Positions 1 to 64,000 of a stretch of DNA of 64,000 bases are shown piece by piece. The stretch covers positions 1 to 64,000 of the forward strand of contig NZ_CABHOL010000008.1 in NCBI RefSeq assembly GCF_902168135.1. The letters run 5' to 3'. The position numbers and the translations under genes are program-made. Position 1 is the first letter of the stretch; each line of letters begins with the position of its first letter. The notes beneath the pieces are model-generated. The model did not search any database, had not been told where the DNA came from, and saw only the letters and a list, made by a program, of their open reading frames with translations. The DNA is from an uncultured Fluviicola sp. GTDB lineage: Bacteria > Bacteroidota > Bacteroidia > Flavobacteriales_D > Crocinitomicaceae.

Positions 1-45
1 GCCAAGAGCTGTTTACCCGATTTGTTCATCTTACAGAAAGAAATC

Positions 46-1632
46 ATGGTTCTTCTTCAACATTTATCATATCAACATCCCAATAAGGACCGGTTGTTTG
101 AAAATCTCAACCTGGCTGTCCAAACTCATCACAAAACTGCCATCATTGGAAACAATGGGTCCGGCAAATCTACCCTCTTAAAATTAATTGCAGGGAAACT
201 CCAACCGACTTCCGGGCAATTGTCTGTTGAGTCGGAACCGTATTATGTACCCCAGCAATTCGGGCAATACAATGAACTTACGATCGCGGAAGCATTACAG
301 ATCGCCGAGAAACTGAGAGCGCTCAACCAAATCCTGCTGGGAAATGTTTCCGAAGAAAACCTGGAAATACTCAACGACGACTGGGCCATAGAAGAGCGCT
401 GTGAATCTGCACTGCAACAATGGCAGCTGCAAGAACTGGATTTGGAGCAAAAACTGGAATCCCTCAGCGGTGGACAAAAAACGAAGGTTTTCCTGGCTGG
501 AATATCGATCCATCAACCGGGATTAATCCTGATGGACGAGCCGACTAATCATTTAGACCTGTCAGGCAGATCATTGCTGTATGACTTTATCCGGAATAGC
601 TCCTCGACCCTTCTTGTTGTGAGTCACGACCGAAAACTGCTTCAGTTGCTGGACACCATGTACGAACTGTCACAATCCGGAATCAGGACTTATGGCGGTA
701 ATTATGAATTCTACACCGAACAGAAAGCCATTGAACAAGAAGCCCTTCAGAGCGAATTACAGCACGCGGAAAAAAGTTTAAAACGAGCCAAAGAAAAAGA
801 ACGCGAAACCCTGGAACGTCAGCAGAAGCTGGATTCCCGCGGAAAAAAGAAACAAGACAAAGCCGGCGTCGCCCGTATCATGATGAATACCATGCGGAAC
901 AACGCTGAAAACAGCACGGCCAGGGTAAAAAGTATGCATTCCGATAAGATTGAAGGGCTTTCAGGCGATCTCCAGCAAGTCAGATCCAAATTTTCAGGAC
1001 TGGATCAGATGCAGTTTGGTTTCGAGGAATCCGGTCTTCACAAAGGGAAAGTACTATTCAAAGCCGATGGATTGAATCTTCATTACGGAAAAACCAAATT
1101 GTGGAAAAAACCTTTAAGTATTCAAATCAACAGCGGTGAACGCATTTCAATTCATGGATCAAATGGTTCCGGGAAAACAAGCCTTCTGAAAGTCATTTTG
1201 GGAGAAATTCAGCCCGAAAGCGGGAGCATTCACCGAACAGAAAGCGTTATTGTCTATATCGACCAGGATTATTCATTGATCGATCCTTCAAAAACAGTTT
1301 ATGAACAGGCACAAGAATTCAACACCATTTCTTTGCAGGAACATGAAATCAAAATTCGCCTGAACCGTTTCCTTTTCGGCAAAGAAGCCTGGGATAAATC
1401 GTGTAGTAGCCTGAGCGGCGGAGAACGGATGCGGTTGCTTCTGTGCTGCCTGACGATTTCAACAATTGCCCCTGATATGCTGATATTGGACGAACCAACG
1501 AATAACCTCGATATCCAAAACAGTGAAATCCTCACAGCAGCGATCAATCAGTATCACGGCACAATCCTTGTAGTCTCGCACGATGAAATTTTTCTCGAAC
1601 AAATACAAATTGATCACAGGATCAATTTGTAA
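46..1632 (+). CDS. ABC-F family ATP-binding protein
   Basis: Soluble tandem-ATPase protein of the ABC-F family, whose members act on ribosomes (translation factors or antibiotic protection) instead of transporting solutes. Two nucleotide-binding domains are visible. The first has Walker A GNNGSGKST near residue 35, signature LSGGQ near 140 and a DEPTNHLDL Walker B. The second has GSNGSGKTS near 370, LSGGERMR and DEPTNNLDI. They are joined by a charged Lys/Glu-rich linker (about residues 235-290), typical of ABC-F. There is no membrane segment. I start at the ATG at 46, which is preceded by an AGAAAG stretch; a TTG at 22 would add eight residues before the conserved beginning. 528 residues is normal for the family. 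The ABC-F class is secure; the subgroup (Uup-like or other) and any resistance role are not determined. Confidence 0.9.
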   Translation: MVLLQHLSYQHPNKDRLFENLNLAVQTHHKTAIIGNNGSGKSTLLKLIAGKLQPTSGQLSVESEPYYVPQQFGQYNELTIAEALQIAEKLRALNQILLGNVSEENLEILNDDWAIEERCESALQQWQLQELDLEQKLESLSGGQKTKVFLAGISIHQPGLILMDEPTNHLDLSGRSLLYDFIRNSSSTLLVVSHDRKLLQLLDTMYELSQSGIRTYGGNYEFYTEQKAIEQEALQSELQHAEKSLKRAKEKERETLERQQKLDSRGKKKQDKAGVARIMMNTMRNNAENSTARVKSMHSDKIEGLSGDLQQVRSKFSGLDQMQFGFEESGLHKGKVLFKADGLNLHYGKTKLWKKPLSIQINSGERISIHGSNGSGKTSLLKVILGEIQPESGSIHRTESVIVYIDQDYSLIDPSKTVYEQAQEFNTISLQEHEIKIRLNRFLFGKEAWDKSCSSLSGGERMRLLLCCLTISTIAPDMLILDEPTNNLDIQNSEILTAAINQYHGTILVVSHDEIFLEQIQIDHRINL

Positions 1633-1633
1633 G

Positions 1634-1702
1634 TTCAAAAAGGTTCAATGGTTCAAACTATTAAGCTATTTTTGAACGCTTTGAGCACTTTGAACTATTT
1701 AT
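1634..1702. repeat. GTTCAA-rich intergenic repeat, copy 1
   Basis: Short AT-rich stretch made of GTTCAA on one side and TTGAAC on the other, so it can fold into imperfect hairpins. It follows the ABC-F gene directly. Similar stretches lie at 4737-4835, 7391-7462 and more weakly near 32930-33012 and 49335. It may act as a terminator or be a dispersed repeat. Confidence 0.5.
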
Positions 1703-1712
1703 AAAAACAATT

Positions 1713-2048
1713 ATGAAAGCACTACTAGCATTTGGACTTTTATTCTTCGGAACGGGCCAGGCATTTTCCCAGGAAGTTTACTCCGTAAATTATGAATCAC
1801 AAGCAGACGTGAAAGTTTTTGTGGTGGACTATGAATCCCAGGCAGACCTTAAAGTCTATAAAGTCGCATATTCTTCGCAGGCGAGCGGAAATTAAGGAAA
1901 ATGGTTCTTCGTAGATTATGAAAGTCAGGCTAAAAAATCCATTTACTTTGTAAAGTATGAAAGTCAAGCAGATTTGAAAATCTATTTCGTGGATTACGAA
2001 AGCCAGGCCGGATGGGTGAATAATAGTAAGAAACAGCTGATGTACTAA
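1713..2048 (+). pseudogene. DUF6150-like repeat protein interrupted by in-frame TAA
   Basis: The reading frame starts at ATG 1713 with a Sec-type signal peptide (residues 1-20, ending FSQ) and continues with degenerate repeats of the form VxYxSQA, about 13 residues each. A TAA at 1893-1895 (codon 61) stops it, but the same frame then runs on with the same repeats (WFFVDYESQA, YFVKYESQA, YFVDYESQA) to a second TAA at 2046-2048. From memory, intact DUF6150 proteins have an acidic residue followed by a GxW segment at this place, so a single G-to-T change (GAA to TAA) would explain the break. The family has no known function. It could be a recent pseudogene, a truncated but still secreted 60-residue product, or a base error in the assembly. 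Confidence 0.8.
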
Positions 2049-2051
2049 CAT

Positions 2052-2088
2052 AAAAGTAGGGGTGAAAAATTTTTCGTCCCTACTTTTT
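2052..2088. terminator. GTAGGGG-type palindrome, likely terminator
   Basis: A nearly perfect dyad: an AAAAGTAGGG arm, a central GAAAAATTTTTC, and a CCCTACTTTT arm. The two central non-Watson-Crick positions become G-U pairs in RNA. It lies just after the DUF6150-like gene and ends in a T run. Related palindromes occur at 35656-35683 and 58824-58859. Confidence 0.6.
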
Positions 2089-2110
2089 AATTTTCAATTA
2101 CCTTCGTGGC

Positions 2111-2965
2111 ATGTGGCTTAAAAACCTGGTTAAATACCATTTCAGCAAACGCATACACCGCGATAAACTACACCCTTCTGTCGGCATTCAGCAGCGTGCT
2201 TTGATGCAGCACTATCAGCTTGCACAAAAAAACAAACAACTGCCTGCTTTCAATACGACAGGATTCAAGGTGTTTTCCCAATTCGAAGAAGACGGACTGT
2301 TGCTTTTTTTGTTTTCTCTGATCGGTGAAGGAAGCAAGACCTTTATAGAAATAGGTTCCAATGACGGGATCAACAGCAATTGCAGTAACCTGGCAATCCA
2401 CTTCGGCTGGTCGGGATTATTCTTTGAAGGCGACGAAAAACTGATCCGGCGCGGGGAAAAGTTCTATTCGAAAATCCCTACCCCTTACCATCCGAAACCA
2501 AAATACGTCCGGGCAATTATCAAACGGGAGAACATCAATGAATTGGTTTCAAAGGCAGGACTTTCCGGAGAAATTGAATTGCTTTCCATAGATATTGACG
2601 GAAATGATTACTGGGTTTGGGATGCATTGACGGCGGTTCAGCCGAAAGTAGTTGTCATAGAAACACATACGGAATTCGGTTTAGAGAACATCGTAGTACC
2701 TTACGATCCTGATTATATGTATCCGGGCAAACACCCGATTTACCATGGAGCAAGCGTTATTGCAATGAATAAGCTGGCTGAGAAGAAAGGTTACAGGCTT
2801 GTTGGAGCAAATGATTTGGGAATGAACCAGATTTATATTAGAAAAGACTTACTTTTGGAAGAAATTCCAAGCGTTTCCCCCGAATCGACTTTGTGGCACC
2901 CGAAAGCAAAAGCGGATTATGCAAAGTTCCATGAAATAAAAGATTGGGAATACATTAAAGGTTAA
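2111..2965 (+). CDS. FkbM-like methyltransferase family protein
   Basis: Cytoplasmic protein of 284 residues with the core of an S-adenosylmethionine-dependent methyltransferase. FIEIGSNDGINSN (about 77-89) matches the SAM-binding glycine motif and LSIDIDGNDYWVW (about 158-170) the second acidic motif, an arrangement typical of the FkbM superfamily. The substrate cannot be told. There is no signal peptide. A TACCTTCG box at 2099-2106, close to the Bacteroidota -7 consensus, lies only four bases before the ATG, so the mRNA may be nearly leaderless. The next gene begins four bases downstream, so the two are probably cotranscribed. Confidence 0.75.
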   Translation: MWLKNLVKYHFSKRIHRDKLHPSVGIQQRALMQHYQLAQKNKQLPAFNTTGFKVFSQFEEDGLLLFLFSLIGEGSKTFIEIGSNDGINSNCSNLAIHFGWSGLFFEGDEKLIRRGEKFYSKIPTPYHPKPKYVRAIIKRENINELVSKAGLSGEIELLSIDIDGNDYWVWDALTAVQPKVVVIETHTEFGLENIVVPYDPDYMYPGKHPIYHGASVIAMNKLAEKKGYRLVGANDLGMNQIYIRKDLLLEEIPSVSPESTLWHPKAKADYAKFHEIKDWEYIKG

Positions 2966-2968
2966 TTT

Positions 2969-3424
2969 ATGATCAGAAAAACGCTCTTTTCGAAACAAGC
3001 TCTGGATGTAAGCATTGATCGAATCAATCAGTTACAAGCTGATGCAAAGCCGCTTTGGGGTAAAATGAATGCGACACAAATGCTGGACCATTGCAGTGAA
3101 ACCATGAAAGTGGCACGCGGACAAAAGGAATTGAAGCGCATGTTTATCAGCTATATCCTTGGAAGTATGATGAAAAAATCATTTTACAATGACAAGCCGG
3201 TTCCGAAAAACAGTCCTACACACAAAGATTTTATCATTACCACCACTTCCGATTTTGAAAAAGCAAAAAAGGAATTGATTGATCATTTGATTGCTTTCCA
3301 GGAAGGAGGAATGGAAAAATGTACAGCTCTTCCGCATGCATTCTTCGGAAATATCACCAAGGAACAATGGGGATTGGGAATGTACAAGCATTTGGACCAT
3401 CATTTACAGCAATTCGGAGTATAA
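2969..3424 (+). CDS. DUF1569 (DinB-like) domain protein
   Basis: Small soluble protein of 151 residues resembling the DUF1569 branch of the DinB/YfiT four-helix superfamily, which often carries metal-binding histidines. Visible features are MLDHCSETMKVARG (about 35-48), FFGNITKEQWG near residue 125, and the closing MYKHLDHHLQQF, which supplies a histidine cluster. Members are often thought to be thiol-dependent transferases, but no substrate is known here. It sits in a tight run between two methyltransferases, with gaps of 3 and 2 bases. Confidence 0.75.
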   Translation: MIRKTLFSKQALDVSIDRINQLQADAKPLWGKMNATQMLDHCSETMKVARGQKELKRMFISYILGSMMKKSFYNDKPVPKNSPTHKDFIITTTSDFEKAKKELIDHLIAFQEGGMEKCTALPHAFFGNITKEQWGLGMYKHLDHHLQQFGV

Positions 3425-3426
3425 AT

Positions 3427-4068
3427 ATGGAATTTATTGATCAGGCACTGGATGATTACTGTTGCGCGCATACCACGGCAGAATCTGCCTTGCTGGCAAA
3501 ACTGAACCGCGACACGCATGTGAATATTTTACAACCACGTATGCTGAGCGGACATTTTCAGGGTCGTTTATTGAGTTTGCTTTCGAAAATGATCCGTCCG
3601 GAGCGTATCCTGGAAATCGGAACTTACACCGGTTATTCCGCCTTTTGCATGGCTGAAGGATTGACTGAAAACGGGAAGATCATTACCCTTGACATCAATG
3701 CACAATTGGAAAATTTTGTTCGTTCTTATATTGCAGAAAGCGAATATGCTTCCAAAATTGATTACCGCATTTGCAATGCGATGGAAGAAATTCCAAGGAT
3801 GAATGAACAATTCGACCTGGTATTTATTGATGCTGATAAAATGAACTACATCAATTACTACAACCTGGTTTTTGACAAAGTGAAACCGGGCGGGTATATT
3901 TTTTCCGATAATGTTTTGTGGTCAGGTAAAGTTGTTCAAACAGAAGGAAAAATCGATAAAGACACGCAGTTATTGAAAGAATTCAATGAATTGATCCACA
4001 ACGATCCGAGGGTCGAAAATATTTTACTTCCGATCCGGGACGGGATTCTTATCGCGAGAAAAAAGTAA
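3427..4068 (+). CDS. class I SAM-dependent O-methyltransferase
   Basis: 213-residue cytoplasmic enzyme of the catechol/caffeoyl-CoA O-methyltransferase family, which transfers a methyl group from SAM to a hydroxyl, usually with a divalent metal. ILEIGTYTGYSAFCM (about 61-75) is the SAM-binding motif, LVFIDADKMNYINYYN (about 129-144) holds the metal/SAM aspartates, and DNVLWSGKV follows. I start at ATG 3427, two bases after the previous stop; the open frame reaches upstream to 3319 but that part overlaps DUF1569. It is the last gene of a three-gene run ended by a strong palindrome. The natural substrate is unknown. Confidence 0.85.
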   Translation: MEFIDQALDDYCCAHTTAESALLAKLNRDTHVNILQPRMLSGHFQGRLLSLLSKMIRPERILEIGTYTGYSAFCMAEGLTENGKIITLDINAQLENFVRSYIAESEYASKIDYRICNAMEEIPRMNEQFDLVFIDADKMNYINYYNLVFDKVKPGGYIFSDNVLWSGKVVQTEGKIDKDTQLLKEFNELIHNDPRVENILLPIRDGILIARKK

Positions 4069-4078
4069 AACTTTTTTC

Positions 4079-4153
4079 TAATTATCAATGAAGGAATTAT
4101 CAATTATCAAGACGAGAAATCTCTTGATAATTATTCCTTGATTATTGATAATT
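4079..4153. repeat. ATTATCAA palindromic element, copy 1
   Basis: A long imperfect palindrome between convergent genes. TAATTATCAAT at the left pairs with ATTGATAATTA at the right, and nested inside are AAGGAAT/ATTCCTT and ATTATCAAG/CTTGATAAT. It probably terminates both genes. Similar elements lie at 6963-7062, 24402-24480 and 45888-45957. Confidence 0.65.
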
Positions 4154-4649
4154 ACTGAGGACGTATAACTGCTTTTTCTTTCTCCAATTCAACGTCTGTT
4201 GCTTTGCTTTTTGAAACAAATCTTCCTTCCTTGAATTCCACCGTTAAAAGATCGTACCCGTCATAAAGTGTGCTGACACCTTCATTTTTAAATGGAAGAG
4301 CGATTTTCAGTACACCGGTAAATTCTTTTCCGTTGATGTAAAACTCGTGTGTTTCCAGGTTATTCAGGAACTTACTGTATTCCAGGAATATTTCGTCCGT
4401 TTCGGTAGTTTTTCGATTGGAAACGTAGTAATGAACAATTTTATAGGTGTTTTTACCGTCAATCTTTTTTACAAGTGATTTTGTTGTCAGAAAGAGCTTC
4501 TTTTTCTCCGTAACAATATTACCGGAACAGATGCTGAAGTAGCTTCGTCCTACTTTTTGCTCGCTGCAGCCTGACTGGGCATTCAATTTTCCGGGAAGTA
4601 AAAAACCAAATATCAAAAGATTAAGGCTAAAGAACAATTTCATTTTCAT
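4152..4649 (-). CDS. hypothetical secreted protein
   Basis: 165-residue protein with a clear Sec signal peptide (hydrophobic residues 5-24, cleavage likely after LNAQ). The mature part is mostly beta-strand-like, with two early cysteines (CSEQKV and SICSG) that could form a disulphide. No family was recognised. An alternative start two codons later (ATG at 4643) would give an equally good signal peptide. It stands alone between an intergenic GTTCAA repeat upstream and a palindrome downstream. Confidence 0.6.
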   Translation of the reverse strand: MKMKLFFSLNLLIFGFLLPGKLNAQSGCSEQKVGRSYFSICSGNIVTEKKKLFLTTKSLVKKIDGKNTYKIVHYYVSNRKTTETDEIFLEYSKFLNNLETHEFYINGKEFTGVLKIALPFKNEGVSTLYDGYDLLTVEFKEGRFVSKSKATDVELEKEKAVIRPQ

Positions 4650-4736
4650 GGGTTTGTTTTTAATAGAACTAAAGTATGCATTTTAGCGACGAAACATAAG
4701 AAATAATTGTGCCAAAAAGATTTAAAAATGCGCAGC

Positions 4737-4835
4737 GTTCAAACGTTCAAGCAGTTCAAAACGTTCAAATGTTCAAAATTGAGCCATTGAACATTTTATC
4801 TTTTGAACTTTTCTTGAACTTTCTTTGGAAAATGA
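4737..4835. repeat. GTTCAA-rich intergenic repeat, copy 2
   Basis: About ten GTTCAA/TTGAAC words in both orientations (GTTCAAACGTTCAAGCAG, then TTTTGAACTTTTCTTGAAC), able to form nested hairpins. It lies between the divergent genes at 4649 and 4911, so here it cannot be a simple terminator. Confidence 0.55.
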
Positions 4836-4910
4836 GTAACCTTTTCGTCGAAATTACGATATAGTAAATCGGGCATAATTATTGCCTATTCGAACTGTAT
4901 TTTAACGCAT

Positions 4911-6959
4911 ATGTGGAAGAACTACTTATTTATTGCAGGAATTTCTCTTGCTTTCAACACTTCTTTTTACGCGCAGGAAGAAGATCCTTCGTGTTTAGCT
5001 CCTTCTAAAAAGACCCAAAAACTCATTGATGCCGGTAGAAACTCAGCGGATCTTCAATCGGCCGCAACGAATTTTGCCAAAGCCATTGAGTCGGAACCTG
5101 AAAATGCGGGCCCTTATTATGAATTTGCCATGTATGCCTATGAATCGGGACGAAAAGCTTATGAAACAAGTCCGAATCCGGCAACCGGCGACCGCAGTTT
5201 CCTGAAAGCGGAAGGATTGTTCCAAAAAGCAGCAGAACTGTGTCCGGATTATCATTCTGACATCTACTATTATTTGGGAGTTATCAACTATACACAGGAT
5301 GACAAAGAGTCCGCAACTGCCTGGTTCCAAAAATTCGTAGCTTTTAAAAATAATGATAACAGCCGCTATGGCGCTGAGTATACCAAACAACTGGCCGACG
5401 TAAAAAAACTGCTTGTTTCCCAAAAAGAAGAATCGGAAATGCTTGCTAAAGAGGTACCGTTCAACCCGAAAAAAATCCCGAATGTGAGTACGGATAAAGA
5501 CGATGAGTACTTACCAATGATCTCTCCTGATAACCTGTTGATGTTTTACACGCGCAAGCAGGACATGAAAAACCTGGGAGATGTAGTTTCCAATATCCAG
5601 GAAATTTACACCTATTCCAGCAGAACGGATGACGCAATTGCATTCGATGGCGGAAAAGCATTCCCCAAACCTTTCAACAAGGGCGATTTCCAAAGTTACG
5701 GTGGAGCAACTGTTTCTGTCGACAACAAGGAAATGATTATTTGTGCCTGCAAGAAAACAGAAGTAAACGGTCAGCCATACATGAATTGTGATCTTTATTC
5801 GACAACCTATCAAAAAACAGGACCGAATCCTTCTGATTATCAATGGACGGACCTGGTAAATTTAGGACCGAAGATCAATACTCCTGATGGCTGGGAAGCA
5901 CAACCGTCCATGTCGGCAGACGGGAATACTTTATTTTACACTGCTAACCGCAGAACCACCAAGGACAACGATGTTTTCGTAGTTAAAAGAAATGCTGACG
6001 GAACCTGGGGAGCCCCGCGTCCTTTTGACGAAATCAATACAGCTGGAAAAGATAAAAGTCCGTTCCTCCACCAGGATAGTGAAACTTTGTATTTCGTCTC
6101 CTCTGTTTCGGATGAGCGCAAGGGAGTTGGAGGTCTTGATATTTTCTACATGCGTGAAGAAAATGGTGTTTGGAGCAAACCAAAAAACATCGGATATCCG
6201 ATCAACTCCAAGGGAGATGAAGTCGGGATTTTCGTTTCAACAGACGGAAAGCTGGCTTACTTCTCTTCGCAGCAACAGGGAAAATGGGACATCTATGGCT
6301 TCGACCTGTATGAGGAAGCAAGACCGAAAGCCGTAACGATCATTAAAGGAGATTTGAAAGATCCGGCAGGAAAGCCTATCGAAAATGCGACTATCGAAGT
6401 TGCTTATGAAAACTCTGAAAAGGTAGAACAGGTGCGTGTAAACGGGAACGATGGAAAATTTGCCGTGGTTGTTAAAACGGACAAGCCGCAGGATATCATG
6501 GTCTCTGTGAAAAAAGAGGGAGCCGCTTTTGACTCCAAACTGATCACCAAGGAGGAGATCACGAAGAAAGAAAACCGTTTGAACAACAAACTGGAAGTCA
6601 AAGAATTAAAAGTGGGTGAAGCTTATACCATCAACGATATCCTATATGACTACAACTCCGATGTTCTTTCCGGTAAATCGAAATTCATTTTGCGTGAATT
6701 TGCGCGTTTCTTAAAGTCTAACCCGACGATTAAGATCATGATCCAGGGTCACACCGATAGTGATGGCGATGATGCAAAGAACTTAGATCTTTCCGACCGA
6801 CGTGCCAAAGGTGTGAAGAATTACCTGATCTCATTGGGAATCGAGGATGATCGCCTGGAGGCAAAAGGATATGGAGAAACAAAACCAAAAGCTGAAAATG
6901 ATACTCCGGAAAATAAAGCGAAAAATCGTAGAACAGAGTTCCTGATACAAGGAATGTGA
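4911..6959 (+). CDS. PorE-like OmpA-family protein (TPR, PD40 propeller, CRD, OmpA)
   Basis: 682-residue envelope protein. After a Sec signal peptide (1-21, ending YAQ) come TPR-like helices (about 30-160), a beta-propeller of PD40/WD40-type blades (about 190-475; SADGNTLFYTANRR and STDGKLAYFSSQ are blade signatures), a carboxypeptidase-regulatory-like beta-sandwich (about 485-570), and a C-terminal OmpA peptidoglycan-binding domain (MIQGHTDSDG and LSDRRAKGVKNYL). This order matches PorE of Porphyromonas gingivalis, which ties the type IX secretion core to peptidoglycan. The lack of an N-terminal cysteine argues against a lipoprotein. A paralogue of the same layout closes the adhesin operon at 7464. 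PorE-like architecture is firm; that it is the T9SS PorE itself is inference. Confidence 0.85.
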   Translation: MWKNYLFIAGISLAFNTSFYAQEEDPSCLAPSKKTQKLIDAGRNSADLQSAATNFAKAIESEPENAGPYYEFAMYAYESGRKAYETSPNPATGDRSFLKAEGLFQKAAELCPDYHSDIYYYLGVINYTQDDKESATAWFQKFVAFKNNDNSRYGAEYTKQLADVKKLLVSQKEESEMLAKEVPFNPKKIPNVSTDKDDEYLPMISPDNLLMFYTRKQDMKNLGDVVSNIQEIYTYSSRTDDAIAFDGGKAFPKPFNKGDFQSYGGATVSVDNKEMIICACKKTEVNGQPYMNCDLYSTTYQKTGPNPSDYQWTDLVNLGPKINTPDGWEAQPSMSADGNTLFYTANRRTTKDNDVFVVKRNADGTWGAPRPFDEINTAGKDKSPFLHQDSETLYFVSSVSDERKGVGGLDIFYMREENGVWSKPKNIGYPINSKGDEVGIFVSTDGKLAYFSSQQQGKWDIYGFDLYEEARPKAVTIIKGDLKDPAGKPIENATIEVAYENSEKVEQVRVNGNDGKFAVVVKTDKPQDIMVSVKKEGAAFDSKLITKEEITKKENRLNNKLEVKELKVGEAYTINDILYDYNSDVLSGKSKFILREFARFLKSNPTIKIMIQGHTDSDGDDAKNLDLSDRRAKGVKNYLISLGIEDDRLEAKGYGETKPKAENDTPENKAKNRRTEFLIQGM

Positions 6960-6962
6960 TCT

Positions 6963-7062
6963 ATGAATTATCAATGATTTTAATTATTAATTATCAAGGG
7001 GGATTTTTGTTTATTGCAGGATCCCCCTTGCTAATTTCATCCAATTGATAATTTATAATTTT
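6963..7062. repeat. ATTATCAA palindromic element, copy 2, with GC-rich terminator core
   Basis: The outer arms repeat the ATTATCAAT/ATTGATAAT theme. The core is a strong hairpin at 6995-7030 with arms CAAGGGGGAT and ATCCCCCTTG. It follows the PorE-like gene directly and is its probable terminator. Confidence 0.65.
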
Positions 7063-7076
7063 CTTATGTTTGATTG

Positions 7077-7391
7077 ATGAAAATAGTTTTATTCCTTCTG
7101 ATCTCAATTATGCTTTTAGCATGCGATCAAAAATCGACCAACGGAAAAACGATAGTTGTAGATGTTCGTCCGGAACTTACCTGGAAACAGGGACACGGAC
7201 AAGGAATCAATATTCCCTTACCCGAACTGGAAAAGCACAAAACCGAATTATTGCAATACGATACGGTGATCTTTGTCTGTGAGACCGGTGCTAGTGCTCT
7301 GCAGGCCACATCGTATATGAACACGCAGAAAGGACATGAAACTGTTTTTAAGAACGGTGTTTCCTGGACCAATTACCAAGATTGTCCTTAA
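7077..7391 (+). CDS. rhodanese-like domain lipoprotein
   Basis: 104-residue small lipoprotein: signal peptide with lipobox MLLAC, cysteine near residue 16. VVDVRPELTWKQGHGQGINIPLPEL matches the start of a rhodanese domain, and VCETGASALQA places a cysteine at the active-site loop (usual form CxxGxR, here with Ser in place of Arg). Rhodanese proteins transfer sulphane sulphur or serve as binding modules. The domain is short but complete in outline. I start at ATG 7077; the TTG just before it gives the same protein plus one residue. It is monocistronic, with repeats on both sides. Confidence 0.75.
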   Translation: MKIVLFLLISIMLLACDQKSTNGKTIVVDVRPELTWKQGHGQGINIPLPELEKHKTELLQYDTVIFVCETGASALQATSYMNTQKGHETVFKNGVSWTNYQDCP

Positions 7392-7462
7392 CCGGTTCAA
7401 TGGGTTCAAAAGTTCCAACGGTTCAACTAATTCAATTTGAACGCTTGAACAGTTGAACTTTT
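7391..7462. repeat. GTTCAA-rich intergenic repeat, copy 3
   Basis: GGTTCAATGGGTTCAAAAG on the left and TTGAACGCTTGAACAG on the right allow a long imperfect hairpin between the convergent genes ending at 7391 and 7464. It is probably a bidirectional terminator. Confidence 0.55.
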
Positions 7463-7463
7463 T

Positions 7464-9551
7464 CTATTGATTAATAACCTTAAACGAAGTTCTTCTGTTC
7501 TTTTGGTGCAAGACTTCACGTTCAGCTTTCACCTTAAATGTATTGATGTATGCTTCAACCAACATAACGGGTTTTCCTTCCGCGTCCAAAACTGGTTTCT
7601 TATCCGGTCCGTACAATTGGTTCGGCTGGGTTTCTCCGTATCCTTTCGGAATCAAACGCGAAGGATCAATTCCTTTGGAAACGAGGTAATCCACACATGA
7701 TTTCGCTCTTCTTTGAGAAAGGTCCAGGTTGTAAGCATCCTTTCCGCGGGCATCGGTATGTGAATTGATTTCCACGACGATGTTGTTGTTCAATTCCAGG
7801 AAGTCGAATAGTTTATCCAAAACGGCCTGGGAAGCAGGTCTTAGTTTATCGGAGTTAAAATCGTACTCAATTCCTTCGATCTCGATTTCTTCCTGGGGAA
7901 TCGGTTTTAAATAGAAATCCCTGATAATACTTGTTGTCTGGGTAATGGAATTGGTATTTAAACTCGTTGCATCGGCAAAATAGTTAATCTTCTGACCTTT
8001 AATAAACAACTCCACCCCATAAGTCAATTCCTTCTCATAGTAACCGTTTGAATCCGTTACAATGTTGTAAGAAGGAAAAACTCCGCGCACGTCTTTGAAA
8101 GTCAGTTTGACATTCGGTAAGATTTCTTCCGTGTCTTTATTGTAAGAATATCCGCTCAGATAGATACGGATCGGTTCATTGACTACTTCGTAGATATCGT
8201 AACAGCTTCCGCCATTACACGGCTCTCTGTCGCTTGAGAAGAATCCTTTGGACAAACGGGAGTCCCACATCATGTAAGCATCATCTCTTGCCGAATTGAT
8301 AGGCATTCCCAGGTTAAGAGGAACGCTAAATGCTTCTGTTTCGCGGTCGTAATGTGCTTTGAAGATATCCAGTCCTCCCATGCTTCCGTGTCCGTTGGAT
8401 GAGAAGAACAAAGTGGATGAAACCTCGTGAAAGAATGGCGTTACCTCATCCTGATCGGAATTTATCAACGATCCAAGGTTTTCACAATGACCGATCGTAT
8501 TTCCGGCAGAGTCAATTGCAATCTTCCAGATATCCATTCCTCCTAATCCTCCCGGGCGGTTGGACGAGAAATACAATGTTCGCCCATCCATGGAAACATA
8601 TGGCTGAATACTTTTATAACCCGGATAATTCACCGATGTATCCAATTTATAAGCTTCGAAGAACTTCATGTTCATCATTCGCGCCAGGTAGATATTTTGC
8701 TCGGTTTTCTTTTCTTCACTCCAACGAGTATAGAAGATCACGTTGTTATTATTAAACGATCCAGCTCCATCGTTTTGGGCACTATTCAAAGGACGCCCGA
8801 AATTCGTTGGTGCCGACCAGGTGCTGTCATCACTATTTAAAGAAACCCAATACAAATCACACAAGTATTCCGATTGTTGCTTTTCGTTCAAAATAACTCC
8901 TCCGGTTCTTGCTGAGGTAAACATTAACTTTTGGTCTTTATCGAAGTACATCGTAGCAAAATTTGCTGTTCCCTTGTTAAACACACTGGTATCAGCCATT
9001 TTCACACTAATCTCACGTGTTTTCTCGATCTCTTCCTTTGCCAGGTGACAACCCGTCATTGCAACTTGTGCAGCATGTAACAATTCAATATCGGCCTGTG
9101 GAGAGCGGATATAATCTTCAAACTGAGCAATTGCCTCATCATATTTGCTGTTATTCATGTAGCTCTGAGCCAAATAATAACTATCGTGAGGATATGCTTT
9201 TTCATCGACCGTGTTTTTCAGGTGTTTTTCTGCATTCGGGTAATCGTGTAAACGGAAATAACACCATGCGATATGGTGATGCAGGTACTCCTCCATTGTT
9301 ACACGCAGACTTGTATCCACTTCTATTTTTTTTCCGGAAAGCTTTTGGTTGCTCACCTGGATCTCGTACGGATAAGTCATGGTTGACCTTGCCACCGAAT
9401 CAGACAGGGCCAATTTGTATTGCTCAACGGCATTTGCGTAATCCAGTTTATTGAAATACTCATTACCCAAATAGATATACATTTTTTTTGATTGTGCCAG
9501 TGACATGCCGGATATCACCAAAAACAACAAGCATATGATCTTCGATTTCAT
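7464..9551 (-). CDS. PorE-like OmpA-family protein closing the PorP/adhesin operon
   Basis: 695 residues: Sec signal peptide (1-19, ending LAQ), TPR repeats (about 23-190, with AEKHLKNTVDEK and YDEAIAQFEDYI), PD40 propeller blades (about 200-470; SMDGRTLYFSSNRPGG and FFSSNGHGSMGG), a carboxypeptidase-regulatory-like domain (about 485-560) and a C-terminal OmpA domain (INSHTDARGKDAYNLDLSQR, and RRTSFKVINQ at the end). The OmpA part contains an extra loop of about 25 residues before the last strand. It is probably periplasmic, bridging an outer membrane complex to peptidoglycan. It is the last gene of the minus-strand operon, 15 bases after PorP/SprF. The order adhesin, PorP, OmpA is a recurring one in Bacteroidota. 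Confidence 0.85.
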   Translation of the reverse strand: MKSKIICLLFLVISGMSLAQSKKMYIYLGNEYFNKLDYANAVEQYKLALSDSVARSTMTYPYEIQVSNQKLSGKKIEVDTSLRVTMEEYLHHHIAWCYFRLHDYPNAEKHLKNTVDEKAYPHDSYYLAQSYMNNSKYDEAIAQFEDYIRSPQADIELLHAAQVAMTGCHLAKEEIEKTREISVKMADTSVFNKGTANFATMYFDKDQKLMFTSARTGGVILNEKQQSEYLCDLYWVSLNSDDSTWSAPTNFGRPLNSAQNDGAGSFNNNNVIFYTRWSEEKKTEQNIYLARMMNMKFFEAYKLDTSVNYPGYKSIQPYVSMDGRTLYFSSNRPGGLGGMDIWKIAIDSAGNTIGHCENLGSLINSDQDEVTPFFHEVSSTLFFSSNGHGSMGGLDIFKAHYDRETEAFSVPLNLGMPINSARDDAYMMWDSRLSKGFFSSDREPCNGGSCYDIYEVVNEPIRIYLSGYSYNKDTEEILPNVKLTFKDVRGVFPSYNIVTDSNGYYEKELTYGVELFIKGQKINYFADATSLNTNSITQTTSIIRDFYLKPIPQEEIEIEGIEYDFNSDKLRPASQAVLDKLFDFLELNNNIVVEINSHTDARGKDAYNLDLSQRRAKSCVDYLVSKGIDPSRLIPKGYGETQPNQLYGPDKKPVLDAEGKPVMLVEAYINTFKVKAEREVLHQKNRRTSFKVINQ

Positions 9552-9566
9552 AGTTGCGAATGCGTA

Positions 9567-10553
9567 TTATAGTCGTGGACAGATTTTGTAATCGGTTGGT
9601 TTTTTCTTTTTGTGTACATAGGTAAAGGAAATTTCAAACCCTCCGCGGCTCTTGGATGTGGAAGTCAATGAGGAAATATTGAAATCGTAAGCCAGCTTCA
9701 GCGTGTAAGCATCTTTTTTCATACCCAATGTGGCTATCATGGCATCCTTTGCACGGAAGATAACTCCTCCCAATACATATGCGCCGCTTCCTTTCAGGAA
9801 ATAACCTGCTTCTACTGCATAAGTTTGTTCATGAAACTTCTTTTGCTGCATGATCAACACTTTCGGAATAACATAGAATAGTTCCGTAATGTTGATACGC
9901 GTACCTAAATGTGTATACATCCGCAAGGGAAGTTTACTTTCTCTCCCGAAAAACGATTCATTGGGCTGAGTCAGGTTGAACATGGAAACACCGATAAAAG
10001 GATTTAAACGCGCCTGAGATTTCGAATAGTAATACAAAGCACTCGCATTCAACATCGGGATAAACTTGGACTGAGCACCAAAATCTTCCCCGGACACCAG
10101 GGTTTGGTCAAACTCTCCACCATTATTCAGTGTGTATTGATTATTGAAAGACAATAATTGGTACTCGATGGATTTCTGGGTAACTCCACCCTGAATACCG
10201 AAGTTCACAATATGTGTTTTGTTCTTATTCAGCGGAACATAATAAGCTGCAGAGAGCAATCCCTGCAACACATTAAAATTACCGGCTCCGGCCCTGAAGT
10301 TGTTGATTTGAACTCCAAATCCCCATTTCTTAATCGGCATATCAAAGCTGATCAAAGCCGAAGTATATGGTTTGTAGTTCACGGATTTCCATTGGGTACG
10401 GTATTGACCATGCACTCTGAAATCACCTTCCATAACTCCCGTAAGAGCCGGATTCAAAAATAACGGTGCAGCATCATACATTGATAAATGTGCATCCTGT
10501 CCGTAAGACAATCCATTCAAGAAAATGGCAAAAAAACAAATTCTCAATTTCAT
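9567..10553 (-). CDS. PorP/SprF family type IX secretion membrane protein
   Basis: 328-residue outer membrane beta-barrel candidate. The N-terminal signal peptide (about 1-18) is followed by DAHLSMYDAAPLFLNPALTG, the family hallmark (NPALTG), and FRVHGQYRTQWKSV. Amphipathic strands run to the end. In gliding flavobacteria SprF is needed for secretion of the neighbouring SprB adhesin, and PorP belongs to the T9SS core, so this protein probably handles or anchors the adhesin encoded just upstream (gap 3 bases). The family is sure; specificity for the adjacent adhesin is inference. Confidence 0.9.
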   Translation of the reverse strand: MKLRICFFAIFLNGLSYGQDAHLSMYDAAPLFLNPALTGVMEGDFRVHGQYRTQWKSVNYKPYTSALISFDMPIKKWGFGVQINNFRAGAGNFNVLQGLLSAAYYVPLNKNKTHIVNFGIQGGVTQKSIEYQLLSFNNQYTLNNGGEFDQTLVSGEDFGAQSKFIPMLNASALYYYSKSQARLNPFIGVSMFNLTQPNESFFGRESKLPLRMYTHLGTRINITELFYVIPKVLIMQQKKFHEQTYAVEAGYFLKGSGAYVLGGVIFRAKDAMIATLGMKKDAYTLKLAYDFNISSLTSTSKSRGGFEISFTYVHKKKKPTDYKICPRL

Positions 10554-10556
10554 GAC

Positions 10557-13500
10557 TTAGCGTATTAAAGTTACGTCGCCTGATTCTCTGACAACAAAAT
10601 TACTTCCCATATCAATCACAAAAGTCCAGGTGTAAACACCCAAAGGAACCGGTTCTCCTTTGTATGTTCCGTCCCATCCCACTTCGGAGTCATTCGATTC
10701 AAAAATCACCTGCCCCCAATTATTATATACTTTAAAATCTACATTTCTAAACGGTCCGCCGCGAATAATGAACACATCGTTCTCCCCGTCTCCATTAGGA
10801 GTAAATCCACTTGGAAGCACCGGAAGCAGAGCAATTGAAATTTCTTTGGAAACCGTATCGATACAACCGATATTGTCCACAATGGTCAATGTAACCACGT
10901 AAACTCCACCATTCGGATAGCTGTGGGTTGTGATTTCCGTATTATCTCCTTCTCCATCCCCGAAATCCCATTGCCAGGAAATAATATTTCCGGAAGTTAC
11001 GTCTGTGAAAGTAATATCCTGCTCAACAAGCGCCGGATTTGGCGTAGCTGTAAATGATGCTGTCGGAATTGCATGTACATCAATCTGCTGGATTACCGTA
11101 TTCGTACAACCGAAATCAGATACTGCAGTAAGGCTCACATTGTAAATTCCACTTGAAGGGAATACAAACGAAGGATTAGGCTGCGAACTCGAACCTATTC
11201 CGTTGAAATCGTAAGAATAGCTCGCTATAGTTCCGGAAGGAATGAATGACGTATTCGTGAAATTTGTCGGGTATGACTCACAGGCGATCGAAGCATTGAA
11301 CGACGGATTCGGCAAAGGATAAACGGTTACCGGCTTGATAACCGTATCCGTACAACCGTTGCTGGAAGTAACGATCATCTGCACATTAAAGTTACCCGGA
11401 CTTGTATATGCATGCTGCGGATTTTGCGCAATTGAGTTGGTATTATCCCCAAAAGACCAGGACCAGGAAGACAATGTTCCGGTATTAGCCACAGAGGCAT
11501 CTACAAAATTCATATTACTAACCTGACATACATTTGTAAAATTGAAATCAGCTGTCGGGATCCGGTTGAAAGTAATCTGGATCGTATCTCTATCCGGCGG
11601 ACACCCGAAATTAGATGTGGAAGTAAGGATCAAACTGATTGGTCCGCCTGCAACATCACCCGCTGAAGGATCATACAATCCGTTCAGATAGCCGGGTCCC
11701 GGAATAAATGTTCCTGTTCCTAATGTAGACCAGGTTCCGGTAGTATCTGCCCCAACGATATTTCCGTTCAATTGCACCATTTGGTTCTGACAGTAAGTTT
11801 GATCAGTTCCGGCATTTACCTGTGGAGGAGAAACAAAGGTCACTCGAATAGAATCGTGTGCGATCGGACAAATACCGGTTGTAGACAAAATAACATCGAT
11901 AAATCCGTTTGTGACATCCACCGGGGAAATTGTATAGAATGTATTGAGGTTGGAAGGATCTGCAATAGTACCGAAACCGGAAGTTGTCCATTGCGTTGAA
12001 AAACCGGAAGTTACCGTTCCTGTAAGGTTCAACGTTGCATTATTCGAACAGATCGAATCCATGGAAGTAATTGTTACAACCGGGAAATCGATGATTTGTA
12101 TTTCAAGACTGTCCATTACAGCCAAACAGTTTCCGTTGTTGGTCGATTCAAGGTATAACATAACCGTACCGTCTGAAATATCAGCTGTTGACAGCACGTA
12201 ATCTGCATTCAGGTTTGACTGGGAAGGTGAAAAACCTCCGGTGCCGTCTGCAGACCAAATACCGGTAGTCGTAACTCCGGTGATAATTCCATTTAAAGGA
12301 ACATTCGTTGTATTTGAACAAACCAGCTGGTCTCCGCCGGCATCAATAAATGGAGCTTCTGTAAAATAAATGACTACGGTATCCTGTTTATTGGGGCAAG
12401 AGAAGAAACTTCCCGTGGTGGTATAGAAAAGCATAACACTGTCAGATGCCAGGTCAGCCGGTGAAGGCGTGTAAGTTGTTGATGCCGATCCGATGTTGCC
12501 GAAAGCACCTCCATCCCCACCGCTCCAGGTTGCCGCTGCAGAATAGGAAAACGTTCCGTTAATCGGAACTGCTCCTACGTTGTTCTTACAGTAAGAATTA
12601 TCCGTTCCGGCATCAGCTTCCGGCGACTGGATAAATGTCACTACCATCGTATCTCTAACCGGATCACAGTTTCCGGTAGAAGAAAGTACAAAAGTCAAAG
12701 TTCCCTGCGTGTAATCCGAAGCAGAAGGAACATAAGAAGTCGCTAAATCGGTTGCATTGACAAAAGAACCTGCTCCATTAATTACTGTCCACTCACCTGT
12801 AGTTGCACCACCTTCAACGGAACCATTCAATAATACAGAAGGATCTCCGTTACAAAGCGTTGTATCATTTCCGGCTTTGGTGTATACTTTTCTGTTGAAA
12901 GCAGACATATAGTGGTAATAACATCCCGAACTTGCTCCACCGTTAATTACTCCCATTCCAAAGTATTCACTGGAGTTTGTAATTAAGTTCGATGAACCAA
13001 CCGGAATATCTGTCGTGTTGAACGTAATCTGGGCTCCGCTCCAAAACCCTCCCGTTCCGGGAACAGGGCTAAAAGCAGATCCGGGAACAAGTGTTGTACT
13101 TCCGTTCAGCGTAAAATTGTTGATTGCACTTGTGGGACAAAGCAGGTTTAAGATAAAAGTTTCTGAGTTGGTACGTGTAAAACTTACCTGGTTGGATCCT
13201 GCACAGTTAATCGGAGGTAACAATGCTTCCCCGACCTCGCATCCGAAGCCGCTTGCCTGCAACACGTATACATTCTTGTCTGCATCCACATAAGCAAGGG
13301 CTTCAGTGGCCGTCAGTACATATTTCCAGGTATCACCCTGGTTTAATAATTGTGAAAATGTTCCAAGGTTTGTTGTAACACTTACAGAAGTAAAGTTTTG
13401 AGTTGCAACAATGAAAATTCCTTCCTGGGAGTTTGCAAACATGTTTCCACGGTTCACAATGTAATTGGTACCAACCACATCTACCGGAACAATCTGATCT

Positions 13501-14258
13501 CCCATCAAATCGCGGCATCCACCACCGGAATTAGTTACCGAGTCATCCGAAACAGTCACCGCAATCGGTTTATCCGATACTACAATGGTTCCGCCAAGGT
13601 TATTCCCAGGAGTATTGGTTGCCTGGGAAACATTCTCAACAGTATAGGTCTGACCTTTGTTTAAGACGATTGAATAGGTAATCCCTACAGGATGTCCGAC
13701 CACCGTTGCTTTGGGAGTAATCCAAACAGTCGTATTATCCTCAGTTGCAACAATACAGATCATTGATTTAGGTTGTATCGGTGCATAATTACCATTTGCC
13801 CAGGTATTTTGGAAAGGACAAACAAACTCTGTTCCCAGTGCATTTTGTCCTTTCAACGAGTATGTTTCGGGATTATTGACAACTGTAACCGCCTCATAAA
13901 CTACCGTAATTAGAGTATCTGCTTCGATTTTAAGTCCGTAATTCAATACGGAATTAGCCGGTTTTGATTCCAGGGTATTCACAATTGAACTTAAAAAGAG
14001 CGAACTCAGAGAGTTTGCAGGAACAAGGAACGTAGAATCATAAGTTCCGGCAGGCTGATAAACCCGAACAGTTGTTGGTGCATTGAATGTTGATATACGC
14101 AACGCAATGGGTGTATTTCCGGCGTGGCTTGGCGTTACCCAGGGTGCAGCAAACCAAAAGACCGAGTCAATCTGACCTTTACTTTCGAATGACCCGACCG
14201 TAAAAATCAAAGCTAGCAGTAGTATTATCCGACGTAATTTCATAAGCTCTAAATTCAT
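10557..14258 (-). CDS. giant T9SS type B sorted adhesin with IgGFc-binding-like N-terminus and PKD domains
   Basis: 1233 residues. After the signal peptide comes a domain resembling the IgGFc-binding protein N-terminal region (about 30-350; DSVFWFAAPWVTPSHAG and IVVSDKPIAVTVSDDS). Next are about five Cys-containing repeats with GxWxxxGxGxF cores (about 470-890), then PKD-like domains (WSFGDNT, WDFGDGEGDN; about 900-1140). The end carries the T9SS type B (gliding-motility-associated) sorting domain, recognisable from PSGFTPNGDGENDVF to YTWTFVI. The product should be exported and attached to the cell surface as an adhesin. ATG 14258 lies four bases after the preceding stop, suggesting translational coupling; ATG 14243 is an equally plausible start for the signal peptide. 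A paralogue is encoded at 15233-18655. Confidence 0.85.
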   Translation of the reverse strand: MNLELMKLRRIILLLALIFTVGSFESKGQIDSVFWFAAPWVTPSHAGNTPIALRISTFNAPTTVRVYQPAGTYDSTFLVPANSLSSLFLSSIVNTLESKPANSVLNYGLKIEADTLITVVYEAVTVVNNPETYSLKGQNALGTEFVCPFQNTWANGNYAPIQPKSMICIVATEDNTTVWITPKATVVGHPVGITYSIVLNKGQTYTVENVSQATNTPGNNLGGTIVVSDKPIAVTVSDDSVTNSGGGCRDLMGDQIVPVDVVGTNYIVNRGNMFANSQEGIFIVATQNFTSVSVTTNLGTFSQLLNQGDTWKYVLTATEALAYVDADKNVYVLQASGFGCEVGEALLPPINCAGSNQVSFTRTNSETFILNLLCPTSAINNFTLNGSTTLVPGSAFSPVPGTGGFWSGAQITFNTTDIPVGSSNLITNSSEYFGMGVINGGASSGCYYHYMSAFNRKVYTKAGNDTTLCNGDPSVLLNGSVEGGATTGEWTVINGAGSFVNATDLATSYVPSASDYTQGTLTFVLSSTGNCDPVRDTMVVTFIQSPEADAGTDNSYCKNNVGAVPINGTFSYSAAATWSGGDGGAFGNIGSASTTYTPSPADLASDSVMLFYTTTGSFFSCPNKQDTVVIYFTEAPFIDAGGDQLVCSNTTNVPLNGIITGVTTTGIWSADGTGGFSPSQSNLNADYVLSTADISDGTVMLYLESTNNGNCLAVMDSLEIQIIDFPVVTITSMDSICSNNATLNLTGTVTSGFSTQWTTSGFGTIADPSNLNTFYTISPVDVTNGFIDVILSTTGICPIAHDSIRVTFVSPPQVNAGTDQTYCQNQMVQLNGNIVGADTTGTWSTLGTGTFIPGPGYLNGLYDPSAGDVAGGPISLILTSTSNFGCPPDRDTIQITFNRIPTADFNFTNVCQVSNMNFVDASVANTGTLSSWSWSFGDNTNSIAQNPQHAYTSPGNFNVQMIVTSSNGCTDTVIKPVTVYPLPNPSFNASIACESYPTNFTNTSFIPSGTIASYSYDFNGIGSSSQPNPSFVFPSSGIYNVSLTAVSDFGCTNTVIQQIDVHAIPTASFTATPNPALVEQDITFTDVTSGNIISWQWDFGDGEGDNTEITTHSYPNGGVYVVTLTIVDNIGCIDTVSKEISIALLPVLPSGFTPNGDGENDVFIIRGGPFRNVDFKVYNNWGQVIFESNDSEVGWDGTYKGEPVPLGVYTWTFVIDMGSNFVVRESGDVTLIR

Positions 14259-14262
14259 CCTA

Positions 14263-15231
14263 CTATTTATTCTTATCGATTTCCTTTTGGATATCTTCCA
14301 GAATACTATTATTCAATTTATCATCTTCCTCCTCTAAAGAAGGCCTGTTTTTCGTAATTACAAATGAGATACCGATCTCATGCGATCCTGCGCTGTATTT
14401 TCGCAGTTGCGTATAACTGTAGTCATACCCGTAGGTAATAGCCAACCGGTTTTTCAATCTCACCCCGAGGAAAATCCCCAAAGCATCGTTCGTTCTGAAA
14501 TTCAATCCTCCGAAGAACTTGTCCTTATATGCCAGCTGGGCCATAATGGATAGTTGGGCAGGAACCGGTTTCGTATAACGGAATAAAATGCCCGGTCTTA
14601 GTTCCCAGTTCTTTTTGATCAGGAATTTATAGGAACTCTGTATCGTATAGTGAAACTGTAAGTTCTGGTTGTAAGAATTAAAGCTTTTCCCCATAATCAT
14701 ATGATCAAGTGTTCCGCTAAACTCAAACTTATCGCTGTATAGGCGAAAACCGGCATTGACATCAAATGCATTTCCGGAATAACTGTTCCCGGTAAAGATC
14801 GGATCTCCTTCGTCGGCGATAACCGCATCGTACAAACGAACCCGGTACTGAACGAATCCCGGACGAATTCCCAATCCCAATTTCCATTTCGATTCCTTGC
14901 TAAATTTCAATTGATACCCATAATTGACGTAAATTCCGGTTTTTCCAACTAATCCCATTTGTTCGGTCAATACCTGAACTCCGTAACCGTGTTTCGCTTT
15001 ATTCTTAAAAGAACCATGGAAATTCAGGTAAAAATTGCGCGGAGCATCCTTAAATCCAACCCACTGGCTTCTATTGTAGAAACTGACTTCGTGGTAGTTG
15101 GTACTTCCCACATAAGCCGGAGAATAATGCAGTGGATTTGCAAATACATTCGTGAATAAGCTTTGCTGCTGTCCATATGAAACAAAGAACAGAGTCACAA
15201 ATAAGGTTGTAATAAAATTCTTCTTGTTCAT
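14263..15231 (-). CDS. PorP/SprF family type IX secretion membrane protein
   Basis: 322 residues, second PorP/SprF copy of the operon. Signal peptide 1-20 (ending SYGQ), then SLFTNVFANPLHYSPAYVGS and FYNRSQWVGFKDAPRNFYLN, corresponding to the family's opening NP motif and RxQW strand. Beta-barrel-like strands follow. A charged, Lys/Glu/Asp-rich tail (about 300-322) has no match in the other copy and may reach into the periplasm. It lies one base after the upstream adhesin and four before the next, so the operon consists of alternating adhesin/PorP pairs. Confidence 0.88.
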   Translation of the reverse strand: MNKKNFITTLFVTLFFVSYGQQQSLFTNVFANPLHYSPAYVGSTNYHEVSFYNRSQWVGFKDAPRNFYLNFHGSFKNKAKHGYGVQVLTEQMGLVGKTGIYVNYGYQLKFSKESKWKLGLGIRPGFVQYRVRLYDAVIADEGDPIFTGNSYSGNAFDVNAGFRLYSDKFEFSGTLDHMIMGKSFNSYNQNLQFHYTIQSSYKFLIKKNWELRPGILFRYTKPVPAQLSIMAQLAYKDKFFGGLNFRTNDALGIFLGVRLKNRLAITYGYDYSYTQLRKYSAGSHEIGISFVITKNRPSLEEEDDKLNNSILEDIQKEIDKNK

Positions 15232-15232
15232 C

Positions 15233-18200
15233 TTAATCTCGTTTTCTTAACACCATTAATACTCCTTTGTAAATATCAGGGTCGGCATTTGCATTCAATT
15301 GAATGACAAACAGGTAATTCCCATCAGGAACAGGCTCACCGTCATAAGTTCCATCCCAGGGAGTATCATAACCATCCGAAGTAAAAACGGTCTGCCCCCA
15401 CTCATTGTAAATTTCTATATGTGCATTCGGATAGGCCAATTCGAGGAAATCGAGTTTCCAAACATCGTTGGCGCTATCTCCGTTTGGAGAAATAATAGTA
15501 GGGATCAAGGTGTTGATCTCAGTTGTAACGGTATTAATTGCTACAAAACGGATCGCACTATCTGTGCACCCCAGTGCATTAGTTACTTCGAGAACAATGT
15601 AATAATTCCCGTTCCCATAATAAGTATGACTCGGGTCCATTGAATTGGAAGTAGAACCATCTCCGAAATCCCAGGAATAACTCACCGCATAATCCGATGT
15701 GTCAATGAAGTTAAATACGGCTCCGATGTTCATACCGCCGTTTGAGTTGTAGTAGAAACCTGCATCCGGAAGCGGATCTATGGTAATTGGTTCAATGATC
15801 GTATCGGAGCATCCGTTCACCGTTGAAACAATGTGTGTAATCGTATAAGTCCCGCCGCTCGCGAACTGCTGGTTGACATCAGCCATAGCCGCCGAACCTT
15901 GTCCACCGAAATCATAGAACCAGGAATTAATCGTTTCTGTACTTGCAGAAGCATCTGTAAATGCAACAGTAACCTGGTTATTCGGACAGGAGTTGGAAGA
16001 ATTGAAGTCCGCAACCGGCTTGTCGAAAACAGAAACTGAAATGGAAACGGTGTCTTTGCAGCCGTTTGAATTGGTAACAATTAATTCTACCGGGTATGAA
16101 CCTGCTGTCCCAAAATTATAATTTGGATTTTGATTTGCGGATGTTTGGCCGGTTTGGAATGTCCATGCCCAGTTTGTCAGTGTTCCCGAGCCGGGAAGTG
16201 AGAAATCCGTGAAGACATTCGGAAGTCCTTCACAGACATTTGTCCCGCTGAAATTCGCAAAAGGAGGTGCTACAAAATTTACCTGAACTGCATCCGAAAC
16301 CACCGTACATGTTCCATTGTTCGTTGATGTCAGAGTAAGTACAACACTTCCGTTAGAAACTTCAGAAGCAGAAGGCACGTATGTCGCATTCAATGCACTG
16401 GTTGAAGGACTAAATGTTCCGGAACCTCCGCTCCAAACACCTCCGAAAGGACCACCGGTAACATTTCCGTTCAACTGAACCAATGTTGCATTCGAACATT
16501 TCAACTGATTAGGACCCGCATCTACTTTAGGTGCATCATTGATAGAAATATAGATACTGTCCTCGACCGGGTTACAGTTCCCGTTTGAAGTTGATCTCAG
16601 GTAAAGCCATACAAAACCTGCCGTAGTATCAGCAACACTCGGGATGTAGGTACAATTCAACGAGCTGTTATTCGGTGAGAAAATACCTGTTCCGCTGGTT
16701 AGCCATATTCCGGTAGTAGTCGGGCCGCTAACAGTTCCCGATAAGGAAACATTCGCATTGTTTGCACATACAATTAAGGTGTCGGGACCTGCCTGCACAT
16801 TCGCCGCATTTGTAAAATTGACCATCATCGTATCCGAAACCATAGCACAGGAAGGTGCATTAGTAGATGTAAGTACAAATTGAAGTGTTCCGGAGGCCAA
16901 ATCAGTCGCAGAAGGAACATAAGTTGCATTTAAAGTTGCTGCATTGGGCAAGAACGTACCGGAACCGTTCGAAGTCCAGACTCCGGTTGCTGCGCCACCA
17001 CCGATAATTCCATCCAGCTCAATAACCGGGTTGTTTTCACAGACCGACTGATCGACATTTGCATTGACAAGCGGTGCCGGAGTAATCTCAAGATACATGG
17101 TATCTCTTGCAACCGGACAAAATCCTGTAGTCGATAAAATAATCCTGATCGGGCTGATAAGCGTATCCAAAGGACTTGGAATATAAGTATTCGGAACAGA
17201 GTTCAATCCGTTTTGGAAAGATCCATAACCATTACTTGACCATGAACCGGTCACAGCACCTCCTCCTACATTTCCATTTAAAGTGTAGCTTACATTCGCA
17301 CAAACCGTGTCATTCACTCCTGCCTGTGAAAATGCAGTTGCATAAAAGTCGGTGGTATAAGCATAAGCCGCACCTGTATTCGTTCCTCCTCCTGAAATCA
17401 CTGCCATGGTGAAGATATCTCCAAGGTTCACGATCATATTATGACTGTTTACCGGAACTTCTGCAGTATTAAAGAAAATACGTGCTGCTTTATACTGACC
17501 ACTGGTTCCGGGAACCGTTTGGAACATACCTGCAGTAATCAAAGCGGAACTTCCGTTGAGCAAAAAATCCCCCTCGAACCCCGTTCTGGTTACTAAAACA
17601 ACTCCCAATGAATCTGTGCTTGAACGGGAAAAAGCCATGTTGTTATTTCCTTTACAGTTCAAACTCGGAACAACCGCCGCACTTAATTCACACCCAAAAC
17701 CGGAAACATGATACACATATACCGGCTTGGTGGATTTGATAGAAATCAGCTGATCCGTCATAGGGATTTCCAATGTTTCGGAAGAATTGATAAGTGTAGT
17801 CGTTGTACTTACGCCCGCTACTTCAATAGTTGAGGCGTTCTGTGTTGCCAAAACGTAAATACGATCAGTGGTTGAAGTTCCCTTATAAATTGCATAGTCT
17901 GTTCCGATGGAAGGAGTCGGCACCAATTGGTCTCCGATCATATCTGCGCAGCCTGACTGAACCAGCTGCCCGTCGAAAACGGTAATGGCTATTGGGTTAT
18001 TGGCTGAAACAATAGATCCGGCAAGACTTGTAGATGCATTTACATCAACATCTCTGGCACTGTATGTCTGCCCGGCATTCAAAACCACCGAAAAGGTAGC
18101 ATTAGCCGCGTGGCCTGTAATTGCTGTTCTTGGAGTAATTAAGACTGTTGTATTGTTCAATGTCGCAACAATTTCAATTCCCGAATAAGTAGCAGGAGTT

Positions 18201-18655
18201 GTTACTTCATTGTTCCAAAACTTTTGGAAAGGTGTGTAGAAATTTATTCCCAAAGCCTTCCCGCCTTTCAGACTGAAACTTTCTTTGTTATTCGGGGCAA
18301 TTACCTCGTAAACCGCATTGATCAAACCGGTAGAACTGATTTTTATCCCGTTATTCGAAACAACATTCGCTGCCGGACTCTCGATCTGAGCCAGAACCAA
18401 GCTGAGATCAATACTATCGCTTGAGAAAGCAGGCATCGTTAGGATAAGCGGAACAAATGCGCCGTTTGCAGGCTGGGTAACAGTAATTGTTGCCGGCTGG
18501 TCATACGATTGAAAACGGAGCTTGACGGGATCCTGCCCTATACCAGCAGAAACATCCGGAGCAGCAAACCAAAAAACGGTATCTCTCTGCGCATGAGAAC
18601 TTACAGTTGTAGCCAGGCCAAACGCAAGAAGGAAAAGTTGTATAAATCTGAACAT
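15233..18655 (-). CDS. giant T9SS type B sorted adhesin with IgGFc-binding-like N-terminus and PKD domains
   Basis: 1140 residues, first gene of the five-gene surface operon. Signal peptide (1-22, ending HAQ), IgGFc-binding-like N-terminal region (about 25-340; DTVFWFAAPDVSAG and GSIVSANNPIAITVFDGQ), a series of Cys-bearing repeats of about 85 residues (AxVCxNNxxVxLxGxVxGxxTTGxW; about 440-790), three PKD-like domains (about 790-1040; WDFGDGSTSNS) and a type B sorting domain (PTIISPNGDSANDVWKL to the end). Layout and sequence match the 10557 gene, so the two arose by duplication. A TATCTTTG promoter box lies 28 bases upstream of the ATG. Predicted surface adhesin; the ligand is unknown. Confidence 0.87.
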   Translation of the reverse strand: MFRFIQLFLLAFGLATTVSSHAQRDTVFWFAAPDVSAGIGQDPVKLRFQSYDQPATITVTQPANGAFVPLILTMPAFSSDSIDLSLVLAQIESPAANVVSNNGIKISSTGLINAVYEVIAPNNKESFSLKGGKALGINFYTPFQKFWNNEVTTPATYSGIEIVATLNNTTVLITPRTAITGHAANATFSVVLNAGQTYSARDVDVNASTSLAGSIVSANNPIAITVFDGQLVQSGCADMIGDQLVPTPSIGTDYAIYKGTSTTDRIYVLATQNASTIEVAGVSTTTTLINSSETLEIPMTDQLISIKSTKPVYVYHVSGFGCELSAAVVPSLNCKGNNNMAFSRSSTDSLGVVLVTRTGFEGDFLLNGSSALITAGMFQTVPGTSGQYKAARIFFNTAEVPVNSHNMIVNLGDIFTMAVISGGGTNTGAAYAYTTDFYATAFSQAGVNDTVCANVSYTLNGNVGGGAVTGSWSSNGYGSFQNGLNSVPNTYIPSPLDTLISPIRIILSTTGFCPVARDTMYLEITPAPLVNANVDQSVCENNPVIELDGIIGGGAATGVWTSNGSGTFLPNAATLNATYVPSATDLASGTLQFVLTSTNAPSCAMVSDTMMVNFTNAANVQAGPDTLIVCANNANVSLSGTVSGPTTTGIWLTSGTGIFSPNNSSLNCTYIPSVADTTAGFVWLYLRSTSNGNCNPVEDSIYISINDAPKVDAGPNQLKCSNATLVQLNGNVTGGPFGGVWSGGSGTFSPSTSALNATYVPSASEVSNGSVVLTLTSTNNGTCTVVSDAVQVNFVAPPFANFSGTNVCEGLPNVFTDFSLPGSGTLTNWAWTFQTGQTSANQNPNYNFGTAGSYPVELIVTNSNGCKDTVSISVSVFDKPVADFNSSNSCPNNQVTVAFTDASASTETINSWFYDFGGQGSAAMADVNQQFASGGTYTITHIVSTVNGCSDTIIEPITIDPLPDAGFYYNSNGGMNIGAVFNFIDTSDYAVSYSWDFGDGSTSNSMDPSHTYYGNGNYYIVLEVTNALGCTDSAIRFVAINTVTTEINTLIPTIISPNGDSANDVWKLDFLELAYPNAHIEIYNEWGQTVFTSDGYDTPWDGTYDGEPVPDGNYLFVIQLNANADPDIYKGVLMVLRKRD

Positions 18656-18682
18656 AATTAAGTTATCTCAGTTTCGAGATCG

Positions 18683-18690
18683 CAAAGATA
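18683..18690 (-). promoter_or_regulatory. -7 promoter box (TATCTTTG) of the adhesin operon
   Basis: On the minus strand the sequence reads TATCTTTG, an exact match to the Bacteroidota -7 consensus TAnnTTTG, and would give a leader of about 20 nt before the ATG at 18655. No clear -33 TTG is seen at the usual distance. Confidence 0.6.
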
Positions 18691-18850
18691 AGGCTTATAA
18701 GATCAGTTTTAACTAAAATTAATAAAGCGAAACATGCCATTCACACAGTGAAAACGGAAATTTATAAATAAAAATCAGTTAGTTACGAATTTAACAGCGT
18801 TTTAGGGCCATTCGTCGAAAGACAACTATTTTAGACGTTTAAACTAATAT

Positions 18851-19327
18851 TTACCGGTGATTCGGGGGAAGATCCGGTTTTAATTTTGCTGCCCGATCGT
18901 GCAGGACGATGCTTCCGGTTACGGCAACATTGAGCGAAGAATTTCCCGGAAGTTTAATCACTTTCCGGCATTTCGCCAAAACCGATTCGGGAAGTCCCTG
19001 GTCTTCGGATCCCAACAGGTAAATTGCGCGTTTCGGATGCTCAAAATCATGCAAAAATTCAGCATTTTCGGTTAATTCAACCGCAATCAAGTGACAATCG
19101 TAAGGAACATTCTCACACAAATCTTCCAGGCTGTCGTAGTGAAAATAGGGAATCCGTGCCCAGGTCCTTGTCACGTCAGAAGTTTGCTTTTTGTAACGTT
19201 TCCCAACAGTAAAAATGTAAGACGCGCCTAAAATATAAGCCGATCTCCACAAGGTACCGATGTTATGGTCCGTCTTGGCATTAAAAACACCAATTGCGCA
19301 ATATCCCTGAATATTCGATGTTTTCAT
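18851..19327 (-). CDS. SpoU/TrmH-family RNA 2'-O-methyltransferase
   Basis: 158-residue SPOUT methyltransferase. Motif 1 is NIGTLWRSAYILGA (about 22-35), motif 2 LLGSEDQGLPESVLAKC (about 103-119), and motif 3 IKLPGNSSLNVAVTGSIVLHD (about 123-143); together they form the knotted SAM-binding site. It should methylate a ribose in tRNA or rRNA; the exact site cannot be told. It lacks the extra N-terminal domain of larger relatives. It overlaps the aspartoacylase-like gene by four bases (ATGA) and is the last gene of that group. Confidence 0.88.
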   Translation of the reverse strand: MKTSNIQGYCAIGVFNAKTDHNIGTLWRSAYILGASYIFTVGKRYKKQTSDVTRTWARIPYFHYDSLEDLCENVPYDCHLIAVELTENAEFLHDFEHPKRAIYLLGSEDQGLPESVLAKCRKVIKLPGNSSLNVAVTGSIVLHDRAAKLKPDLPPNHR

Positions 19328-20301
19328 AGATCAGACGACTTGAATTTTTCAACGTTCATTGCGCTTCCGATATGAAAGATTGCGTCTCCCTTATTCACCA
19401 AAGGCGCTTCATTGGTACAAATGATATATCCTTTCGAATTGGATTTGATCTTACGCTCCGAAGAACCGTAGGGGTCGCTTACATAACCGATCACTTCTCC
19501 TTTTTCTACATACTGCCCGTTTTTTGCAACTGCATGAAAAACTCCTGAAAGCGGTGCCCGCAGCCATTTGGATGATTTGATGATTATTGTTTCCTTTTCC
19601 GGCTGCTCCAGTTTGAAACTTTTCATGTTAAAATAATTTAGGATACGCTGAATTCCCAGCAATCCCTCTTCAACAATCGTTTCATCAATTGAATTCGTTT
19701 TGCCACCCTCGAACAAGAGGATCTTCTTCCCCATTTTATTCAGGGCCTCGCGAACCGATTTGGAAATGTAATTTGAATGAACAATAAACGGCGGATTAAA
19801 AACCTGAGCCAACTCCATACTGACAGGATCAGAGAGCAGGCAGCGAATCTGGGCAATATTAGAGCGCTGTGCGGAACCCGTATGAAAGTCAATTACAATA
19901 TCTACATTCGGAGCGATCTGGCTCATAAACTGATAAGCAAACTGGCTTGCTAGCGAGCCGTTTTTAGAACCCGGAAAACTTCGGTTTAAATCCCTGCCGT
20001 CAGGAAGTTCGCGTTTCAGGTTCAAATACCCGAAAATATTGAATACCGGAAGACAAATGATCGTTCCTGAAATCGGTTTGTTCCATTTTTTACGGATCAC
20101 CCGGCGTATAATTTCCATTCCGTTGATCTCGTCACCATGCATTCCTGCCATAAGCAAAACGATTGGTCCGTCTTTCAGTGAACGCTCAACGAAAACCGGG
20201 ACCTGCACCGGCGTGTGCGTATGCAGTTTTGCTACATCCATGCTAAGTTCAACACTCTGTCCCGGCAGAATTTCCTTTCCAAGTATGTAGAATCGCGCCA
20301 T
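19324..20301 (-). CDS. succinylglutamate desuccinylase/aspartoacylase family zinc hydrolase
   Basis: 325-residue soluble M14-like zinc enzyme. GMHGDEING (about 53-61) provides the first His and the Glu ligand, and VIDFHTGS (about 135-142) the second His. A C-terminal beta domain (about 240-310) resembles the biotinyl/lipoyl-like tail of this family. Relatives remove acyl groups from amino acids such as N-acetyl-aspartate or succinylglutamate. It sits three bases downstream of rimK and near a RimB-like protease, a combination that suggests a role linked to glutamate tails or small acylated amino acids. The substrate is inferred, not seen. Confidence 0.82.
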   Translation of the reverse strand: MARFYILGKEILPGQSVELSMDVAKLHTHTPVQVPVFVERSLKDGPIVLLMAGMHGDEINGMEIIRRVIRKKWNKPISGTIICLPVFNIFGYLNLKRELPDGRDLNRSFPGSKNGSLASQFAYQFMSQIAPNVDIVIDFHTGSAQRSNIAQIRCLLSDPVSMELAQVFNPPFIVHSNYISKSVREALNKMGKKILLFEGGKTNSIDETIVEEGLLGIQRILNYFNMKSFKLEQPEKETIIIKSSKWLRAPLSGVFHAVAKNGQYVEKGEVIGYVSDPYGSSERKIKSNSKGYIICTNEAPLVNKGDAIFHIGSAMNVEKFKSSDL

Positions 20302-20304
20302 AAT

Positions 20305-21183
20305 TTATTTTTTTACACTCTTTTCAATAAAAGCAATGATTTTTCCGGCAATATCAACCCCTGTTGCGCGTTCGATGCCTTCCAGCCCCGGAGAGGAATT
20401 TACTTCCAGCACCAGTGGTCCGCGTGAAGACTGCAAGAGATCAACTCCTGCCACTCCCAAACCTACAGCATCAGCTGCTTTAATAGCCGTTCTTTTTTCT
20501 TCCTCCGTCAGCTCGAGGATAGTTGCTGTTCCACCACGATGCAGGTTCGAACGGAATTCTCCCTCTTTACCCTGGCGTTTCATAGCTCCTACAACTTCTC
20601 CGTCCACAACGAATGCACGAATATCCGCTCCTCCGGCCTCTTTGATAAATTCCTGGACGATTACCCGTGCTTTCAAACCATTAAATGCTTCCAAAACAGA
20701 TTGGGCCGCATTTTGGTTTTCTGCCAAAACAACCCCCAACCCCTGCGTTCCTTCCAATAACTTCAAAACCACGGGAGCACCACCTGCAGATTCAACCACG
20801 TGTTCTACATTTCGGGAATAATTAGTGAAGACGGTTTTCGGCAGTCCGATACCTTCCTTTGATAAAACCTGAAGACAACGCAGCTTATCACGTGAATGGA
20901 CAATTCCGCGGGAACTATTCACGGAAAAAACATTCATCATTTCGAACTGACGAACAACCGCAGTTCCGTAAAATGTTACAGACGCTCCCACACGCGGGAT
21001 TACAGCATCAAAACCTTCCAAATACTCAGCCCCATAATACAAAGACGGTCCTTTTTGTTCGATTTCGATATTGCAGCGCAAATGATCTACCACATGAGCT
21101 TCATGTCCATGTTTTTCAGCGGCTTCAACCAAACGTCTGGTAGAATACAACTGCGGATTGCGTGATAAAATGGCAATTTTCAT
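20305..21183 (-). CDS. rimK: RimK, ribosomal protein S6 glutamate ligase (ATP-grasp)
   Basis: 292 residues, close to the 300 of Escherichia coli RimK. The N-terminal half begins [20 protein letters not shown], typical of RimK. The ATP-grasp core is visible as [19 protein letters not shown] (about 142-160), [17 protein letters not shown] (about 179-195), FRSNLHRGG (about 214-222) and the metal-binding [14 protein letters not shown] (about 261-274). RimK adds glutamates to the C-terminus of ribosomal protein S6 in gamma-proteobacteria; in Bacteroidota the acceptor is not established. It is the second gene of a four-gene minus-strand group divergent from rplS. Confidence 0.9.
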
Positions 21184-21230
21184 TCTTTTTCATGAAAGGC
21201 TCATCCCTTTCCTTCGATCAATATATTTCT

Positions 21231-21677
21231 TTATTTATTCTCGTATTTATAGGAACAGTTCGTTTTGGACGTATCAATCAAAAAACGTTTGTTCAACAAC
21301 CTGCGGCCTAATAAAATCGGGTTTCTTAAACCGGTCCTTTCTGTCAGCGAAAATACGGTTTCATATGTTTTTCCGAACAACCGAACGGTTCCTTTAACAA
21401 AAAAGCGTTCCTGAGCTATGCCATTGGAACTTTTCACGATCTTCGTTTTAAAATCGTCAAAAATGACTTCTTTCCCGGTGTATCCGGAGATCCCGGAATC
21501 CAGGAAGACAACCCGGAGCTGTTCTTTCTCACCGAACTCCACTACTTCTATCGACTGACAATGCATGGAACTGGAATAAGCTCCCGAATCAATTTTTACA
21601 GGTACATTCTCCAGCTCAAATGCGGGAAAGGAAACCAAATCCTTGCGCCCGAGTATTTTCTTTTCCACTACCTCCAT
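21231..21677 (-). CDS. RimB-like ATP-dependent zinc protease family (retropepsin-like) protein
   Basis: 148-residue protein with the retropepsin-like fold of the family annotated as RimB or putative ATP-dependent zinc protease. VPVKIDSGAYSSSMHC (about 27-42) holds the DSGA catalytic motif; GLRNPILLGRRLLNKRFLIDTS (near 115-136) is the second family signature. In Pseudomonas, RimB is reported to control RimK-dependent S6 modification by proteolysis. Here it stands 47 bases upstream of rimK in the same direction, which supports a joint role. Confidence 0.82.
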   Translation of the reverse strand: MEVVEKKILGRKDLVSFPAFELENVPVKIDSGAYSSSMHCQSIEVVEFGEKEQLRVVFLDSGISGYTGKEVIFDDFKTKIVKSSNGIAQERFFVKGTVRLFGKTYETVFSLTERTGLRNPILLGRRLLNKRFLIDTSKTNCSYKYENK

Positions 21678-21807
21678 ATTCTCGCTATCTTTGTAAAGAA
21701 GTTTGTTATTCGGTAATCGAAATTAGAAAAAAAGCGATTGAGATGAGAAAAATGGCTTCAAATAAAAAAAAGTTAGGGCAAACTATCCTAAAATGAAAAA
21801 TTATTCC

Positions 21808-21815
21808 TAATATTG
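21808..21815 (+). promoter_or_regulatory. possible -7 promoter box (TAATATTG) of rplS
   Basis: Seven of eight positions match TAnnTTTG, and the box lies 38 bases before the ATG of rplS. No -33 TTG is seen at the usual spacing, so the call is weak. A TATCTTTG farther up near 21684 is an alternative. Confidence 0.3.
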
Positions 21816-21853
21816 CACCCCCAATTATGGGATAGTGAAAGAAAATTAGAGTC

Positions 21854-22210
21854 ATGGATTTTATCAGAGAGCTTCAAAAAGAACTAGTAGAATTGAAAGA
21901 ATTCCCAGCATTCGGAGCTGGAGATACAGTTACTGTATCTTACAAAATTAAAGAAGGAAACAAAGAGCGTATTCAGCAATTCCAGGGTGTTGTTTTACAA
22001 CGTCGTGGTCAAGGTACAACTGAAACGTTTACAGTTCGCAAAATGTCAGGAAACGTAGGTGTAGAGCGTATCTTCCCTATTTCATCTCCTTTCATCGATA
22101 CAATTACAGTAAACAAGCGTGGAGCTGTACGTCGTGCACGTATTTTCTACTTCCGTGGTCTTACTGGTAAAGCAGCACGTATCAAAGAAAAAAGAAGCTT
22201 CTCTCACTAA
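21854..22210 (+). CDS. rplS: 50S ribosomal protein L19
   Basis: 118 residues, the usual length. [29 protein letters not shown] and the ensuing [31 protein letters not shown] are the conserved L19 core, and [21 protein letters not shown] is the typical C-terminus. L19 sits at the 30S-50S interface. It has its own strong terminator immediately downstream and is therefore a single-gene unit, divergent from the rimK group. Confidence 0.97.
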
Positions 22211-22235
22211 GTCGAAGATTATTCTCAATATACGA

Positions 22236-22268
22236 CCCCGACTTCGCGCTGCGAACGTCGGGGTTTTT
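22236..22268 (+). terminator. rplS terminator
   Basis: CCCCGAC at 22236-22242 pairs with GTCGGGG at 22257-22263, followed by five T. It lies 26 bases after the rplS stop: a classical intrinsic terminator. Confidence 0.85.
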
Positions 22269-22338
22269 CATTGCCCTCATTTTTCATTGCCCTCATTTTA
22301 CAATGTCATTACGGCACCAATTTTGTTTATGTGCAGCT

Positions 22339-23118
22339 ATGAAATTTATACCCATTCTTTTTTTGCTGTTGGTCATTCAATCATGCACCGGTCAAACCGA
22401 ATCCACCAAATCCGTTTCTCAGCCAATCCCTGAAAAGAGCATCAAGCCCAATCCCGTACAGGGATTATACGATCACTATCAAGCTAATACTTCTCCGAGT
22501 ATTTCTTCGGGAACTGTCAGCAATGGCACTTTAAAGAATGGACGCATTTTTCCCTTCAAAGGTCCAAACTTCATTTACTTCGATACTACAAGCTACCTGA
22601 ATAAACACGCTTTCACTCACGAAAAAGTAAACCGGACGGTTTTGGCTACCTACAAAAAATTTGAAACACTGCTTCCAGCCTTTGAATTCGGATTGATGGA
22701 ATGCTCCAATGAACACGGTGGAAAGATCTGGCCTCACAGAACGCATCAGAATGGATTGAGCGTTGATTTCATGTCGCCGCTCCTGAAAAACGGAGTTTCA
22801 TGCACAGATTTCAACACCATCGGACTTCCACATTACCTGATGGATTTCGACGAGAACGGGATTTACACGGAAGACCCGACTTATTCAATCGACTTTAACC
22901 TAATGGCCCGGCACATTTTGATCTTGAATGAAGAAGCAAAAAAACAAGGATTAAAGATCGAGAAAGTCATTCTAAAAATTGCACTCAAGGACAATCTGTT
23001 TGCGACCGAATACGGGAAGAAACTAAAAGCCAGCGGTATTTATTTTGCGACAAAACTGAGTGATCTGATCGATAGCCTGCACGATGATCATTATCATGTG
23101 GATTTCACACTAAAATAA
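22339..23118 (+). CDS. MepA-like (M74) murein endopeptidase lipoprotein
   Basis: 259-residue lipoprotein with lipobox VIQSC (cysteine near residue 14). The catalytic part resembles penicillin-insensitive murein endopeptidase MepA, a LAS-type zinc enzyme cutting cross-links in peptidoglycan. HRTHQNGLSVDFM supplies zinc-binding His and Asp, and the terminal HDDHYHVDF the H-x-H pair. The hydrophilic region before the catalytic core (about residues 15-80) is probably a linker. The start is chosen at ATG 22339 because it yields a proper lipoprotein signal; the upstream TTG extension does not. Confidence 0.82.
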   Translation: MKFIPILFLLLVIQSCTGQTESTKSVSQPIPEKSIKPNPVQGLYDHYQANTSPSISSGTVSNGTLKNGRIFPFKGPNFIYFDTTSYLNKHAFTHEKVNRTVLATYKKFETLLPAFEFGLMECSNEHGGKIWPHRTHQNGLSVDFMSPLLKNGVSCTDFNTIGLPHYLMDFDENGIYTEDPTYSIDFNLMARHILILNEEAKKQGLKIEKVILKIALKDNLFATEYGKKLKASGIYFATKLSDLIDSLHDDHYHVDFTLK

Positions 23119-23276
23119 TTACGAATTACGAGTTCCTGATTCCGAATCAGCAAACACATTCTCCTCGAATTCAGCAACCATTCAATCAATCATACCAAAC
23201 CTTCCAATCTTTTCAACTCACGGTTCCATTAAACATTTTAACTTTCCGGTTGTACAACTTATCTCAATCCGAAAAC

Positions 23277-24176
23277 ATGAAGATCATTTTCCCGCTTCTT
23301 TTCCTTTTCAGCCTAAACATATCTGCTCAATCAGATACTACCCGCATCAAAGAATTGCTGATTGAACTCACCAAAACATCCAAGCCGCGCAATTACCAAA
23401 ATCCGGATCAGCTGAACGAAACAGCCGCATTCATTTACAGTTACTTCAGGCAGTATGCTGATACCGTTTTTTATCAAACATACCTGGTGAACGGAATCAC
23501 TTATGGAAATGTCGTGGCCCGATTCGGTGACACTATTCATGAACGTTTGGTGATCGGAGCGCATTACGATGTGTGCGGCAACCAGGAAGGTGCCGATGAT
23601 AACGCTTCAGGGATCATAGGTTTACTGGAAATTGCACGTCTGTTGAAAACACAAAAACAGCATAAGAACATCGAATTGGTCGCTTACACACTGGAAGAAC
23701 CGCCATTTTTCCGGACGGAATACATGGGATCTTACATTCATGCACAGTCGCTCAAACAATCTCATGCGAAGATTTCCGGGATGATCTGCCTGGAAATGAT
23801 CGGGTATTTCAAAGAGGAGAAACACACCCAGGATTACCCTATTCGATTCCTGAAACTATTTTATGGTTCGCGCGGAAATTACATCACAGTTGTCAACAAA
23901 TTCAGCAAAGGAAAAACTGCCCGGAAATTCACCAAACACATGAACCATTTAGCGCAACTTCCGGTCAGGAAATTCAACGGTCCGAAATCACTAACCGGTA
24001 TAGACTTTTCGGATCATTTGAACTATTGGAAAATGGGATTCAGCGCCTGTATGGTCACAGACACAGCTTTTTATCGGAACAAGAATTACCACCAGAAAAC
24101 AGATGAGATGGGAACCCTGAATATTTCCAAAATGGCAAAGGTCATTGACGGCATTTTTTTCAGTATCTTAGCGTAA
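23277..24176 (+). CDS. secreted M28-family metallopeptidase
   Basis: 299 residues with a Sec signal peptide (1-18, ending ISAQ). A two-zinc aminopeptidase core is visible: GAHYDVCGNQ (first His), GADDNASGIIG (bridging Asp), LEEPPFF (catalytic and metal Glu), CLEMIGYF (Glu) and FSDHLNYWK (last His). Enzymes of this type remove N-terminal amino acids from peptides outside the cytoplasm. No C-terminal T9SS domain is present, so it is probably periplasmic. Eleven bases separate it from the Kazal inhibitor gene. ATG 23277 is preferred over an upstream start that would hide the signal peptide. Confidence 0.87.
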   Translation: MKIIFPLLFLFSLNISAQSDTTRIKELLIELTKTSKPRNYQNPDQLNETAAFIYSYFRQYADTVFYQTYLVNGITYGNVVARFGDTIHERLVIGAHYDVCGNQEGADDNASGIIGLLEIARLLKTQKQHKNIELVAYTLEEPPFFRTEYMGSYIHAQSLKQSHAKISGMICLEMIGYFKEEKHTQDYPIRFLKLFYGSRGNYITVVNKFSKGKTARKFTKHMNHLAQLPVRKFNGPKSLTGIDFSDHLNYWKMGFSACMVTDTAFYRNKNYHQKTDEMGTLNISKMAKVIDGIFFSILA

Positions 24177-24187
24177 ATTCACGGATT

Positions 24188-24403
24188 ATGAAACTAGTGA
24201 TATTCGCTTCGATATTAGCAGTTGGCGCTTCGGCTAAAAGCTGTAATAAAACAGAAGACTGTAAAGAAAAAGTAAAAGAAGATTGTGTCTGCACGATGCA
24301 GTATGATCCGGTTTGCGGATGCAACAATAAAACTTATTCCAACGCCTGCACTGCGCAGTGTCATGGAATCACGAAATATGTGAAAGGGGAATGCCCGAAT
24401 TAA
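24188..24403 (+). CDS. secreted Kazal-type protease inhibitor
   Basis: 71 residues: short signal peptide (1-17), then a six-cysteine Kazal domain. CVCTMQYDPVCGCNNKTY, then SNACTAQC and the final GEC match the Kazal pattern C..CxxxYxPVCG...TYxNxCxxxC. Residues around the second cysteine of the domain form the reactive loop. Kazal proteins inhibit serine proteases. The gene follows the M28 peptidase by 11 bases and is probably cotranscribed; since M28 enzymes are metallopeptidases, the two need not interact. Confidence 0.88.
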   Translation: MKLVIFASILAVGASAKSCNKTEDCKEKVKEDCVCTMQYDPVCGCNNKTYSNACTAQCHGITKYVKGECPN

Positions 24404-24480
24404 TTATCAATTATGAATGGAATAATTATCAAGCTACGATTCGGATTCCGAAAGCTTGATAATTGATAATTATTGAATTT
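24402..24480. repeat. ATTATCAA palindromic element, copy 3
   Basis: Nested palindrome: TAATTATCAATTATGAAT on the left answers TTGATAATTATTGAATTTA on the right, with an inner TTATCAAGCT...AGCTTGATAA stem around 24427-24467. It directly follows the Kazal gene and precedes the NTF2-like gene. Confidence 0.6.
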
Positions 24481-24485
24481 ATAAT

Positions 24486-24887
24486 ATGACAAGTTTACAC
24501 ATCGTAAAAGCGTATTACGACGCATTCAATGCCCGAAACTGGGACAAAATGTTGTCCTTAGTAGACGAAAACATCAAACACGAGCCCAACCAGGGAACGC
24601 CCCGTATCGGGAAAAAACTCTTTACAGAATTCATGCATCACATGGATACCAGTTATTCCGAAACATTGAAAGATATGGTGCTCTTTTCGTCCGAAACAGA
24701 AGGACGCATTGCAGCTGAATTCGTGGTTCACGGAACATATAAAAAAGCGGAAGAAGGTTTACCTCCGGCACACGGACAAACATACGTGCTCCCCGCAGCT
24801 GCATTTTTAGAAGTAAAAGGAGGAAAAATAAGCCGGGTAACCACGTATTACAACCTGGAATTATGGATCGAACTGGTTTCCAGATAA
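24486..24887 (+). CDS. SnoaL/NTF2-like protein
   Basis: 133-residue cone-fold protein of the SnoaL/ketosteroid-isomerase-like superfamily. MTSLHIVKAYYDAFNARNWDKMLSLVDENIKHEP is the standard opening (helices plus first strand). GQTYVLPAAAFLEVKGGKISRVTTYYN is the characteristic C-terminal strand pair. These proteins bind small hydrophobic ligands and some are isomerases or dehydratases. No catalytic set could be fixed. It is the first of three overlapping genes together with an acetyltransferase and a nitrilase. Confidence 0.78.
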   Translation: MTSLHIVKAYYDAFNARNWDKMLSLVDENIKHEPNQGTPRIGKKLFTEFMHHMDTSYSETLKDMVLFSSETEGRIAAEFVVHGTYKKAEEGLPPAHGQTYVLPAAAFLEVKGGKISRVTTYYNLELWIELVSR

Positions 24888-25480
24888 AGGTGGATCAATT
24901 ACATTACGAATCCGTTATTGGGCCGGATATTGCAAAACTGATCCCGAAATTGGGACAATTACGCATCCGCGTTTTTTACGATTTCCCCTATTTGTATGAA
25001 GGCTCACAAGAATACGAAGAAAACTACCTGCAGGTTTATACCAAAAATCCGTTGAGCATTGCTTTTGGCGTATTTGATGGCGAACAACTTGTAGGCGCAA
25101 CCACTGGAATGCCTTTAATCGCTGAAACGAAAGAAATACAGCAGCCATTTTTGGACAGCGGAATGAACATCGGCGAAATCTTCTATTTTGGAGAAAGTAT
25201 TTTACTCGATACATACCGGGGGCGTGGAATAGGACATCTTTTTTTTGATGTCCGCGAAAAACATGCTTTGGAAAACGGATTTACAACAACCGCTTTCTGC
25301 TCGGTTATCCGACCGGAGGACCATCCGCTTCGGCCGGCGGCTTACCGTCCGAACGATGGTTTTTGGACGAAACGCGGGTACAAAAAGCAGGATTATTCCT
25401 GCCGCATGGCATGGCTCGACAGGAACGAAACACAGGAAACTGAGAAAGAACTGATTTTTTGGACCAAAGAATGGAAGTAA
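24863..25480 (+). CDS. GNAT family N-acetyltransferase
   Basis: 205 residues. The acetyl-CoA pyrophosphate-binding loop is STYRGRGIG-like: LDTYRGRGIGHLFFDVREKHA (about 113-133), preceded by the strand FYFGESIL. It should acetylate an amine, or an amino acid or its analogue; the substrate is unknown. The ATG at 24863 overlaps the upstream gene by 25 bases, and its own end overlaps the nitrilase gene by 10 bases, which suggests translational coupling in one operon. Confidence 0.82.
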   Translation: MDRTGFQIKVDQLHYESVIGPDIAKLIPKLGQLRIRVFYDFPYLYEGSQEYEENYLQVYTKNPLSIAFGVFDGEQLVGATTGMPLIAETKEIQQPFLDSGMNIGEIFYFGESILLDTYRGRGIGHLFFDVREKHALENGFTTTAFCSVIRPEDHPLRPAAYRPNDGFWTKRGYKKQDYSCRMAWLDRNETQETEKELIFWTKEWK

Positions 25481-26406
25481 GAATTGCATTGGCACAATAC
25501 CCGATCACATTCCATCAATCATTGGAAGATTGGAAAAAACACACCGAAAATTGGATTTTAGATGCGTGTTCTCAAGGCGCTCAAATCCTGGTATTTCCCG
25601 AATACGGAAGCATGGAATTAACTTCTCTGTTTTCAGAAGCTGTGAGAAATGATTTGAAACTTCAGATCGATCAAATACAGGAGCTTCTGCCCTATTTCAT
25701 CGAATCGTTCCGGGAATTTGCTCAGAAATACCACTGTGTCATCGTTGCACCGAGCTTTCCGGTTGATTTGGGAGAAAAAACCGTAAATCGCTGCTTTGTG
25801 TTTACCGAAAACACCTTTTCCCACCAGGACAAACATTTTATGACCCGTTTCGAAGATGAATCCTGGGGAATCTCCGGTTCCGACGGAGCTCTGCGGGTAT
25901 TCGACACCCGGTTCGGGAAATTTGGCGTTCAGATTTGTTTCGATATCGAGTTTCCGATTGGAGGTCATTTATTGGCAGAAGCCGGTGCTGAGTTCATTTT
26001 AGTGCCTTCCTGCACGGAAACACTGAAAGGCGCTACGCGCGTGCATATTGGCGCCCGGGCAAGAGCCATGGAGCAGCAACTGTTTACCGGTGTTTCTCAA
26101 ACAATCGGAGAAGCATTGTGGTCACCTGCAGTCGATATCAATTACGGTTACACGGCCTTCTATTCCTCACCGGACGGCAATTTCGACGATGAAGGAATTC
26201 TCGCAAAAGAAAAAGCACAACAATCCGGCTGGCTGATCGAAACACTGGATCTTTCTAAAAACACCGAAATACGCGAGAACGGTCAGGTTTTGAACTTCAA
26301 ACACAGTCAAAAGCTGGAAATTCGGGATGAATCTTGTTTTGTAGAAGTCGTTTCTTTGAAACAGAAACAGAATGAGGAAATGGAATCTGTTTCGCAATCA
26401 ATCTAA
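25471..26406 (+). CDS. carbon-nitrogen hydrolase (nitrilase superfamily)
   Basis: 311 residues. The Glu-Lys-Cys triad is visible: Glu in VFPEYGSME (about 44), Lys in QDKHFMTRF (about 126) and Cys in GVQICFDIEFP (about 160). These soluble enzymes hydrolyse amides or nitriles. The close pairing with a GNAT acetyltransferase, in the same order as in many genomes, suggests a joint amino-acid or amide pathway. The ATG 25471 is chosen because MEVRIALAQYP is the canonical N-terminus; an in-frame start 12 bases upstream is possible. Confidence 0.87.
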   Translation: MEVRIALAQYPITFHQSLEDWKKHTENWILDACSQGAQILVFPEYGSMELTSLFSEAVRNDLKLQIDQIQELLPYFIESFREFAQKYHCVIVAPSFPVDLGEKTVNRCFVFTENTFSHQDKHFMTRFEDESWGISGSDGALRVFDTRFGKFGVQICFDIEFPIGGHLLAEAGAEFILVPSCTETLKGATRVHIGARARAMEQQLFTGVSQTIGEALWSPAVDINYGYTAFYSSPDGNFDDEGILAKEKAQQSGWLIETLDLSKNTEIRENGQVLNFKHSQKLEIRDESCFVEVVSLKQKQNEEMESVSQSI

Positions 26407-26437
26407 TCAATTATCTTTACTTCCAAATACCTTTAAA

Positions 26438-26917
26438 ATGAAACAATTCCTCATCATCTTTTCCCTTTCGGTTCTTTTGTTTTCCTGCAGTGATCCCAAG
26501 CGTGACCTGGTTATTTCGTTTGAAGAAATCAACGGTTTGGACGAAGGCGATTATGTGATCATCAAAAAGCAGGATGTGGGAACCGTTACTGAAATCGAGT
26601 TCAGCAAGGATTATAAAATTGACGTTCATATCCACTTAGATAAAGTCGATCATTTACCGCGCGATTCCAAATTCCTGATCGCGAAAGACGGTATCTTCAG
26701 CAACGCACTTTATGTTATTCCCGGAAAGTCGAAATATGCTTTAAAAAGCTCTGACCACGTGAACGGTAAAGCCATCAAGGAAATTGACTGGGGTAAGGAA
26801 TTCAATGACATGATGGATGAAAGCTTCAAAAAGCCTGCTCAAACCCAGGATTCCATGCTGCATGAATTGCGCGATATCAAAAAAGAGGTGCATGAAGTGA
26901 ATGAGAAAACGAAATAG
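26438..26917 (+). CDS. MlaD/MCE-domain small lipoprotein
   Basis: 159-residue lipoprotein: signal peptide with lipobox LLFSC (cysteine about 18). One MCE domain fills residues 25-115: LVISFEEINGLDEGDYVIIKKQDVGTVTEI is the core GLxxGxxVxxxGxxVGxV-like pattern, and PRDSKFLIAKDGIFSNALYVIPG the second part. A hydrophilic coiled-coil-like tail (about 125-159) follows. MCE proteins bind lipids in Mla-type transport, but no permease or ATPase is next to it. A TATCTTTA box lies at 26412-26419. A paralogue starts 70 bases downstream. Confidence 0.7.
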   Translation: MKQFLIIFSLSVLLFSCSDPKRDLVISFEEINGLDEGDYVIIKKQDVGTVTEIEFSKDYKIDVHIHLDKVDHLPRDSKFLIAKDGIFSNALYVIPGKSKYALKSSDHVNGKAIKEIDWGKEFNDMMDESFKKPAQTQDSMLHELRDIKKEVHEVNEKTK

Positions 26918-26987
26918 AGAAACCACCAGGTGCACTAAGCGCACGAAGTTTATTTTTGCATCATCAATTTTTAGCTATCTTAACTCT

Positions 26988-27356
26988 ATGAGACTTCTTT
27001 TCATTTTCTCTTTATTGTTACTTTATTCATGTGGGCAATCGAACCGAGAGTTGGTTATTAATTTCGAAAACTCTCATGGAATCACTGCACAAAGTAAAGT
27101 GATTTGTAATGGTAAAACAATTGGCTGTGTAACTGATTTAGGCCAGGTAATCAAACCGAATATTACCGTAAACATTCACATTTTATTGGATATTGAAGGT
27201 TTACCAAACGATTCGAAATTCATTATCCGGGAGAGAGATTTATTGAGTAATGCTATTTATGTAACGAAGGGAAAATCCAGCCGCTACTTCTCTAAGTCAG
27301 ATAGAATCACTGGAAAAATTGAGACTTTAAATTATATCCAGAGAAGACAATTTTAA
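26988..27356 (+). CDS. MlaD/MCE-domain small lipoprotein, paralogue
   Basis: 122 residues with lipobox LLYSC (cysteine about 15). The single MCE-like domain (about 22-105) parallels the preceding protein: LVINFENSHGITAQSKVICNGKTIGCVTDL and PNDSKFIIRERDLLSNAIYVTKGKSS. The coiled-coil tail of the first copy is missing. The start is chosen at the lipoprotein-type Met; the frame is open further upstream but without signal features. The pair arose by tandem duplication. Role inferred as lipid binding in the periplasm. Confidence 0.68.
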   Translation: MRLLFIFSLLLLYSCGQSNRELVINFENSHGITAQSKVICNGKTIGCVTDLGQVIKPNITVNIHILLDIEGLPNDSKFIIRERDLLSNAIYVTKGKSSRYFSKSDRITGKIETLNYIQRRQF

Positions 27357-27401
27357 AGCGTTTTGTTTTCAATGATCTGCTTATTTTGCTAACTTAAGAC
27401 T

Positions 27402-28763
27402 ATGAAAGCATTCATTGATCAGCAACGCGTATTTTTCAATTCCAATCAAACGAAGGACCTGAATTTCAGAACGGAGCAGTTACAAAAGCTTAAGAGTCTG
27501 TTATTGTCGAACCAAAATCGCTTGAACGAAGCCATTTACGCTGATTTCGGCAAATCCCCTTTCGAGACTTTCACCAATGAATTCGGGCTTGTTTTCCTGG
27601 ATATTGATGAAGCCTGCCGCAAATTGAAAAAGTGGGCGAAACGAAAACGCGTTCGGACAAACTGGGTGAACTTCCCGGCGAAAAGTTACATCATTCCGGA
27701 ACCATTGGGAGTTTCACTGATCATTGGCGCCTGGAATTACCCTTATCAATTGTCATTAGCTCCAGCCATTGCGGCCATAGCTGCCGGAAATACCGTTATC
27801 CTGAAACCCAGCGAACTTCCTTCCAATACCAGCAGGATCTTAGCAGAGTTAATCAACAACTCGTTTGATCCGGGATTTTTCCGGGTTGTAGAAGGCGGAG
27901 TTGATGAAACAAGCGCATTACTCGAACAACGCTTCGACAAGATTTTCTTTACCGGAAGCACCAATGTAGGGAGAATTGTATACCAAGCAGCCGCTAAACA
28001 CCTCACTCCCGTTACATTGGAACTCGGAGGAAAAAGCCCTGCCATTTTTACCGAAGGAGCCAATCTGAAAATGGGTGTCAAGCGGCTCATTTGGGCTAAA
28101 TTCCTCAATTCGGGCCAAACATGCATTGCTCCGGATTATGTAATGCTCCCAAAAAGCATGAAAGATGCATTTTTAAAACTGGCAAAAGCAGAAATCGAAC
28201 AAGCAGGCTACTCCGTGGAGAATGGAAACTACATCCGAATCATCAACGACCGGAATGTAGAGCGCCTAAAGAAACTGATCGATAAAGAGAAAATCTATTT
28301 CGGTGGAGAAATCCGGGAAGAAGAACGGATTATCCAGCCGACTTTAATGCACCGCGTCACCTTCGACGATGCGGTCATGCAGGAAGAAATTTTCGGCCCA
28401 ATTCTACCGGTAATCACTTATGAGTCTTTGGAAGAGGCCATTTCAGAGGTCAAAAAGCGTGAAAAACCGCTTTCCTGCTACGTCTTCACTAATGACAATT
28501 CCATAAAAAACAAATTACTGAACGAACTTTCATTCGGAGGCGGAGCAGTCAACGAAGCTATCATGCATATTTCCAACAGCCGTTTACCATTTGGCGGTGT
28601 GGGGCAAAGCGGAATGGGATCCTATCATGGTGAAGCAGGATTCAAAACATTTTCTCATTACAAAAGCGTATTGGAAAAAGCAACCTGGTTTGAAACAAAG
28701 CTCAAATATCCACCCTATTCCGAAGGAAAACTGAAATGGATCAAGCGCTTGATGGGATTGTAG
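27402..28763 (+). CDS. aldehyde dehydrogenase (class 3-like)
   Basis: 453-residue NAD(P)-dependent aldehyde dehydrogenase oxidising aldehydes to acids. VSLIIGAWNYPYQLSLAPAI (about 105-124) is the Rossmann entry, FTGSTNVGR (about 184-192) the cofactor loop, LELGGKSP (about 206-213) bears the general base Glu, and NSGQTCIAPDYV (about 238-249) the catalytic Cys. Length and the YHGEAGFKTFSHYKSVL C-terminus fit the class 3/fatty-aldehyde branch. The C-terminus is basic and lacks a membrane anchor. It appears to be a single gene, with an inverted repeat at about 28768-28791 after the stop. Confidence 0.92.
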   Translation: MKAFIDQQRVFFNSNQTKDLNFRTEQLQKLKSLLLSNQNRLNEAIYADFGKSPFETFTNEFGLVFLDIDEACRKLKKWAKRKRVRTNWVNFPAKSYIIPEPLGVSLIIGAWNYPYQLSLAPAIAAIAAGNTVILKPSELPSNTSRILAELINNSFDPGFFRVVEGGVDETSALLEQRFDKIFFTGSTNVGRIVYQAAAKHLTPVTLELGGKSPAIFTEGANLKMGVKRLIWAKFLNSGQTCIAPDYVMLPKSMKDAFLKLAKAEIEQAGYSVENGNYIRIINDRNVERLKKLIDKEKIYFGGEIREEERIIQPTLMHRVTFDDAVMQEEIFGPILPVITYESLEEAISEVKKREKPLSCYVFTNDNSIKNKLLNELSFGGGAVNEAIMHISNSRLPFGGVGQSGMGSYHGEAGFKTFSHYKSVLEKATWFETKLKYPPYSEGKLKWIKRLMGL

Positions 28764-28876
28764 AGAAATTCAAAACCAGCATGTTTTGAATCTGTAAATG
28801 ATATAAGAGAATCCTTTCATACCTGCACTAATTCTTGTTCGGAATTTTCGTAAATTGATTGATCAATACGAAAGTC

Positions 28877-29173
28877 ATGAGTACAAAGAAATCAAGCAAA
28901 AAAGACGGAAAAGATCAGGAACAATTTCCAGGGTATCCGGCTTATCCGGCAAGTGAGGATATTTATCGAACCGATAAAGAAGAAAAGGACCTTGACCCTG
29001 AAAACCCTGTCAGGAAGAAGTCTTTCAATGAATCTTCCATTGACAAAAACCTGGACGTCCCCGGCTCAGAACTGGATGATGAACAGGAAGATACCGGTAA
29101 TGAAGATGAAGAAAATAATTATTACAGTCTGGGCGGTGAAAATCACACTGATTTAGAAGAAGACAACCAATAA
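28877..29173 (+). CDS. small acidic disordered protein
   Basis: 98 residues, starting MSTKKSSKKDG and becoming strongly acidic toward the end (EDTGNEDEENNYYSLGGEN). The motif FPGYPAYPASEDIYRTDKEE near residues 17-36 recurs in small Bacteroidota proteins of unknown function. No hydrophobic core, so probably intrinsically disordered. Placed next to an AraC regulator and CsbD-like stress genes; a stress role is only suggested by context. The start at ATG 28877 removes a six-residue extension that would begin at 28859. Confidence 0.65.
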   Translation: MSTKKSSKKDGKDQEQFPGYPAYPASEDIYRTDKEEKDLDPENPVRKKSFNESSIDKNLDVPGSELDDEQEDTGNEDEENNYYSLGGENHTDLEEDNQ

Positions 29174-29203
29174 GTTCAACATTCTGAATGCTGAACTTAT
29201 TGG
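29167..29203. terminator. inverted repeat after the acidic protein gene
   Basis: CCAATAAGTTCA and TGAACTTATTGG are the outer arms of a 37-bp palindrome with a single inner mismatch. It overlaps the stop codon and is followed by a T run at 29214-29221. It probably ends transcription of the acidic protein gene toward the convergent AraC gene. Confidence 0.6.
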
Positions 29204-29262
29204 ACTAATTGTTGTTTTTTTGAGTAAGATTTTTTCAAATACCCAATTTTTTTTGAATCTTA

Positions 29263-29820
29263 TCAGAATGCTTCCAGGTTACTCCTTTCATGTCTTGTCT
29301 GTTTGAAGAAAGACGGAGAAAGCCCGGTGATTTTCTTGAATTGATTGGACAAATGCGCTACACTGCTATAATTTAACTTGTAAGAAATCTCTGTGAGATT
29401 CATTTCATCGTACATCAAAAGCTCTTTTACGCGCTCAATCTTGTTCATGATAATGAATTGCTGAATCGTAATTCCTTTTACTTTAGAAAACACATTTGAA
29501 AGGTATGTGTAGTCGTAGTTGAGTTTTTCACTGATGTAATCAGAATAATTGACTTTTGGGGCTTCATCCGAGTAATGGATCATTTCGATAACAACCCCTT
29601 TTATTTGTTCTATCAGGATACTAGTCCGGTCTTCCAACAGTTCCAGTCCGCATTTGGACAAATTTATCCGTATTTTTTCACGAAGTTCATCAGACACATG
29701 ATCTTTCACCTCCACAACTCCCAATTCTACTTTACTCGGGCGCAAACCCAGATTTGCAAGTTCCTCCTTCACAATCATCTTACAACGAAGACTTACCATG
29801 TATTTAATAAATAACTTCAT
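29263..29820 (-). CDS. AraC-family transcriptional regulator (short form)
   Basis: 185 residues. The C-terminal AraC DNA-binding domain is clear: YLSNVFSKVKGITIQQFIIMNKIERVKELL (about 110-139), then LTEISYKLNYSSVAHLSNQFKKITGLSPSFF (about 146-176) with the second helix-turn-helix. The N-terminal part (1-80) is short and not a cupin; the MKLFIKYMVSLRCKMIVKEELANLGL opening is typical of a Bacteroidota group found next to CsbD and DUF5670 genes. It probably controls these neighbours under stress. The signal it senses is unknown. Confidence 0.87.
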   Translation of the reverse strand: MKLFIKYMVSLRCKMIVKEELANLGLRPSKVELGVVEVKDHVSDELREKIRINLSKCGLELLEDRTSILIEQIKGVVIEMIHYSDEAPKVNYSDYISEKLNYDYTYLSNVFSKVKGITIQQFIIMNKIERVKELLMYDEMNLTEISYKLNYSSVAHLSNQFKKITGLSPSFFKQTRHERSNLEAF

Positions 29821-30100
29821 CCCACTTTAATTTTTAAATTAAAAACTAACTCTGTTCACTTAGTTATTCAGGTATCAGAAAAATATTGGTAATCCCTTAG
29901 AAATTTTAATATGCTATAAATTCAGTAATAATGTTGTGCGTGTGTTATGGATCTAAGATACAACGAAAAAAACGTGCAGCAAAATAACATTGTTATGTTT
30001 TATAATTATTTCACATTTCCATTCTACCGTTTAAACCCAAAAAAAACCATTCAACAACACATATTGCCAAATGGTTTTGTATTAAACTTCACATATATCA

Positions 30101-30253
30101 TTAATCCCTTCTTCCCGGAATCAGCTGCAAAACTATTGCTATCAGTGCAATTACCAAAATTAAGTGAAATAAACCTCCGGTATGGTAACCAAAGTACCCG
30201 ATGGCCCAACCGATAACTACTATAATTGCTATGGTGCTCAATATTGCTCTCAT
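30101..30253 (-). CDS. small two-helix membrane protein, DUF5670 (lmo0937)-like
   Basis: 50 residues, MRAILSTIAIIVVIGWAIGYFG then a second hydrophobic helix (LIPGRRD end). Two membrane segments (about 4-22 and 27-44) separated by YHTGGLFH match the small lmo0937/DUF5670 membrane proteins that accompany stress genes in many bacteria. A start two codons upstream (ATG at 30259) is also possible. It lies between the AraC regulator and a coiled-coil lipoprotein, all on the minus strand. The function of the family is unknown. Confidence 0.75.
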   Translation of the reverse strand: MRAILSTIAIIVVIGWAIGYFGYHTGGLFHLILVIALIAIVLQLIPGRRD

Positions 30254-30350
30254 GATCATTTGTATTAATTGGTGAATAATTTTTCCCGTCCGCCGGAGCG
30301 GGCCGGAAATTTGTCTGTTAGTTTTGAAATCTATAAGGTCGTTGAAATAA

Positions 30351-30410
30351 AAAAGGAGTCCGCTGTATGCTTAGGCCGGAGCTGCAGCATTTCTACAGCG
30401 GATTCCTTTT
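30351..30410 (-). terminator. terminator after the coiled-coil lipoprotein gene
   Basis: AAAAGGAGTCCGCTGTA pairs with TACAGCGGATTCCTTTT (one mismatch) around a 26-nt loop. Read on the minus strand it is followed by a T-rich tail. It lies about 100 bases after the stop of the 30507 gene. Confidence 0.7.
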
Positions 30411-30506
30411 CTAAAAACCAATTTTAACCTATCAACATGGTATTCTTCAATGACCGTGCAAAGGCTTGCTATTATTACTGTCTGCCGTTGCAGACTCTTA
30501 TTTGTA

Positions 30507-30944
30507 TTACTTGACATTGTCCTTTCCAAGATCTCTAAAAGCTTGTCCGAGTTCATCCATATCATTATTGAACTCTCTTTTAAATTCCTGCCAGTTTTCT
30601 CTTCTCGTATTTTTCATTTCCTGCATACGAGCTTCCATTTCATTATTGCGCTTTTTCAGTGCTTCAATTCGTTCATTTCTTCTTTGAATGACATCCGAAC
30701 GAGCATTGATTTTTTCTGCTCTCAGGCGCTCGATTTCAAGTCTGTTATTATCGATATCTTCCTGAACGGAACGCCGGTATTCGGCAACCTCTTCCTCATA
30801 TTCTCTTTGTGCCTGGTCCAAATCTTCTTTTGCATCCTGTACCCCATCCGCAGCTCTGTCAACTCTCTTTGACCCGGTATCTGTACAACTCGCAAGAATG
30901 ACTACCAAAAGTGATAATCCCAGGCGGATTATTATTCTTTTCAT
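30507..30944 (-). CDS. coiled-coil lipoprotein
   Basis: 145 residues. Start chosen at MKRIIIRLGL, giving a lipoprotein signal with lipobox VILASC (cysteine about 19). The rest is a nearly continuous charged coiled coil (about 25-140; ERLRAEKINARSDVIQRRNE) without aromatic core. It is likely a periplasmic rod anchored to the inner or outer membrane. No family with known function was recognised. Its place in a CsbD/AraC/DUF5670 cluster suggests an envelope-stress role. Confidence 0.68.
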   Translation of the reverse strand: MKRIIIRLGLSLLVVILASCTDTGSKRVDRAADGVQDAKEDLDQAQREYEEEVAEYRRSVQEDIDNNRLEIERLRAEKINARSDVIQRRNERIEALKKRNNEMEARMQEMKNTRRENWQEFKREFNNDMDELGQAFRDLGKDNVK

Positions 30945-31147
30945 GACTATCCAGATTAACAGTGAATTTGTTTTCACCTGTAACAAATATGCGAGTTGAA
31001 ATCTTTTAAAACATTACATGATTCGACTCATTAATTGCATATTTTACAGAAGCCTTAAGGATTGTTAAAGATACTTTTGACTTCTCTCTATGCCTTTATT
31101 TCAAAAAAGCCTTGTGTTTGAATACTTAAGAAACGGGGCTCAGCCAC

Positions 31148-31176
31148 AAAAAAGCGCCGGTCAAATTGACCGGCGC
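31148..31176 (-). terminator. terminator of the CsbD-like gene
   Basis: GCGCCGGTCAA (31154-31164) and TTGACCGGCGC (31166-31176) form an 11-bp stem with almost no loop; on the minus strand it is followed by six T. It lies about 80 bases after the CsbD-like stop. An additional AT-only stem (ACTATTA/TAATAGT) lies at 31202-31221. Confidence 0.8.
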
Positions 31177-31257
31177 CCTTCTCTAGATAGAACCTAACAG
31201 TTACTATTAATCAACTAATAGTAGCTTTTAGCTTTTTTACACATCTAAAAACAATTA

Positions 31258-31857
31258 TTACAGCGTGAATCGATCAGTTTCATCCTCGTTAAACTGGCCT
31301 TGATCAGACTGGTTCTTATTGGATGGATTCTGCTGATTGTGATTCGGATTATTAAACTCGTTCAGGATATTTGTGACTTCATCACGCGACTTGTTGAGTC
31401 TTGTACCGATTTGGTTCATCAATTGATCTTCCTGCCCGGGTTTAAAATCCAGATCGGAATCTGTAAGCTGACTATACTTATCCTTTAATCGGGATGATTG
31501 CTGTCCCCAATTGCCCGTAATTTGGAACGGTGCAGTGTTTTGTCCTGTACCTGAATTTTGGCCGGATCCCTGGTTTGCATGCATGTTGGTACCTGTACCT
31601 GTGTTGGAATCCTGTTCATTCCCTCTTTCATTCCACTGATTGCCTCCCGAATTACCCTGGTTTTGATTTCCCTGACCTTGTTTAGTCTGCGAATCCTCAC
31701 GTTGAGCACTCGGGTTACCCTGGTTTTGGTTAAAACCCGTATTCGGATTTGAACCTGTAGACTGACTTTGACCAGATCCCTGATTTTGGTTCTGATTCTG
31801 CTCGCGATCACGATTTTGATTCGTATCGGAACCTGTGTTTCTCTCTTGCTCTGACAT
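31258..31857 (-). CDS. CsbD-like protein with long N/Q/G-rich extension
   Basis: 199 residues. Residues 1-120 are low-complexity: Asn, Gln, Gly, Ser and Thr with very few hydrophobics (NQNQGSGQSQSTGSNPN). Residues about 121-175 read ITGNWGQQSSRLKDKYSQLT, then SDLDFKPGQEDQLMNQIGTRL, which is the CsbD fold pattern (WxxxxxxLKxxxxxLTDDDL...G..DQL...I). CsbD proteins are general stress proteins with unknown biochemistry. A second low-complexity stretch follows to the end. The start at ATG 31857 gives MSEQERN; an upstream start would add 19 residues. Confidence 0.75.
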   Translation of the reverse strand: MSEQERNTGSDTNQNRDREQNQNQNQGSGQSQSTGSNPNTGFNQNQGNPSAQREDSQTKQGQGNQNQGNSGGNQWNERGNEQDSNTGTGTNMHANQGSGQNSGTGQNTAPFQITGNWGQQSSRLKDKYSQLTDSDLDFKPGQEDQLMNQIGTRLNKSRDEVTNILNEFNNPNHNQQNPSNKNQSDQGQFNEDETDRFTL

Positions 31858-31965
31858 AACTTTAATATTTAATGTACTACCTTCTTCTCTCTTACAAAGG
31901 TCATTCAATATCAAAGCATTACCATTACAAAAAATTCCCTGATTATTACATAAATCTCACCCGAA

Positions 31966-32814
31966 TCAGCGGACAAACTGGCTTTTCACATATTCCATGT
32001 AATCTGCCTGGGAAGGAAGGTCGGGAATATCACACTTCTGCAGATAAGGATAAATTTCCACTACCATGTTCTGCATAATCTCAAAATCATTGGCTGCTTT
32101 CGCCTGCTGGAAAGTTGTCATGAAATAATCGTTGATCTTACCCAGATACGCATCCTGGTTTTTCACGTTTTCTTCGTTGTTCAGGAATTCTTTGCTCAAA
32201 GGAGATTTATAATCATGAACGGCACTATTAAACACCTGTAATTCAACCGGATCTTTTAAATCCAGGTTTGGGTATTTCTGGTAATACTCTGCCGCATATT
32301 TGGTCAAAGAATCATGCTCATTATCTGACAAAACTTTCACAAAAGCCTTCAGATCTTCGCGTTTCTTTTTAGACTTCTGGTATGTCTTGTTTGCCAGGAA
32401 AACCGGATTTCCTTCCGGATTCAGAACTTCTTTTCCTTTTGCAAGTAGTTGTTTTGCCTGTTGACCGCCAACCACTTTTGCCACCAGCTCTCCGTTTGCA
32501 TTGAAATACAACAATGTAGGATAAGCACTGATACCATATTTATGCATCACTTCAGGACCATCGTTCTTTTCTCCGTCTAATTTCAAAGAAATAAAGTTGG
32601 AATTGTAGAAAGCTGTCACTTCAGGATCAACGAAAGCAGTTGCCGCCATCTGTTTACAAGGTCCGCACCACACCGCGAAAACATCTACGAATAAAGGTTT
32701 TTTAGCCTCTTTTGCTTTTTTCAATGCTTCATCCAGGGTTCCGTGTTCGAAAGTAATCTGGCTAAAAGAATGTGCGCTTATTAACGCTATTATGGCAAGA
32801 AATGTCAGTCTCAT
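31966..32814 (-). CDS. secreted thioredoxin-family protein
   Basis: 282 residues with signal peptide (1-19, ending SFSQ). A thioredoxin domain occupies about 20-135 with active site VWCGPCKQM (about 48-56) and the cis-proline SAYPTLLYF. The C-terminal half (about 140-282) is helical and TPR-like, a layout common in Bacteroidota periplasmic thioredoxins of the DUF255-like kind. It probably reduces or oxidises disulphides in the periplasm; direction and partner cannot be told. Confidence 0.85.
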   Translation of the reverse strand: MRLTFLAIIALISAHSFSQITFEHGTLDEALKKAKEAKKPLFVDVFAVWCGPCKQMAATAFVDPEVTAFYNSNFISLKLDGEKNDGPEVMHKYGISAYPTLLYFNANGELVAKVVGGQQAKQLLAKGKEVLNPEGNPVFLANKTYQKSKKKREDLKAFVKVLSDNEHDSLTKYAAEYYQKYPNLDLKDPVELQVFNSAVHDYKSPLSKEFLNNEENVKNQDAYLGKINDYFMTTFQQAKAANDFEIMQNMVVEIYPYLQKCDIPDLPSQADYMEYVKSQFVR

Positions 32815-33005
32815 TATATCCTATTTTTTGTTGAAGTTACGAAAAGACAAATATCAAGCCAAACAAATCGGGAAGAGAAAATTGGAATGTCAACGAGAGA
32901 GCCAGGACCATTTGAGTCAAGAGTCAGGATTTTTCCGGAATTTGAACTTTTTTGAATCTTTGCGCCTATGCTGAAGCTTTAGCGCAAGCATTTGAACTTT
33001 TTCAA

Positions 33006-33677
33006 CTATCCCAACAAATGAACTTCCAGTTCTACCAGGCGCGGTAAAAGCACATCGTCTTCCAAAACAGCATGTATTGCCAGGTCTTTTTCAAAATGCT
33101 CCAACTGGGTCATAAATATACGGAAAGCCAAAGGAGTCTTCAGACCTGCTATATTTTCCGTGATCTTATTTCGTACTTCATTCAGGTCTTCTTCCAGGTT
33201 GGAATGGTTCTCAAAGAACTGCTTCAAGGTAAAATTCCCGAAACGCTCCCGGTCAATTGGTGTTCCTGATTTCCTGAATTCCAATAACGATTCAATATAA
33301 GGGAACAGGAAAACTTCTTCGTATTGAATGTGAGCAACCAATTTCTTTTGGTAAGAAATAAAGAAACCGCACAACATCAGCAATACATTGTCTGAATCGG
33401 CCTGTTTACTGTATAGATTGTAAATAGACTGTTCAATTTCCGGAAGTTTGGTATTCAGGTAATTTCCGTGTGATTTTTTTAGTGCCTGAAGCATGTCCGA
33501 AATTTCTACCTGATGGATCAGTTCTTTCGGAAATTCGGTAACACCCTCCCTGGCAAGATCTACCAAACGGTTCAAAGCATCTTCGGAAGCATCAAAAACT
33601 GGCATGTTATTCAGTCGTTCTTCCAATAAACGGTCTGTCAAACTTGCACCCAATTTCGTTTTTTGCTCTTCCTTCAT
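33006..33677 (-). CDS. hemerythrin-like iron protein
   Basis: 223-residue soluble four-helix protein. Candidate di-iron ligands: LKKSHGNYLNTKLPEIE (about 69-85), LVAHIQYEEVFLFPYIE (about 112-128), FFENHSNLEEDL (about 153-164) and HFEKDLAIHAVLEDDVLLPRL (about 192-212), matching the hemerythrin HxxxE and HxxHxxxxE pattern, as in the RIC/YtfE iron-sulphur repair group. The usual N-terminal ScdA domain is replaced by a short different segment (1-65). Likely role is di-iron chemistry in nitrosative or oxidative stress; this is inference. Confidence 0.72.
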   Translation of the reverse strand: MKEEQKTKLGASLTDRLLEERLNNMPVFDASEDALNRLVDLAREGVTEFPKELIHQVEISDMLQALKKSHGNYLNTKLPEIEQSIYNLYSKQADSDNVLLMLCGFFISYQKKLVAHIQYEEVFLFPYIESLLEFRKSGTPIDRERFGNFTLKQFFENHSNLEEDLNEVRNKITENIAGLKTPLAFRIFMTQLEHFEKDLAIHAVLEDDVLLPRLVELEVHLLG

Positions 33678-33885
33678 TTCAGTTATGAATTGTAAAAATC
33701 AACTTAAACAAATGTACGAATACGAACCTGCTTCATCAATACCTTAAAAGTGGTAAAGCTGTTTGAATGGTATTTATTTTTCAGGGAGTTATTAGATATG
33801 GAATGGCTGAAATTATCCCATCTAAAGTCAATCTCATTTCCCCGGCTGAGAATTTTCATTAATTTAACGTCTGAATTATCGATTG

Positions 33886-35634
33886 ATGAGCTTTTTAAAA
33901 CATTTACTCTTCACCGCTTGTATCCTTTTTTCTACTGTTTGCAACGCACAAAACCGGAATAAATCAGTTCGTGAGCTCAATCATGTAATCGAATTAATGA
34001 ATGCCTTCAGTCAGTGTCACCAGGATTGGTATTTCGATGCACTTCAACTACAGAAAGCACTTCACATGAGCGCTCAAAGGGTAAATGAGAATTATTTCTA
34101 CTGCAGCAAAACACAACACAGCGGACTTTTAAGCTATACAGATATTGAGCAGGACTTTCGCTTTAAAGAGATTACCCCCAACAAGGAGAACCAGATTCCG
34201 GCTTACCAGGCAGATTACATTCCATGGCTGAAAGCACGTGAAACAGTTTTAAACATACAGGCAAAACCCAAAAGCGAATACACTTCATTTGGTGCAATAC
34301 TTGATAAATACCTGGCTTCAACAGATAGCTTATACAGTATTCATGAAGAACTGATCAACTATGTTTCGGAGAAAAAATACCGGTCTGACACTCAATTCCA
34401 AACAGCTAAAAAGATTTTAAGAGCGCATGAACGTTTCTTCAAAGAATGCTATTCCCGGTTGAAAGAATTGGACAATGCTTTGGTAGCATACTGCAATTTC
34501 CATTATCCACCATTCCAAACTCATAAAGAATTGCAACAAGGACTCCAGGAGTTGAACCTGACGATGAATACATTAACAAACTGGGAAAAAGAATTGTATG
34601 CCGAAAATCTTTCCAATAATGCGAAATACGATGCCAAAATCAGGCAGTTGAATGCAACAGGTTTGAAAAACGATTCACTTTACCTTTACAAAACGCGCGG
34701 ATATGGTGTTTTGCGCAGTGGATTCTGGCTTCATACACGCTACCGTACTTTTTATACATCCATGCAGAGCAGGCTTTATTGGTTTGCCACTTCCAAATAC
34801 GCAACGGAACCTTACGTCAAGAAATCTCAGCAGGCTTACAATGAGTTTGTTCGAAGTTACAACGCAGTTGTAGAAGATTACAACGATTACATTGCAATTG
34901 CCGACGGACTAACGTTTCGCAAAACCTCTGACTGCTGTCTCTCCCCTTCCGAGATCGATACGAACCAAAACGTGCTTCTAATGGCTCCGAGATTGATTTA
35001 TAAATTCGAATATTCGGAAGAAATACCCCCATCCATTCCGAAGGATTCTGCTTCAGTAACTGCCAATCTCAGTAATGAAGAATTGCTGATACAAAAAGCA
35101 GCTCCGCATCATTTGGTTTATTTGCTGGACGCTTCCTCTTCCATGAACGAATCCGGGAAATTGGCGCATTTGAAGGAGCATGCAACAAACCTGGTCAGGA
35201 TACAACGTGAAGTGGACCGCATTTCAGTTGTTACCTTTTCCGGGAAATCAGATATCCTGCTGCAATCTGTTCCCTGCAACCAGAAAAAGCATATCCACGA
35301 AAAAATCGAACGCATACACGCTTTCGGTCAAACAAACATTCAACGCGGATTTGAAACAGTGAAAACACTCCTGGCTTCCGACAAACTGGAAAAAGGTGTA
35401 AATGCGGTATTGCTGCTGACGGATGGTGAATTTGTCTTAAACAGCGAAACCCAGGCTATTTTAAATGAATTCAAAGCCGGCAATATTCCTGTTTACTTTA
35501 TTTACCTGGGAAAACCTTTGAACAAAAAGGAAACAAAAGCTTTCCGGAAGACTTACACTGATATGGGAGTGATTTTATACGACACGAACAAGATTGATCT
35601 GAAAGAAGCTTTGTTGAAGATTGCTACAGAATGA
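33886..35634 (+). CDS. secreted von Willebrand factor A domain protein
   Basis: 582 residues. Signal peptide 1-21 (ending CNAQ). A long helical region (about 25-380) without recognised domain precedes a C-terminal vWA domain (about 405-580): VYLLDASSSMNES is the MIDAS DxSxS, GQTNIQRGFETV gives the Thr, and LLLTDGEF the Asp. vWA domains bind proteins in a metal-dependent way. No sorting domain or lipobox, so probably periplasmic. ATG 33886 follows a TTG by one codon; the ATG is taken. It is a single gene. Confidence 0.82.
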   Translation: MSFLKHLLFTACILFSTVCNAQNRNKSVRELNHVIELMNAFSQCHQDWYFDALQLQKALHMSAQRVNENYFYCSKTQHSGLLSYTDIEQDFRFKEITPNKENQIPAYQADYIPWLKARETVLNIQAKPKSEYTSFGAILDKYLASTDSLYSIHEELINYVSEKKYRSDTQFQTAKKILRAHERFFKECYSRLKELDNALVAYCNFHYPPFQTHKELQQGLQELNLTMNTLTNWEKELYAENLSNNAKYDAKIRQLNATGLKNDSLYLYKTRGYGVLRSGFWLHTRYRTFYTSMQSRLYWFATSKYATEPYVKKSQQAYNEFVRSYNAVVEDYNDYIAIADGLTFRKTSDCCLSPSEIDTNQNVLLMAPRLIYKFEYSEEIPPSIPKDSASVTANLSNEELLIQKAAPHHLVYLLDASSSMNESGKLAHLKEHATNLVRIQREVDRISVVTFSGKSDILLQSVPCNQKKHIHEKIERIHAFGQTNIQRGFETVKTLLASDKLEKGVNAVLLLTDGEFVLNSETQAILNEFKAGNIPVYFIYLGKPLNKKETKAFRKTYTDMGVILYDTNKIDLKEALLKIATE

Positions 35635-35655
35635 CTTAAATTATGCAGTAAACTA

Positions 35656-35683
35656 GTAGGGTTGAAAAATTTTTCGCCTCTAC
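35656..35683. repeat. GTAGGGG-type palindrome, second copy
   Basis: GTAGGGTTGAAAAA against TTTTTCGCCTCTAC, the same layout as 2052-2088 with a few changes, mostly tolerated by G-U pairing. It separates two convergent genes and probably terminates both. Confidence 0.6.
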
Positions 35684-35688
35684 TATCC

Positions 35689-36327
35689 TTAAAAACGGTA
35701 GCCAATACCTGTAGAAGCAATCCAGCTGAATTTAGCGTTTGGCCTATGTTTTGAAGTATATTCCACTTGCTCCGAATCGATATTATAAAGGACAGATTCG
35801 GTATGGGAAAAAGAAGTTCCTGCGCCACAACTTACAAAAGCAGTGAGTTGTTTCCAGATTCGTACATCAACCCCAAAACCTCCGTAAACACTTAGGTAAT
35901 GCGTTTTTCTATCCCATTCTCCGCGGAAATTGTAATCGATTTGCGGACCGTATGCAAGCATCTCTCCGCTGATGTAATCATAGTTATAAGCAATATGTGA
36001 ATACCCGTACTCTGCTCCTGCCTGTGCAAAAAGACGTGTTCTCTTCGCTTCAGACATGAAATAATAACGGAATGATGCATCGATAATCAGCTGCTTATTG
36101 CGCACATAGAAGGTTGATTTTTCACGAAACATTCTCTTATAGTCAAATCGTGGGCCTGCAGAAAGCATCCACCTGCGAGAATTCAAAGTCAGAGCAGGAC
36201 TAATCCCATGGGCTTCGCTACTTGAAAAAACAGAAGAGATTTGAATTCCGGGTCTTAAACGATCAGTGGTTTCCTGTCCGTATGAAAGGGTACTAAAAAG
36301 AGCAATTAAAAAGGCGAAACGGTTCAT
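35689..36327 (-). CDS. hypothetical outer membrane beta-barrel protein
   Basis: 212 residues with signal peptide (1-17, ending SYGQ) and alternating amphipathic strands (RPGIQISSVFSS, RWMLSAGPRFDY, TRLFAQAGAEYGYSH), ending in Phe (TGIGYRF), the usual C-terminal signature of outer membrane barrels. No specific family was recognised. It is alone between a palindrome and the LolA-like gene. Confidence 0.62.
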   Translation of the reverse strand: MNRFAFLIALFSTLSYGQETTDRLRPGIQISSVFSSSEAHGISPALTLNSRRWMLSAGPRFDYKRMFREKSTFYVRNKQLIIDASFRYYFMSEAKRTRLFAQAGAEYGYSHIAYNYDYISGEMLAYGPQIDYNFRGEWDRKTHYLSVYGGFGVDVRIWKQLTAFVSCGAGTSFSHTESVLYNIDSEQVEYTSKHRPNAKFSWIASTGIGYRF

Positions 36328-36499
36328 AATGATTAATTTAATGCATTACAACGCGCCGGCGCACTATTTATTTTAGGCAGTATTTTGAAATTCACACATC
36401 CTGGTAGCCTTAAAAGCCAGACTGCGGCGTCAAGCGTTTTTCATCTTGATAATTCCCCTTTTTAGAACTGCACTGACGCTTGTTCTGTATCAAAAGTTA

Positions 36500-37225
36500 T
36501 CACTTTTTCTTATCCTTAAAAATAGCATCACTCAATCCGCCATTGACTTTGTAATCGCTCAAAGTAATCGTAATCGTTCCTTTTGTACGCTTTTTCTCCT
36601 TAGCCTTTTTTGGATCCGTGGAAGTTTTATTAATATCTGCAGCAACGCTTTTAGGCATTTTGAATTTCTTCACATCGATTTCGAACTTCAATTCACTGGG
36701 CAGGCCGTATCTCAATTGCGATCCGTACTTAAAATCGGTTTTTACCGTTCCATTTGTTTGCGTTGTAACCTGCGAACGCATGATCACCGAGTTTTTTTGA
36801 TCGACCCAAATCTTCGCCAATACGATTTCTCCGGAGGCTGCATTCGGAATGATATTAATAAGGCGTGTATCCGTACCATTGATTTTCAGTGAATCACCGA
36901 ACACAGCCGAGTATTTGGATTTATCGGACAAAAATGTATTCAATTCCGTAAAACCCTGCTTCGGCAAAATGGTAATTCCTTTCGATTCGATTTTCACTTT
37001 ATCCTTCTGCTTGAAATAGATCTTGGCATTGGAAGGCATGATCTTGATCATCGGAATGTCTGCATCTATGTGCGCATTGACCGTATAATCTTTGACGGAA
37101 GTGATCTTCGCATTGATCTTATCAATGACTTTTTCCGGTTCTTGTGCAAATCCCCCCCCGAAGGCTGCAAACAGGAAACCAAACAAGAGGAAGTATTGCT
37201 TTCGATGATTTTGGACTTTTTTCAT
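36500..37225 (-). CDS. LolA-like outer membrane lipoprotein carrier family protein
   Basis: 241 residues with signal peptide (1-27, ending GFAQ). The half-barrel LolA/LolB-like pattern is suggested by VIDKINAKITSVKDYTVNAHI, IYFKQKDKVKIESKGIT and AKIWVDQKNSVIMRSQV. Such proteins carry lipoproteins or lipids through the periplasm. It begins one base inside the stop of an ABC-2 permease gene, so ATPase, permease and this protein form one operon; the three may handle one envelope substrate. Confidence 0.68.
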   Translation of the reverse strand: MKKVQNHRKQYFLLFGFLFAAFGGGFAQEPEKVIDKINAKITSVKDYTVNAHIDADIPMIKIMPSNAKIYFKQKDKVKIESKGITILPKQGFTELNTFLSDKSKYSAVFGDSLKINGTDTRLINIIPNAASGEIVLAKIWVDQKNSVIMRSQVTTQTNGTVKTDFKYGSQLRYGLPSELKFEIDVKKFKMPKSVAADINKTSTDPKKAKEKKRTKGTITITLSDYKVNGGLSDAIFKDKKK

Positions 37226-38067
37226 TACGATGTGATGTCTTTTCTGTTAAACTTAAATAAGGTAATTCCGACAAGCAGTACAATATGTGTGAGTAAAATG
37301 ACGATAGAATTGATAATGTCATCAAAAGGTACGGGATCTTCGAAGAAACTTCGCCAGGAAGCCATGTGTGTCGTAAACAGATACGGTTTGATAGTATCGA
37401 AAACAGTAACATCCAAACTCCCGATAATGGTAAAAATGATGATAATTGCCATGGTTGCAACGATCGGGCCTATGGAATTCTCTGCAAAGGCCGATAAACA
37501 GATCGAAAGTGTTGCAACTGTGAGCAAGGACAAATAAGCCACACAAAATGCCAGTCCGAAACGCCATAAAATATCAGCTTCGGGTAAAATGACCAGTCCG
37601 TCGCTGTTTAACACCATTAAATCCCCGGATCCGAATACCAGGTGAGAAACCAGCAGGGACAATATTCCCAGCCAAAGTGTAATAACCAGCGTATAAATGG
37701 CCCCGGCGATGAATTTGGAAAGGACAATCTGAGTCCGTGAAATGGGTTTGCTGGCCAGCATGCGGATTGTTCCCATTGCTGCTTCCCCGGAAATGAGATC
37801 TCCCGTTACCAAAGCGATCAATAATGGAATGTGGACCACCAGCATCTGCAAAATGATAAAGGCAATGAGGTTTCCGTTTACCAATTTCCCGTTGAACGAA
37901 AGTGTTTGTTCGAAACTGGCCGTCACGAAAGAAACCATGGATTCTCCATCCGCCTTCATGGCAAAGATGATTAAACCGATCAAGACCGTTAAAGCTCCTA
38001 ATCCCAGATAACTCCGGGGTTTTGATACGATCTTAATGAACTCGTTGTACGTATTTTTGAAAAGCAT
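37225..38067 (-). CDS. ABC-2 type transporter permease
   Basis: 280 residues, six predicted membrane helices (starting about 20, 65, 105, 135, 170 and 245). GEAAMGTIRMLASKPISRTQIVLSKF (about 92-117) is the typical ABC-2 loop before the third helix. It works with the ATPase encoded directly upstream (1-base overlap). The substrate is unknown. Confidence 0.87.
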   Translation of the reverse strand: MLFKNTYNEFIKIVSKPRSYLGLGALTVLIGLIIFAMKADGESMVSFVTASFEQTLSFNGKLVNGNLIAFIILQMLVVHIPLLIALVTGDLISGEAAMGTIRMLASKPISRTQIVLSKFIAGAIYTLVITLWLGILSLLVSHLVFGSGDLMVLNSDGLVILPEADILWRFGLAFCVAYLSLLTVATLSICLSAFAENSIGPIVATMAIIIIFTIIGSLDVTVFDTIKPYLFTTHMASWRSFFEDPVPFDDIINSIVILLTHIVLLVGITLFKFNRKDITS

Positions 38068-38981
38068 CAGGATTGAATGGTTTTAATGAAATAATCTTCC
38101 AGTTTGCGTTTTGGCTCCACGGCATGAATGGTAAACCCGGCTAATACCAGTTCTTTTGTCAGATCCGGAATGCGTTTTTTTGAAATCAATACTTCCAGCT
38201 CCTTTGCAGAAGTGCGGGTTATTTCGGCAGGATTAAACCTGGATCGGACCAATTCGAGAGCCGAATCTACCGAATCGATCTCAATGCGTACCATGGTCTC
38301 TTCACTGTTCAATAATTCGTCCACTGAACCTTCCACGATGGATCTTCCCTGGTTGATAATGACCATGCGGTTGGCGATCAATTCAATCTCTGACAATTGG
38401 TGTGAAGAGAGCAAAATGGTTTTGTTCTGTTCGTTCTTCAGCCGCAGGATCAGGTTCCGGATTTCAATAATTCCCTGTGGGTCCAATCCGGTCGTCGGTT
38501 CATCCAAAATAATCAGCTCCGGTTTGTGCAGCAAAGTTTGGGCTATGCCCAGACGCTGTTTCATACCATGGGAAAATCCTTTTACCTTGTGTTTCGCGCG
38601 ATCTCCAAGCCCAACAAAATCGAGCATTTCATGAATTTCCTTCTTTGAAACATCGGCCCCGGAAATACGTGCAAAGATTTCCAGGTTCTTTTGTGCCGAG
38701 AGGTATTTGTAGAAATCCGGCTTTTCAATAATACTTCCAATGTTTGCCAGGATCTCCGAACGATTTCTTTGCAGGGACTTATCGAATAGTTCGATGCTTC
38801 CGTTGTCCGGACTAATGAGTGACAATAAACAGCGGATGGTGGTACTTTTGCCGGCTCCGTTTGGTCCTAAAAAGCCAAAGACATCTCCTTTATGAACCGT
38901 AAAGGAAACATTTTTGACTGCTTCGAAGGACCCGAATTTCTTGGACAAATTCCGGACTTTGATAATGGTTTGCTGTTCCAT
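38067..38981 (-). CDS. ABC transporter ATP-binding protein
   Basis: 304 residues: Walker A GPNGAGKST (about 40-48), signature FSHGMKQRLGIAQTLL (about 135-150) with the FSHGM form of the C-loop common in ABC-2 exporters, Walker B LIILDEPTTGLDP (about 157-169) and H-loop SSHQLSE. A C-terminal region of about 80 residues (225-304) is typical of this export group. It is the first gene of the operon with the permease and LolA-like protein. ATG 38981 begins MEQQTIIKVRN; an 8-residue extension is possible. Confidence 0.9.
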   Translation of the reverse strand: MEQQTIIKVRNLSKKFGSFEAVKNVSFTVHKGDVFGFLGPNGAGKSTTIRCLLSLISPDNGSIELFDKSLQRNRSEILANIGSIIEKPDFYKYLSAQKNLEIFARISGADVSKKEIHEMLDFVGLGDRAKHKVKGFSHGMKQRLGIAQTLLHKPELIILDEPTTGLDPQGIIEIRNLILRLKNEQNKTILLSSHQLSEIELIANRMVIINQGRSIVEGSVDELLNSEETMVRIEIDSVDSALELVRSRFNPAEITRTSAKELEVLISKKRIPDLTKELVLAGFTIHAVEPKRKLEDYFIKTIQS

Positions 38982-39137
38982 AAATCGATACAGATTAGTT
39001 GTCAAAAAGACACTTAAAATTACGCATTATCCGAATTCGTTAAACCTGATTTTTTTAAAAATCGGTGAATGGTATCTGTATAGCGGTACACTGTTCTTTC
39101 TCCGATTATCTTAACAAATCCGACGCCATCTTTGCGA

Positions 39138-39285
39138 TCAAGGGGAAACCCTGAGCTGGCTTTTAAACGAAAAACCAGGAATCAGTAACTTGCTGAAAAT
39201 CAAATGGACCATTTGAAAATCACCATTCAAAACCCTCTGAAAGCCACTATTTCAAAGCACTTTTCAGGCACAGGGGTTACCCCTG
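39138..39285. promoter_or_regulatory. intergenic region with GGGGAAACCC and CAGGGG dyad motifs
   Basis: The gene-free stretch 38982-39345 lies between the divergent ABC operon and a T9SS-secreted protein. It contains AAGGGGAAACCCT near 39139 and the dyad CAGGGGTTACCCCTG at 39271-39285. A TAGTTTCG box, close to the Bacteroidota -7 form, is at 39324-39331, 14 bases before the ATG at 39346. AGGGGAAACCCT recurs on the minus strand upstream of the kinase operon (44951-44962), so it may be an operator. Confidence 0.45.
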
Positions 39286-39345
39286 ATTTAATTACTCGGA
39301 GAAATTCCGGTCTACAAAAGGCCTAGTTTCGTCAAAAATCTAAAC

Positions 39346-41520
39346 ATGAAAAAAAATTACTTCAGCGGCTTGCTTCTCGGCTTGCTAACCACTTTCACCG
39401 GACACTCCCAAACCTTTTCAGGTTACGGGAGCACACCGAGTAATGACGATTACAACCCCATCAATTATTCCAATGACACGATGTATTATACCTTCAATAC
39501 ATTACCCGCAGGAGCTTACCAAGACGCGGTCATGACTATTGATGGTTCAGCATATTTTGATGGTGGTTCATATAACGTATTTGGCCCCGGATTGGTACTT
39601 CTTGGTACTTTCAGCTATAATTCCGGCACCTGTGCTCCTTTCTCGGCGCAGCTTACAATCCCTTTTTCAACTATTAATTCTTACGGCGGAAGTGCTGTCA
39701 TCAAGCTGGTAAAGCAAGGAAATGTATATCCGTATTGTTCATCCAGCAGAGCACGCGTCGAGCTGGAATACAACTATTGTTTAACCGGTGTTCCTTCTCA
39801 ACAAGCAAGTTTCTCATTAACAGATAGTCTTTTTTGTCATTCCGAAGGCCCGTTCAATTTGGTTGGATCTCCAACCGGTGGTACTTTCAGTGGTATGGGA
39901 ATTACGAACAATACACTTGATCTGAGTACATTACCTGGTGGTTTCGGAATTTATAACATCACATATACGCTTACCGAAGCTAACGGATGCTATACACAAG
40001 ACAACGCCCAATTCACTGTGCTTGAAAATCCGGCGGACGAATCGAAAGTAGTATGTGAAAACGCATGGACAGTACTCGATAACGGAAACAACGTAAAGGT
40101 GTATGCCACAGATGTCAACTTATTGAACATACTTGGAACCGGAAACATTATGATGCTACCTCCCATCACATCCAACCCAACAGAGCTGTATACTGCAACC
40201 GTTTCGGTTCCTTACCAATATGAACTGACGGCTATAGACACCAGCAATTTTCAAACCATTGATCACGAGCAAATTAACGGAGATGACCGCGGCGGAATAG
40301 CGGTAACTTCAAACTACGTATACATTGTCGGAGATAATGCTACAGCCCGATTCGACCTGAACCTACAAAACGGGATTGATCTGCCTAAACGTGACGGAAT
40401 CTTTACGAATCTGGCATCTTTGAAATTGTATACACTTTACAATACAACAGCGCCATTTACTCCAAACTCTGACAATACGGATGAATTTACCATGAATGCT
40501 TTACGCTCACTCAATGAAGACTTAAGCTATGGAACAGAGATAATCATGCTTTCTCAACCTATTACATTAGGAACTAATGATCAGGGAGTTATGCTTGCTG
40601 GCTACAATGAATTGATTGTTGGAACTGCATACGGAAATTATGATTTTTACCACATTTCTATTTTGAACGGATTGGTTACGCCAATGGGCCAACACACCCT
40701 GAACGTATATGGTTCTGAGAACTGGGCTTCCTGGGGAATGTCGGGATTTGACGGAACAGACCGTCATGCTTATTTCCGGGATGAGGATGATTCAATTGTA
40801 GATTACAACTTTACAACAGATACCTACACAAGCATTCTTTCCATCACCGATTTTTCAGATATGGCCAGTTTTATTGTTCACCCGTCGAACAATCGTTTTT
40901 ATGCGCATTATGAAGGTAGTACATCTACTTTCGGAGGTGATGAGGAAACATTACTTTACTTCGAAGCAACAGACATGGAAATGCAATTAACTGCTACTTC
41001 CGCAAACTTTGGCTGCCCGAGTAAACTGACGCTTACATTCAATACACTTGACCTGGGGGCTGATACAACTGTTTGTTCGGAAGACGGTTTATACATTATC
41101 CCAGGAGGAAACGGTTATACTTCTTATACCTGGAATGGTGTGAACAACAACTTCAATTCTTACCCGGTACAAAACACAGGTGAAGTAGTATTAGCTGTAA
41201 CAGATGACTACAATTGTACACTTACGGACAGCATTTTGGTAACGGTTGTTGACTGTACGGCCGGAATTTCAGAATTAGGAGAATCCTCCATGGAAATCTA
41301 TCCTGTACCGAATAACGGATCGTTCCAGGTTAATTTTGCCGCTTTAACAGAAGAATCTCAATTGGTGATTATCGATGCACAAGGAAAACAAATTACCGAA
41401 AAAACAGTTGCTAAAGGTGAAACAACTGTGGGAATGGACATCCAGGTACAGCCAGGAATTTATTTTGTTCGATTGATTTCTGAAAACGTTGTTACGCAGC
41501 GCGCGATCAGCATTCAATAA
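39346..41520 (+). CDS. secreted protein with T9SS type A sorting domain
   Basis: 724 residues. Signal peptide 1-21 (ending GHSQ). The N-terminal part (about 22-150) is beta-rich, followed by a Cys-rich GxFSG repeat (about 150-230) and a large region of WD-like strands (about 290-560; YVYIVGDNATARFDLN). The last about 75 residues are a T9SS type A sorting domain: MEIYPVPNNGSFQVNF and PGIYFVRLISENVVTQRA. It should be exported by type IX secretion and released or attached to the surface. The ligand or enzyme activity is not recognised. Confidence 0.82.
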   Translation: MKKNYFSGLLLGLLTTFTGHSQTFSGYGSTPSNDDYNPINYSNDTMYYTFNTLPAGAYQDAVMTIDGSAYFDGGSYNVFGPGLVLLGTFSYNSGTCAPFSAQLTIPFSTINSYGGSAVIKLVKQGNVYPYCSSSRARVELEYNYCLTGVPSQQASFSLTDSLFCHSEGPFNLVGSPTGGTFSGMGITNNTLDLSTLPGGFGIYNITYTLTEANGCYTQDNAQFTVLENPADESKVVCENAWTVLDNGNNVKVYATDVNLLNILGTGNIMMLPPITSNPTELYTATVSVPYQYELTAIDTSNFQTIDHEQINGDDRGGIAVTSNYVYIVGDNATARFDLNLQNGIDLPKRDGIFTNLASLKLYTLYNTTAPFTPNSDNTDEFTMNALRSLNEDLSYGTEIIMLSQPITLGTNDQGVMLAGYNELIVGTAYGNYDFYHISILNGLVTPMGQHTLNVYGSENWASWGMSGFDGTDRHAYFRDEDDSIVDYNFTTDTYTSILSITDFSDMASFIVHPSNNRFYAHYEGSTSTFGGDEETLLYFEATDMEMQLTATSANFGCPSKLTLTFNTLDLGADTTVCSEDGLYIIPGGNGYTSYTWNGVNNNFNSYPVQNTGEVVLAVTDDYNCTLTDSILVTVVDCTAGISELGESSMEIYPVPNNGSFQVNFAALTEESQLVIIDAQGKQITEKTVAKGETTVGMDIQVQPGIYFVRLISENVVTQRAISIQ

Positions 41521-41534
41521 TATAAAAACGCATT

Positions 41535-41570
41535 AAAAAAGCCGGTTTGAACATTCAAGCCGGCTTTTTT
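41535..41570. terminator. bidirectional terminator
   Basis: AAAAAAGCCGG (41535-41545) and CCGGCTTTTTT (41560-41570) are the outer parts of a 17-bp stem with a 2-base loop and one G-U pair. It lies between convergent genes and has A and T runs on both sides. Confidence 0.85.
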
Positions 41571-41593
41571 GCTCTTACTTCAAGGTTGGTATA

Positions 41594-41983
41594 TTACCTC
41601 ATGATATAAATAGTTTCGCGTTTCGACCCACATCGGAAATAATAGGTTCCGACAGGCCACGATTCTGTTTCGATCAATTGAGTTCCACTAATTGTTCCCG
41701 AATACATTTCTTCTCCCTGCGCATTCACTAATTCAAACGGAAGTGCTTTTGCCGTTCCACCGATTATTTCAAGTGTCAGGTAATTCGAATTGAAGGTATT
41801 GTGGATATTCATTGTCAGGGAAGCCGACTGATCATTCGATCCGGAAATCTCTCCGGAAAAAGATTGATCAAAAGCAGTTTCCTGGACGAAAAGACACATC
41901 GGAACCGGCTCATATTTCTGAGCAAAAGCAAACATGCTGCTAACTACAACTACTGCTAAACTGAATGATATAAAACGTGCCAT
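41594..41983 (-). CDS. small secreted protein with T9SS-like C-terminal strands
   Basis: 129 residues with signal peptide (1-21, ending AFAQ). The mature part is beta-rich; FELVNAQGEEMYSGTISGTQLIETESWPVGTYYFRCG resembles the end of type A sorting domains (strand, turn, GxYxxR), followed by KRETIYIMR. Start chosen at MARFISFSL, since the frame upstream lacks signal features. It might be a freestanding small sorting-domain protein. No function is known. Confidence 0.58.
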   Translation of the reverse strand: MARFISFSLAVVVVSSMFAFAQKYEPVPMCLFVQETAFDQSFSGEISGSNDQSASLTMNIHNTFNSNYLTLEIIGGTAKALPFELVNAQGEEMYSGTISGTQLIETESWPVGTYYFRCGSKRETIYIMR

Positions 41984-42223
41984 ACTCTTTAATTTTAATG
42001 AACCGTTCCAGCCTGGTGATTGCATATAGACAACAACTATACCAAGCAAAAAAAGTTACATTCCAACCAATGGCAACGAATGCTAAATCGATTTAAAAAC
42101 AAAGCTATCAGAAGTCAAAACCGCTTAAAACCCCTTGTTTTTAAAAGCTTTTTCCTTCTTTACATTTTCTTATTTCGGAAAGACGAGTGCATACCCGGTA
42201 TTTGAAGATCATATGAAAAGATG

Positions 42224-42255
42224 TTCAAATTGAAAACAAGTTTTTTCAATTTGAA
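42224..42255. repeat. AT-rich hairpin downstream of a NarL-type regulator gene, copy 1
   Basis: TTCAAATTGAAAACAAG and TTTTTTCAATTTGAA form a perfect stem with a short loop. It lies 20 bases after the stop of the response regulator gene. A related hairpin, with compensating base changes, follows another NarL-type gene at 57504-57535. It may be a terminator. Confidence 0.5.
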
Positions 42256-42274
42256 AATAAATGCATCACGGATC

Positions 42275-42895
42275 TTACTCCAAACCGTTCTTCAATGCCC
42301 ATTTCAAAAGGACGTTCTTTTCCTTGGGCAATCCCAGTTTTTCAATGATATTGGAACGATGCCCTTCAATGGTTTTTTCTGACAGGAAAAGCATTTCGGC
42401 AATCTGCCTGCTTGTTTTTTGCTGAGCGATCAATTCAATGATCTTTCGTTCCGAGAAAGTGAGCTTATCCAATTCACTGGTTCCTGTTTCACGTACACTT
42501 ACCAGGTCATTCAGAAGAGAATTGCTCACATATTGGTTTCCCTTTGCGACTTCAGTCAAACAGTTTTTCAACTCCACCTGTGCATGCTCTTTCAGGATAT
42601 AACCGTATACTCCGTATTCTTTGGATTTGTTGTAAATAGTCATCTCATTGTGCATTGTCAGGAGAATAACTTTGGTCTTCAATCTTAATTCCTGTATTTT
42701 TTTGGCCACGTCCAGGCCGTCAAGCGCGGGCATGTTAATATCCAAAATAGCAATATCCGGTATGCGGAGCTGGATCATATTCAGGGCCGAAACACCGTTA
42801 GCACAAGTCGCAATAACCTGGTATCCGTATGATTCCACAAAACTCTGAGTTCCCTGAAGGGTAAACGGATGATCGTCTGCAATGATGATTGTCAT
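42275..42895 (-). CDS. NarL/FixJ-type response regulator
   Basis: 206 residues. Receiver domain 1-120: IIIADDHPFTLQGT (acidic pair), ILDINMPALDG (phosphoacceptor Asp, about 52), ILLTMH (Thr) and GYILKEHA (Lys). LuxR-type helix-turn-helix 140-205: LTFSERKIIELIAQQKTSRQIAEML, then SEKTIEGHRSNIIEKLGL. It overlaps the kinase gene by four bases (ATGA), so the kinase should be its partner. The output promoters are not known. Confidence 0.92.
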   Translation of the reverse strand: MTIIIADDHPFTLQGTQSFVESYGYQVIATCANGVSALNMIQLRIPDIAILDINMPALDGLDVAKKIQELRLKTKVILLTMHNEMTIYNKSKEYGVYGYILKEHAQVELKNCLTEVAKGNQYVSNSLLNDLVSVRETGTSELDKLTFSERKIIELIAQQKTSRQIAEMLFLSEKTIEGHRSNIIEKLGLPKEKNVLLKWALKNGLE

Positions 42896-44886
42896 GTTGT
42901 TTTCTTTAAGTCAATAGTGATGATGGTCCCGTTCTTGTCGGAGTGTATTTTCGCATGACCTCCGATGGCCTTACTGCGTTGAATGATATTGTGAAGTCCG
43001 AAAGCATCTTTTTTAGAAAGTGTTTCAGACACATTAAATCCTTTTCCATTGTCTTTGATCTGTATCATCAAATCTTCCTGGCTTTCGCGAATGATGATCT
43101 TTGCAGCAACCGCCTCGGCATATTTGATAATATTGGAAAGTGCTTCCTGGATAATCCGGTAAACCTGCAATTCATCCGATACGGATAAAGATCCGCAGTA
43201 AACGATATCGGAAGTTACCATCAACTGATTGATCGATTGCGCGCGGTCGAGCATTTGGTTAATACTTGCTGATAAACCCACTTTTTCGAACATCACCGGA
43301 TGCAGGTTCCGGCTTATACTTCTTATGTCCCGGATAATTGAATCTATCTTTTCACCGGAATTGGGCGTATTCCCTACAATTGAATGCTTCAGGTTCAGTA
43401 GTTCGTGGCTCACGCTATCATGTAGATCACTGGCAATGCGCCTTCTCTCCTCTTCTGTTTTATCCAGTAATTTTTTGGTGTAAATCTTTGCACGCTTATT
43501 CTCCTTTTTGATTTTATTTTGTTTCTGGCGCGAAAAAACAATGAACACGACCAATAGCAGAACCATCAGGAGAGAAAACAGCAAAGCAATGGTTATCTTC
43601 CCGTTATAAATCGTTTCTTTTTGAAGTGCTATCTGCTTCTCTTTGCGTTTGGTTTCATACAATTTGTCCAGCTCCATGGTCTTCGCAATGATTGTATGAT
43701 CACTGATCTTATTCTCGGCATGTTTTAGTTTTTCAGAATAAAAATAGGCCTGCTTATAATTCTTTTCCAGGACAGCATTACTCTTCAATACTTCAGCAAA
43801 AGCAACCTGGTTCTGATAATCTTCCTGTTCTTCTGCGGCTTTCAATGCTTCTTCAATGAGCGGAATATCAGTTATTCCCTTGCCAGATCCGATCTCATAC
43901 TCCGCTAATGCTATCAGGTATTCGATATCGGCGGTGGCTGACTTCAATTTTTCAACCATCAATTTCATGTCATCCAGCAGCTTTTCAGCTTCCGATATCC
44001 GGCCTTCACGCAACAAGATCTGAATATAGAATGAAGACAGGGAAAGCTCCAGCGATTCATCTATAAGTTTGCTTTTCTTAAAAAGAAGATAAGTGGATTT
44101 GATTAGTTCGTATTCTTTCGGATGTCCCATTTCCTGGTAAAGAATGATCTTATTGTACAAAGAAGTGAACATATTTACGGTGTCATTTACTTCTTTAAAA
44201 GACACCATTGCTTTATCAAAATAAGCTTCAGCATCTTTGTAATTCCGTGTGTAAAGACTTACGAGTGCCAGGTTGTCATAAATACCTCCTTTTCCGGTAA
44301 TATTATTTGTTTTTTCAAACCATTGCAGTGCCTTTAAATCATTTTGCATGGCTTTTTCATGCTGCCCCATTGCAAAATAGCAAAACGCCAAATCTCCGTA
44401 ACCGTGAGCAACTTCGACACTGGTATTGTAATCAAAAGGCTTATTCTTTACCACACTGAGGAAATATGGGATCGCATCCCGGTATTCATTTTGGTTGACA
44501 TGGTAATTTCCAAGGTAAGATTCCACAAAAAGTGTTTGGTCCCACGGGAGTTTTGCTTCAAAATACTTTTTGAAGGTTTTAACTTCTTTCAGTGTACTTT
44601 CCTTAAAAAAAGAAAAATACATTTCTACTTCTGTCAATGCTCCTAGTGCACAAGCAGCTTTGTCATACCGTTTAAGTTTTATCTGCTTTTTGTAATAGGT
44701 ATTGAAAACAGGGTAATAATCGGGATTGTGAAAATGCTTCCGCCCGGTCAGCCAAAAACAGGTATCGTCCAGTTTTTGGGTTGCCTCTTCTTTATAAATA
44801 ACAGTACTATCGGGTCCATTGCATGCACTTAGTACAAGCAGTAACAGTGAAGCGGCACCCAAAAGTTTTGTTACTTTTTTAATCAT
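42892..44886 (-). CDS. TPR-containing sensor histidine kinase with lipobox
   Basis: 664 residues from ATG 44886. It begins with a lipoprotein-type signal (LLLLVLSACNG), then about 350 residues of TPR helices (for example YGDLAFCYFAMGQHEKAMQN), a transmembrane helix (about 428-450; ITIALLFSLLMVLLLVV), a HisKA_3 dimerisation domain with DLHDSVSHELLNLKHSI (about 490), and HATPase_c (about 560-660; VYRIIQEALSNIIKYAEA, IKDNGKGFN and FGLHNIIQRSKAIGG). So the TPR domain is extracytoplasmic and the kinase cytoplasmic. The presence of a lipobox in a kinase is unusual. It pairs with the downstream NarL-type regulator (4-base overlap). Confidence 0.9.
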   Translation of the reverse strand: MIKKVTKLLGAASLLLLVLSACNGPDSTVIYKEEATQKLDDTCFWLTGRKHFHNPDYYPVFNTYYKKQIKLKRYDKAACALGALTEVEMYFSFFKESTLKEVKTFKKYFEAKLPWDQTLFVESYLGNYHVNQNEYRDAIPYFLSVVKNKPFDYNTSVEVAHGYGDLAFCYFAMGQHEKAMQNDLKALQWFEKTNNITGKGGIYDNLALVSLYTRNYKDAEAYFDKAMVSFKEVNDTVNMFTSLYNKIILYQEMGHPKEYELIKSTYLLFKKSKLIDESLELSLSSFYIQILLREGRISEAEKLLDDMKLMVEKLKSATADIEYLIALAEYEIGSGKGITDIPLIEEALKAAEEQEDYQNQVAFAEVLKSNAVLEKNYKQAYFYSEKLKHAENKISDHTIIAKTMELDKLYETKRKEKQIALQKETIYNGKITIALLFSLLMVLLLVVFIVFSRQKQNKIKKENKRAKIYTKKLLDKTEEERRRIASDLHDSVSHELLNLKHSIVGNTPNSGEKIDSIIRDIRSISRNLHPVMFEKVGLSASINQMLDRAQSINQLMVTSDIVYCGSLSVSDELQVYRIIQEALSNIIKYAEAVAAKIIIRESQEDLMIQIKDNGKGFNVSETLSKKDAFGLHNIIQRSKAIGGHAKIHSDKNGTIITIDLKKTT

Positions 44887-44950
44887 CCGGATAAATTTCA
44901 CGTTAAAAATACCAGTTTGAAAGATATCCGCGATTGCCCTACACAAAATA

Positions 44951-44962
44951 GAGGGTTTCCCC
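44951..44962 (-). promoter_or_regulatory. AGGGGAAACCCT motif upstream of kinase operon
   Basis: On the minus strand the sequence is AAGGGGAAACCCT, identical in core and orientation to the site upstream of the T9SS protein (near 39139). It lies 65 bases before the kinase start. A shared operator for a NarL-type regulator is possible. Confidence 0.4.
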
Positions 44963-45081
44963 TTAGTCCCTAACCCATGGAAATAACTGACATTTGTGCC
45001 GTCATCTTTTTATAAAAAATGGTGATCCGGAAAGTTCTTACTCGAAATAACCAATAGCTACTCTACTTATAGCGTAAGAGA

Positions 45082-45115
45082 AAAATCCTCCGTCAGCTGA
45101 ATGAACGGAGGATTT
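45082..45115. terminator. orphan terminator hairpin
   Basis: AAAATCCTCCGT pairs with ACGGAGGATTTT around a 10-nt loop, followed by GTTTT. No plus-strand gene ends nearby: the stretch between 44886 and 45319 has none, and the minus-strand gene at 45319 already has its own terminator at 45219-45249. Confidence 0.6.
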
Positions 45116-45218
45116 TGTTTTACACCTTCATTCCAATATGATTTTCATGAAGATGCAACTTTTACGCAAGTGTAAGTGGTAGGACGTTTGTAGTTATTTT
45201 AATTTTTAATAATCTCTT

Positions 45219-45249
45219 AAAAAAAGCAGAGGCCGCTACTGCCTCTGCT
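45219..45249 (-). terminator. terminator of the 45319 gene
   Basis: AGCAGAGGC (45225-45233) pairs with GCCTCTGCT (45241-45249); on the minus strand it is followed by seven T. It lies about 70 bases after the stop of the minus-strand gene. Confidence 0.75.
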
Positions 45250-45318
45250 CCCATGTGAAAGCTAACATTTAGGCGCTATTATAGTTTGTGTTTCAGTGAA
45301 TAGCGGTGGTAATCTTTT

Positions 45319-45741
45319 TTACATCGCTGCTCTCTCGGAATTAATTTCCTGCTGTAATACAGTCATTGCCCCTTTTAACTGATGGATATAAGTTCTGCTT
45401 GGGAACTGATCGATAATCTCTTCCGGGAAATCAGAAGGAATGTCCATCCCGTTCGCATAATGCAGGTACAATACATAATAGTTTTTCAAATATTCGTTCT
45501 GAATAGCAAGGTATGTATTGATGGTATTCATCTTATTGGCTATGTCTGTCATCAGCAGTTGTTTATAAGACCTGTCAGGAAACCTATTCATATGCTTCTG
45601 AGGAAAATCGAACGGCAAGATTTCTCCGCGGGAAAAATGCCAGTACAGTTCCAGGTAAGCCTCCAGGTCTTTAATATCATCCAAAACCAGTTTAGCATCC
45701 GGAAGTGGTGAAAGTCTTATATCTGTAAGTAATAATTCCAT
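45319..45741 (-). CDS. hypothetical protein with internal duplication
   Basis: 140 residues, soluble, no signal peptide, no recognised family. Residues 32-63 and 91-122 repeat each other with an offset of 59: LYWHFSRGEILPFDFP against LYLHYANGMDIPSDFP, then RFPDRSYKQLL against QFPSRTYIHQL. So the protein consists of two copies of a helical unit of about 59 residues. The gene is alone, with a terminator downstream and a palindromic repeat upstream. Confidence 0.65.
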   Translation of the reverse strand: MELLLTDIRLSPLPDAKLVLDDIKDLEAYLELYWHFSRGEILPFDFPQKHMNRFPDRSYKQLLMTDIANKMNTINTYLAIQNEYLKNYYVLYLHYANGMDIPSDFPEEIIDQFPSRTYIHQLKGAMTVLQQEINSERAAM

Positions 45742-45887
45742 TTTTCTTCATTTTAGTCTGCAACCCCATTGTTATTGCGTTTTGACTATAACAAGTATAG
45801 GATTCTTACCGATTTGATTTCGTTGGAATGTCATGAAATCCGGAATCGATGTCATGAAAAACCTAAAATGAAGCATGGAATTTTTTC

Positions 45888-45957
45888 AATTATCAATGAT
45901 GAATGATTTAATTATCAAAACCGATTTGATCCATTGATAATTAATCATTGATAATTA
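45888..45957. repeat. ATTATCAA palindromic element, copy 4
   Basis: CAATTATCAATGATGAATG on the left is matched by CATTGATAATTACTTGATG on the right, with inner ATTATCAA/TTGATAAT arms. It lies immediately downstream of the LytTR regulator gene and overlaps its stop by three bases. Confidence 0.6.
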
Positions 45958-46701
45958 CTTGATGATCTTAAACTGGTTCAGCACTTCTTTGTAGTGATCG
46001 CTGATAGGGATATGCTGTTTATTGCTCATTACCAACAAGCTGTCAGAAGGCTGGATCTCTTCGATCTCATGCGCATTGACGATGTGATTGCGGTGTACAC
46101 GGTAAAACTTAGACGGATCCAGCAGATTCGTTACTTTGGTCAGTGAAATCTGGATCACAAATTTCTCAGTTCCTACGAAAATGGAGCAATAACGCTCTTC
46201 CACTTCGATATTGATAATGTCGGAAACAGCGACTTTTTTCAGTGCGTCCTTTTTCTTGATGAACAAAAATTCGGAGCTGATCACCGTATCCTCTTCATCA
46301 CTCTGGAAGATATCGGGTTGTCCGTAAAACTTCTCAATGGCCATTTCCAGCGCATAAAGTACTTCCAGCGGATTGAAAGGTTTTAGCAGGAAACTGTATG
46401 GTTTGGTAAGCCGCGCACGTTCAAAAATACTTCGGTCGGTTGAACTGGTGAGAAAAACAAATGGCCTGGAAGATTCGGGAACATTGTTGAGCGTTTCGGC
46501 AAATGTGATTCCTTCGGGAATACCGTTCAGGAAAATATCAATCACCACGATGTCTACTTTATTAGCGTAGAACAGCTGCAGGGCTTCCTGGTGGGAGCGC
46601 GCCACTCCTACTACTTCAAATTGACTTTCAGTCAATGTATCTATCAATTTATCGCTTTCTGCTACCGTATCTTCAACAATCAGGACCTTAATTTTTTCCA
46701 T
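45955..46701 (-). CDS. LytTR-type response regulator
   Basis: 248 residues. Receiver domain 1-125 (VLIVEDTVAESDKL, VVIDIFLNGIPEG with phosphoacceptor Asp about 53, FLTSSTDRS and FLLKPFNP) followed by a LytTR DNA-binding domain (about 145-245; LKKVAVSDIINIEVEERYCS and KFYRVHRNHIVNAHEIEEI). It overlaps the kinase gene by 14 bases and should be its partner. A GTG at 46707 would add two residues; the ATG at 46701 is preferred. Confidence 0.9.
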   Translation of the reverse strand: MEKIKVLIVEDTVAESDKLIDTLTESQFEVVGVARSHQEALQLFYANKVDIVVIDIFLNGIPEGITFAETLNNVPESSRPFVFLTSSTDRSIFERARLTKPYSFLLKPFNPLEVLYALEMAIEKFYGQPDIFQSDEEDTVISSEFLFIKKKDALKKVAVSDIINIEVEERYCSIFVGTEKFVIQISLTKVTNLLDPSKFYRVHRNHIVNAHEIEEIQPSDSLLVMSNKQHIPISDHYKEVLNQFKIIK

Positions 46702-48451
46702 CAGCACATTTCTTTAAGGTAACGATCATAACCGTCCCCTCATTTTGTCTACTCCAAATATCTAATTTCCCAGCGTTTTTTGCTAGCATTGCGCGACATA
46801 AATTCATTCCCAAACCTGAACCGATGGTTTTTTCGTGGTCTTTTTTGGTCAATTGAGGCGAATCACTGAGCAATTTCAGGCGTGTTTCTTCTGACATTCC
46901 TTTCCCGGTATCTTTCCATTGGAAACAGACTTCGTCCTCATTCTCGCTCTGTACACTCACACTGATCATTGCTCCGGATTCAGAGAATTTGATGCTGTTA
47001 TCCATAAAATTACGCAGCACGATCTTCAGCGATTCCGCATCTACAAATACTTTGACCGATTTTGGAATCGTATTTTCGAAAGTGATCCCTTTTTGGTTCA
47101 AAACTCCTTTGAAGTTAAAAGCTACGTGATCGACCAGCATGCTTAACCGGTGTTCTTCCTGTTTGAAATAACCGCCATTTGTTTGTAAAAGCGCCCAATT
47201 CAACAAGTTATCGAGCATGTTGTAGGTGTTGGTTGCAATCACACTGTTTTCTTCCAGCTGATTTTCCAAACTGGCATATTCCTGCTTTTGAACTTTGTCT
47301 TTCAGTTTGGAGTTACTGACACTGAGTGCATGTACCGATGACCTCAAATCATGGCTCACAATGGAGAATAACTGGTCCTTCGTTGCATTTAAAAGATCGA
47401 GTTCCTGCTTTTGGCGAAGGATCACCCTGGAACGCAGGACACTTTGGCGGTAGAAATAAGTTCCAAAAATGATTACAAGAAGTAAAAACAAAGCCGCAAA
47501 TAAATAAGTATTCAGGCGTGCCTGCTTCAGTTTATTTTCTGTTTGCAGTAATTTCACCCGTTGCTGCTCATGGGTCAGAGCCAGTTTTTTCTCGATCTGC
47601 GCAACTTCGTAAATTTTGTTTTGGTCATTGAGGGAATCCCTCCAATCTTCATATTCTTTCCGGTAAAACAAAGCCTTATCGTAACGCTTTCTGTTTTCTT
47701 CTACCACCGCCATGTTCAAGGAGGTCTTTTGTTTCGATTCGAATGAACCGTATTTTTGGGAAAGATAATATGCTTTTTCAAAGTAAACAATGGCCTTTTC
47801 GTCCTGGTATTGCTCATAATAAACAGCAGCCAATTCCATGTACGAAACCATCAATGCAGAATCATTCTTAGCTTCCAGAATTTTCTGAATAGCCATCAAT
47901 AAGTATTTTTCGGCTTTTTCAAAATCTCCCAGATGAAAATAACAGGTTCCAATATTATGGAATAATGCGTCAATCGGGATAGTTCGAATACCTTTTTGAT
48001 CCGTTGTATCAATGCTCTTGAACAAGTTTAACGCGTGGTTATACTTTTCCCAGGAGAGAAAAATTCCGGCCTTGTTGAATCGAACCATTGTATAGAACTC
48101 AAATTCACTTCCAACCAGGTTGAATTCACGCATAGCATATTTCAAAATATTTTTTTTGTGGAATGCCTCTGCCCTGTAATAATGTATGAAGTTGAGTAAT
48201 TTCTGGTTTTCGGTACGTTGCAATAATTTTTGCGTATTTACTAAAACTGAATCCCAGTTTTCCTCTTGTACAAAAGCAATTGTTTTAGAGAACTCTTTTA
48301 AATTGGTCCTCTCACCTGCCAATAACAGTGCCTTTTGATCCAGGAACTGATTACTTTTATTCCGCTTGGCAGAAACATTTGCTGAAACTAAAAAAAGTGT
48401 CCCGAAAAGAGACACTTTTACCAGGTTTATCACTGTATTCGAAAAGAACAT
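46688..48451 (-). CDS. TPR-containing sensor histidine kinase
   Basis: 587 residues. Signal peptide or first helix (about 8-28), then TPR repeats (about 45-270; FHLGDFEKAEKYLLMAIQ), a coiled coil, one transmembrane helix (about 325-345; YLFAALFLLLVIIFGTYFY), HisKA with SIVSHDLRSSVHALS (His about 376) and HATPase_c (about 470-585; FMDNSIKFSESG, DTGKGMSEE, GSGLGMNLC). The same layout as the 42892 kinase but with classical HisKA and without lipobox. Downstream it overlaps the LytTR regulator. Confidence 0.9.
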   Translation of the reverse strand: MFFSNTVINLVKVSLFGTLFLVSANVSAKRNKSNQFLDQKALLLAGERTNLKEFSKTIAFVQEENWDSVLVNTQKLLQRTENQKLLNFIHYYRAEAFHKKNILKYAMREFNLVGSEFEFYTMVRFNKAGIFLSWEKYNHALNLFKSIDTTDQKGIRTIPIDALFHNIGTCYFHLGDFEKAEKYLLMAIQKILEAKNDSALMVSYMELAAVYYEQYQDEKAIVYFEKAYYLSQKYGSFESKQKTSLNMAVVEENRKRYDKALFYRKEYEDWRDSLNDQNKIYEVAQIEKKLALTHEQQRVKLLQTENKLKQARLNTYLFAALFLLLVIIFGTYFYRQSVLRSRVILRQKQELDLLNATKDQLFSIVSHDLRSSVHALSVSNSKLKDKVQKQEYASLENQLEENSVIATNTYNMLDNLLNWALLQTNGGYFKQEEHRLSMLVDHVAFNFKGVLNQKGITFENTIPKSVKVFVDAESLKIVLRNFMDNSIKFSESGAMISVSVQSENEDEVCFQWKDTGKGMSEETRLKLLSDSPQLTKKDHEKTIGSGLGMNLCRAMLAKNAGKLDIWSRQNEGTVMIVTLKKCADGKN

Positions 48452-48457
48452 GGGCTT

Positions 48458-48877
48458 CTAAACTTCGGTGGTCCTTACTTGAGAACTAATACCTCTTGAA
48501 GACTTAGGCCCGCACGAATTCACCATCATGGTTTTAACCGTTAAAATACCTCCCATAGCGATCGGGCTTCCTGCCGCATCGAAGGGGCTTGCTTTAAATC
48601 CGCCTGTATATGTTTTAAGATTCCCCGGAGATTCGCAATAGTATGTCAGGTAAAAATACAATTTGCTCGAATCCGAAGCATTGTAGTATTGAGTAACAGT
48701 CACCTGGTTGGGATTCACATTTCCGGGAAGCTTGAAGGTTACCAGTACATTTAATTCCTGCGAGGAAGTTGAATAAGCTGCATCCACAGCTACGGCATCA
48801 TCAAGTGTCGCGGGTACTACGGGCAACATCGGTGCTGCTACCGGTTGGACAATGTAAGTCTGAATGGTTGTTTCCAT
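48458..48877 (-). CDS. hypothetical protein
   Basis: 139 residues, no signal peptide, no recognised family. It begins METTIQTYIVQPVAAP; the central part is beta-rich (QVTVTQYYNASDSSKLYFYLTYYC). The stop lies only six bases before the start of the histidine kinase gene on the same strand, so it is probably the first gene of the kinase/LytTR operon. The Pro/Ala/Val-rich N-terminus is probably disordered. Function unknown. Confidence 0.58.
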   Translation of the reverse strand: METTIQTYIVQPVAAPMLPVVPATLDDAVAVDAAYSTSSQELNVLVTFKLPGNVNPNQVTVTQYYNASDSSKLYFYLTYYCESPGNLKTYTGGFKASPFDAAGSPIAMGGILTVKTMMVNSCGPKSSRGISSQVRTTEV

Positions 48878-49190
48878 AAAACGCTTTTTTTAGTTAGACA
48901 AAAGTTTGTTGTTATCAAATATGCCCTTTTTTAGGCAAAGAAGAAAGTTATTTGCCTGAAAATAACGGAATATTTTTCCTCACTTCACATTCAAAGGCTC
49001 AATCTAACATCCCTTAAAAATAGTTGATTTTTTTGTTTAAAAGCCATTGAAAAATCGATTCATCTAAATTTTAGTAAACAAATCCGTTTTTAATGTCTCT
49101 ATACAAAATCATTGACCTGTAAATTCATGCTGTTCACTCAATTTTCGGTCTGATTGAGCATCTTTTCTGCCACAACGGATAAAAGACTTT

Positions 49191-49198
49191 TAATTTTG
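49191..49198 (+). promoter_or_regulatory. -7 promoter box (TAATTTTG) before candidate RNA
   Basis: Exact match to TAnnTTTG. A weak -33 candidate CTG is 21 bases upstream. There is no open reading frame behind it, only the hairpin series that ends at about 49325. Confidence 0.45.
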
Positions 49199-49325
49199 TA
49201 CTCAGGAAGGAACTTATAGCGTTCGCTTCGGCGAAATTCCTCCGGATTACAACTTATACTAGCAAACTCTTGCTTTGTTAAGAAAAGCCATGGTCTCCCA
49301 TCAGATTGTGGCTTTTTCTTTTTTA
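49199..49325 (+). ncRNA. candidate small structured RNA
   Basis: A promoter-like box (49191-49198) is followed by three hairpins and a T-rich tail in about 125 bases without a gene. The first hairpin (49205-49243) has GGAAGGAA/TTCCTCC arms enclosing TTCGC-TTCG-GCGAA, a UUCG tetraloop stem. The second has AGCAA/TTGCT arms (49261-49274). The third (49281-49319) is AGAAAAGCCA/TGGCTTTTTCT followed by TTTTT, like an intrinsic terminator on the plus strand. The third could instead serve the minus-strand methyltransferase gene ending at 49356. No known RNA family was recognised; SRP RNA was considered and not supported. Confidence 0.4.
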
Positions 49326-49355
49326 AGGCGCAACATGTTCAAATGTTCAAAACAA

Positions 49356-49982
49356 TTAATCTTTTAATTTTCTAAAGCTGCAAAACACAAAATTCTGCTT
49401 TGTATCAAAAGGAGTCGGATGATCAACCGTCAGGCATTCTATTTTTTCAAAGGCCTCACCCGTGACCTCATCCAAAGTGCTTTCGGAATATTGTTTGATC
49501 TCAATTCCGCTGCATTTTAAGGGACCGCTTTCCGAAAATGTTCCCAGAACAAGAGTACCTTCTTTTCGGATATACCGTTCCATTTGGGAAATGTATCGTT
49601 TGATATCATTGTCGTTCGTTACAAAATGAAATACCGCTCGATCGTGCCACAGATCATAGGTTCCATCCAATTCCATTTCCAGGACATCGGCTGCGATCCA
49701 TTTCACCGAATCGGCACGCGCCCCCAGTCTTTTCCGTGCACGCTCCAGTGCATGTTCCGAAATATCGACTACGGTCAGGTCGGTATATCCCATGTCCAGC
49801 AGGTGATCGGTCAAAAAACTATCGCCGCCGCCCACATCCAAGATCTTAGCATCTTTCGGTAAATGGGCTTTTTCAATAAAATACAAAGACGTTTCCGGTT
49901 TCGGTTGATACCAGCTCACTTCATGCAGCTGCTTATTTGAATAAACATTTTCCCAATGCTCTTTTTTATTTAAATCTGACAT
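49356..49982 (-). CDS. class I SAM-dependent methyltransferase
   Basis: 208 residues, soluble. WENVYSNKQLHEVSWYQPKPETSL is a typical N-terminus of this group. ILDVGGGDSFLTDHLLDMGY (about 47-66) binds SAM, LTVVDIS (about 69-75) is motif II, and WHDRAVFHFVTND (about 111-123) resembles motif IV. Relatives include thiopurine- and tellurite-type methyltransferases. The substrate is not defined here. Confidence 0.85.
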   Translation of the reverse strand: MSDLNKKEHWENVYSNKQLHEVSWYQPKPETSLYFIEKAHLPKDAKILDVGGGDSFLTDHLLDMGYTDLTVVDISEHALERARKRLGARADSVKWIAADVLEMELDGTYDLWHDRAVFHFVTNDNDIKRYISQMERYIRKEGTLVLGTFSESGPLKCSGIEIKQYSESTLDEVTGEAFEKIECLTVDHPTPFDTKQNFVFCSFRKLKD

Positions 49983-50101
49983 TTTCCTTGGTTTTTAAGC
50001 GCATCTAAAATTACGGATTCATTTTTCAGGATGACAAGAAGGAACGAAATTTTTAGATCTTGTTCCAAAAACGATCTTTGATAAATAGAACATTTCGATT
50101 T

Positions 50102-50362
50102 ATGAAAATGCGGGGAAAGTTTTTAGTGGTATTGACTCTAACTATGGCTGGATGTAAATCTGAATATAAAAAAGAGGCAAAACAAATACCTGATTTAATA
50201 GGTTATGAATCATAAATGTTCATTGTTCACTCGGACTCATTAATAATAGATCGACAGGCAAATCCAACCAGAATGAGGTTTACAAAAGGTGATACAATCA
50301 CTGCCGAATTTAAATTTTGTAATCAAGTTCCGAGTAAAGATTGTTATGTAACGATTAAGTAA
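50102..50362 (+). pseudogene. small lipoprotein gene interrupted by in-frame TAA
   Basis: From ATG 50102 the frame encodes a short lipoprotein signal (VVLTLTMAGC, lipobox MAGC) and 20 further residues, then TAA at 50213-50215. The next codon is ATG and the same frame continues for 48 residues (FIVHSDSLIIDRQANPTRM and so on, ending CYVTIK) to TAA at 50360-50362. Together they form an 85-residue lipoprotein of unknown family with one stop inside. Base composition is AT-rich like the patch behind the tRNA. It could be a pseudogene, or two tiny genes. Confidence 0.55.
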
Positions 50363-50508
50363 TGTTGATAATTCGGTTAGCGTTCCAAAAAATCATTTTT
50401 GATCAATTAGTCTATTTAACCACAAAAAAAATCATCCAACTTCTCCCCTTAGATTCAGCGTGTTAGAAAGGAAGGTGAACTTTTTTGCGTTTTTTTTGCT
50501 TAAAACCC

Positions 50509-50538
50509 TTGCATAAACACAAAAGATATCTATCTTTG
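50509..50538 (+). promoter_or_regulatory. tRNA-Lys promoter (TTG, 19 bp, TATCTTTG)
   Basis: TTG at 50509-50511 and TATCTTTG at 50531-50538 are separated by 19 bases, an ideal Bacteroidota -33/-7 arrangement. The tRNA begins 40 bases downstream of the -7 box. Confidence 0.75.
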
Positions 50539-50578
50539 CACCCGCAATCACGAATGAGTGATGAAGAAAAAATAAGAA

Positions 50579-50651
50579 GATTCCGTAGCTCAGCTGGTAG
50601 AGCAATACACTTTTAATGTATGGGTCCTGGGTTCGAATCCCAGCGGGATCA
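50579..50651 (+). tRNA. tRNA-Lys (anticodon TTT)
   Basis: 73 bases fold into a full cloverleaf: acceptor GATTCCG/CGGGATC with one G-U pair, D arm with AGCTCAGCTGGTAGAGC, anticodon stem ATACA/TGTAT with loop CTTTTAA giving anticodon TTT, and T arm with GGTTCGAATCC. The discriminator base is A and the CCA end is not encoded. It has its own promoter and terminator. Confidence 0.96.
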
Positions 50652-50653
50652 CA

Positions 50654-50697
50654 AAAAGAAAAAGCGAATTACGAAAGTAGTTCGCTTTTTCTTTTTG
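50654..50697 (+). terminator. tRNA-Lys terminator
   Basis: AAAAAGCGAATTAC pairs with GTAGTTCGCTTTTT around a short loop, followed by C and five T. An inverted copy of this hairpin occurs at 52503-52545. Confidence 0.82.
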
Positions 50698-50800
50698 CCC
50701 TCAATACTCACTCTCACACTCGCTCTGTTTTTCAGAGCTTTTTCTTTCAGTAGTGAGTGTGAGAACTGAGTGTGGATCCGTGTTCGAAGCTAAGATTCTG

Positions 50801-50856
50801 TTTCCCCCTTTGGAGGTCAGACGACTCTGACGAGTGTCAGACTCCGTCAGAGGGGA
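50801..50856. repeat. palindromic CTGAC/GTCAG-rich element
   Basis: CTCTGACG (50825-50832) pairs with CGTCAGAG (50845-50852), flanked by CCCC and GGGG arms, so the whole forms a compound hairpin. Upstream, CTCACACTC near 50713 answers GAGTGTGAG near 50755. The otherwise gene-free stretch 50698-51058 holds these two structures and nothing else recognisable. Confidence 0.42.
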
Positions 50857-51058
50857 ATAAGAGGGAGGATAAGCCTAATCTCCCCGCAAACCATTGATTT
50901 TATTCAATTTTCCACCGATCCAACTCGGTTCGAATCCAACTGGCTTTCAAGCTAAATTTCTTGTGAAAATTTTTAAAGACTCCCTGTTTTCAGAATAATT
51001 GTGTAGTATTGGAATGATATAACAAAGACTATCGCGAGAACACCTAAAATCAAGAGTA

Positions 51059-51961
51059 ATGTTAGAAAAATTTAGAACTGTATATAGGAATTATTTATTC
51101 ATTAAAATAATAACAGTAATACTTGTGGTATTCTTTTCAGTTGCGATTATCGTACCTCTGATAAGGATTGCGGAACTATTTGGGATTAATATCCGAGAGC
51201 ATACAGGAGTAAATTTTGATGTTAGTTTTGGAAACGTATTTTTCTTTTTTTTGTTCGGTTTATGTTCAATTGGAATAATATGGTTTGCACAAAAATATAT
51301 ACATCAAAAAAAATTATCCGAATTAGGATTTCAAGGTAAAATTTGGAGGACACTTTTGATTGGGTTTATTGTTGGTGCGATTTTGGTTTCTCTAAAAAAT
51401 AGTGTTTTAATCTTAAGCGCTGAGAATGTTAAGTATGTAAAAGTCATTCCTACGGATGTTTCCTTTCTAACTTATTTGGCTTACTATTTCTACTTCATGG
51501 TCGGATTCATTTTTTGGAATTCCTTTATTGAAGAATTATGTACAAGAGCATATCCGATTAAAAAACTAAAGAATTATATGAATCCGCATATAGTATTTAC
51601 AGTTATGGGATTAATCTTTAGCCTTGGACATTTTGTGCTTAGGGATTTTAGTCCCGGATATTTTCTAAGCCTTTTTATTTTTTCATACATTTTTTCACTT
51701 TTGTATTTCTACTCAAATTCAATTTGGTTGCCAATTGGTATACATAGCGGGGTGAATTGGGTAGAGTTTTCATTTTTTGGAACAAATTGGAAGTTAGGAG
51801 CAATTTACAATATTGAACTATACAACATACCTGATTGGTCATACAATTACGCAAATGTATTTATCCTATCCGGGTTTTTATTACTGATTATTTATTTGAA
51901 CAAAAAAGGCTTTTTCAATAAATACTTCTCAAGAGAAAATGAGTTGGAAATAAAGAACTAA
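51059..51961 (+). CDS. CPBP family intramembrane metalloprotease
   Basis: 300-residue membrane protein with about eight helices. The CPBP (CAAX-protease/bacteriocin-processing) motifs are FIEELCTRAYPI (EExxxR, about 159-170), FSLGHFVL (about 193-200) and IHSGVNW (about 229-235). Such proteases cleave within membranes or process peptides; some give self-immunity to bacteriocins. Codon use is much more AT-rich than in the neighbours, which suggests transfer. The ATG at 51059 is the only plausible start. Confidence 0.8.
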   Translation: MLEKFRTVYRNYLFIKIITVILVVFFSVAIIVPLIRIAELFGINIREHTGVNFDVSFGNVFFFFLFGLCSIGIIWFAQKYIHQKKLSELGFQGKIWRTLLIGFIVGAILVSLKNSVLILSAENVKYVKVIPTDVSFLTYLAYYFYFMVGFIFWNSFIEELCTRAYPIKKLKNYMNPHIVFTVMGLIFSLGHFVLRDFSPGYFLSLFIFSYIFSLLYFYSNSIWLPIGIHSGVNWVEFSFFGTNWKLGAIYNIELYNIPDWSYNYANVFILSGFLLLIIYLNKKGFFNKYFSRENELEIKN

Positions 51962-52011
51962 GCACTATAACACAACTAAAAAACAAGTTGAATAATTGTA
52001 AAATCAATGTG

Positions 52012-52452
52012 ATGACATTTACCATACAAGGGGAATCGGATTATCTCAGACTGACATATCTTGAGGTTTTTGGATTTCCTGATGAAACTGGTCATTGGGG
52101 CGGATACGATGCTCGTGTTAATCTGGAAATCAAGTCCCGAAATTTTCGGGTAAATGAGAGCTTTTACTCGAGTACCGGGGAATTATACGAATTTGCAGAA
52201 AAGTTGAACATTGCCAATCAGCAAATTGATGGAACCGTCGCTTTTAGTTCGTATGAAGGAACTTTGGAATTCACAATCAGTTACAATAAACTAGGACACG
52301 TGACAATCAAAGGGAGATTTTCCGAGCAAAATGATTTCTCCAATGAATTAATCTTTGAATTCTATTCTGATCAATCTTTTATCAGCAGATCCCTGGAAGA
52401 AATTTCGAAGATCACTGAAAAATATGGCGGGATGACCGGGGTAAAACAATAA
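52012..52452 (+). CDS. WapI-like immunity family protein (tentative)
   Basis: 146-residue soluble protein. YLRLTYLEVFGFPDE and HWGGYDARVNLEIKSRNF resemble the N-terminus of small WapI-type immunity proteins of polymorphic toxin systems, with beta-strands throughout. The match is from memory and partial. No toxin gene is adjacent. The start is the ATG at 52012; an upstream TTG at 51988 is less likely. It shares the AT-rich composition of the CPBP gene 50 bases upstream. Confidence 0.5.
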   Translation: MTFTIQGESDYLRLTYLEVFGFPDETGHWGGYDARVNLEIKSRNFRVNESFYSSTGELYEFAEKLNIANQQIDGTVAFSSYEGTLEFTISYNKLGHVTIKGRFSEQNDFSNELIFEFYSDQSFISRSLEEISKITEKYGGMTGVKQ

Positions 52453-52502
52453 TCATTACTCAACTATCCGATTGAGACTGCCTAATGCGCTCTTGGGCTA
52501 AC

Positions 52503-52545
52503 AAAAAAGCGAACTACTTCCGTAATTCGCCTTCTTCTGTTTTTA
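52503..52545. repeat. inverted copy of the tRNA-Lys terminator hairpin
   Basis: The sequence reads AAAAAAGCGAACTACTTCC, then GTAATTCGCCTTCTTC, nearly the reverse complement of the hairpin at 50654-50697 (a few C-for-T changes). The two copies bracket the AT-rich CPBP/WapI-like patch. It may be a mobile-element end or an independent terminator. Confidence 0.55.
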
Positions 52546-52575
52546 ATAGCTGTAAAGCATGTGAGCCAACTGAGT

Positions 52576-53853
52576 TTACGAGGCCGGAATCCACCTTCCG
52601 ATGGTAAGTGTTACATCCTGTCCTGATCCCACAGAGTAGTTGGTTTTGGATGGCACATTATTTCCTCCCGACCAGCTTCCTACATTCGGGTTTTCATCCA
52701 GGCTGAATCCATAAGCCATTCCCAGAGTTTTAGCAGAGTTAAGTCCCATAATTATTCCTCCGTGATTTTTTGCGCAGTGGAAAAACTTGGCGTATGCATC
52801 ATAAACACTCGGTTTCTGGTTGTAAGCATTGTTGTGATTTGTGTACCAGTTTTGAATGTTCGTCCATGCCGCAGAGGTATAACCATCAGAAATACTTCCC
52901 CCCTCGCCTACAACTCCGTCCAACAACACTCCGCGTGAAATGGCCTGGAAAATGGCGGCTTCAATTTGGCTGAAAGCATCGTATTCATTTTGATTTTCTC
53001 CTGTTTTGATCCCCCGTACTGCCTGCATGAATCCCTGATCACCGGCAAAATCACTTGCCGGAATGATTATCGTTAATTTGTTTGGTCCGTTAAGTGTAAA
53101 TTTTGTTCCGTCACTAGTCCCTGAATAGGTACCCACTGTGGCAGCGTTCAGGTAAAGATTGAGTTGATTTCCCTTTGTAAAAAAGTCATTGATGGTGTTC
53201 GTCCAATAACCGCTTAGTCCACTGGCACTAGTGTTAATTGCCAGCCAGTCTTTGGGCGAAACAATGGCAGAAAACTGACTCATGATCGAATCAGGATAAC
53301 CGGTACCTGTCGGACTGGTATACAATAATTGCGCGAATGCACTTCCCAGCGGATCTGAACCGGTAAACGTATTAAAAGCTGCTGCAATCTCCGGACGCGA
53401 AACAGCCGGAATCGCTCCATAGACCAGGGAATCGTTCGCTACCGTAAAGGAAAGATTCAAACCGAAAGAATCCACCGCAGATACATCGTACTGGGCATTG
53501 GGGCCAAATTCAAAAATGTCGTAAGGACCCGGAGGACAAACTCCCGGAGCAGCATTAAACGGATAGGCTGTATATCCGGTAGTCGGTGAAAGCGCCGCAG
53601 GTGTGGTTGTAATTTCCGTAACCAGGAACACCAGGCGGTTGTTGCCCAGGTTTGTTACATCCGGTACATTGACCGTCAATCCATCATTGATATTGATATA
53701 ATTGCCGGTGGTTGCTGTAAAATTCCCGTCCGTATTCAGATACATGTAAGCGTCTGACTGCTGGATAAATCCGGCAACCCAAACGGTATATTTAGAAGTA
53801 TCCAGGGAAGTACCATTTTTTAGAGTAATTGTATTAAGTGTAGTTGCTGACAT
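52576..53853 (-). CDS. GH64-like (beta-1,3-glucanase/thaumatin fold) protein without signal peptide
   Basis: 425 residues. The C-terminal part has YDAYAKFFHCAKNHGGIIMG and MAYGFSLDENPNVGSWSGG, resembling the YAKFxH...AYGFPYDD region of glycoside hydrolase family 64; DIFEFGPNAQYDVSAVDSFGL resembles the thaumatin-like DxSxVD segment. GH64 enzymes cut beta-1,3-glucans of fungi or algae. The N-terminus (MSATTLNTITLKNGTSLD) has neither signal peptide nor lipobox, so export would need another route or the protein acts inside the cell. Catalytic residues could not be confirmed. Preceded by the leader described at 53871-53944. Confidence 0.65.
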   Translation of the reverse strand: MSATTLNTITLKNGTSLDTSKYTVWVAGFIQQSDAYMYLNTDGNFTATTGNYININDGLTVNVPDVTNLGNNRLVFLVTEITTTPAALSPTTGYTAYPFNAAPGVCPPGPYDIFEFGPNAQYDVSAVDSFGLNLSFTVANDSLVYGAIPAVSRPEIAAAFNTFTGSDPLGSAFAQLLYTSPTGTGYPDSIMSQFSAIVSPKDWLAINTSASGLSGYWTNTINDFFTKGNQLNLYLNAATVGTYSGTSDGTKFTLNGPNKLTIIIPASDFAGDQGFMQAVRGIKTGENQNEYDAFSQIEAAIFQAISRGVLLDGVVGEGGSISDGYTSAAWTNIQNWYTNHNNAYNQKPSVYDAYAKFFHCAKNHGGIIMGLNSAKTLGMAYGFSLDENPNVGSWSGGNNVPSKTNYSVGSGQDVTLTIGRWIPAS

Positions 53854-53870
53854 AAGCTATCATTTTTTAG

Positions 53871-53944
53871 TCCTACTCGTATGGCTTTTCGGGTTACGCC
53901 TCCTGTTGAGTTGACCGAACAGGAACAGCTTTTATTTCAAGTGG
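53871..53944 (-). promoter_or_regulatory. conserved leader element, copy A
   Basis: Lies 17 nt before the ATG of the GH64-like gene. On the minus strand it has a TCCTGTT/AACAGGA hairpin with loop CGGTCAACTC, then AGGAGGCG, the box AACCCGAAAAGCC, and a small hairpin with loop CGAG. ACTC in the first loop can pair with GAGT in the second (possible pseudoknot). Copy B at 54577-54653 is nearly the same, with differences mostly in loops or matched arms. Confidence 0.6.
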
Positions 53945-53952
53945 TTTTATTG

Positions 53953-53988
53953 TAAAACCGGCCCTGACAAAAAGCAAGAGCCGGTTCT
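53953..53988 (-). terminator. terminator after the AidA/PixA-like gene
   Basis: AACCGGC (53956-53962) and GCCGGTT (53980-53986) form the stem; on the minus strand a TTTTA tail follows. It lies 20 bases after the stop of the gene at 54008. Confidence 0.7.
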
Positions 53989-54007
53989 TCAGTGTATTTC
54001 CGGTCAA

Positions 54008-54559
54008 TTAGTTATTAACGTTAATGAACGGATCCCAAAGATAGTAGCCAATAACAGCTCCGGTTTGGGTATTTAATACTGCAAAAGACATGTTGTATTG
54101 TGTCGATCCTGCTCCGTTAACCTGGAACAGCCATTGCGCACAAATAAATGTATTCGGGTTACCGGCATTCGGATACCCGGAAGGAATTTTATTGGCAAAT
54201 TGCGGTTGACTTCCTGATCCTCCGGATTGGAGGCAGTAGTTTGTCCATTCCGCCGTGTTCGGACCTAAACTTCTTACGTTGGCATTACTTAATGCTGTGT
54301 TGTAAAGTACCGGGTAATAATTTTGACCTGCTCCGGGAGCTGAAATAGTGAAGACAATTTCATCCCCGACATTAGCAGAAATGGTTAATTCTGATCCGCC
54401 CTGGTCATTTACAACAGCACTTCCCTGTGCCATCATTTCTACGTAAACATCAGAAGAACTATAGCTTCCCAAGCTAATTGGAGCATTCCACGAACCTCCC
54501 GGTTTACTTTGTGCGAGTGTAATTGCGTCGACTGTAATTGCGACAAAAATTTGTGCCAT
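54008..54559 (-). CDS. AidA/PixA family (inclusion body) protein
   Basis: 183 residues, beta-rich, without signal peptide. It opens MAQIFVAITVDAITLAQ (compare VDILVVIDTE in PixA/AidA) and closes with TGAVIGYYLWDPFINVNN, the YYxWDPFI family ending. Proteins of the family form crystalline inclusions or are controlled by quorum sensing in other bacteria; function unknown. The segment WTNYCLQ carries one of two cysteines. It is preceded, at the same 17-nt distance, by the same leader as the GH64-like gene, so the two are probably co-regulated. Confidence 0.72.
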   Translation of the reverse strand: MAQIFVAITVDAITLAQSKPGGSWNAPISLGSYSSSDVYVEMMAQGSAVVNDQGGSELTISANVGDEIVFTISAPGAGQNYYPVLYNTALSNANVRSLGPNTAEWTNYCLQSGGSGSQPQFANKIPSGYPNAGNPNTFICAQWLFQVNGAGSTQYNMSFAVLNTQTGAVIGYYLWDPFINVNN

Positions 54560-54576
54560 AATGGGTAGTTTAAATT

Positions 54577-54653
54577 TCCTTACTCATAAGGCTTTTCGGG
54601 TTCCGCCTCCTGTTTGAGTTGACTGAACAGGAACAGTCTGTTTTTTGAGTGGT
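54577..54653 (-). promoter_or_regulatory. conserved leader element, copy B
   Basis: Lies 17 nt before the ATG of the AidA/PixA-like gene. Same order as copy A: TCCTGTT/AACAGGA hairpin with loop CAGTCAACTCA, AGGAGGCG, AACCCGAAAAGCC, then a CCTTA-TGAG-TAAGG hairpin. The last stem differs in sequence but not in pairing from copy A. The sequence upstream (54654-54740) contains CTTACTTTG on the minus strand, one change from the -7 consensus. Confidence 0.62.
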
Positions 54654-54867
54654 CCAGCTCCACTGCTATAAGGTTGCAACACTTACTGAACAAGACAAAG
54701 TAAGAGCAATATGATGGGAATTCTTTACACAGAAATACCGGTTTTAAAAAACAGGTATTTTTATCTGGTTTTTAGATTTAGAGGTATGATTATTTTGAGA
54801 ACTTATTTATACTTATAAATTCAGCACAAGTATTTATATTTGATGTCAAATACTAAAAACACATTTT

Positions 54868-55371
54868 ATGAACCCACAACTCCACGATTCAACTGAACAT
54901 TTCCGTATATCTGTTCCTGAAGCCGATACCAGAATTAATCGCTGGCAAAATGAAAATTACATCCTCGTTCCAAAAAATTTTGAAGGCTCATTCCCCCCGG
55001 GATATAGACCGCTTGAAATTAATTCGTTCAGCCTTTCGGTAGAGGACCTGCTTCATTTGACAGAGCGCATAAAGACTTACAATCTAAATGAATCCGGAAA
55101 AGATAACTATCCGATATCGGGATTTGCCTGCCGACTTGGAATAAAGGACTATATCAATGAAAAGGGAGAGCAAGAACCGCTTCCTTGCTTATTGATCGAA
55201 CCGCTTCTTGATTTTGAACGCAATGATAACCCCGACAATCCAATAGCGGCAAATCCCGGTGAACTGTTGGAAAGAATCCCCGAAGAGGTACATGGCAAGA
55301 TCGTAGATTATTCAGCCATTTATGATTTCAGTTATCCTTGTCCCCCTACCTGTCCAACCAAGAAAGACTAG
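54868..55371 (+). CDS. hypothetical protein
   Basis: 167 residues, soluble, no signal peptide, no recognised domain. It contains many aromatic and Pro residues (YRPLEINSFSLSVEDLLHL, YPCPPTCPTKKD at the end with a CPPTC motif). A TATATTTG box at 54835-54842 matches the -7 consensus 26 bases before the ATG. The next gene, a membrane protein, begins 13 bases downstream, so the two may be cotranscribed with the kinase pair. Function unknown. Confidence 0.6.
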   Translation: MNPQLHDSTEHFRISVPEADTRINRWQNENYILVPKNFEGSFPPGYRPLEINSFSLSVEDLLHLTERIKTYNLNESGKDNYPISGFACRLGIKDYINEKGEQEPLPCLLIEPLLDFERNDNPDNPIAANPGELLERIPEEVHGKIVDYSAIYDFSYPCPPTCPTKKD

Positions 55372-55384
55372 GATTTCAGGTTGA

Positions 55385-56029
55385 ATGGAGCTAAAAGCGT
55401 TTTTATTTAATTATGGTCCCTGGATTATTATCGCTCCTTTTGTACTGGCTGTTGTCCGATACAATCACTTAAGCAAGGAATTGAAAATAATTACCTGGTA
55501 CCTGGTTCTGTCGGTGGTAACACAGGCAGTATCTTTATTGCTATGGAAAAAAAGCATCAATAACCTGCCATTGCTGCACGTGTTTACCCTTCTTGAATTC
55601 CTATTATTGTTCACATATTATTCTTTCCAGAGCAAACCGTTTCTTCCACGTTTTTGGCTTTACCTGGTAATGATTTTGTTCCTTTCGTTCTCCGTTTTGG
55701 ATGCCTTTGTCCTTGAAAACCTCCACAACTTTAATATTTACACCCGCTCATTGGAGGCTTTTATCTTCATCGGCTGTTCCGTTCATTGGTTTATACGTTC
55801 ACTGACCATTGAAAGTGAAGTTGATTTCCCTGAACAAAACGCTTTGAAATACCTAAATGCAGGTTTCTTTATTTATTTCTCAGGGTCTCTGATTTTGTTC
55901 GCTTTCAGTAATTACATCAATTACCTGGGACAGCCTTTGTTAATGAATATCTGGACACTGCATACACTTTTATTGATTGTTCTTTATCTATTTATATTCA
56001 CCGGATTTTGGAAAAACAGCAGGAAATAG
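55385..56029 (+). CDS. seven-helix membrane protein
   Basis: 214 residues with seven hydrophobic helices (about 10-28, 40-57, 64-82, 95-113, 120-138, 150-172 and 183-205). No catalytic motif. It overlaps the histidine kinase gene by 22 bases, as membrane sensor partners of NarX/DesK-like kinases sometimes do, so a role as sensory or accessory part is possible. Confidence 0.7.
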   Translation: MELKAFLFNYGPWIIIAPFVLAVVRYNHLSKELKIITWYLVLSVVTQAVSLLLWKKSINNLPLLHVFTLLEFLLLFTYYSFQSKPFLPRFWLYLVMILFLSFSVLDAFVLENLHNFNIYTRSLEAFIFIGCSVHWFIRSLTIESEVDFPEQNALKYLNAGFFIYFSGSLILFAFSNYINYLGQPLLMNIWTLHTLLLIVLYLFIFTGFWKNSRK

Positions 56030-56805
56030 ACTTTTATTACGGCATAATTATAACAATGGCTGCATTCTTTCTGATAGCCTGCGGAGCCATTTTATTTTTT
56101 ATCCGTTATCAGAAAAACCTGTTGAAAAAACAGGAAGAGTTGTTTCGAATGGAGGCCGAACACCGGAAAGAATTACTGAGCAGTAATATCCAATCAGCTG
56201 AGGAAGAACGTTTACGCATTGCGCGGGATGTTCATGATGAACTGGGCGGAATTTTTTCTACGCTCTCTCTTTCCATTCAACAATTAAATCCGGAAGTTGA
56301 AAAAAATAAAGAAACCCTTCAACAAAGTAAGCTGCTCATTCAAACCGGCATAAACAGTGTTAGGCGTATTTCACATGCCATTATCCCCTTTGAGCTGGAA
56401 TTACTCGGTCTGGACCAAACCCTGAGCAATTACACGGAATCTGTTTCAAACGCATCCGGAATTGAAATTCACTATGAATTCGAAGATGTACCTGAGGAAA
56501 TGAATCCAATGGTAGCCTTAGCCGCCTATCGGATCATCCAGGAATTGCTTAACAATACTTTAAAGTATGCCAGGGCCGGATCCGTATCAATCAGTTGCCG
56601 CGGTTCAAAAACCCTTTTACATCTGAACTATAGTGATAACGGAATTGGTGTCGATTTAACCGACAAAAAAATAAAAAGAGGCATCGGTATTAAAAACATT
56701 GAAAGCCGTGTTCTCGCACTTGACGGAAACGTGCATTTTAATTCTTCTCCCGGCCAGGGATTCAATTGCGAAATAAGTTTACCTTCCAATCAAACAAAAG
56801 AATGA
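56008..56805 (+). CDS. NarX/DesK-type sensor histidine kinase
   Basis: 265 residues. One transmembrane helix (about 10-32), coiled coil, HisKA_3 with IARDVHDELGGIFSTLSLSI (His about 76), and HATPase_c (about 165-262; AYRIIQELLNNTLKYARAG, YSDNGIGVD, GIGIKNIESRVLALDG). Starts at TTG 56008, overlapping the previous gene; an ATG at 56056 would cut the helix. It lacks an extracellular sensor domain, so the seven-helix neighbour may provide the signal. Partner regulator follows with a 4-base overlap. Confidence 0.86.
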   Translation: MEKQQEIDFYYGIIITMAAFFLIACGAILFFIRYQKNLLKKQEELFRMEAEHRKELLSSNIQSAEEERLRIARDVHDELGGIFSTLSLSIQQLNPEVEKNKETLQQSKLLIQTGINSVRRISHAIIPFELELLGLDQTLSNYTESVSNASGIEIHYEFEDVPEEMNPMVALAAYRIIQELLNNTLKYARAGSVSISCRGSKTLLHLNYSDNGIGVDLTDKKIKRGIGIKNIESRVLALDGNVHFNSSPGQGFNCEISLPSNQTKE

Positions 56806-57455
56806 TGATTAACATTGCTATAGCAGAAGACCAGGTACTTTTCCGTAAGGGAATTATATCATTGTTAAATGCAGTAACTGATTTAAGGGTTGTATTGGAA
56901 TGCAACAACGGCGAAGATCTGCTTCAACAGCTCGATGCCTGCCCGGAAACTATTCACGCAGCCCTCATTGATATTAATATGCCGGTATTAAACGGATTAG
57001 AAACCATGAAGATCATGCGGGAAAAACACCCGGACATCCGGAATATCATACTGACCATACACGAAGAAGAAAGATACATTCAAGCCATGGTTGAAGCCGG
57101 GGCAAATGCTTACCTGGCTAAGAATGCTGACTTCAGTGAGGTGGAAAAAGCAATTCGGGCGGTTGTGGCAAACGACTATTATTTTAACGAGCAAACCATC
57201 AAGGCCATGCATCATTTTATGCATGGAAAAAAACAAAAAGTAGTACTTGGAGAAATGGATATTACGCGCCGGGAAAGAGAAGTGCTAGAACTTATCTGCC
57301 AGGAAAACACGAGCCTGGAAATCTCCCAAAAATTATTCATTAGCGAAAGCACCGTTAATGGTCACCGAAATAATTTATTACTTAAAATCGGCTGCAAAAA
57401 CACCGCAGGATTGGTATTGTTTGCTATTCGGCATAACATTTACCGGATCCATTGA
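56802..57455 (+). CDS. NarL/FixJ-type response regulator
   Basis: 217 residues. Receiver domain 1-120 (IAIAEDQVLFRKG, ALIDINMPVLNGLE with Asp about 56, ILTIHEEE and YLAKNADF) and LuxR helix-turn-helix (about 150-212; ITRREREVLELICQENTSLEI, SESTVNGHRNNLLLKIGCK). ATG 56802 overlaps the kinase stop as ATGA; a second ATG lies one codon later. It is the partner of the preceding kinase. Confidence 0.91.
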   Translation: MMINIAIAEDQVLFRKGIISLLNAVTDLRVVLECNNGEDLLQQLDACPETIHAALIDINMPVLNGLETMKIMREKHPDIRNIILTIHEEERYIQAMVEAGANAYLAKNADFSEVEKAIRAVVANDYYFNEQTIKAMHHFMHGKKQKVVLGEMDITRREREVLELICQENTSLEISQKLFISESTVNGHRNNLLLKIGCKNTAGLVLFAIRHNIYRIH

Positions 57456-57503
57456 ATCTTAAAGAGATCTGAGAATACTGTTTTCCAAACAGAACCATAC
57501 TTT

Positions 57504-57535
57504 CCCAAAATGAAAACACGTTTTTTCATTTTGAA
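57504..57535. repeat. AT-rich hairpin downstream of a NarL-type regulator gene, copy 2
   Basis: CAAAATGAAAACACG and TTTTTTCATTTTG form a stem; relative to 42224-42255 the arms changed AATT to AATG and its complement, so pairing is kept. It lies 49 bases after the regulator stop. The remainder of the 57456-57758 gap holds no gene I can support. Confidence 0.45.
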
Positions 57536-57758
57536 AACAACTTCCGTTTTTGGCACACCCTGCTATCCTTCCCTATCCCAGTTCCCACAAAGGCTTTAAC
57601 ATTTGTTTACGGAATACGGTACGAAATTTCGAAAGAATCGGATGTTGAACTGCTAAAACATTCAACCGTGAGGAAATCATAGTCCATATAGATCACTCAG
57701 CGCGGAAAATAGATTGAACAGCAGGAAAGCGCCCATTTTACAAACAAAAACAAACGTC

Positions 57759-58211
57759 ATGGAAAAGCAGCCATTCTTCGGATTACGTATTCAGGTACTG
57801 GACGACAATCCATTTTATACGACACTCTATAAACTGCAGCTGGAACGCGAACTGCTTACGGCATATGCCATGCACCAAAATCATTTCAAGATCAGTACAT
57901 ATACGGATTCCAAGGCATTTCTATCCGACTTGCCGGGCATCCATTCCATTATATTCCTGGATTACAACCTGGGAGCAAACCTCACCGGTCTGGACATCAT
58001 GGACAAGATCAAAAAGAAAACTTCTTTGGCGAAAGTTTATATTGTCACTGACGAGAACAATTCATTCATACTGCGCTCCTGCCTGGATGCGGGTGCTGAC
58101 GGTATCATCTTTAAAAACAATGAATTGATGGAACTTTCCCTGATGGTTATCCAACAGACATTGAGCAGCAACGAATTCCCTTACCAATTGAATATTCCGG
58201 GGAGCAATTAA
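57759..58211 (+). CDS. single-domain response regulator
   Basis: 150 residues, a receiver domain only. Acidic pair in RIQVLDDNPFYT (about 9-20), phosphoacceptor Asp in SIIFLDYNLGANLTG (about 68), Thr in VYIVTDENN and Lys in IIFKNNELM. No output domain, so it likely acts by protein contact or as phosphate sink. Start at ATG 57759; the frame reaches further up but with unlikely residues. It follows the NarL-type pair and may work with it. Confidence 0.83.
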   Translation: MEKQPFFGLRIQVLDDNPFYTTLYKLQLERELLTAYAMHQNHFKISTYTDSKAFLSDLPGIHSIIFLDYNLGANLTGLDIMDKIKKKTSLAKVYIVTDENNSFILRSCLDAGADGIIFKNNELMELSLMVIQQTLSSNEFPYQLNIPGSN

Positions 58212-58314
58212 CAGCTAAATAGAATCCGTTTGCTAAACAGGTATGACCGTTTAGGTTTTTGTTAAAAATCCGGTTTTCAAAAGAGTTAGATTCGATAAAC
58301 TCTAATCTCAATTT

Positions 58315-58821
58315 ATGAAAACGCTCATACCTTTCAGCTTAATGATCTGGGCACTTATGCTCGCTCCTGTTTCGTTCGGTGAAACAGATACTCTCTTAAT
58401 CAATAACAACATTCCGGCATGGGTAAAACCCATTTTGGAAAAATCGGAAATGGCTCAAAAGCACCAGATTCTGACAGACTTCAATCCCTTTTATTTTGAG
58501 GCTGATTTCTCCGGAGACGGACAAGTAGATATTGCCTTCTTTGTAGAGAACAAAATCGACAAAACAAGAGGTGTTATGATTATCAACAATGTCAAAAACC
58601 TCGTTTACGTGATTGGCTGCGGAACAGCTACCGACATGGGAACTTCGCTTTCCTGGACAAAACGCTGGTTCATCTACCGCAACAAATACATTATGAATGA
58701 CGGAAACAAGAAAAAGATCACTTTAAAGCTTCCGGCTATTCAACTAATCCGGACCGACACCAATAGTTTGGTCATTTACTGGACCGGGAAGAAATACAAA
58801 ACGTTTATGCAGCAGTCATAA
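58315..58821 (+). CDS. hypothetical secreted protein
   Basis: 168 residues with signal peptide (1-22, ending SFGE). FYFEADFSGDGQVDIAFFVEN (about 62-82) looks like a single FG-GAP-like calcium loop (DFSGDGQVD). The rest is beta-rich without known family. A TAGATTCG box at 58287-58294 may be its -7 element. It ends just before a perfect palindrome. Confidence 0.62.
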   Translation: MKTLIPFSLMIWALMLAPVSFGETDTLLINNNIPAWVKPILEKSEMAQKHQILTDFNPFYFEADFSGDGQVDIAFFVENKIDKTRGVMIINNVKNLVYVIGCGTATDMGTSLSWTKRWFIYRNKYIMNDGNKKKITLKLPAIQLIRTDTNSLVIYWTGKKYKTFMQQS

Positions 58822-58823
58822 CA

Positions 58824-58859
58824 ACCTGTAGGGGCGCGATTAATCGCGCCCCTACAGGT
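58824..58859. terminator. perfect 36-bp GTAGGGG-type palindrome
   Basis: ACCTGTAGGGGCGCGATT and its exact reverse complement meet without a loop. It separates two convergent genes, overlapping the stop of the thioesterase gene by one base. It shares the GTAGGGG...CCCCTAC arms with 2052-2088 and 35656-35683. Confidence 0.75.
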
Positions 58860-59335
58860 CAAAAAAGATCCTTCAAATGCGGTCCCATTTCCACCTCGAT
58901 ATCCTTTCGAAGTTCCATGAGGCGTTTAGCATATTGTTGCAGCTGCATTTCGCGTTCGGTATTCGGAATCCATTGATTCGTTGGTTTCGGATTCCCCTGT
59001 TCATCCACAGAAACGAAAACGATCACGCAATGGGTCGTCTTTTCGAATTTGGCTTCGCTCATTTTGCGGGAAAAAACATCCACACCGATATGAATACTCG
59101 ATTTTCCGGTATAAATGACGCGCGCCTGGATCTTCACCAAACTCCCGATATGAATGGGTTTAAAAAATCGGATACCACCTACGTAAACTGTTACACAGTA
59201 ACCTTCCGACCAGGTTGAAGCGCAGGCATATGCAGCCTGGTCGATCCATTTCATTACCGCTCCACCGTGAACCTTTCCTCCAAAATTCACATCCGTAGGC
59301 TCACTTACGAACTGAAAAGTAATTTTATCTTGCAT
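58859..59335 (-). CDS. acyl-CoA thioesterase (hotdog fold)
   Basis: 158 residues. NFGGKVHGGAVMKWIDQAAYACAS (about 18-41) is the conserved hotdog motif with the catalytic Asp; the helix and GGIRFFKPIHIGSLVKIQARV follow as in YciA/BACH-type acyl-CoA thioesterases, which free fatty acids from coenzyme A. The C-terminal part (about 120-158) is helical and charged. The start is at MQDKITFQF; the longer frame adds 15 residues. Confidence 0.87.
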   Translation of the reverse strand: MQDKITFQFVSEPTDVNFGGKVHGGAVMKWIDQAAYACASTWSEGYCVTVYVGGIRFFKPIHIGSLVKIQARVIYTGKSSIHIGVDVFSRKMSEAKFEKTTHCVIVFVSVDEQGNPKPTNQWIPNTEREMQLQQYAKRLMELRKDIEVEMGPHLKDLF

Positions 59336-59502
59336 AGGGAGCGAAAATAAAGGAATAGTTTGTTTTAATTGAATTATCAATTAATTTTGTTTGTTTTTCA
59401 ACAAAAATACAACCTTTTGATTTTTTTTTCGTTCAAACCATACTGAAAACTAATGCTTCGAAGATAATTCGATTTAGCAATCCTGTTATTCGCAAACGAG
59501 CA

Positions 59503-59534
59503 TTGCAGATTTGTTAGAAAAATAACTATCTTCG
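59503..59534 (+). promoter_or_regulatory. promoter (TTG, 21 bp, TATCTTCG) of the giant repeat gene
   Basis: TTG at 59503-59505 and TATCTTCG at 59527-59534 differ from the consensus by one base and fit the spacing. The ATG lies 45 bases downstream. The rest of 59336-59578 shows nothing else. Confidence 0.45.
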
Positions 59535-59578
59535 TCTGGTAGAAACTAATACACTTCCGTTACCTTGACTAAACGTAT

Positions 59579-62500
59579 ATGAAAAAACTACTTATTCTCC
59601 TATCATTCTCCATGATAGCTCTTACGAATTGGTCCCAGGTCTCCAACGCCTGTTTCAGTTCGAGGAATGATATTTCCATTCGTAAAACCTTTACCGCAAG
59701 CCGCGGAATGGTCAAAGGCGACTTTGACAGTGATGGGGTACTGGACATTGTCAGCTCCAATTATGTTACATCAGGATCAGCAACCAACCGATTTTCCTTT
59801 CAGAAAGGATTAGGAAACGGAAAATTTGGTCCTTCGGTTGGTTATGGAACTACTGGTCTGCAAACACAAGACATTCGAAGTGCTGATTTCAATAATGACG
59901 GGAATCTGGATATAGCTTATATTAATTTAACCGGAATTTATATCTGGCACGGTCAGGGAAATGGGGTTTTCGACAGTATTACCACCCTTACTTTCACTAA
60001 TGGAAAATATATGGCTGTCGGAGATTTTAACGAAGACGGTGCGATGGACATTGTTGCTACTATAAGCAATGCTCAATTTACGTTGTTTGCCGGAACTCTT
60101 GGAAATCCAACATTATTCAATTCTACGGCATTTAACATAACTGGGACTATCGTAAACATGGAGGTCGCTGACATGAATGGAGACAACCATTTAGACGTGG
60201 TTTCTTATACTGGAAGTGGTGTTTATGTTTCTCGAAATAACAATGGCAGTTTAGGCAATTTCTTTACCGGAGCAAATGTTTCTACGGGTACTTCGAACGG
60301 GGCAGATCTCACCTTGTGTGATATTGACAATGACAGTGATATTGACGTCATAACTACAAACAAAAACACTGCCAATAGCATTTGTGTACTGAAAAACAAC
60401 GGTTCCGGAACACTTACTCTAAATGCTACTTACCCGACAGAATTGGGTCCGGAGGGGATTGACAACTTTGATATTAACCAGGATGGATTTAAAGATATTG
60501 TAGTAGCAAATATGGGAGCGAGTACTGTTTCCATTTTCTTTGGAAGTGCCGGGGGTGTATTGAGCCTATATCAGGCCGTTCAGGCACCCGGGAATCCTAA
60601 GACTGTAGTCGTTGGGAATTTTACATCTGATAGTTATCCTGATATTGTGTCTTTACAAACTTCGGGGGCATATTTCAATTCTTTTGTTGGGAACTCAACA
60701 AATAATTACCTTCAAACAAACCTAATTGATGTAGGAGTTTCTCCTAGTTCGGCTTTTGCAGCTGACTTCAATGGAGATGGGAATCAGGATGTTGCAATTA
60801 CACAAGCCGGAGCAAATAATGCCCAGATTTATTTGGGCAACGGATCAGGAGGCTTCACCGCAGGAGCTATCTTAGCTACGGGTACAACACCATCTTACAT
60901 TACCGGGGCAGATTTAGACAATTCCGGTTCGATGGACTTGGTAGTTGTCAATAACGCAAGCAGCAATATTTCTGTTTTTTATGGAACCGGAAGCGGGACT
61001 TTTTCTGCTGGTACAACCTATGCAGTAGGTACTACTCCGGTACAGGCTAAAATCGGTCATTTGAACGGAGATGCTTTTGCCGACATTGTAGTAACCAATT
61101 CAGGCAGTACCAATTTTTCTGCCTTACTGGCAAGTGGAGCAACTTCCTTCAATGCTGCTGTGAATTACACTACAAATGCCACCCCTTATCCAATACTGAT
61201 TACCGATTACGACCTGGATGGATTCAATGACGTTATTGTTGGACATAATGCCAGCTCCAATTCACAACTTTTAAAGTTTAAAGGAAATGGGACCGGAAGT
61301 TTTACAGCCAATGGTAACATTGGGGTTGCTACGGCAACTTATCCATTAACAACTTCTTTAGAAGCTGCAGATTTGGATGGAGATGGAGACAGTGATATCA
61401 TTGTGGGAAGAAGTGGTGAAGTTGGTAAAATCTTTAACCCGGCAGTTACTACAGGAAGTATGGCAACAAATACAACTTCTATTATTAACACAACACCGGG
61501 ATCAGGCAATGTTGTTGGTCTAAAAATCGTAGACGTTAACAATGACGGAAAATTGGATGTCATGGCTGTTTACAACAATGGTGGAGGTACACTTTGTGGT
61601 GCACTTGCCGCCAGTGTAGCAACAAATTTCGGTACTAATACATCATACGTATTGACTCAACCAACCACTGGATTTGCTTCTGAAACAGACGCTTCCGGGT
61701 TGGCTGTAGCAGATTTCAACAACGACGGAAGGGTTGATGCAATTATTCCGAACAAAGGATCAAACAGTTTTACCCTTCACTTAAATACCACTCCGGTGAT
61801 TACTGCGGGCGGGCCAACGAGTTTTTGTAACGGGAACAGTGTAACGCTTACTTCTACAGCGGCTTCCCAATGGTATGACTGGGACCCGAACCATGAAACT
61901 ACTCAGGCAATTTCGGCATCTGCAACAGGGCCTTACTATGTGGTAACGTCTTCTTCCTGGAGTGACTGGTGCCAGGCAAAATCAGATACCATTACAGTAA
62001 CTGCAACTCCCGGCCCTTCTGCACCAACGGTTACTGCAGGTGGATCGACCACCTTCTGTTCCGGCGGAAGTGTTGTATTGACTTCTTCACAGGCTACAGG
62101 AAACCAGTGGTACAAGGACGGAATTCTTATTACCGGTGCTGTTAACCAAAACTATACAGCTACAACTCCGGGAGTATATACTGTAACTTATACAAGCGGC
62201 GGATGTACTTCGGATCAGTCAAGCGGTATCACAGTAACTGCAAGCGAAACTCCCGTAATTACTGCGGATGGACCAACCACTTTCTGTACGGGCGGGTCCG
62301 TTGTTTTGACTTCCAGTGTAACTTCCAATCTTTTGTGGTCAAACGGGGCCACTACCCCATCTATTACTGTCACAACTTCCGGAAGTTATTCCGTACAAAA
62401 TATTGTGGGTGGATGTCCCACGCTTACTTCGAATACCATCACGGTTACGGTTGCATCTTCATTAAGTACACCGACTATTTCACCTGCCGGACCGATAACT

Positions 62501-64000
62501 CTTTGTCCAAGCGGATCTGTTACGCTTACGTCATCTTCGCCAACCAACAACATTTGGTCTAATGGTGCAACAACACAATCCATTACGGTGAATACAGCCG
62601 GATCTTATTTCGTTCATTTGGACAACGGTTCCTGTACTTCCGGAAATTCTGCGACAGTTAACGTAACAAACGGATCTACCCCTGCTACTCCAACTATTAC
62701 CGCAGGAGGTCCAACAACATTTTGTGCCGGAGGTTCGGTAACATTAACTTCCAGTTCAGGAAGCTCTTACTTGTGGTCTACTGGTGCTACAACACAATCA
62801 ATTAACGTAACAACTGCAGGTTCTTACACCGTACAAGTTGCGAGCCCGGCGGGATGTCAAAGTGCTTCAAGTGCTCCAACAGTAGTTACAGTCAATACAC
62901 CTCCTTCAGCACCAACAATCACTGCTGGCGGTCCGACAACTTTCTGCGCAGGCGGGTCTGTAACATTGACTTCCAGTGCCGGAAATTCTTATTTATGGTC
63001 TAATGGAGCAACTACTGCTTCTATCAACGTTACAGCAGCAGGTTCTTATACGGTTCAAATTACAGATGCGAACGGATGTCAAAGTACGGCAAGTGCGCCA
63101 ACTGTAGTAACTGTAAATGCTCTGCCGACAGCACCAACGATTACAGCCGGTGGCCCCACTACTTTCTGTGCAGGCGGGTCAGTGACATTGACTTCAAGTG
63201 CAGGAAACTCTTATTTGTGGTCTAATGGAGCAACTACTGCTTCTATCAACGTTACAACGGCAGGTTCTTATACGGTTCAAATTACAGATGCGAACGGATG
63301 TCAAAGTACGGCAAGTGCGCCAACTGTGGTAACCGTAAATGCCGTACCAGCCGTACCAACGATTACAGCTGGCGGTCCGACAACTTTCTGCGCAGGCGGG
63401 TCGGTTACATTGACTTCAAGTGCCGGTAATTCTTATTTATGGTCTAACGGCGCTACAACAGCTTCTATCAGCGTAACAACTTCCGGTTCTTACACCGTTC
63501 AAATTACAGATGCGAACGGATGTCAAAGCACAGCAAGCGCTCCAACTGTTATAACTGTCAACCCTGCTCCTGCTGCACCGACAATCACAGCCGGTGGCCC
63601 GACAACTTTCTGTGCGGGTGGATCAGTTACATTAACTTCAAGTGCAGGAAATTCTTATTTATGGTCGACAGGAGCTACAACTGCTTCCATTAACGTTACC
63701 ACTTCCGGTTCTTATACCGTTCAAATTACAGATGCTAACGGGTGTCAAAGCACGGCTAGCACATCAACTGTGGTAACCGTAAATGCCTTACCGGCCGTAC
63801 CAACTATTACTGCAGGCGGACCAACAACTTTCTGTAACGGAAATTCAGTAACATTGACTTCAAGCACGGGTAACTCTTATTTATGGTCAACCGGTGCTAC
63901 ATCAGCTTCTATTAATGTAATAACTTCCGGTTCTTACACCGTTCAAGTGACCAATGCAGCCGGATGTCAGAGTACAGCGAGTACTCCAACAGTGGTTACT
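59579..64000 (+). CDS. giant secreted FG-GAP/Ig-like repeat protein, 3' end outside window
   Basis: From ATG 59579 the frame stays open to the window end (1474 codons, no stop), so the gene is truncated by the edge. Signal peptide about 1-20. Residues about 40-735 carry FG-GAP/VCBS repeats with calcium-type loops (DFDSDGVLDIV, DFNNDGNLDIAY, DFNGDGNQDVAI, DLDGDGDSDIIV), likely a beta-propeller. From residue about 739 follow Ig-like repeats of 73-77 residues, each starting TITAGGPTTFCAGGSVTLTS and ending with NGCQS. The two cysteines may form a disulphide. It is probably a T9SS-exported adhesin; the sorting domain would lie beyond the window. Confidence 0.85.
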   Translation, partial: MKKLLILLSFSMIALTNWSQVSNACFSSRNDISIRKTFTASRGMVKGDFDSDGVLDIVSSNYVTSGSATNRFSFQKGLGNGKFGPSVGYGTTGLQTQDIRSADFNNDGNLDIAYINLTGIYIWHGQGNGVFDSITTLTFTNGKYMAVGDFNEDGAMDIVATISNAQFTLFAGTLGNPTLFNSTAFNITGTIVNMEVADMNGDNHLDVVSYTGSGVYVSRNNNGSLGNFFTGANVSTGTSNGADLTLCDIDNDSDIDVITTNKNTANSICVLKNNGSGTLTLNATYPTELGPEGIDNFDINQDGFKDIVVANMGASTVSIFFGSAGGVLSLYQAVQAPGNPKTVVVGNFTSDSYPDIVSLQTSGAYFNSFVGNSTNNYLQTNLIDVGVSPSSAFAADFNGDGNQDVAITQAGANNAQIYLGNGSGGFTAGAILATGTTPSYITGADLDNSGSMDLVVVNNASSNISVFYGTGSGTFSAGTTYAVGTTPVQAKIGHLNGDAFADIVVTNSGSTNFSALLASGATSFNAAVNYTTNATPYPILITDYDLDGFNDVIVGHNASSNSQLLKFKGNGTGSFTANGNIGVATATYPLTTSLEAADLDGDGDSDIIVGRSGEVGKIFNPAVTTGSMATNTTSIINTTPGSGNVVGLKIVDVNNDGKLDVMAVYNNGGGTLCGALAASVATNFGTNTSYVLTQPTTGFASETDASGLAVADFNNDGRVDAIIPNKGSNSFTLHLNTTPVITAGGPTSFCNGNSVTLTSTAASQWYDWDPNHETTQAISASATGPYYVVTSSSWSDWCQAKSDTITVTATPGPSAPTVTAGGSTTFCSGGSVVLTSSQATGNQWYKDGILITGAVNQNYTATTPGVYTVTYTSGGCTSDQSSGITVTASETPVITADGPTTFCTGGSVVLTSSVTSNLLWSNGATTPSITVTTSGSYSVQNIVGGCPTLTSNTITVTVASSLSTPTISPAGPITLCPSGSVTLTSSSPTNNIWSNGATTQSITVNTAGSYFVHLDNGSCTSGNSATVNVTNGSTPATPTITAGGPTTFCAGGSVTLTSSSGSSYLWSTGATTQSINVTTAGSYTVQVASPAGCQSASSAPTVVTVNTPPSAPTITAGGPTTFCAGGSVTLTSSAGNSYLWSNGATTASINVTAAGSYTVQITDANGCQSTASAPTVVTVNALPTAPTITAGGPTTFCAGGSVTLTSSAGNSYLWSNGATTASINVTTAGSYTVQITDANGCQSTASAPTVVTVNAVPAVPTITAGGPTTFCAGGSVTLTSSAGNSYLWSNGATTASISVTTSGSYTVQITDANGCQSTASAPTVITVNPAPAAPTITAGGPTTFCAGGSVTLTSSAGNSYLWSTGATTASINVTTSGSYTVQITDANGCQSTASTSTVVTVNALPAVPTITAGGPTTFCNGNSVTLTSSTGNSYLWSTGATSASINVITSGSYTVQVTNAAGCQSTASTPTVVT
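61796..64000 (+). repeat. tandem array of Ig-like repeats with 222-bp period
   Basis: Unit starts at 61796, 62027, 62255, 62474, 62693, 62915, 63137, 63359, 63581 and 63803. Spacing is 231, 228, 219 and 219 bp in the early part, then exactly 222 bp (74 codons) five times. Neighbouring late units share long identical stretches, so the array grew recently toward the 3' side and continues past the window. Confidence 0.9.

Follow-up and report, generated by a model that had tools for sequence, protein, structure and literature searches.

Two near-identical leaders in a Fluviicola genome as probable DUF805/DUF805b-clan RNAs with an inserted pseudoknot

The closest described systems are the DUF805 RNAs (RF03081) and the DUF805b RNAs (RF02914) of Rfam clan CL00115. 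To our knowledge, DUF805 RNAs are an Rfam family without a known function; they were reportedly described by Weinberg et al. in 2017 in Nucleic Acids Research. A literature search returned no title or abstract dealing with the DUF805/DUF805b RNA family, and one machine-learning paper that includes RF02914. The RF02914 model spans 35 nt and describes the core GGCGnnACCGAAAAGCC...GAGUAGG shortly 5′ of ORFs, with the box CCGAAAAGCC, a GGC/GCC pairing and GAGUAGG as its features. In RF03081, a 5′ hairpin GUGGAG..CCAC is followed by an A-rich bridge, AACGG, the core and GAGUAGG, and hairpin and core are joined through AACGGGGCG without an insert. Small H-type pseudoknot riboswitches of the preQ1 class are likewise compact pseudoknots in the 5′ leader, close to the start codon; the element analysed here differs from them in that no Rfam match to such riboswitches was present in the window (the whole stretch of DNA analysed, 64,000 nt) and no conserved partner for GAGUAGG was found.

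On the minus strand of the window, two near-identical leaders, copy A and copy B, were each located before an unrelated gene, as the original prediction had stated, and both of the elements noted there end 17 nt before their own ATG. The core is nearly the same in the two copies and the outer flanks differ. The gene behind copy B (54008-54559, minus strand) encodes a 183-aa inclusion body protein of the PixA/AidA type (Pfam PF12306, 6.9e-15), in agreement with the identity proposed for it. Behind copy A, an ORF at 52576-53853 (minus strand) encodes a 425-aa protein without a family match. A GH64-like identity had been suggested for this protein and was not borne out: a Pfam search gave no match, the best PDB match had an E value of 0.46 and the AlphaFold model was poor (pLDDT 39.8). 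Just beyond this ORF, at 51988-52452, lies a gene for a WapI-like immunity protein (PF24716, 4.2e-24). Between the PixA gene and copy A, where a terminator had been expected, a terminator-like hairpin was indeed present (53954-53988, minus strand; -20.6 kcal/mol, z -4.55); it was not among the predictions of a simple terminator scan, and sister species have a similar hairpin of differing bases at this position.

At the Rfam gathering threshold the window yielded only a tRNA, and the two leaders surfaced when an E-value threshold was used. RF02914 was the best match of both, at 54577-54609 for copy B (31.6 bits, E 7.8e-7) and 53870-53902 for copy A (28.6 bits, E 8.5e-6), each below the cutoff of 35.6. 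Same-genus copies scored above this cutoff in L005 (39.2) and, for one of two copies each, in L010 (36.0) and L017 (39.5), and canonical relatives elsewhere matched RF03081 with up to 90.2 bits. A covariance model of the core, R1, was built from 41 sequences; it recovered copy A with an E value of 1.9e-10 and copy B with 3.4e-10, both copies being among those 41. Within the window, GAGGCGNAACCCGAAAAGCC with up to three mismatches occurred at exactly two sites against 0.02 expected, and the longer box AACAGGAGGCGNAACCCGAAAAGCC, with the same tolerance, was found genome-wide only in copies A and B. A third and more distant copy was revealed by R1 elsewhere in this genome, at C34:91905-91949 (E 1.2e-5), with a 134-aa ORF behind it. 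The element is not new, DUF805 and DUF805b RNAs being already in Rfam; judged by homology, the window copies belong to clan CL00115 and are filed as a variant below the curated cutoff.

Read along the minus strand, copy B starts with a hairpin, P0 (AGTGG-AGCTGGA-CCACT, 54648-54664), which appears to be the homologue of the first DUF805 hairpin in a short-loop form; the extent originally given to the element was too narrow, since this additional 5′ hairpin belongs to it. An H-type pseudoknot of the order a-b-a′-b′, PK2, occupies 54607-54638, with a at 54634-54638 (GACTG), b at 54626-54633 (TTCCTGTT), a′ at 54621-54625 (CAGTC), a loop at 54615-54620 and b′ at 54607-54614 (AACAGGAG). The DUF805 core covers 54578-54607, with GGC at 54605-54607, CCGAAAAGCC at 54590-54599 and GAGTAAG at 54579-54585. 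Copy A, also on the minus strand, has its core at 53872-53900 (GGC 53898-53900, CCGAAAAGCC 53883-53892, GAGTAGG 53872-53878) and PK2 at 53900-53929 (a 53926-53929, GCTG; b 53918-53925, TTCCTGTT; a′ 53914-53917, CGGT; b′ 53900-53907, AACAGGAG). At the position of P0, a hairpin with a non-canonical loop, GGTTTTA-CAA-TAAAACC (53943-53959), was read from the sequence; it overlaps the 3′ arm of the terminator-like hairpin, and sister genomes have a similar pairing with other bases at this place. The segments TCCTGTT and AACAGGA, which had been taken for a plain hairpin, do pair, as stem b of PK2.

The features of RF02914 were thus present in both copies, with copy B reading GAGTAAG for GAGUAGG, and so was its cis position, at 17 nt from the ATG. 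The window copies differ from the 35-nt model in carrying P0 and PK2. The GUGG..CCAC hairpin of RF03081 was recognized in copy B, and copy A has another hairpin there. Compared with DUF805 RNA, the hairpin of the window type is either short-looped (B) or of a different kind (A), and PK2 intervenes between AACGG and GGCG where RF03081 has no insert. A PK2 at this place was observed in the window copies and in relatives from several lineages, and it is printed in neither Rfam model.

A search for the element in other genomes had been proposed as a check, and it proved to be present. Of 150 genomes from the window's family, 56 contained the exact pattern CCGAAAAGCCN{2,10}GAGTAGG and one contained the reversed control pattern. 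At least 120 stretches matched in a genome collection; the 80 titles listed comprised 73 Bacteroidota lineages, one Ignavibacteria and six others; the latter included records from Spirulina and Opitutaceae, in which the sites lack an ORF by the rule used. With R1, matches were obtained in 11 of 14 genomes of the genus (E<=0.001), in at least 87 of 249 of the order (E<=1e-5) and in at least 44 of 247 of a sample of the phylum Bacteroidota (E<=1e-4), the last two being lower bounds because of the stricter filters. Carriers in the phylum sample had one to six matches each. A DNA search for the leader in plasmids gave no match. Full DUF805 leaders of 62.2 and 61.9 bits, respectively, were found before a small gene in the Bradyrhizobium plasmid pNK6d (L363:510-605) and in Pseudomonas huaxiensis (L075:5970-6060). 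The small gene, which we take to be cystatin-like, has no Pfam family, and in both records a Shine-Dalgarno-like GGAGA lies between GAGTAGG and the ATG. In these Shine-Dalgarno-using Proteobacteria the leader has been kept, although apparently not as the actual ribosome-binding signal. Sites similar to the proteobacterial ones were also seen in six IMG/VR contigs.

For the analysis of the fold, 271 distinct sites were collected by matching an expression in which most of the core is fixed; the invariance of the core is therefore partly by construction. P0 was recognized by rule in 118 of these, and 69 were canonical, having a long loop and the tail AACnnGG; all 69 were aligned. Across P0, the GGC/GCC pairing and PK1, a pairing of the first hairpin's loop with the CGG before the core, 99.0% of cells were paired and 34 were double-changed (0 of 500 shuffles), with the reading that P0 pairing was required in the choice of rows, which makes its 100% pairing circular and 25 of the 34 double changes partly circular. 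All four P0 pairs show changes on both sides, the outer pair being G-C in 44 sequences, A-U in 17, G-U in four and U-A in two, and the GGC/GCC pairing of the core had no double changes.

PK1 had not been used in the choice of rows. It consists of two pairs only, column pair 8-34 (C-G 56, U-A 6, U-G 5, A-U 1, other 1) and column pair 9-33 (C-G 59, U-G 3, A-U 1, G-U 1, other 5), leaving 6 of 138 cells unpaired. Nine double-changed cells were counted in the 69 sequences, kinship being ignored, a number reached in 0 of 500 shuffles; both pairs were double-changed at least once in 106 of the 500 shuffles as well. When the partner was slid by +1 to +3 or by -1 there were no double changes, and one at -2 or -3. 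The paired share itself was 95.7%, against 94.9% with the partner slid by +2, where a run of G lies. A subset of 62 rows gave the same outcome as all 69. Compensatory changes in these alignments therefore support PK1 in canonical DUF805 RNAs, a pairing absent from the structure line printed by the Rfam model.

The inserted pseudoknot was re-paired with other bases in other lineages. The form GACTG-TTCCTGTT-CAGTC-loop-AACAGGAG of copy B is paralleled by GACTG-TTCTCAT-CAGTC-ATGAGAG in Aquirufa (L083), ACCCT-TCCAC-AGGGT-GTGGA in L144 and CTGT-CCTGCA-ACAG-TGCAGG in an Ignavibacteria record (L070). In a scan of 205 sites, copy B scored 30.8 and copy A 25.4; the highest score among 1025 control shuffles was 22.9. 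Because MAFFT alignments of PK2 sites slip out of register, pairs were counted in a hand register of 18 rows that had been chosen because they pair: in these, 122 of 122 cells of the b stem (one bulged cell set aside) and 75 of 84 cells of the a stem were paired, and seven of the eight b positions showed two to five pair types. The 18 rows do not include L049, whose pairing is poorer, or L260, which was found later; a subsequent count of their b cells gave 4/5 and 5/5.

An insertion class was also defined by architecture alone, as P0 by rule with more than 36 nt after it. This gave 22 rows, 20 of them testable, and PK2 was detected in 13 at p<=0.01 and in 15 at p<=0.05. The five failures had P0 calls unlike the canonical GTGG hairpin, and the 15 successes, counted with kinship ignored, comprised nine from the window's genus (five of them copies of one leader) and six from elsewhere. 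Copy B had p 0.0033, the smallest value possible with 300 shuffles; copy A lay outside this test, for which a canonical P0 is needed. The P0 loop was short in 15 rows of the insertion class and long in seven, some of the latter being doubtful P0 calls, against 70 long and five short loops with the canonical tail. It is as if PK2 stood in for PK1. Both pseudoknots are new only in that neither is in the structure lines printed for the Rfam models and that no paper on the family was found. Of 20 insertion-class sites in 16 loci, five scored high enough for the DUF805b cutoff and none for that of DUF805; at their cutoffs, the Rfam models thus miss part of the family.

An H-type pseudoknot had also been part of the original prediction, formed there by the loop ACTC and the last loop GAGT. 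That the RNA contains H-type pseudoknots was supported, for two different ones; the ACTC/GAGT pairing itself was not, ACTC being present in 4 of 18 pseudoknot loops. Nor was ACTC enriched upstream, where it occurred at 37 of 267 sites versus 40.6 in shuffles, and at 31 versus 28 of 266 in a comparison with far-upstream DNA. A terminal hairpin, likewise proposed as a conserved feature, was rejected as such: it had at most two gapless pairs in 152 of 271 sites, with two in copy A and five in copy B.

Copying of a segment could account for the likeness of the two leaders, and within the genus the paralogous leaders of the window, L009 and L010 have the b stem TTCCTGTT/AACAGGAG in common. As an explanation of the leaders this is very improbable: the genes behind them are unrelated, and the element recurs across the phylum with stems that have changed and re-paired. 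Duplication is contradicted for the family, although copy A or copy B may have originated in this way. The copy-A gene was found in five of 14 genomes of the genus (four of 13 besides the window's). In G002, whose orthologue is 97% identical in protein sequence, PK2 and the core have been lost; in G011 (65%), P0 and PK2 are kept, with the b stem re-paired as TTTCTGTT/AACAGAAA (read by eye), and the core is degenerate. The element therefore appears to be dispensable for the copy-A gene. The corresponding upstream regions, L359 and L362, represent natural loss variants.

The position of the element relative to the following gene was narrowly set. Among 182 sites, nine of which had no ORF, the start codon lay 15-29 nt past GAGTAGG in 141 of the 173 with an ORF. 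In 156 sites the median distance was 21 nt. A made up 51% of the linker and G 5.6%, and an adenine stood at -3 in 67% of these sites, at -11 in 72% and at -12 in 74%. Published studies describe Bacteroidota as largely without Shine-Dalgarno pairing (PMC6847099, PMC9976891) and, for Flavobacterium johnsoniae, report adenines at -3, -6, -12 and -13 in well-translated genes and a region from about -20 to +20 that tends to be less paired (PMC6847099). Taken with the spacing of about 21 nt, these F. johnsoniae data would place the element just outside the initiation footprint.

Upstream, an ORF of 70 aa or more on the same strand ended within 100 nt 5′ of CGAAAAG at 27 of 183 sites and within 60 nt at 16 of 183, a few of these ORFs being possibly spurious. 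In L013, L126 and L147 it ended 17-19 nt before CGAAAAG, a gap too short to hold a promoter ahead of the core. At the other 156 of 183 sites no long same-strand ORF ended within 100 nt, so that the element may also act on the 5′ end of the transcript. The -7 consensus is given as TAnnTTTG (PMC9723704). Upstream of P0 in 61 sites, TAnnTTT was found 31 times versus 14.2 expected (0 of 200 mononucleotide shuffles), TTTG 32 times versus 18.1 (1 of 200) and the strict TAnnTTTG five times versus 2.0 (8 of 200); measured from the core, the strict form was not clearly enriched and had no fixed place.

A DNA operator or an alternative-sigma promoter, which the original prediction had kept as an alternative, would be compatible with the weakness of the upstream sigma-A signal and with the intergenic position, which is usual for promoters too. 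It is nevertheless highly unlikely given the compensatory changes, which lie in helices of a single strand and in pseudoknots, the variable gap of 3 to 10 nt between the two conserved boxes in the sites examined, the enrichment of TAnnTTT upstream of P0, and the sites that lie directly behind other genes, at 17-19 nt in the three loci above. The proposal of a cis-regulatory RNA fits the data better, with relatives in many genomes, membership of clan CL00115 and covariation among the matches, another of the proposed checks, in the 5′ hairpin and the two pseudoknots.

We consider that each copy is probably a transcribed, cis-acting 5′ leader of the DUF805/DUF805b clan with an extra H-type pseudoknot, acting at translation initiation (rough probability 0.6). 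The leader would be transcribed together with its gene and fold into three parts: P0 as the 5′ hairpin, PK2 as the insert, and a compact core with the GGC...GCC pairing. This fold would keep GAGUAGG, which is near-invariant, immediately beyond the initiation footprint of the ribosome, about 21 nt before the AUG and followed by a G-poor, A-rich stretch, and would act on translation initiation of each cistron separately, so that the leaders probably tune the translation strength of the following gene. Word tests gave no alternative helix that would sequester GAGUAGG, and an on/off switch would be no more than a possibility. The comparative sequence evidence supports the RNA fold, the fixed distance to the AUG, the unrelated targets and the location of sites directly behind same-strand genes; the spacing to the start codon, linker, upstream ORFs and the sigma-A-like signal together favour a transcribed leader that acts on translation of its own cistron. 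The one to six matches per phylum carrier, and the retention of the leader on the gene found in Proteobacteria, suggest that it may respond to a general cue (the ribosome, or a ligand or ion that is ubiquitous) and not to a protein partner of its own.

The same structures might instead shield the 5′ end of the mRNA, or of a cleavage product after an intercistronic hairpin, the tandem pseudoknots then serving as a stability or processing element. Knotted 5′ structures, the position of copy A directly 3′ of a strong hairpin, and the location of P0 towards the 5′ end, downstream of a weak promoter signal, would all suit such a role. We regard it as unlikely, as it leaves the tight AUG distance and the conserved GAGUAGG unexplained.

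The leaders were followed by very diverse genes. When 150 of 170 downstream proteins were scanned (20 were left out as same-genus copies, tandem repeats, viral-contig or doubtful frames), 56 Pfam families were obtained, the largest groups being AHSA1 (6), PixA (5), two outer-membrane barrel models (5 each) and rhodopsin (3), and no metabolic theme was found among the 150. Single NCBIfam matches at E<=0.001 were aquaporin Z, OAA lectin, pinensin leader, gasdermin and caspase, the last below its curated cutoff. The PK2 class stands before PixA genes in the window's genus and in the Ignavibacteria record L070; six other proteins of this class comprised one outer-membrane barrel and five without a Pfam family. 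A fixed distance to the AUG combined with so wide a range of targets points to action at translation initiation.

An orphan riboswitch for a metabolite or an ion, with a ligand pocket built from the pseudoknots and the conserved core and with access to the start region altered on binding, is a possible reading that we hold with some reserve. A compact multi-pseudoknot fold, a strongly conserved core and the retention of the leader in the Proteobacteria records would agree with it, as would the diverse regulon; second-messenger riboswitches also have diverse regulons. The lack of a metabolic theme among the genes speaks against it. Word tests found no conserved upstream word complementary to GAGTAGG, hence no anti-sequence that could serve as an expression platform, and a terminator would have little room in linkers that are about 21 nt long and contain 5.6% G. 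An apparent depletion of GAGTAGG-complementary words was rejected, as it was not robust against a far-upstream control.

On a wider and equally tentative view, the DUF805-clan leaders might form a phylum-wide, portable translation-control module that can be moved in front of any gene. In it, a knotted RNA docked immediately 5′ of the initiation footprint would offer GAGUAGG either to the platform of the 30S subunit or to some ubiquitous ligand, and the pseudoknot part would be interchangeable, the canonical form using PK1 where that of the window uses PK2. If true, this would suit bacteria that largely lack Shine-Dalgarno pairing, with targets from PixA to rhodopsins and RiPP-like precursors. 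PK1 and PK2 supply a testable fold for DUF805 RNAs. If confirmed, the element would provide Bacteroidota with an RNA part for regulating or boosting expression.

Complementarity of the core to the organism's own 16S rRNA was set aside. Neither GAGTAGG nor CCGAAAAGCC had a Watson-Crick match to it; of four core strings, two formed duplexes stronger than all 100 shuffles, and the others were matched or beaten by 17 and 71 of 100, the stronger duplexes lying at different 16S places. The 3′ tail of this 16S rRNA (L252, G000:C34:2191-3715) reads GGAACATCTCCTTTCT, giving an anti-Shine-Dalgarno of the CUCC type and not the usual CCUCC.

Some individual loci are also of note. In Chryseobacterium endalhagicum (L126:4537-6501), two DUF805b-like elements follow one another. 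The first precedes a caspase-like gene (NF047832, below the curated cutoff), and the CGAAAAG of the second lies 17 nt past the stop codon of that gene. DUF805-clan cores precede rhodopsin-like genes in L055, L087 and L139 (Bac_rhodopsin, 3 of 150; loci assigned by eye). Elements before short peptides were seen in L036, with three tandem copies, L061, L063, L138, L140 and L145, and several of these peptides have GG-type leaders and, by eye, resemble RiPP or bacteriocin precursors.
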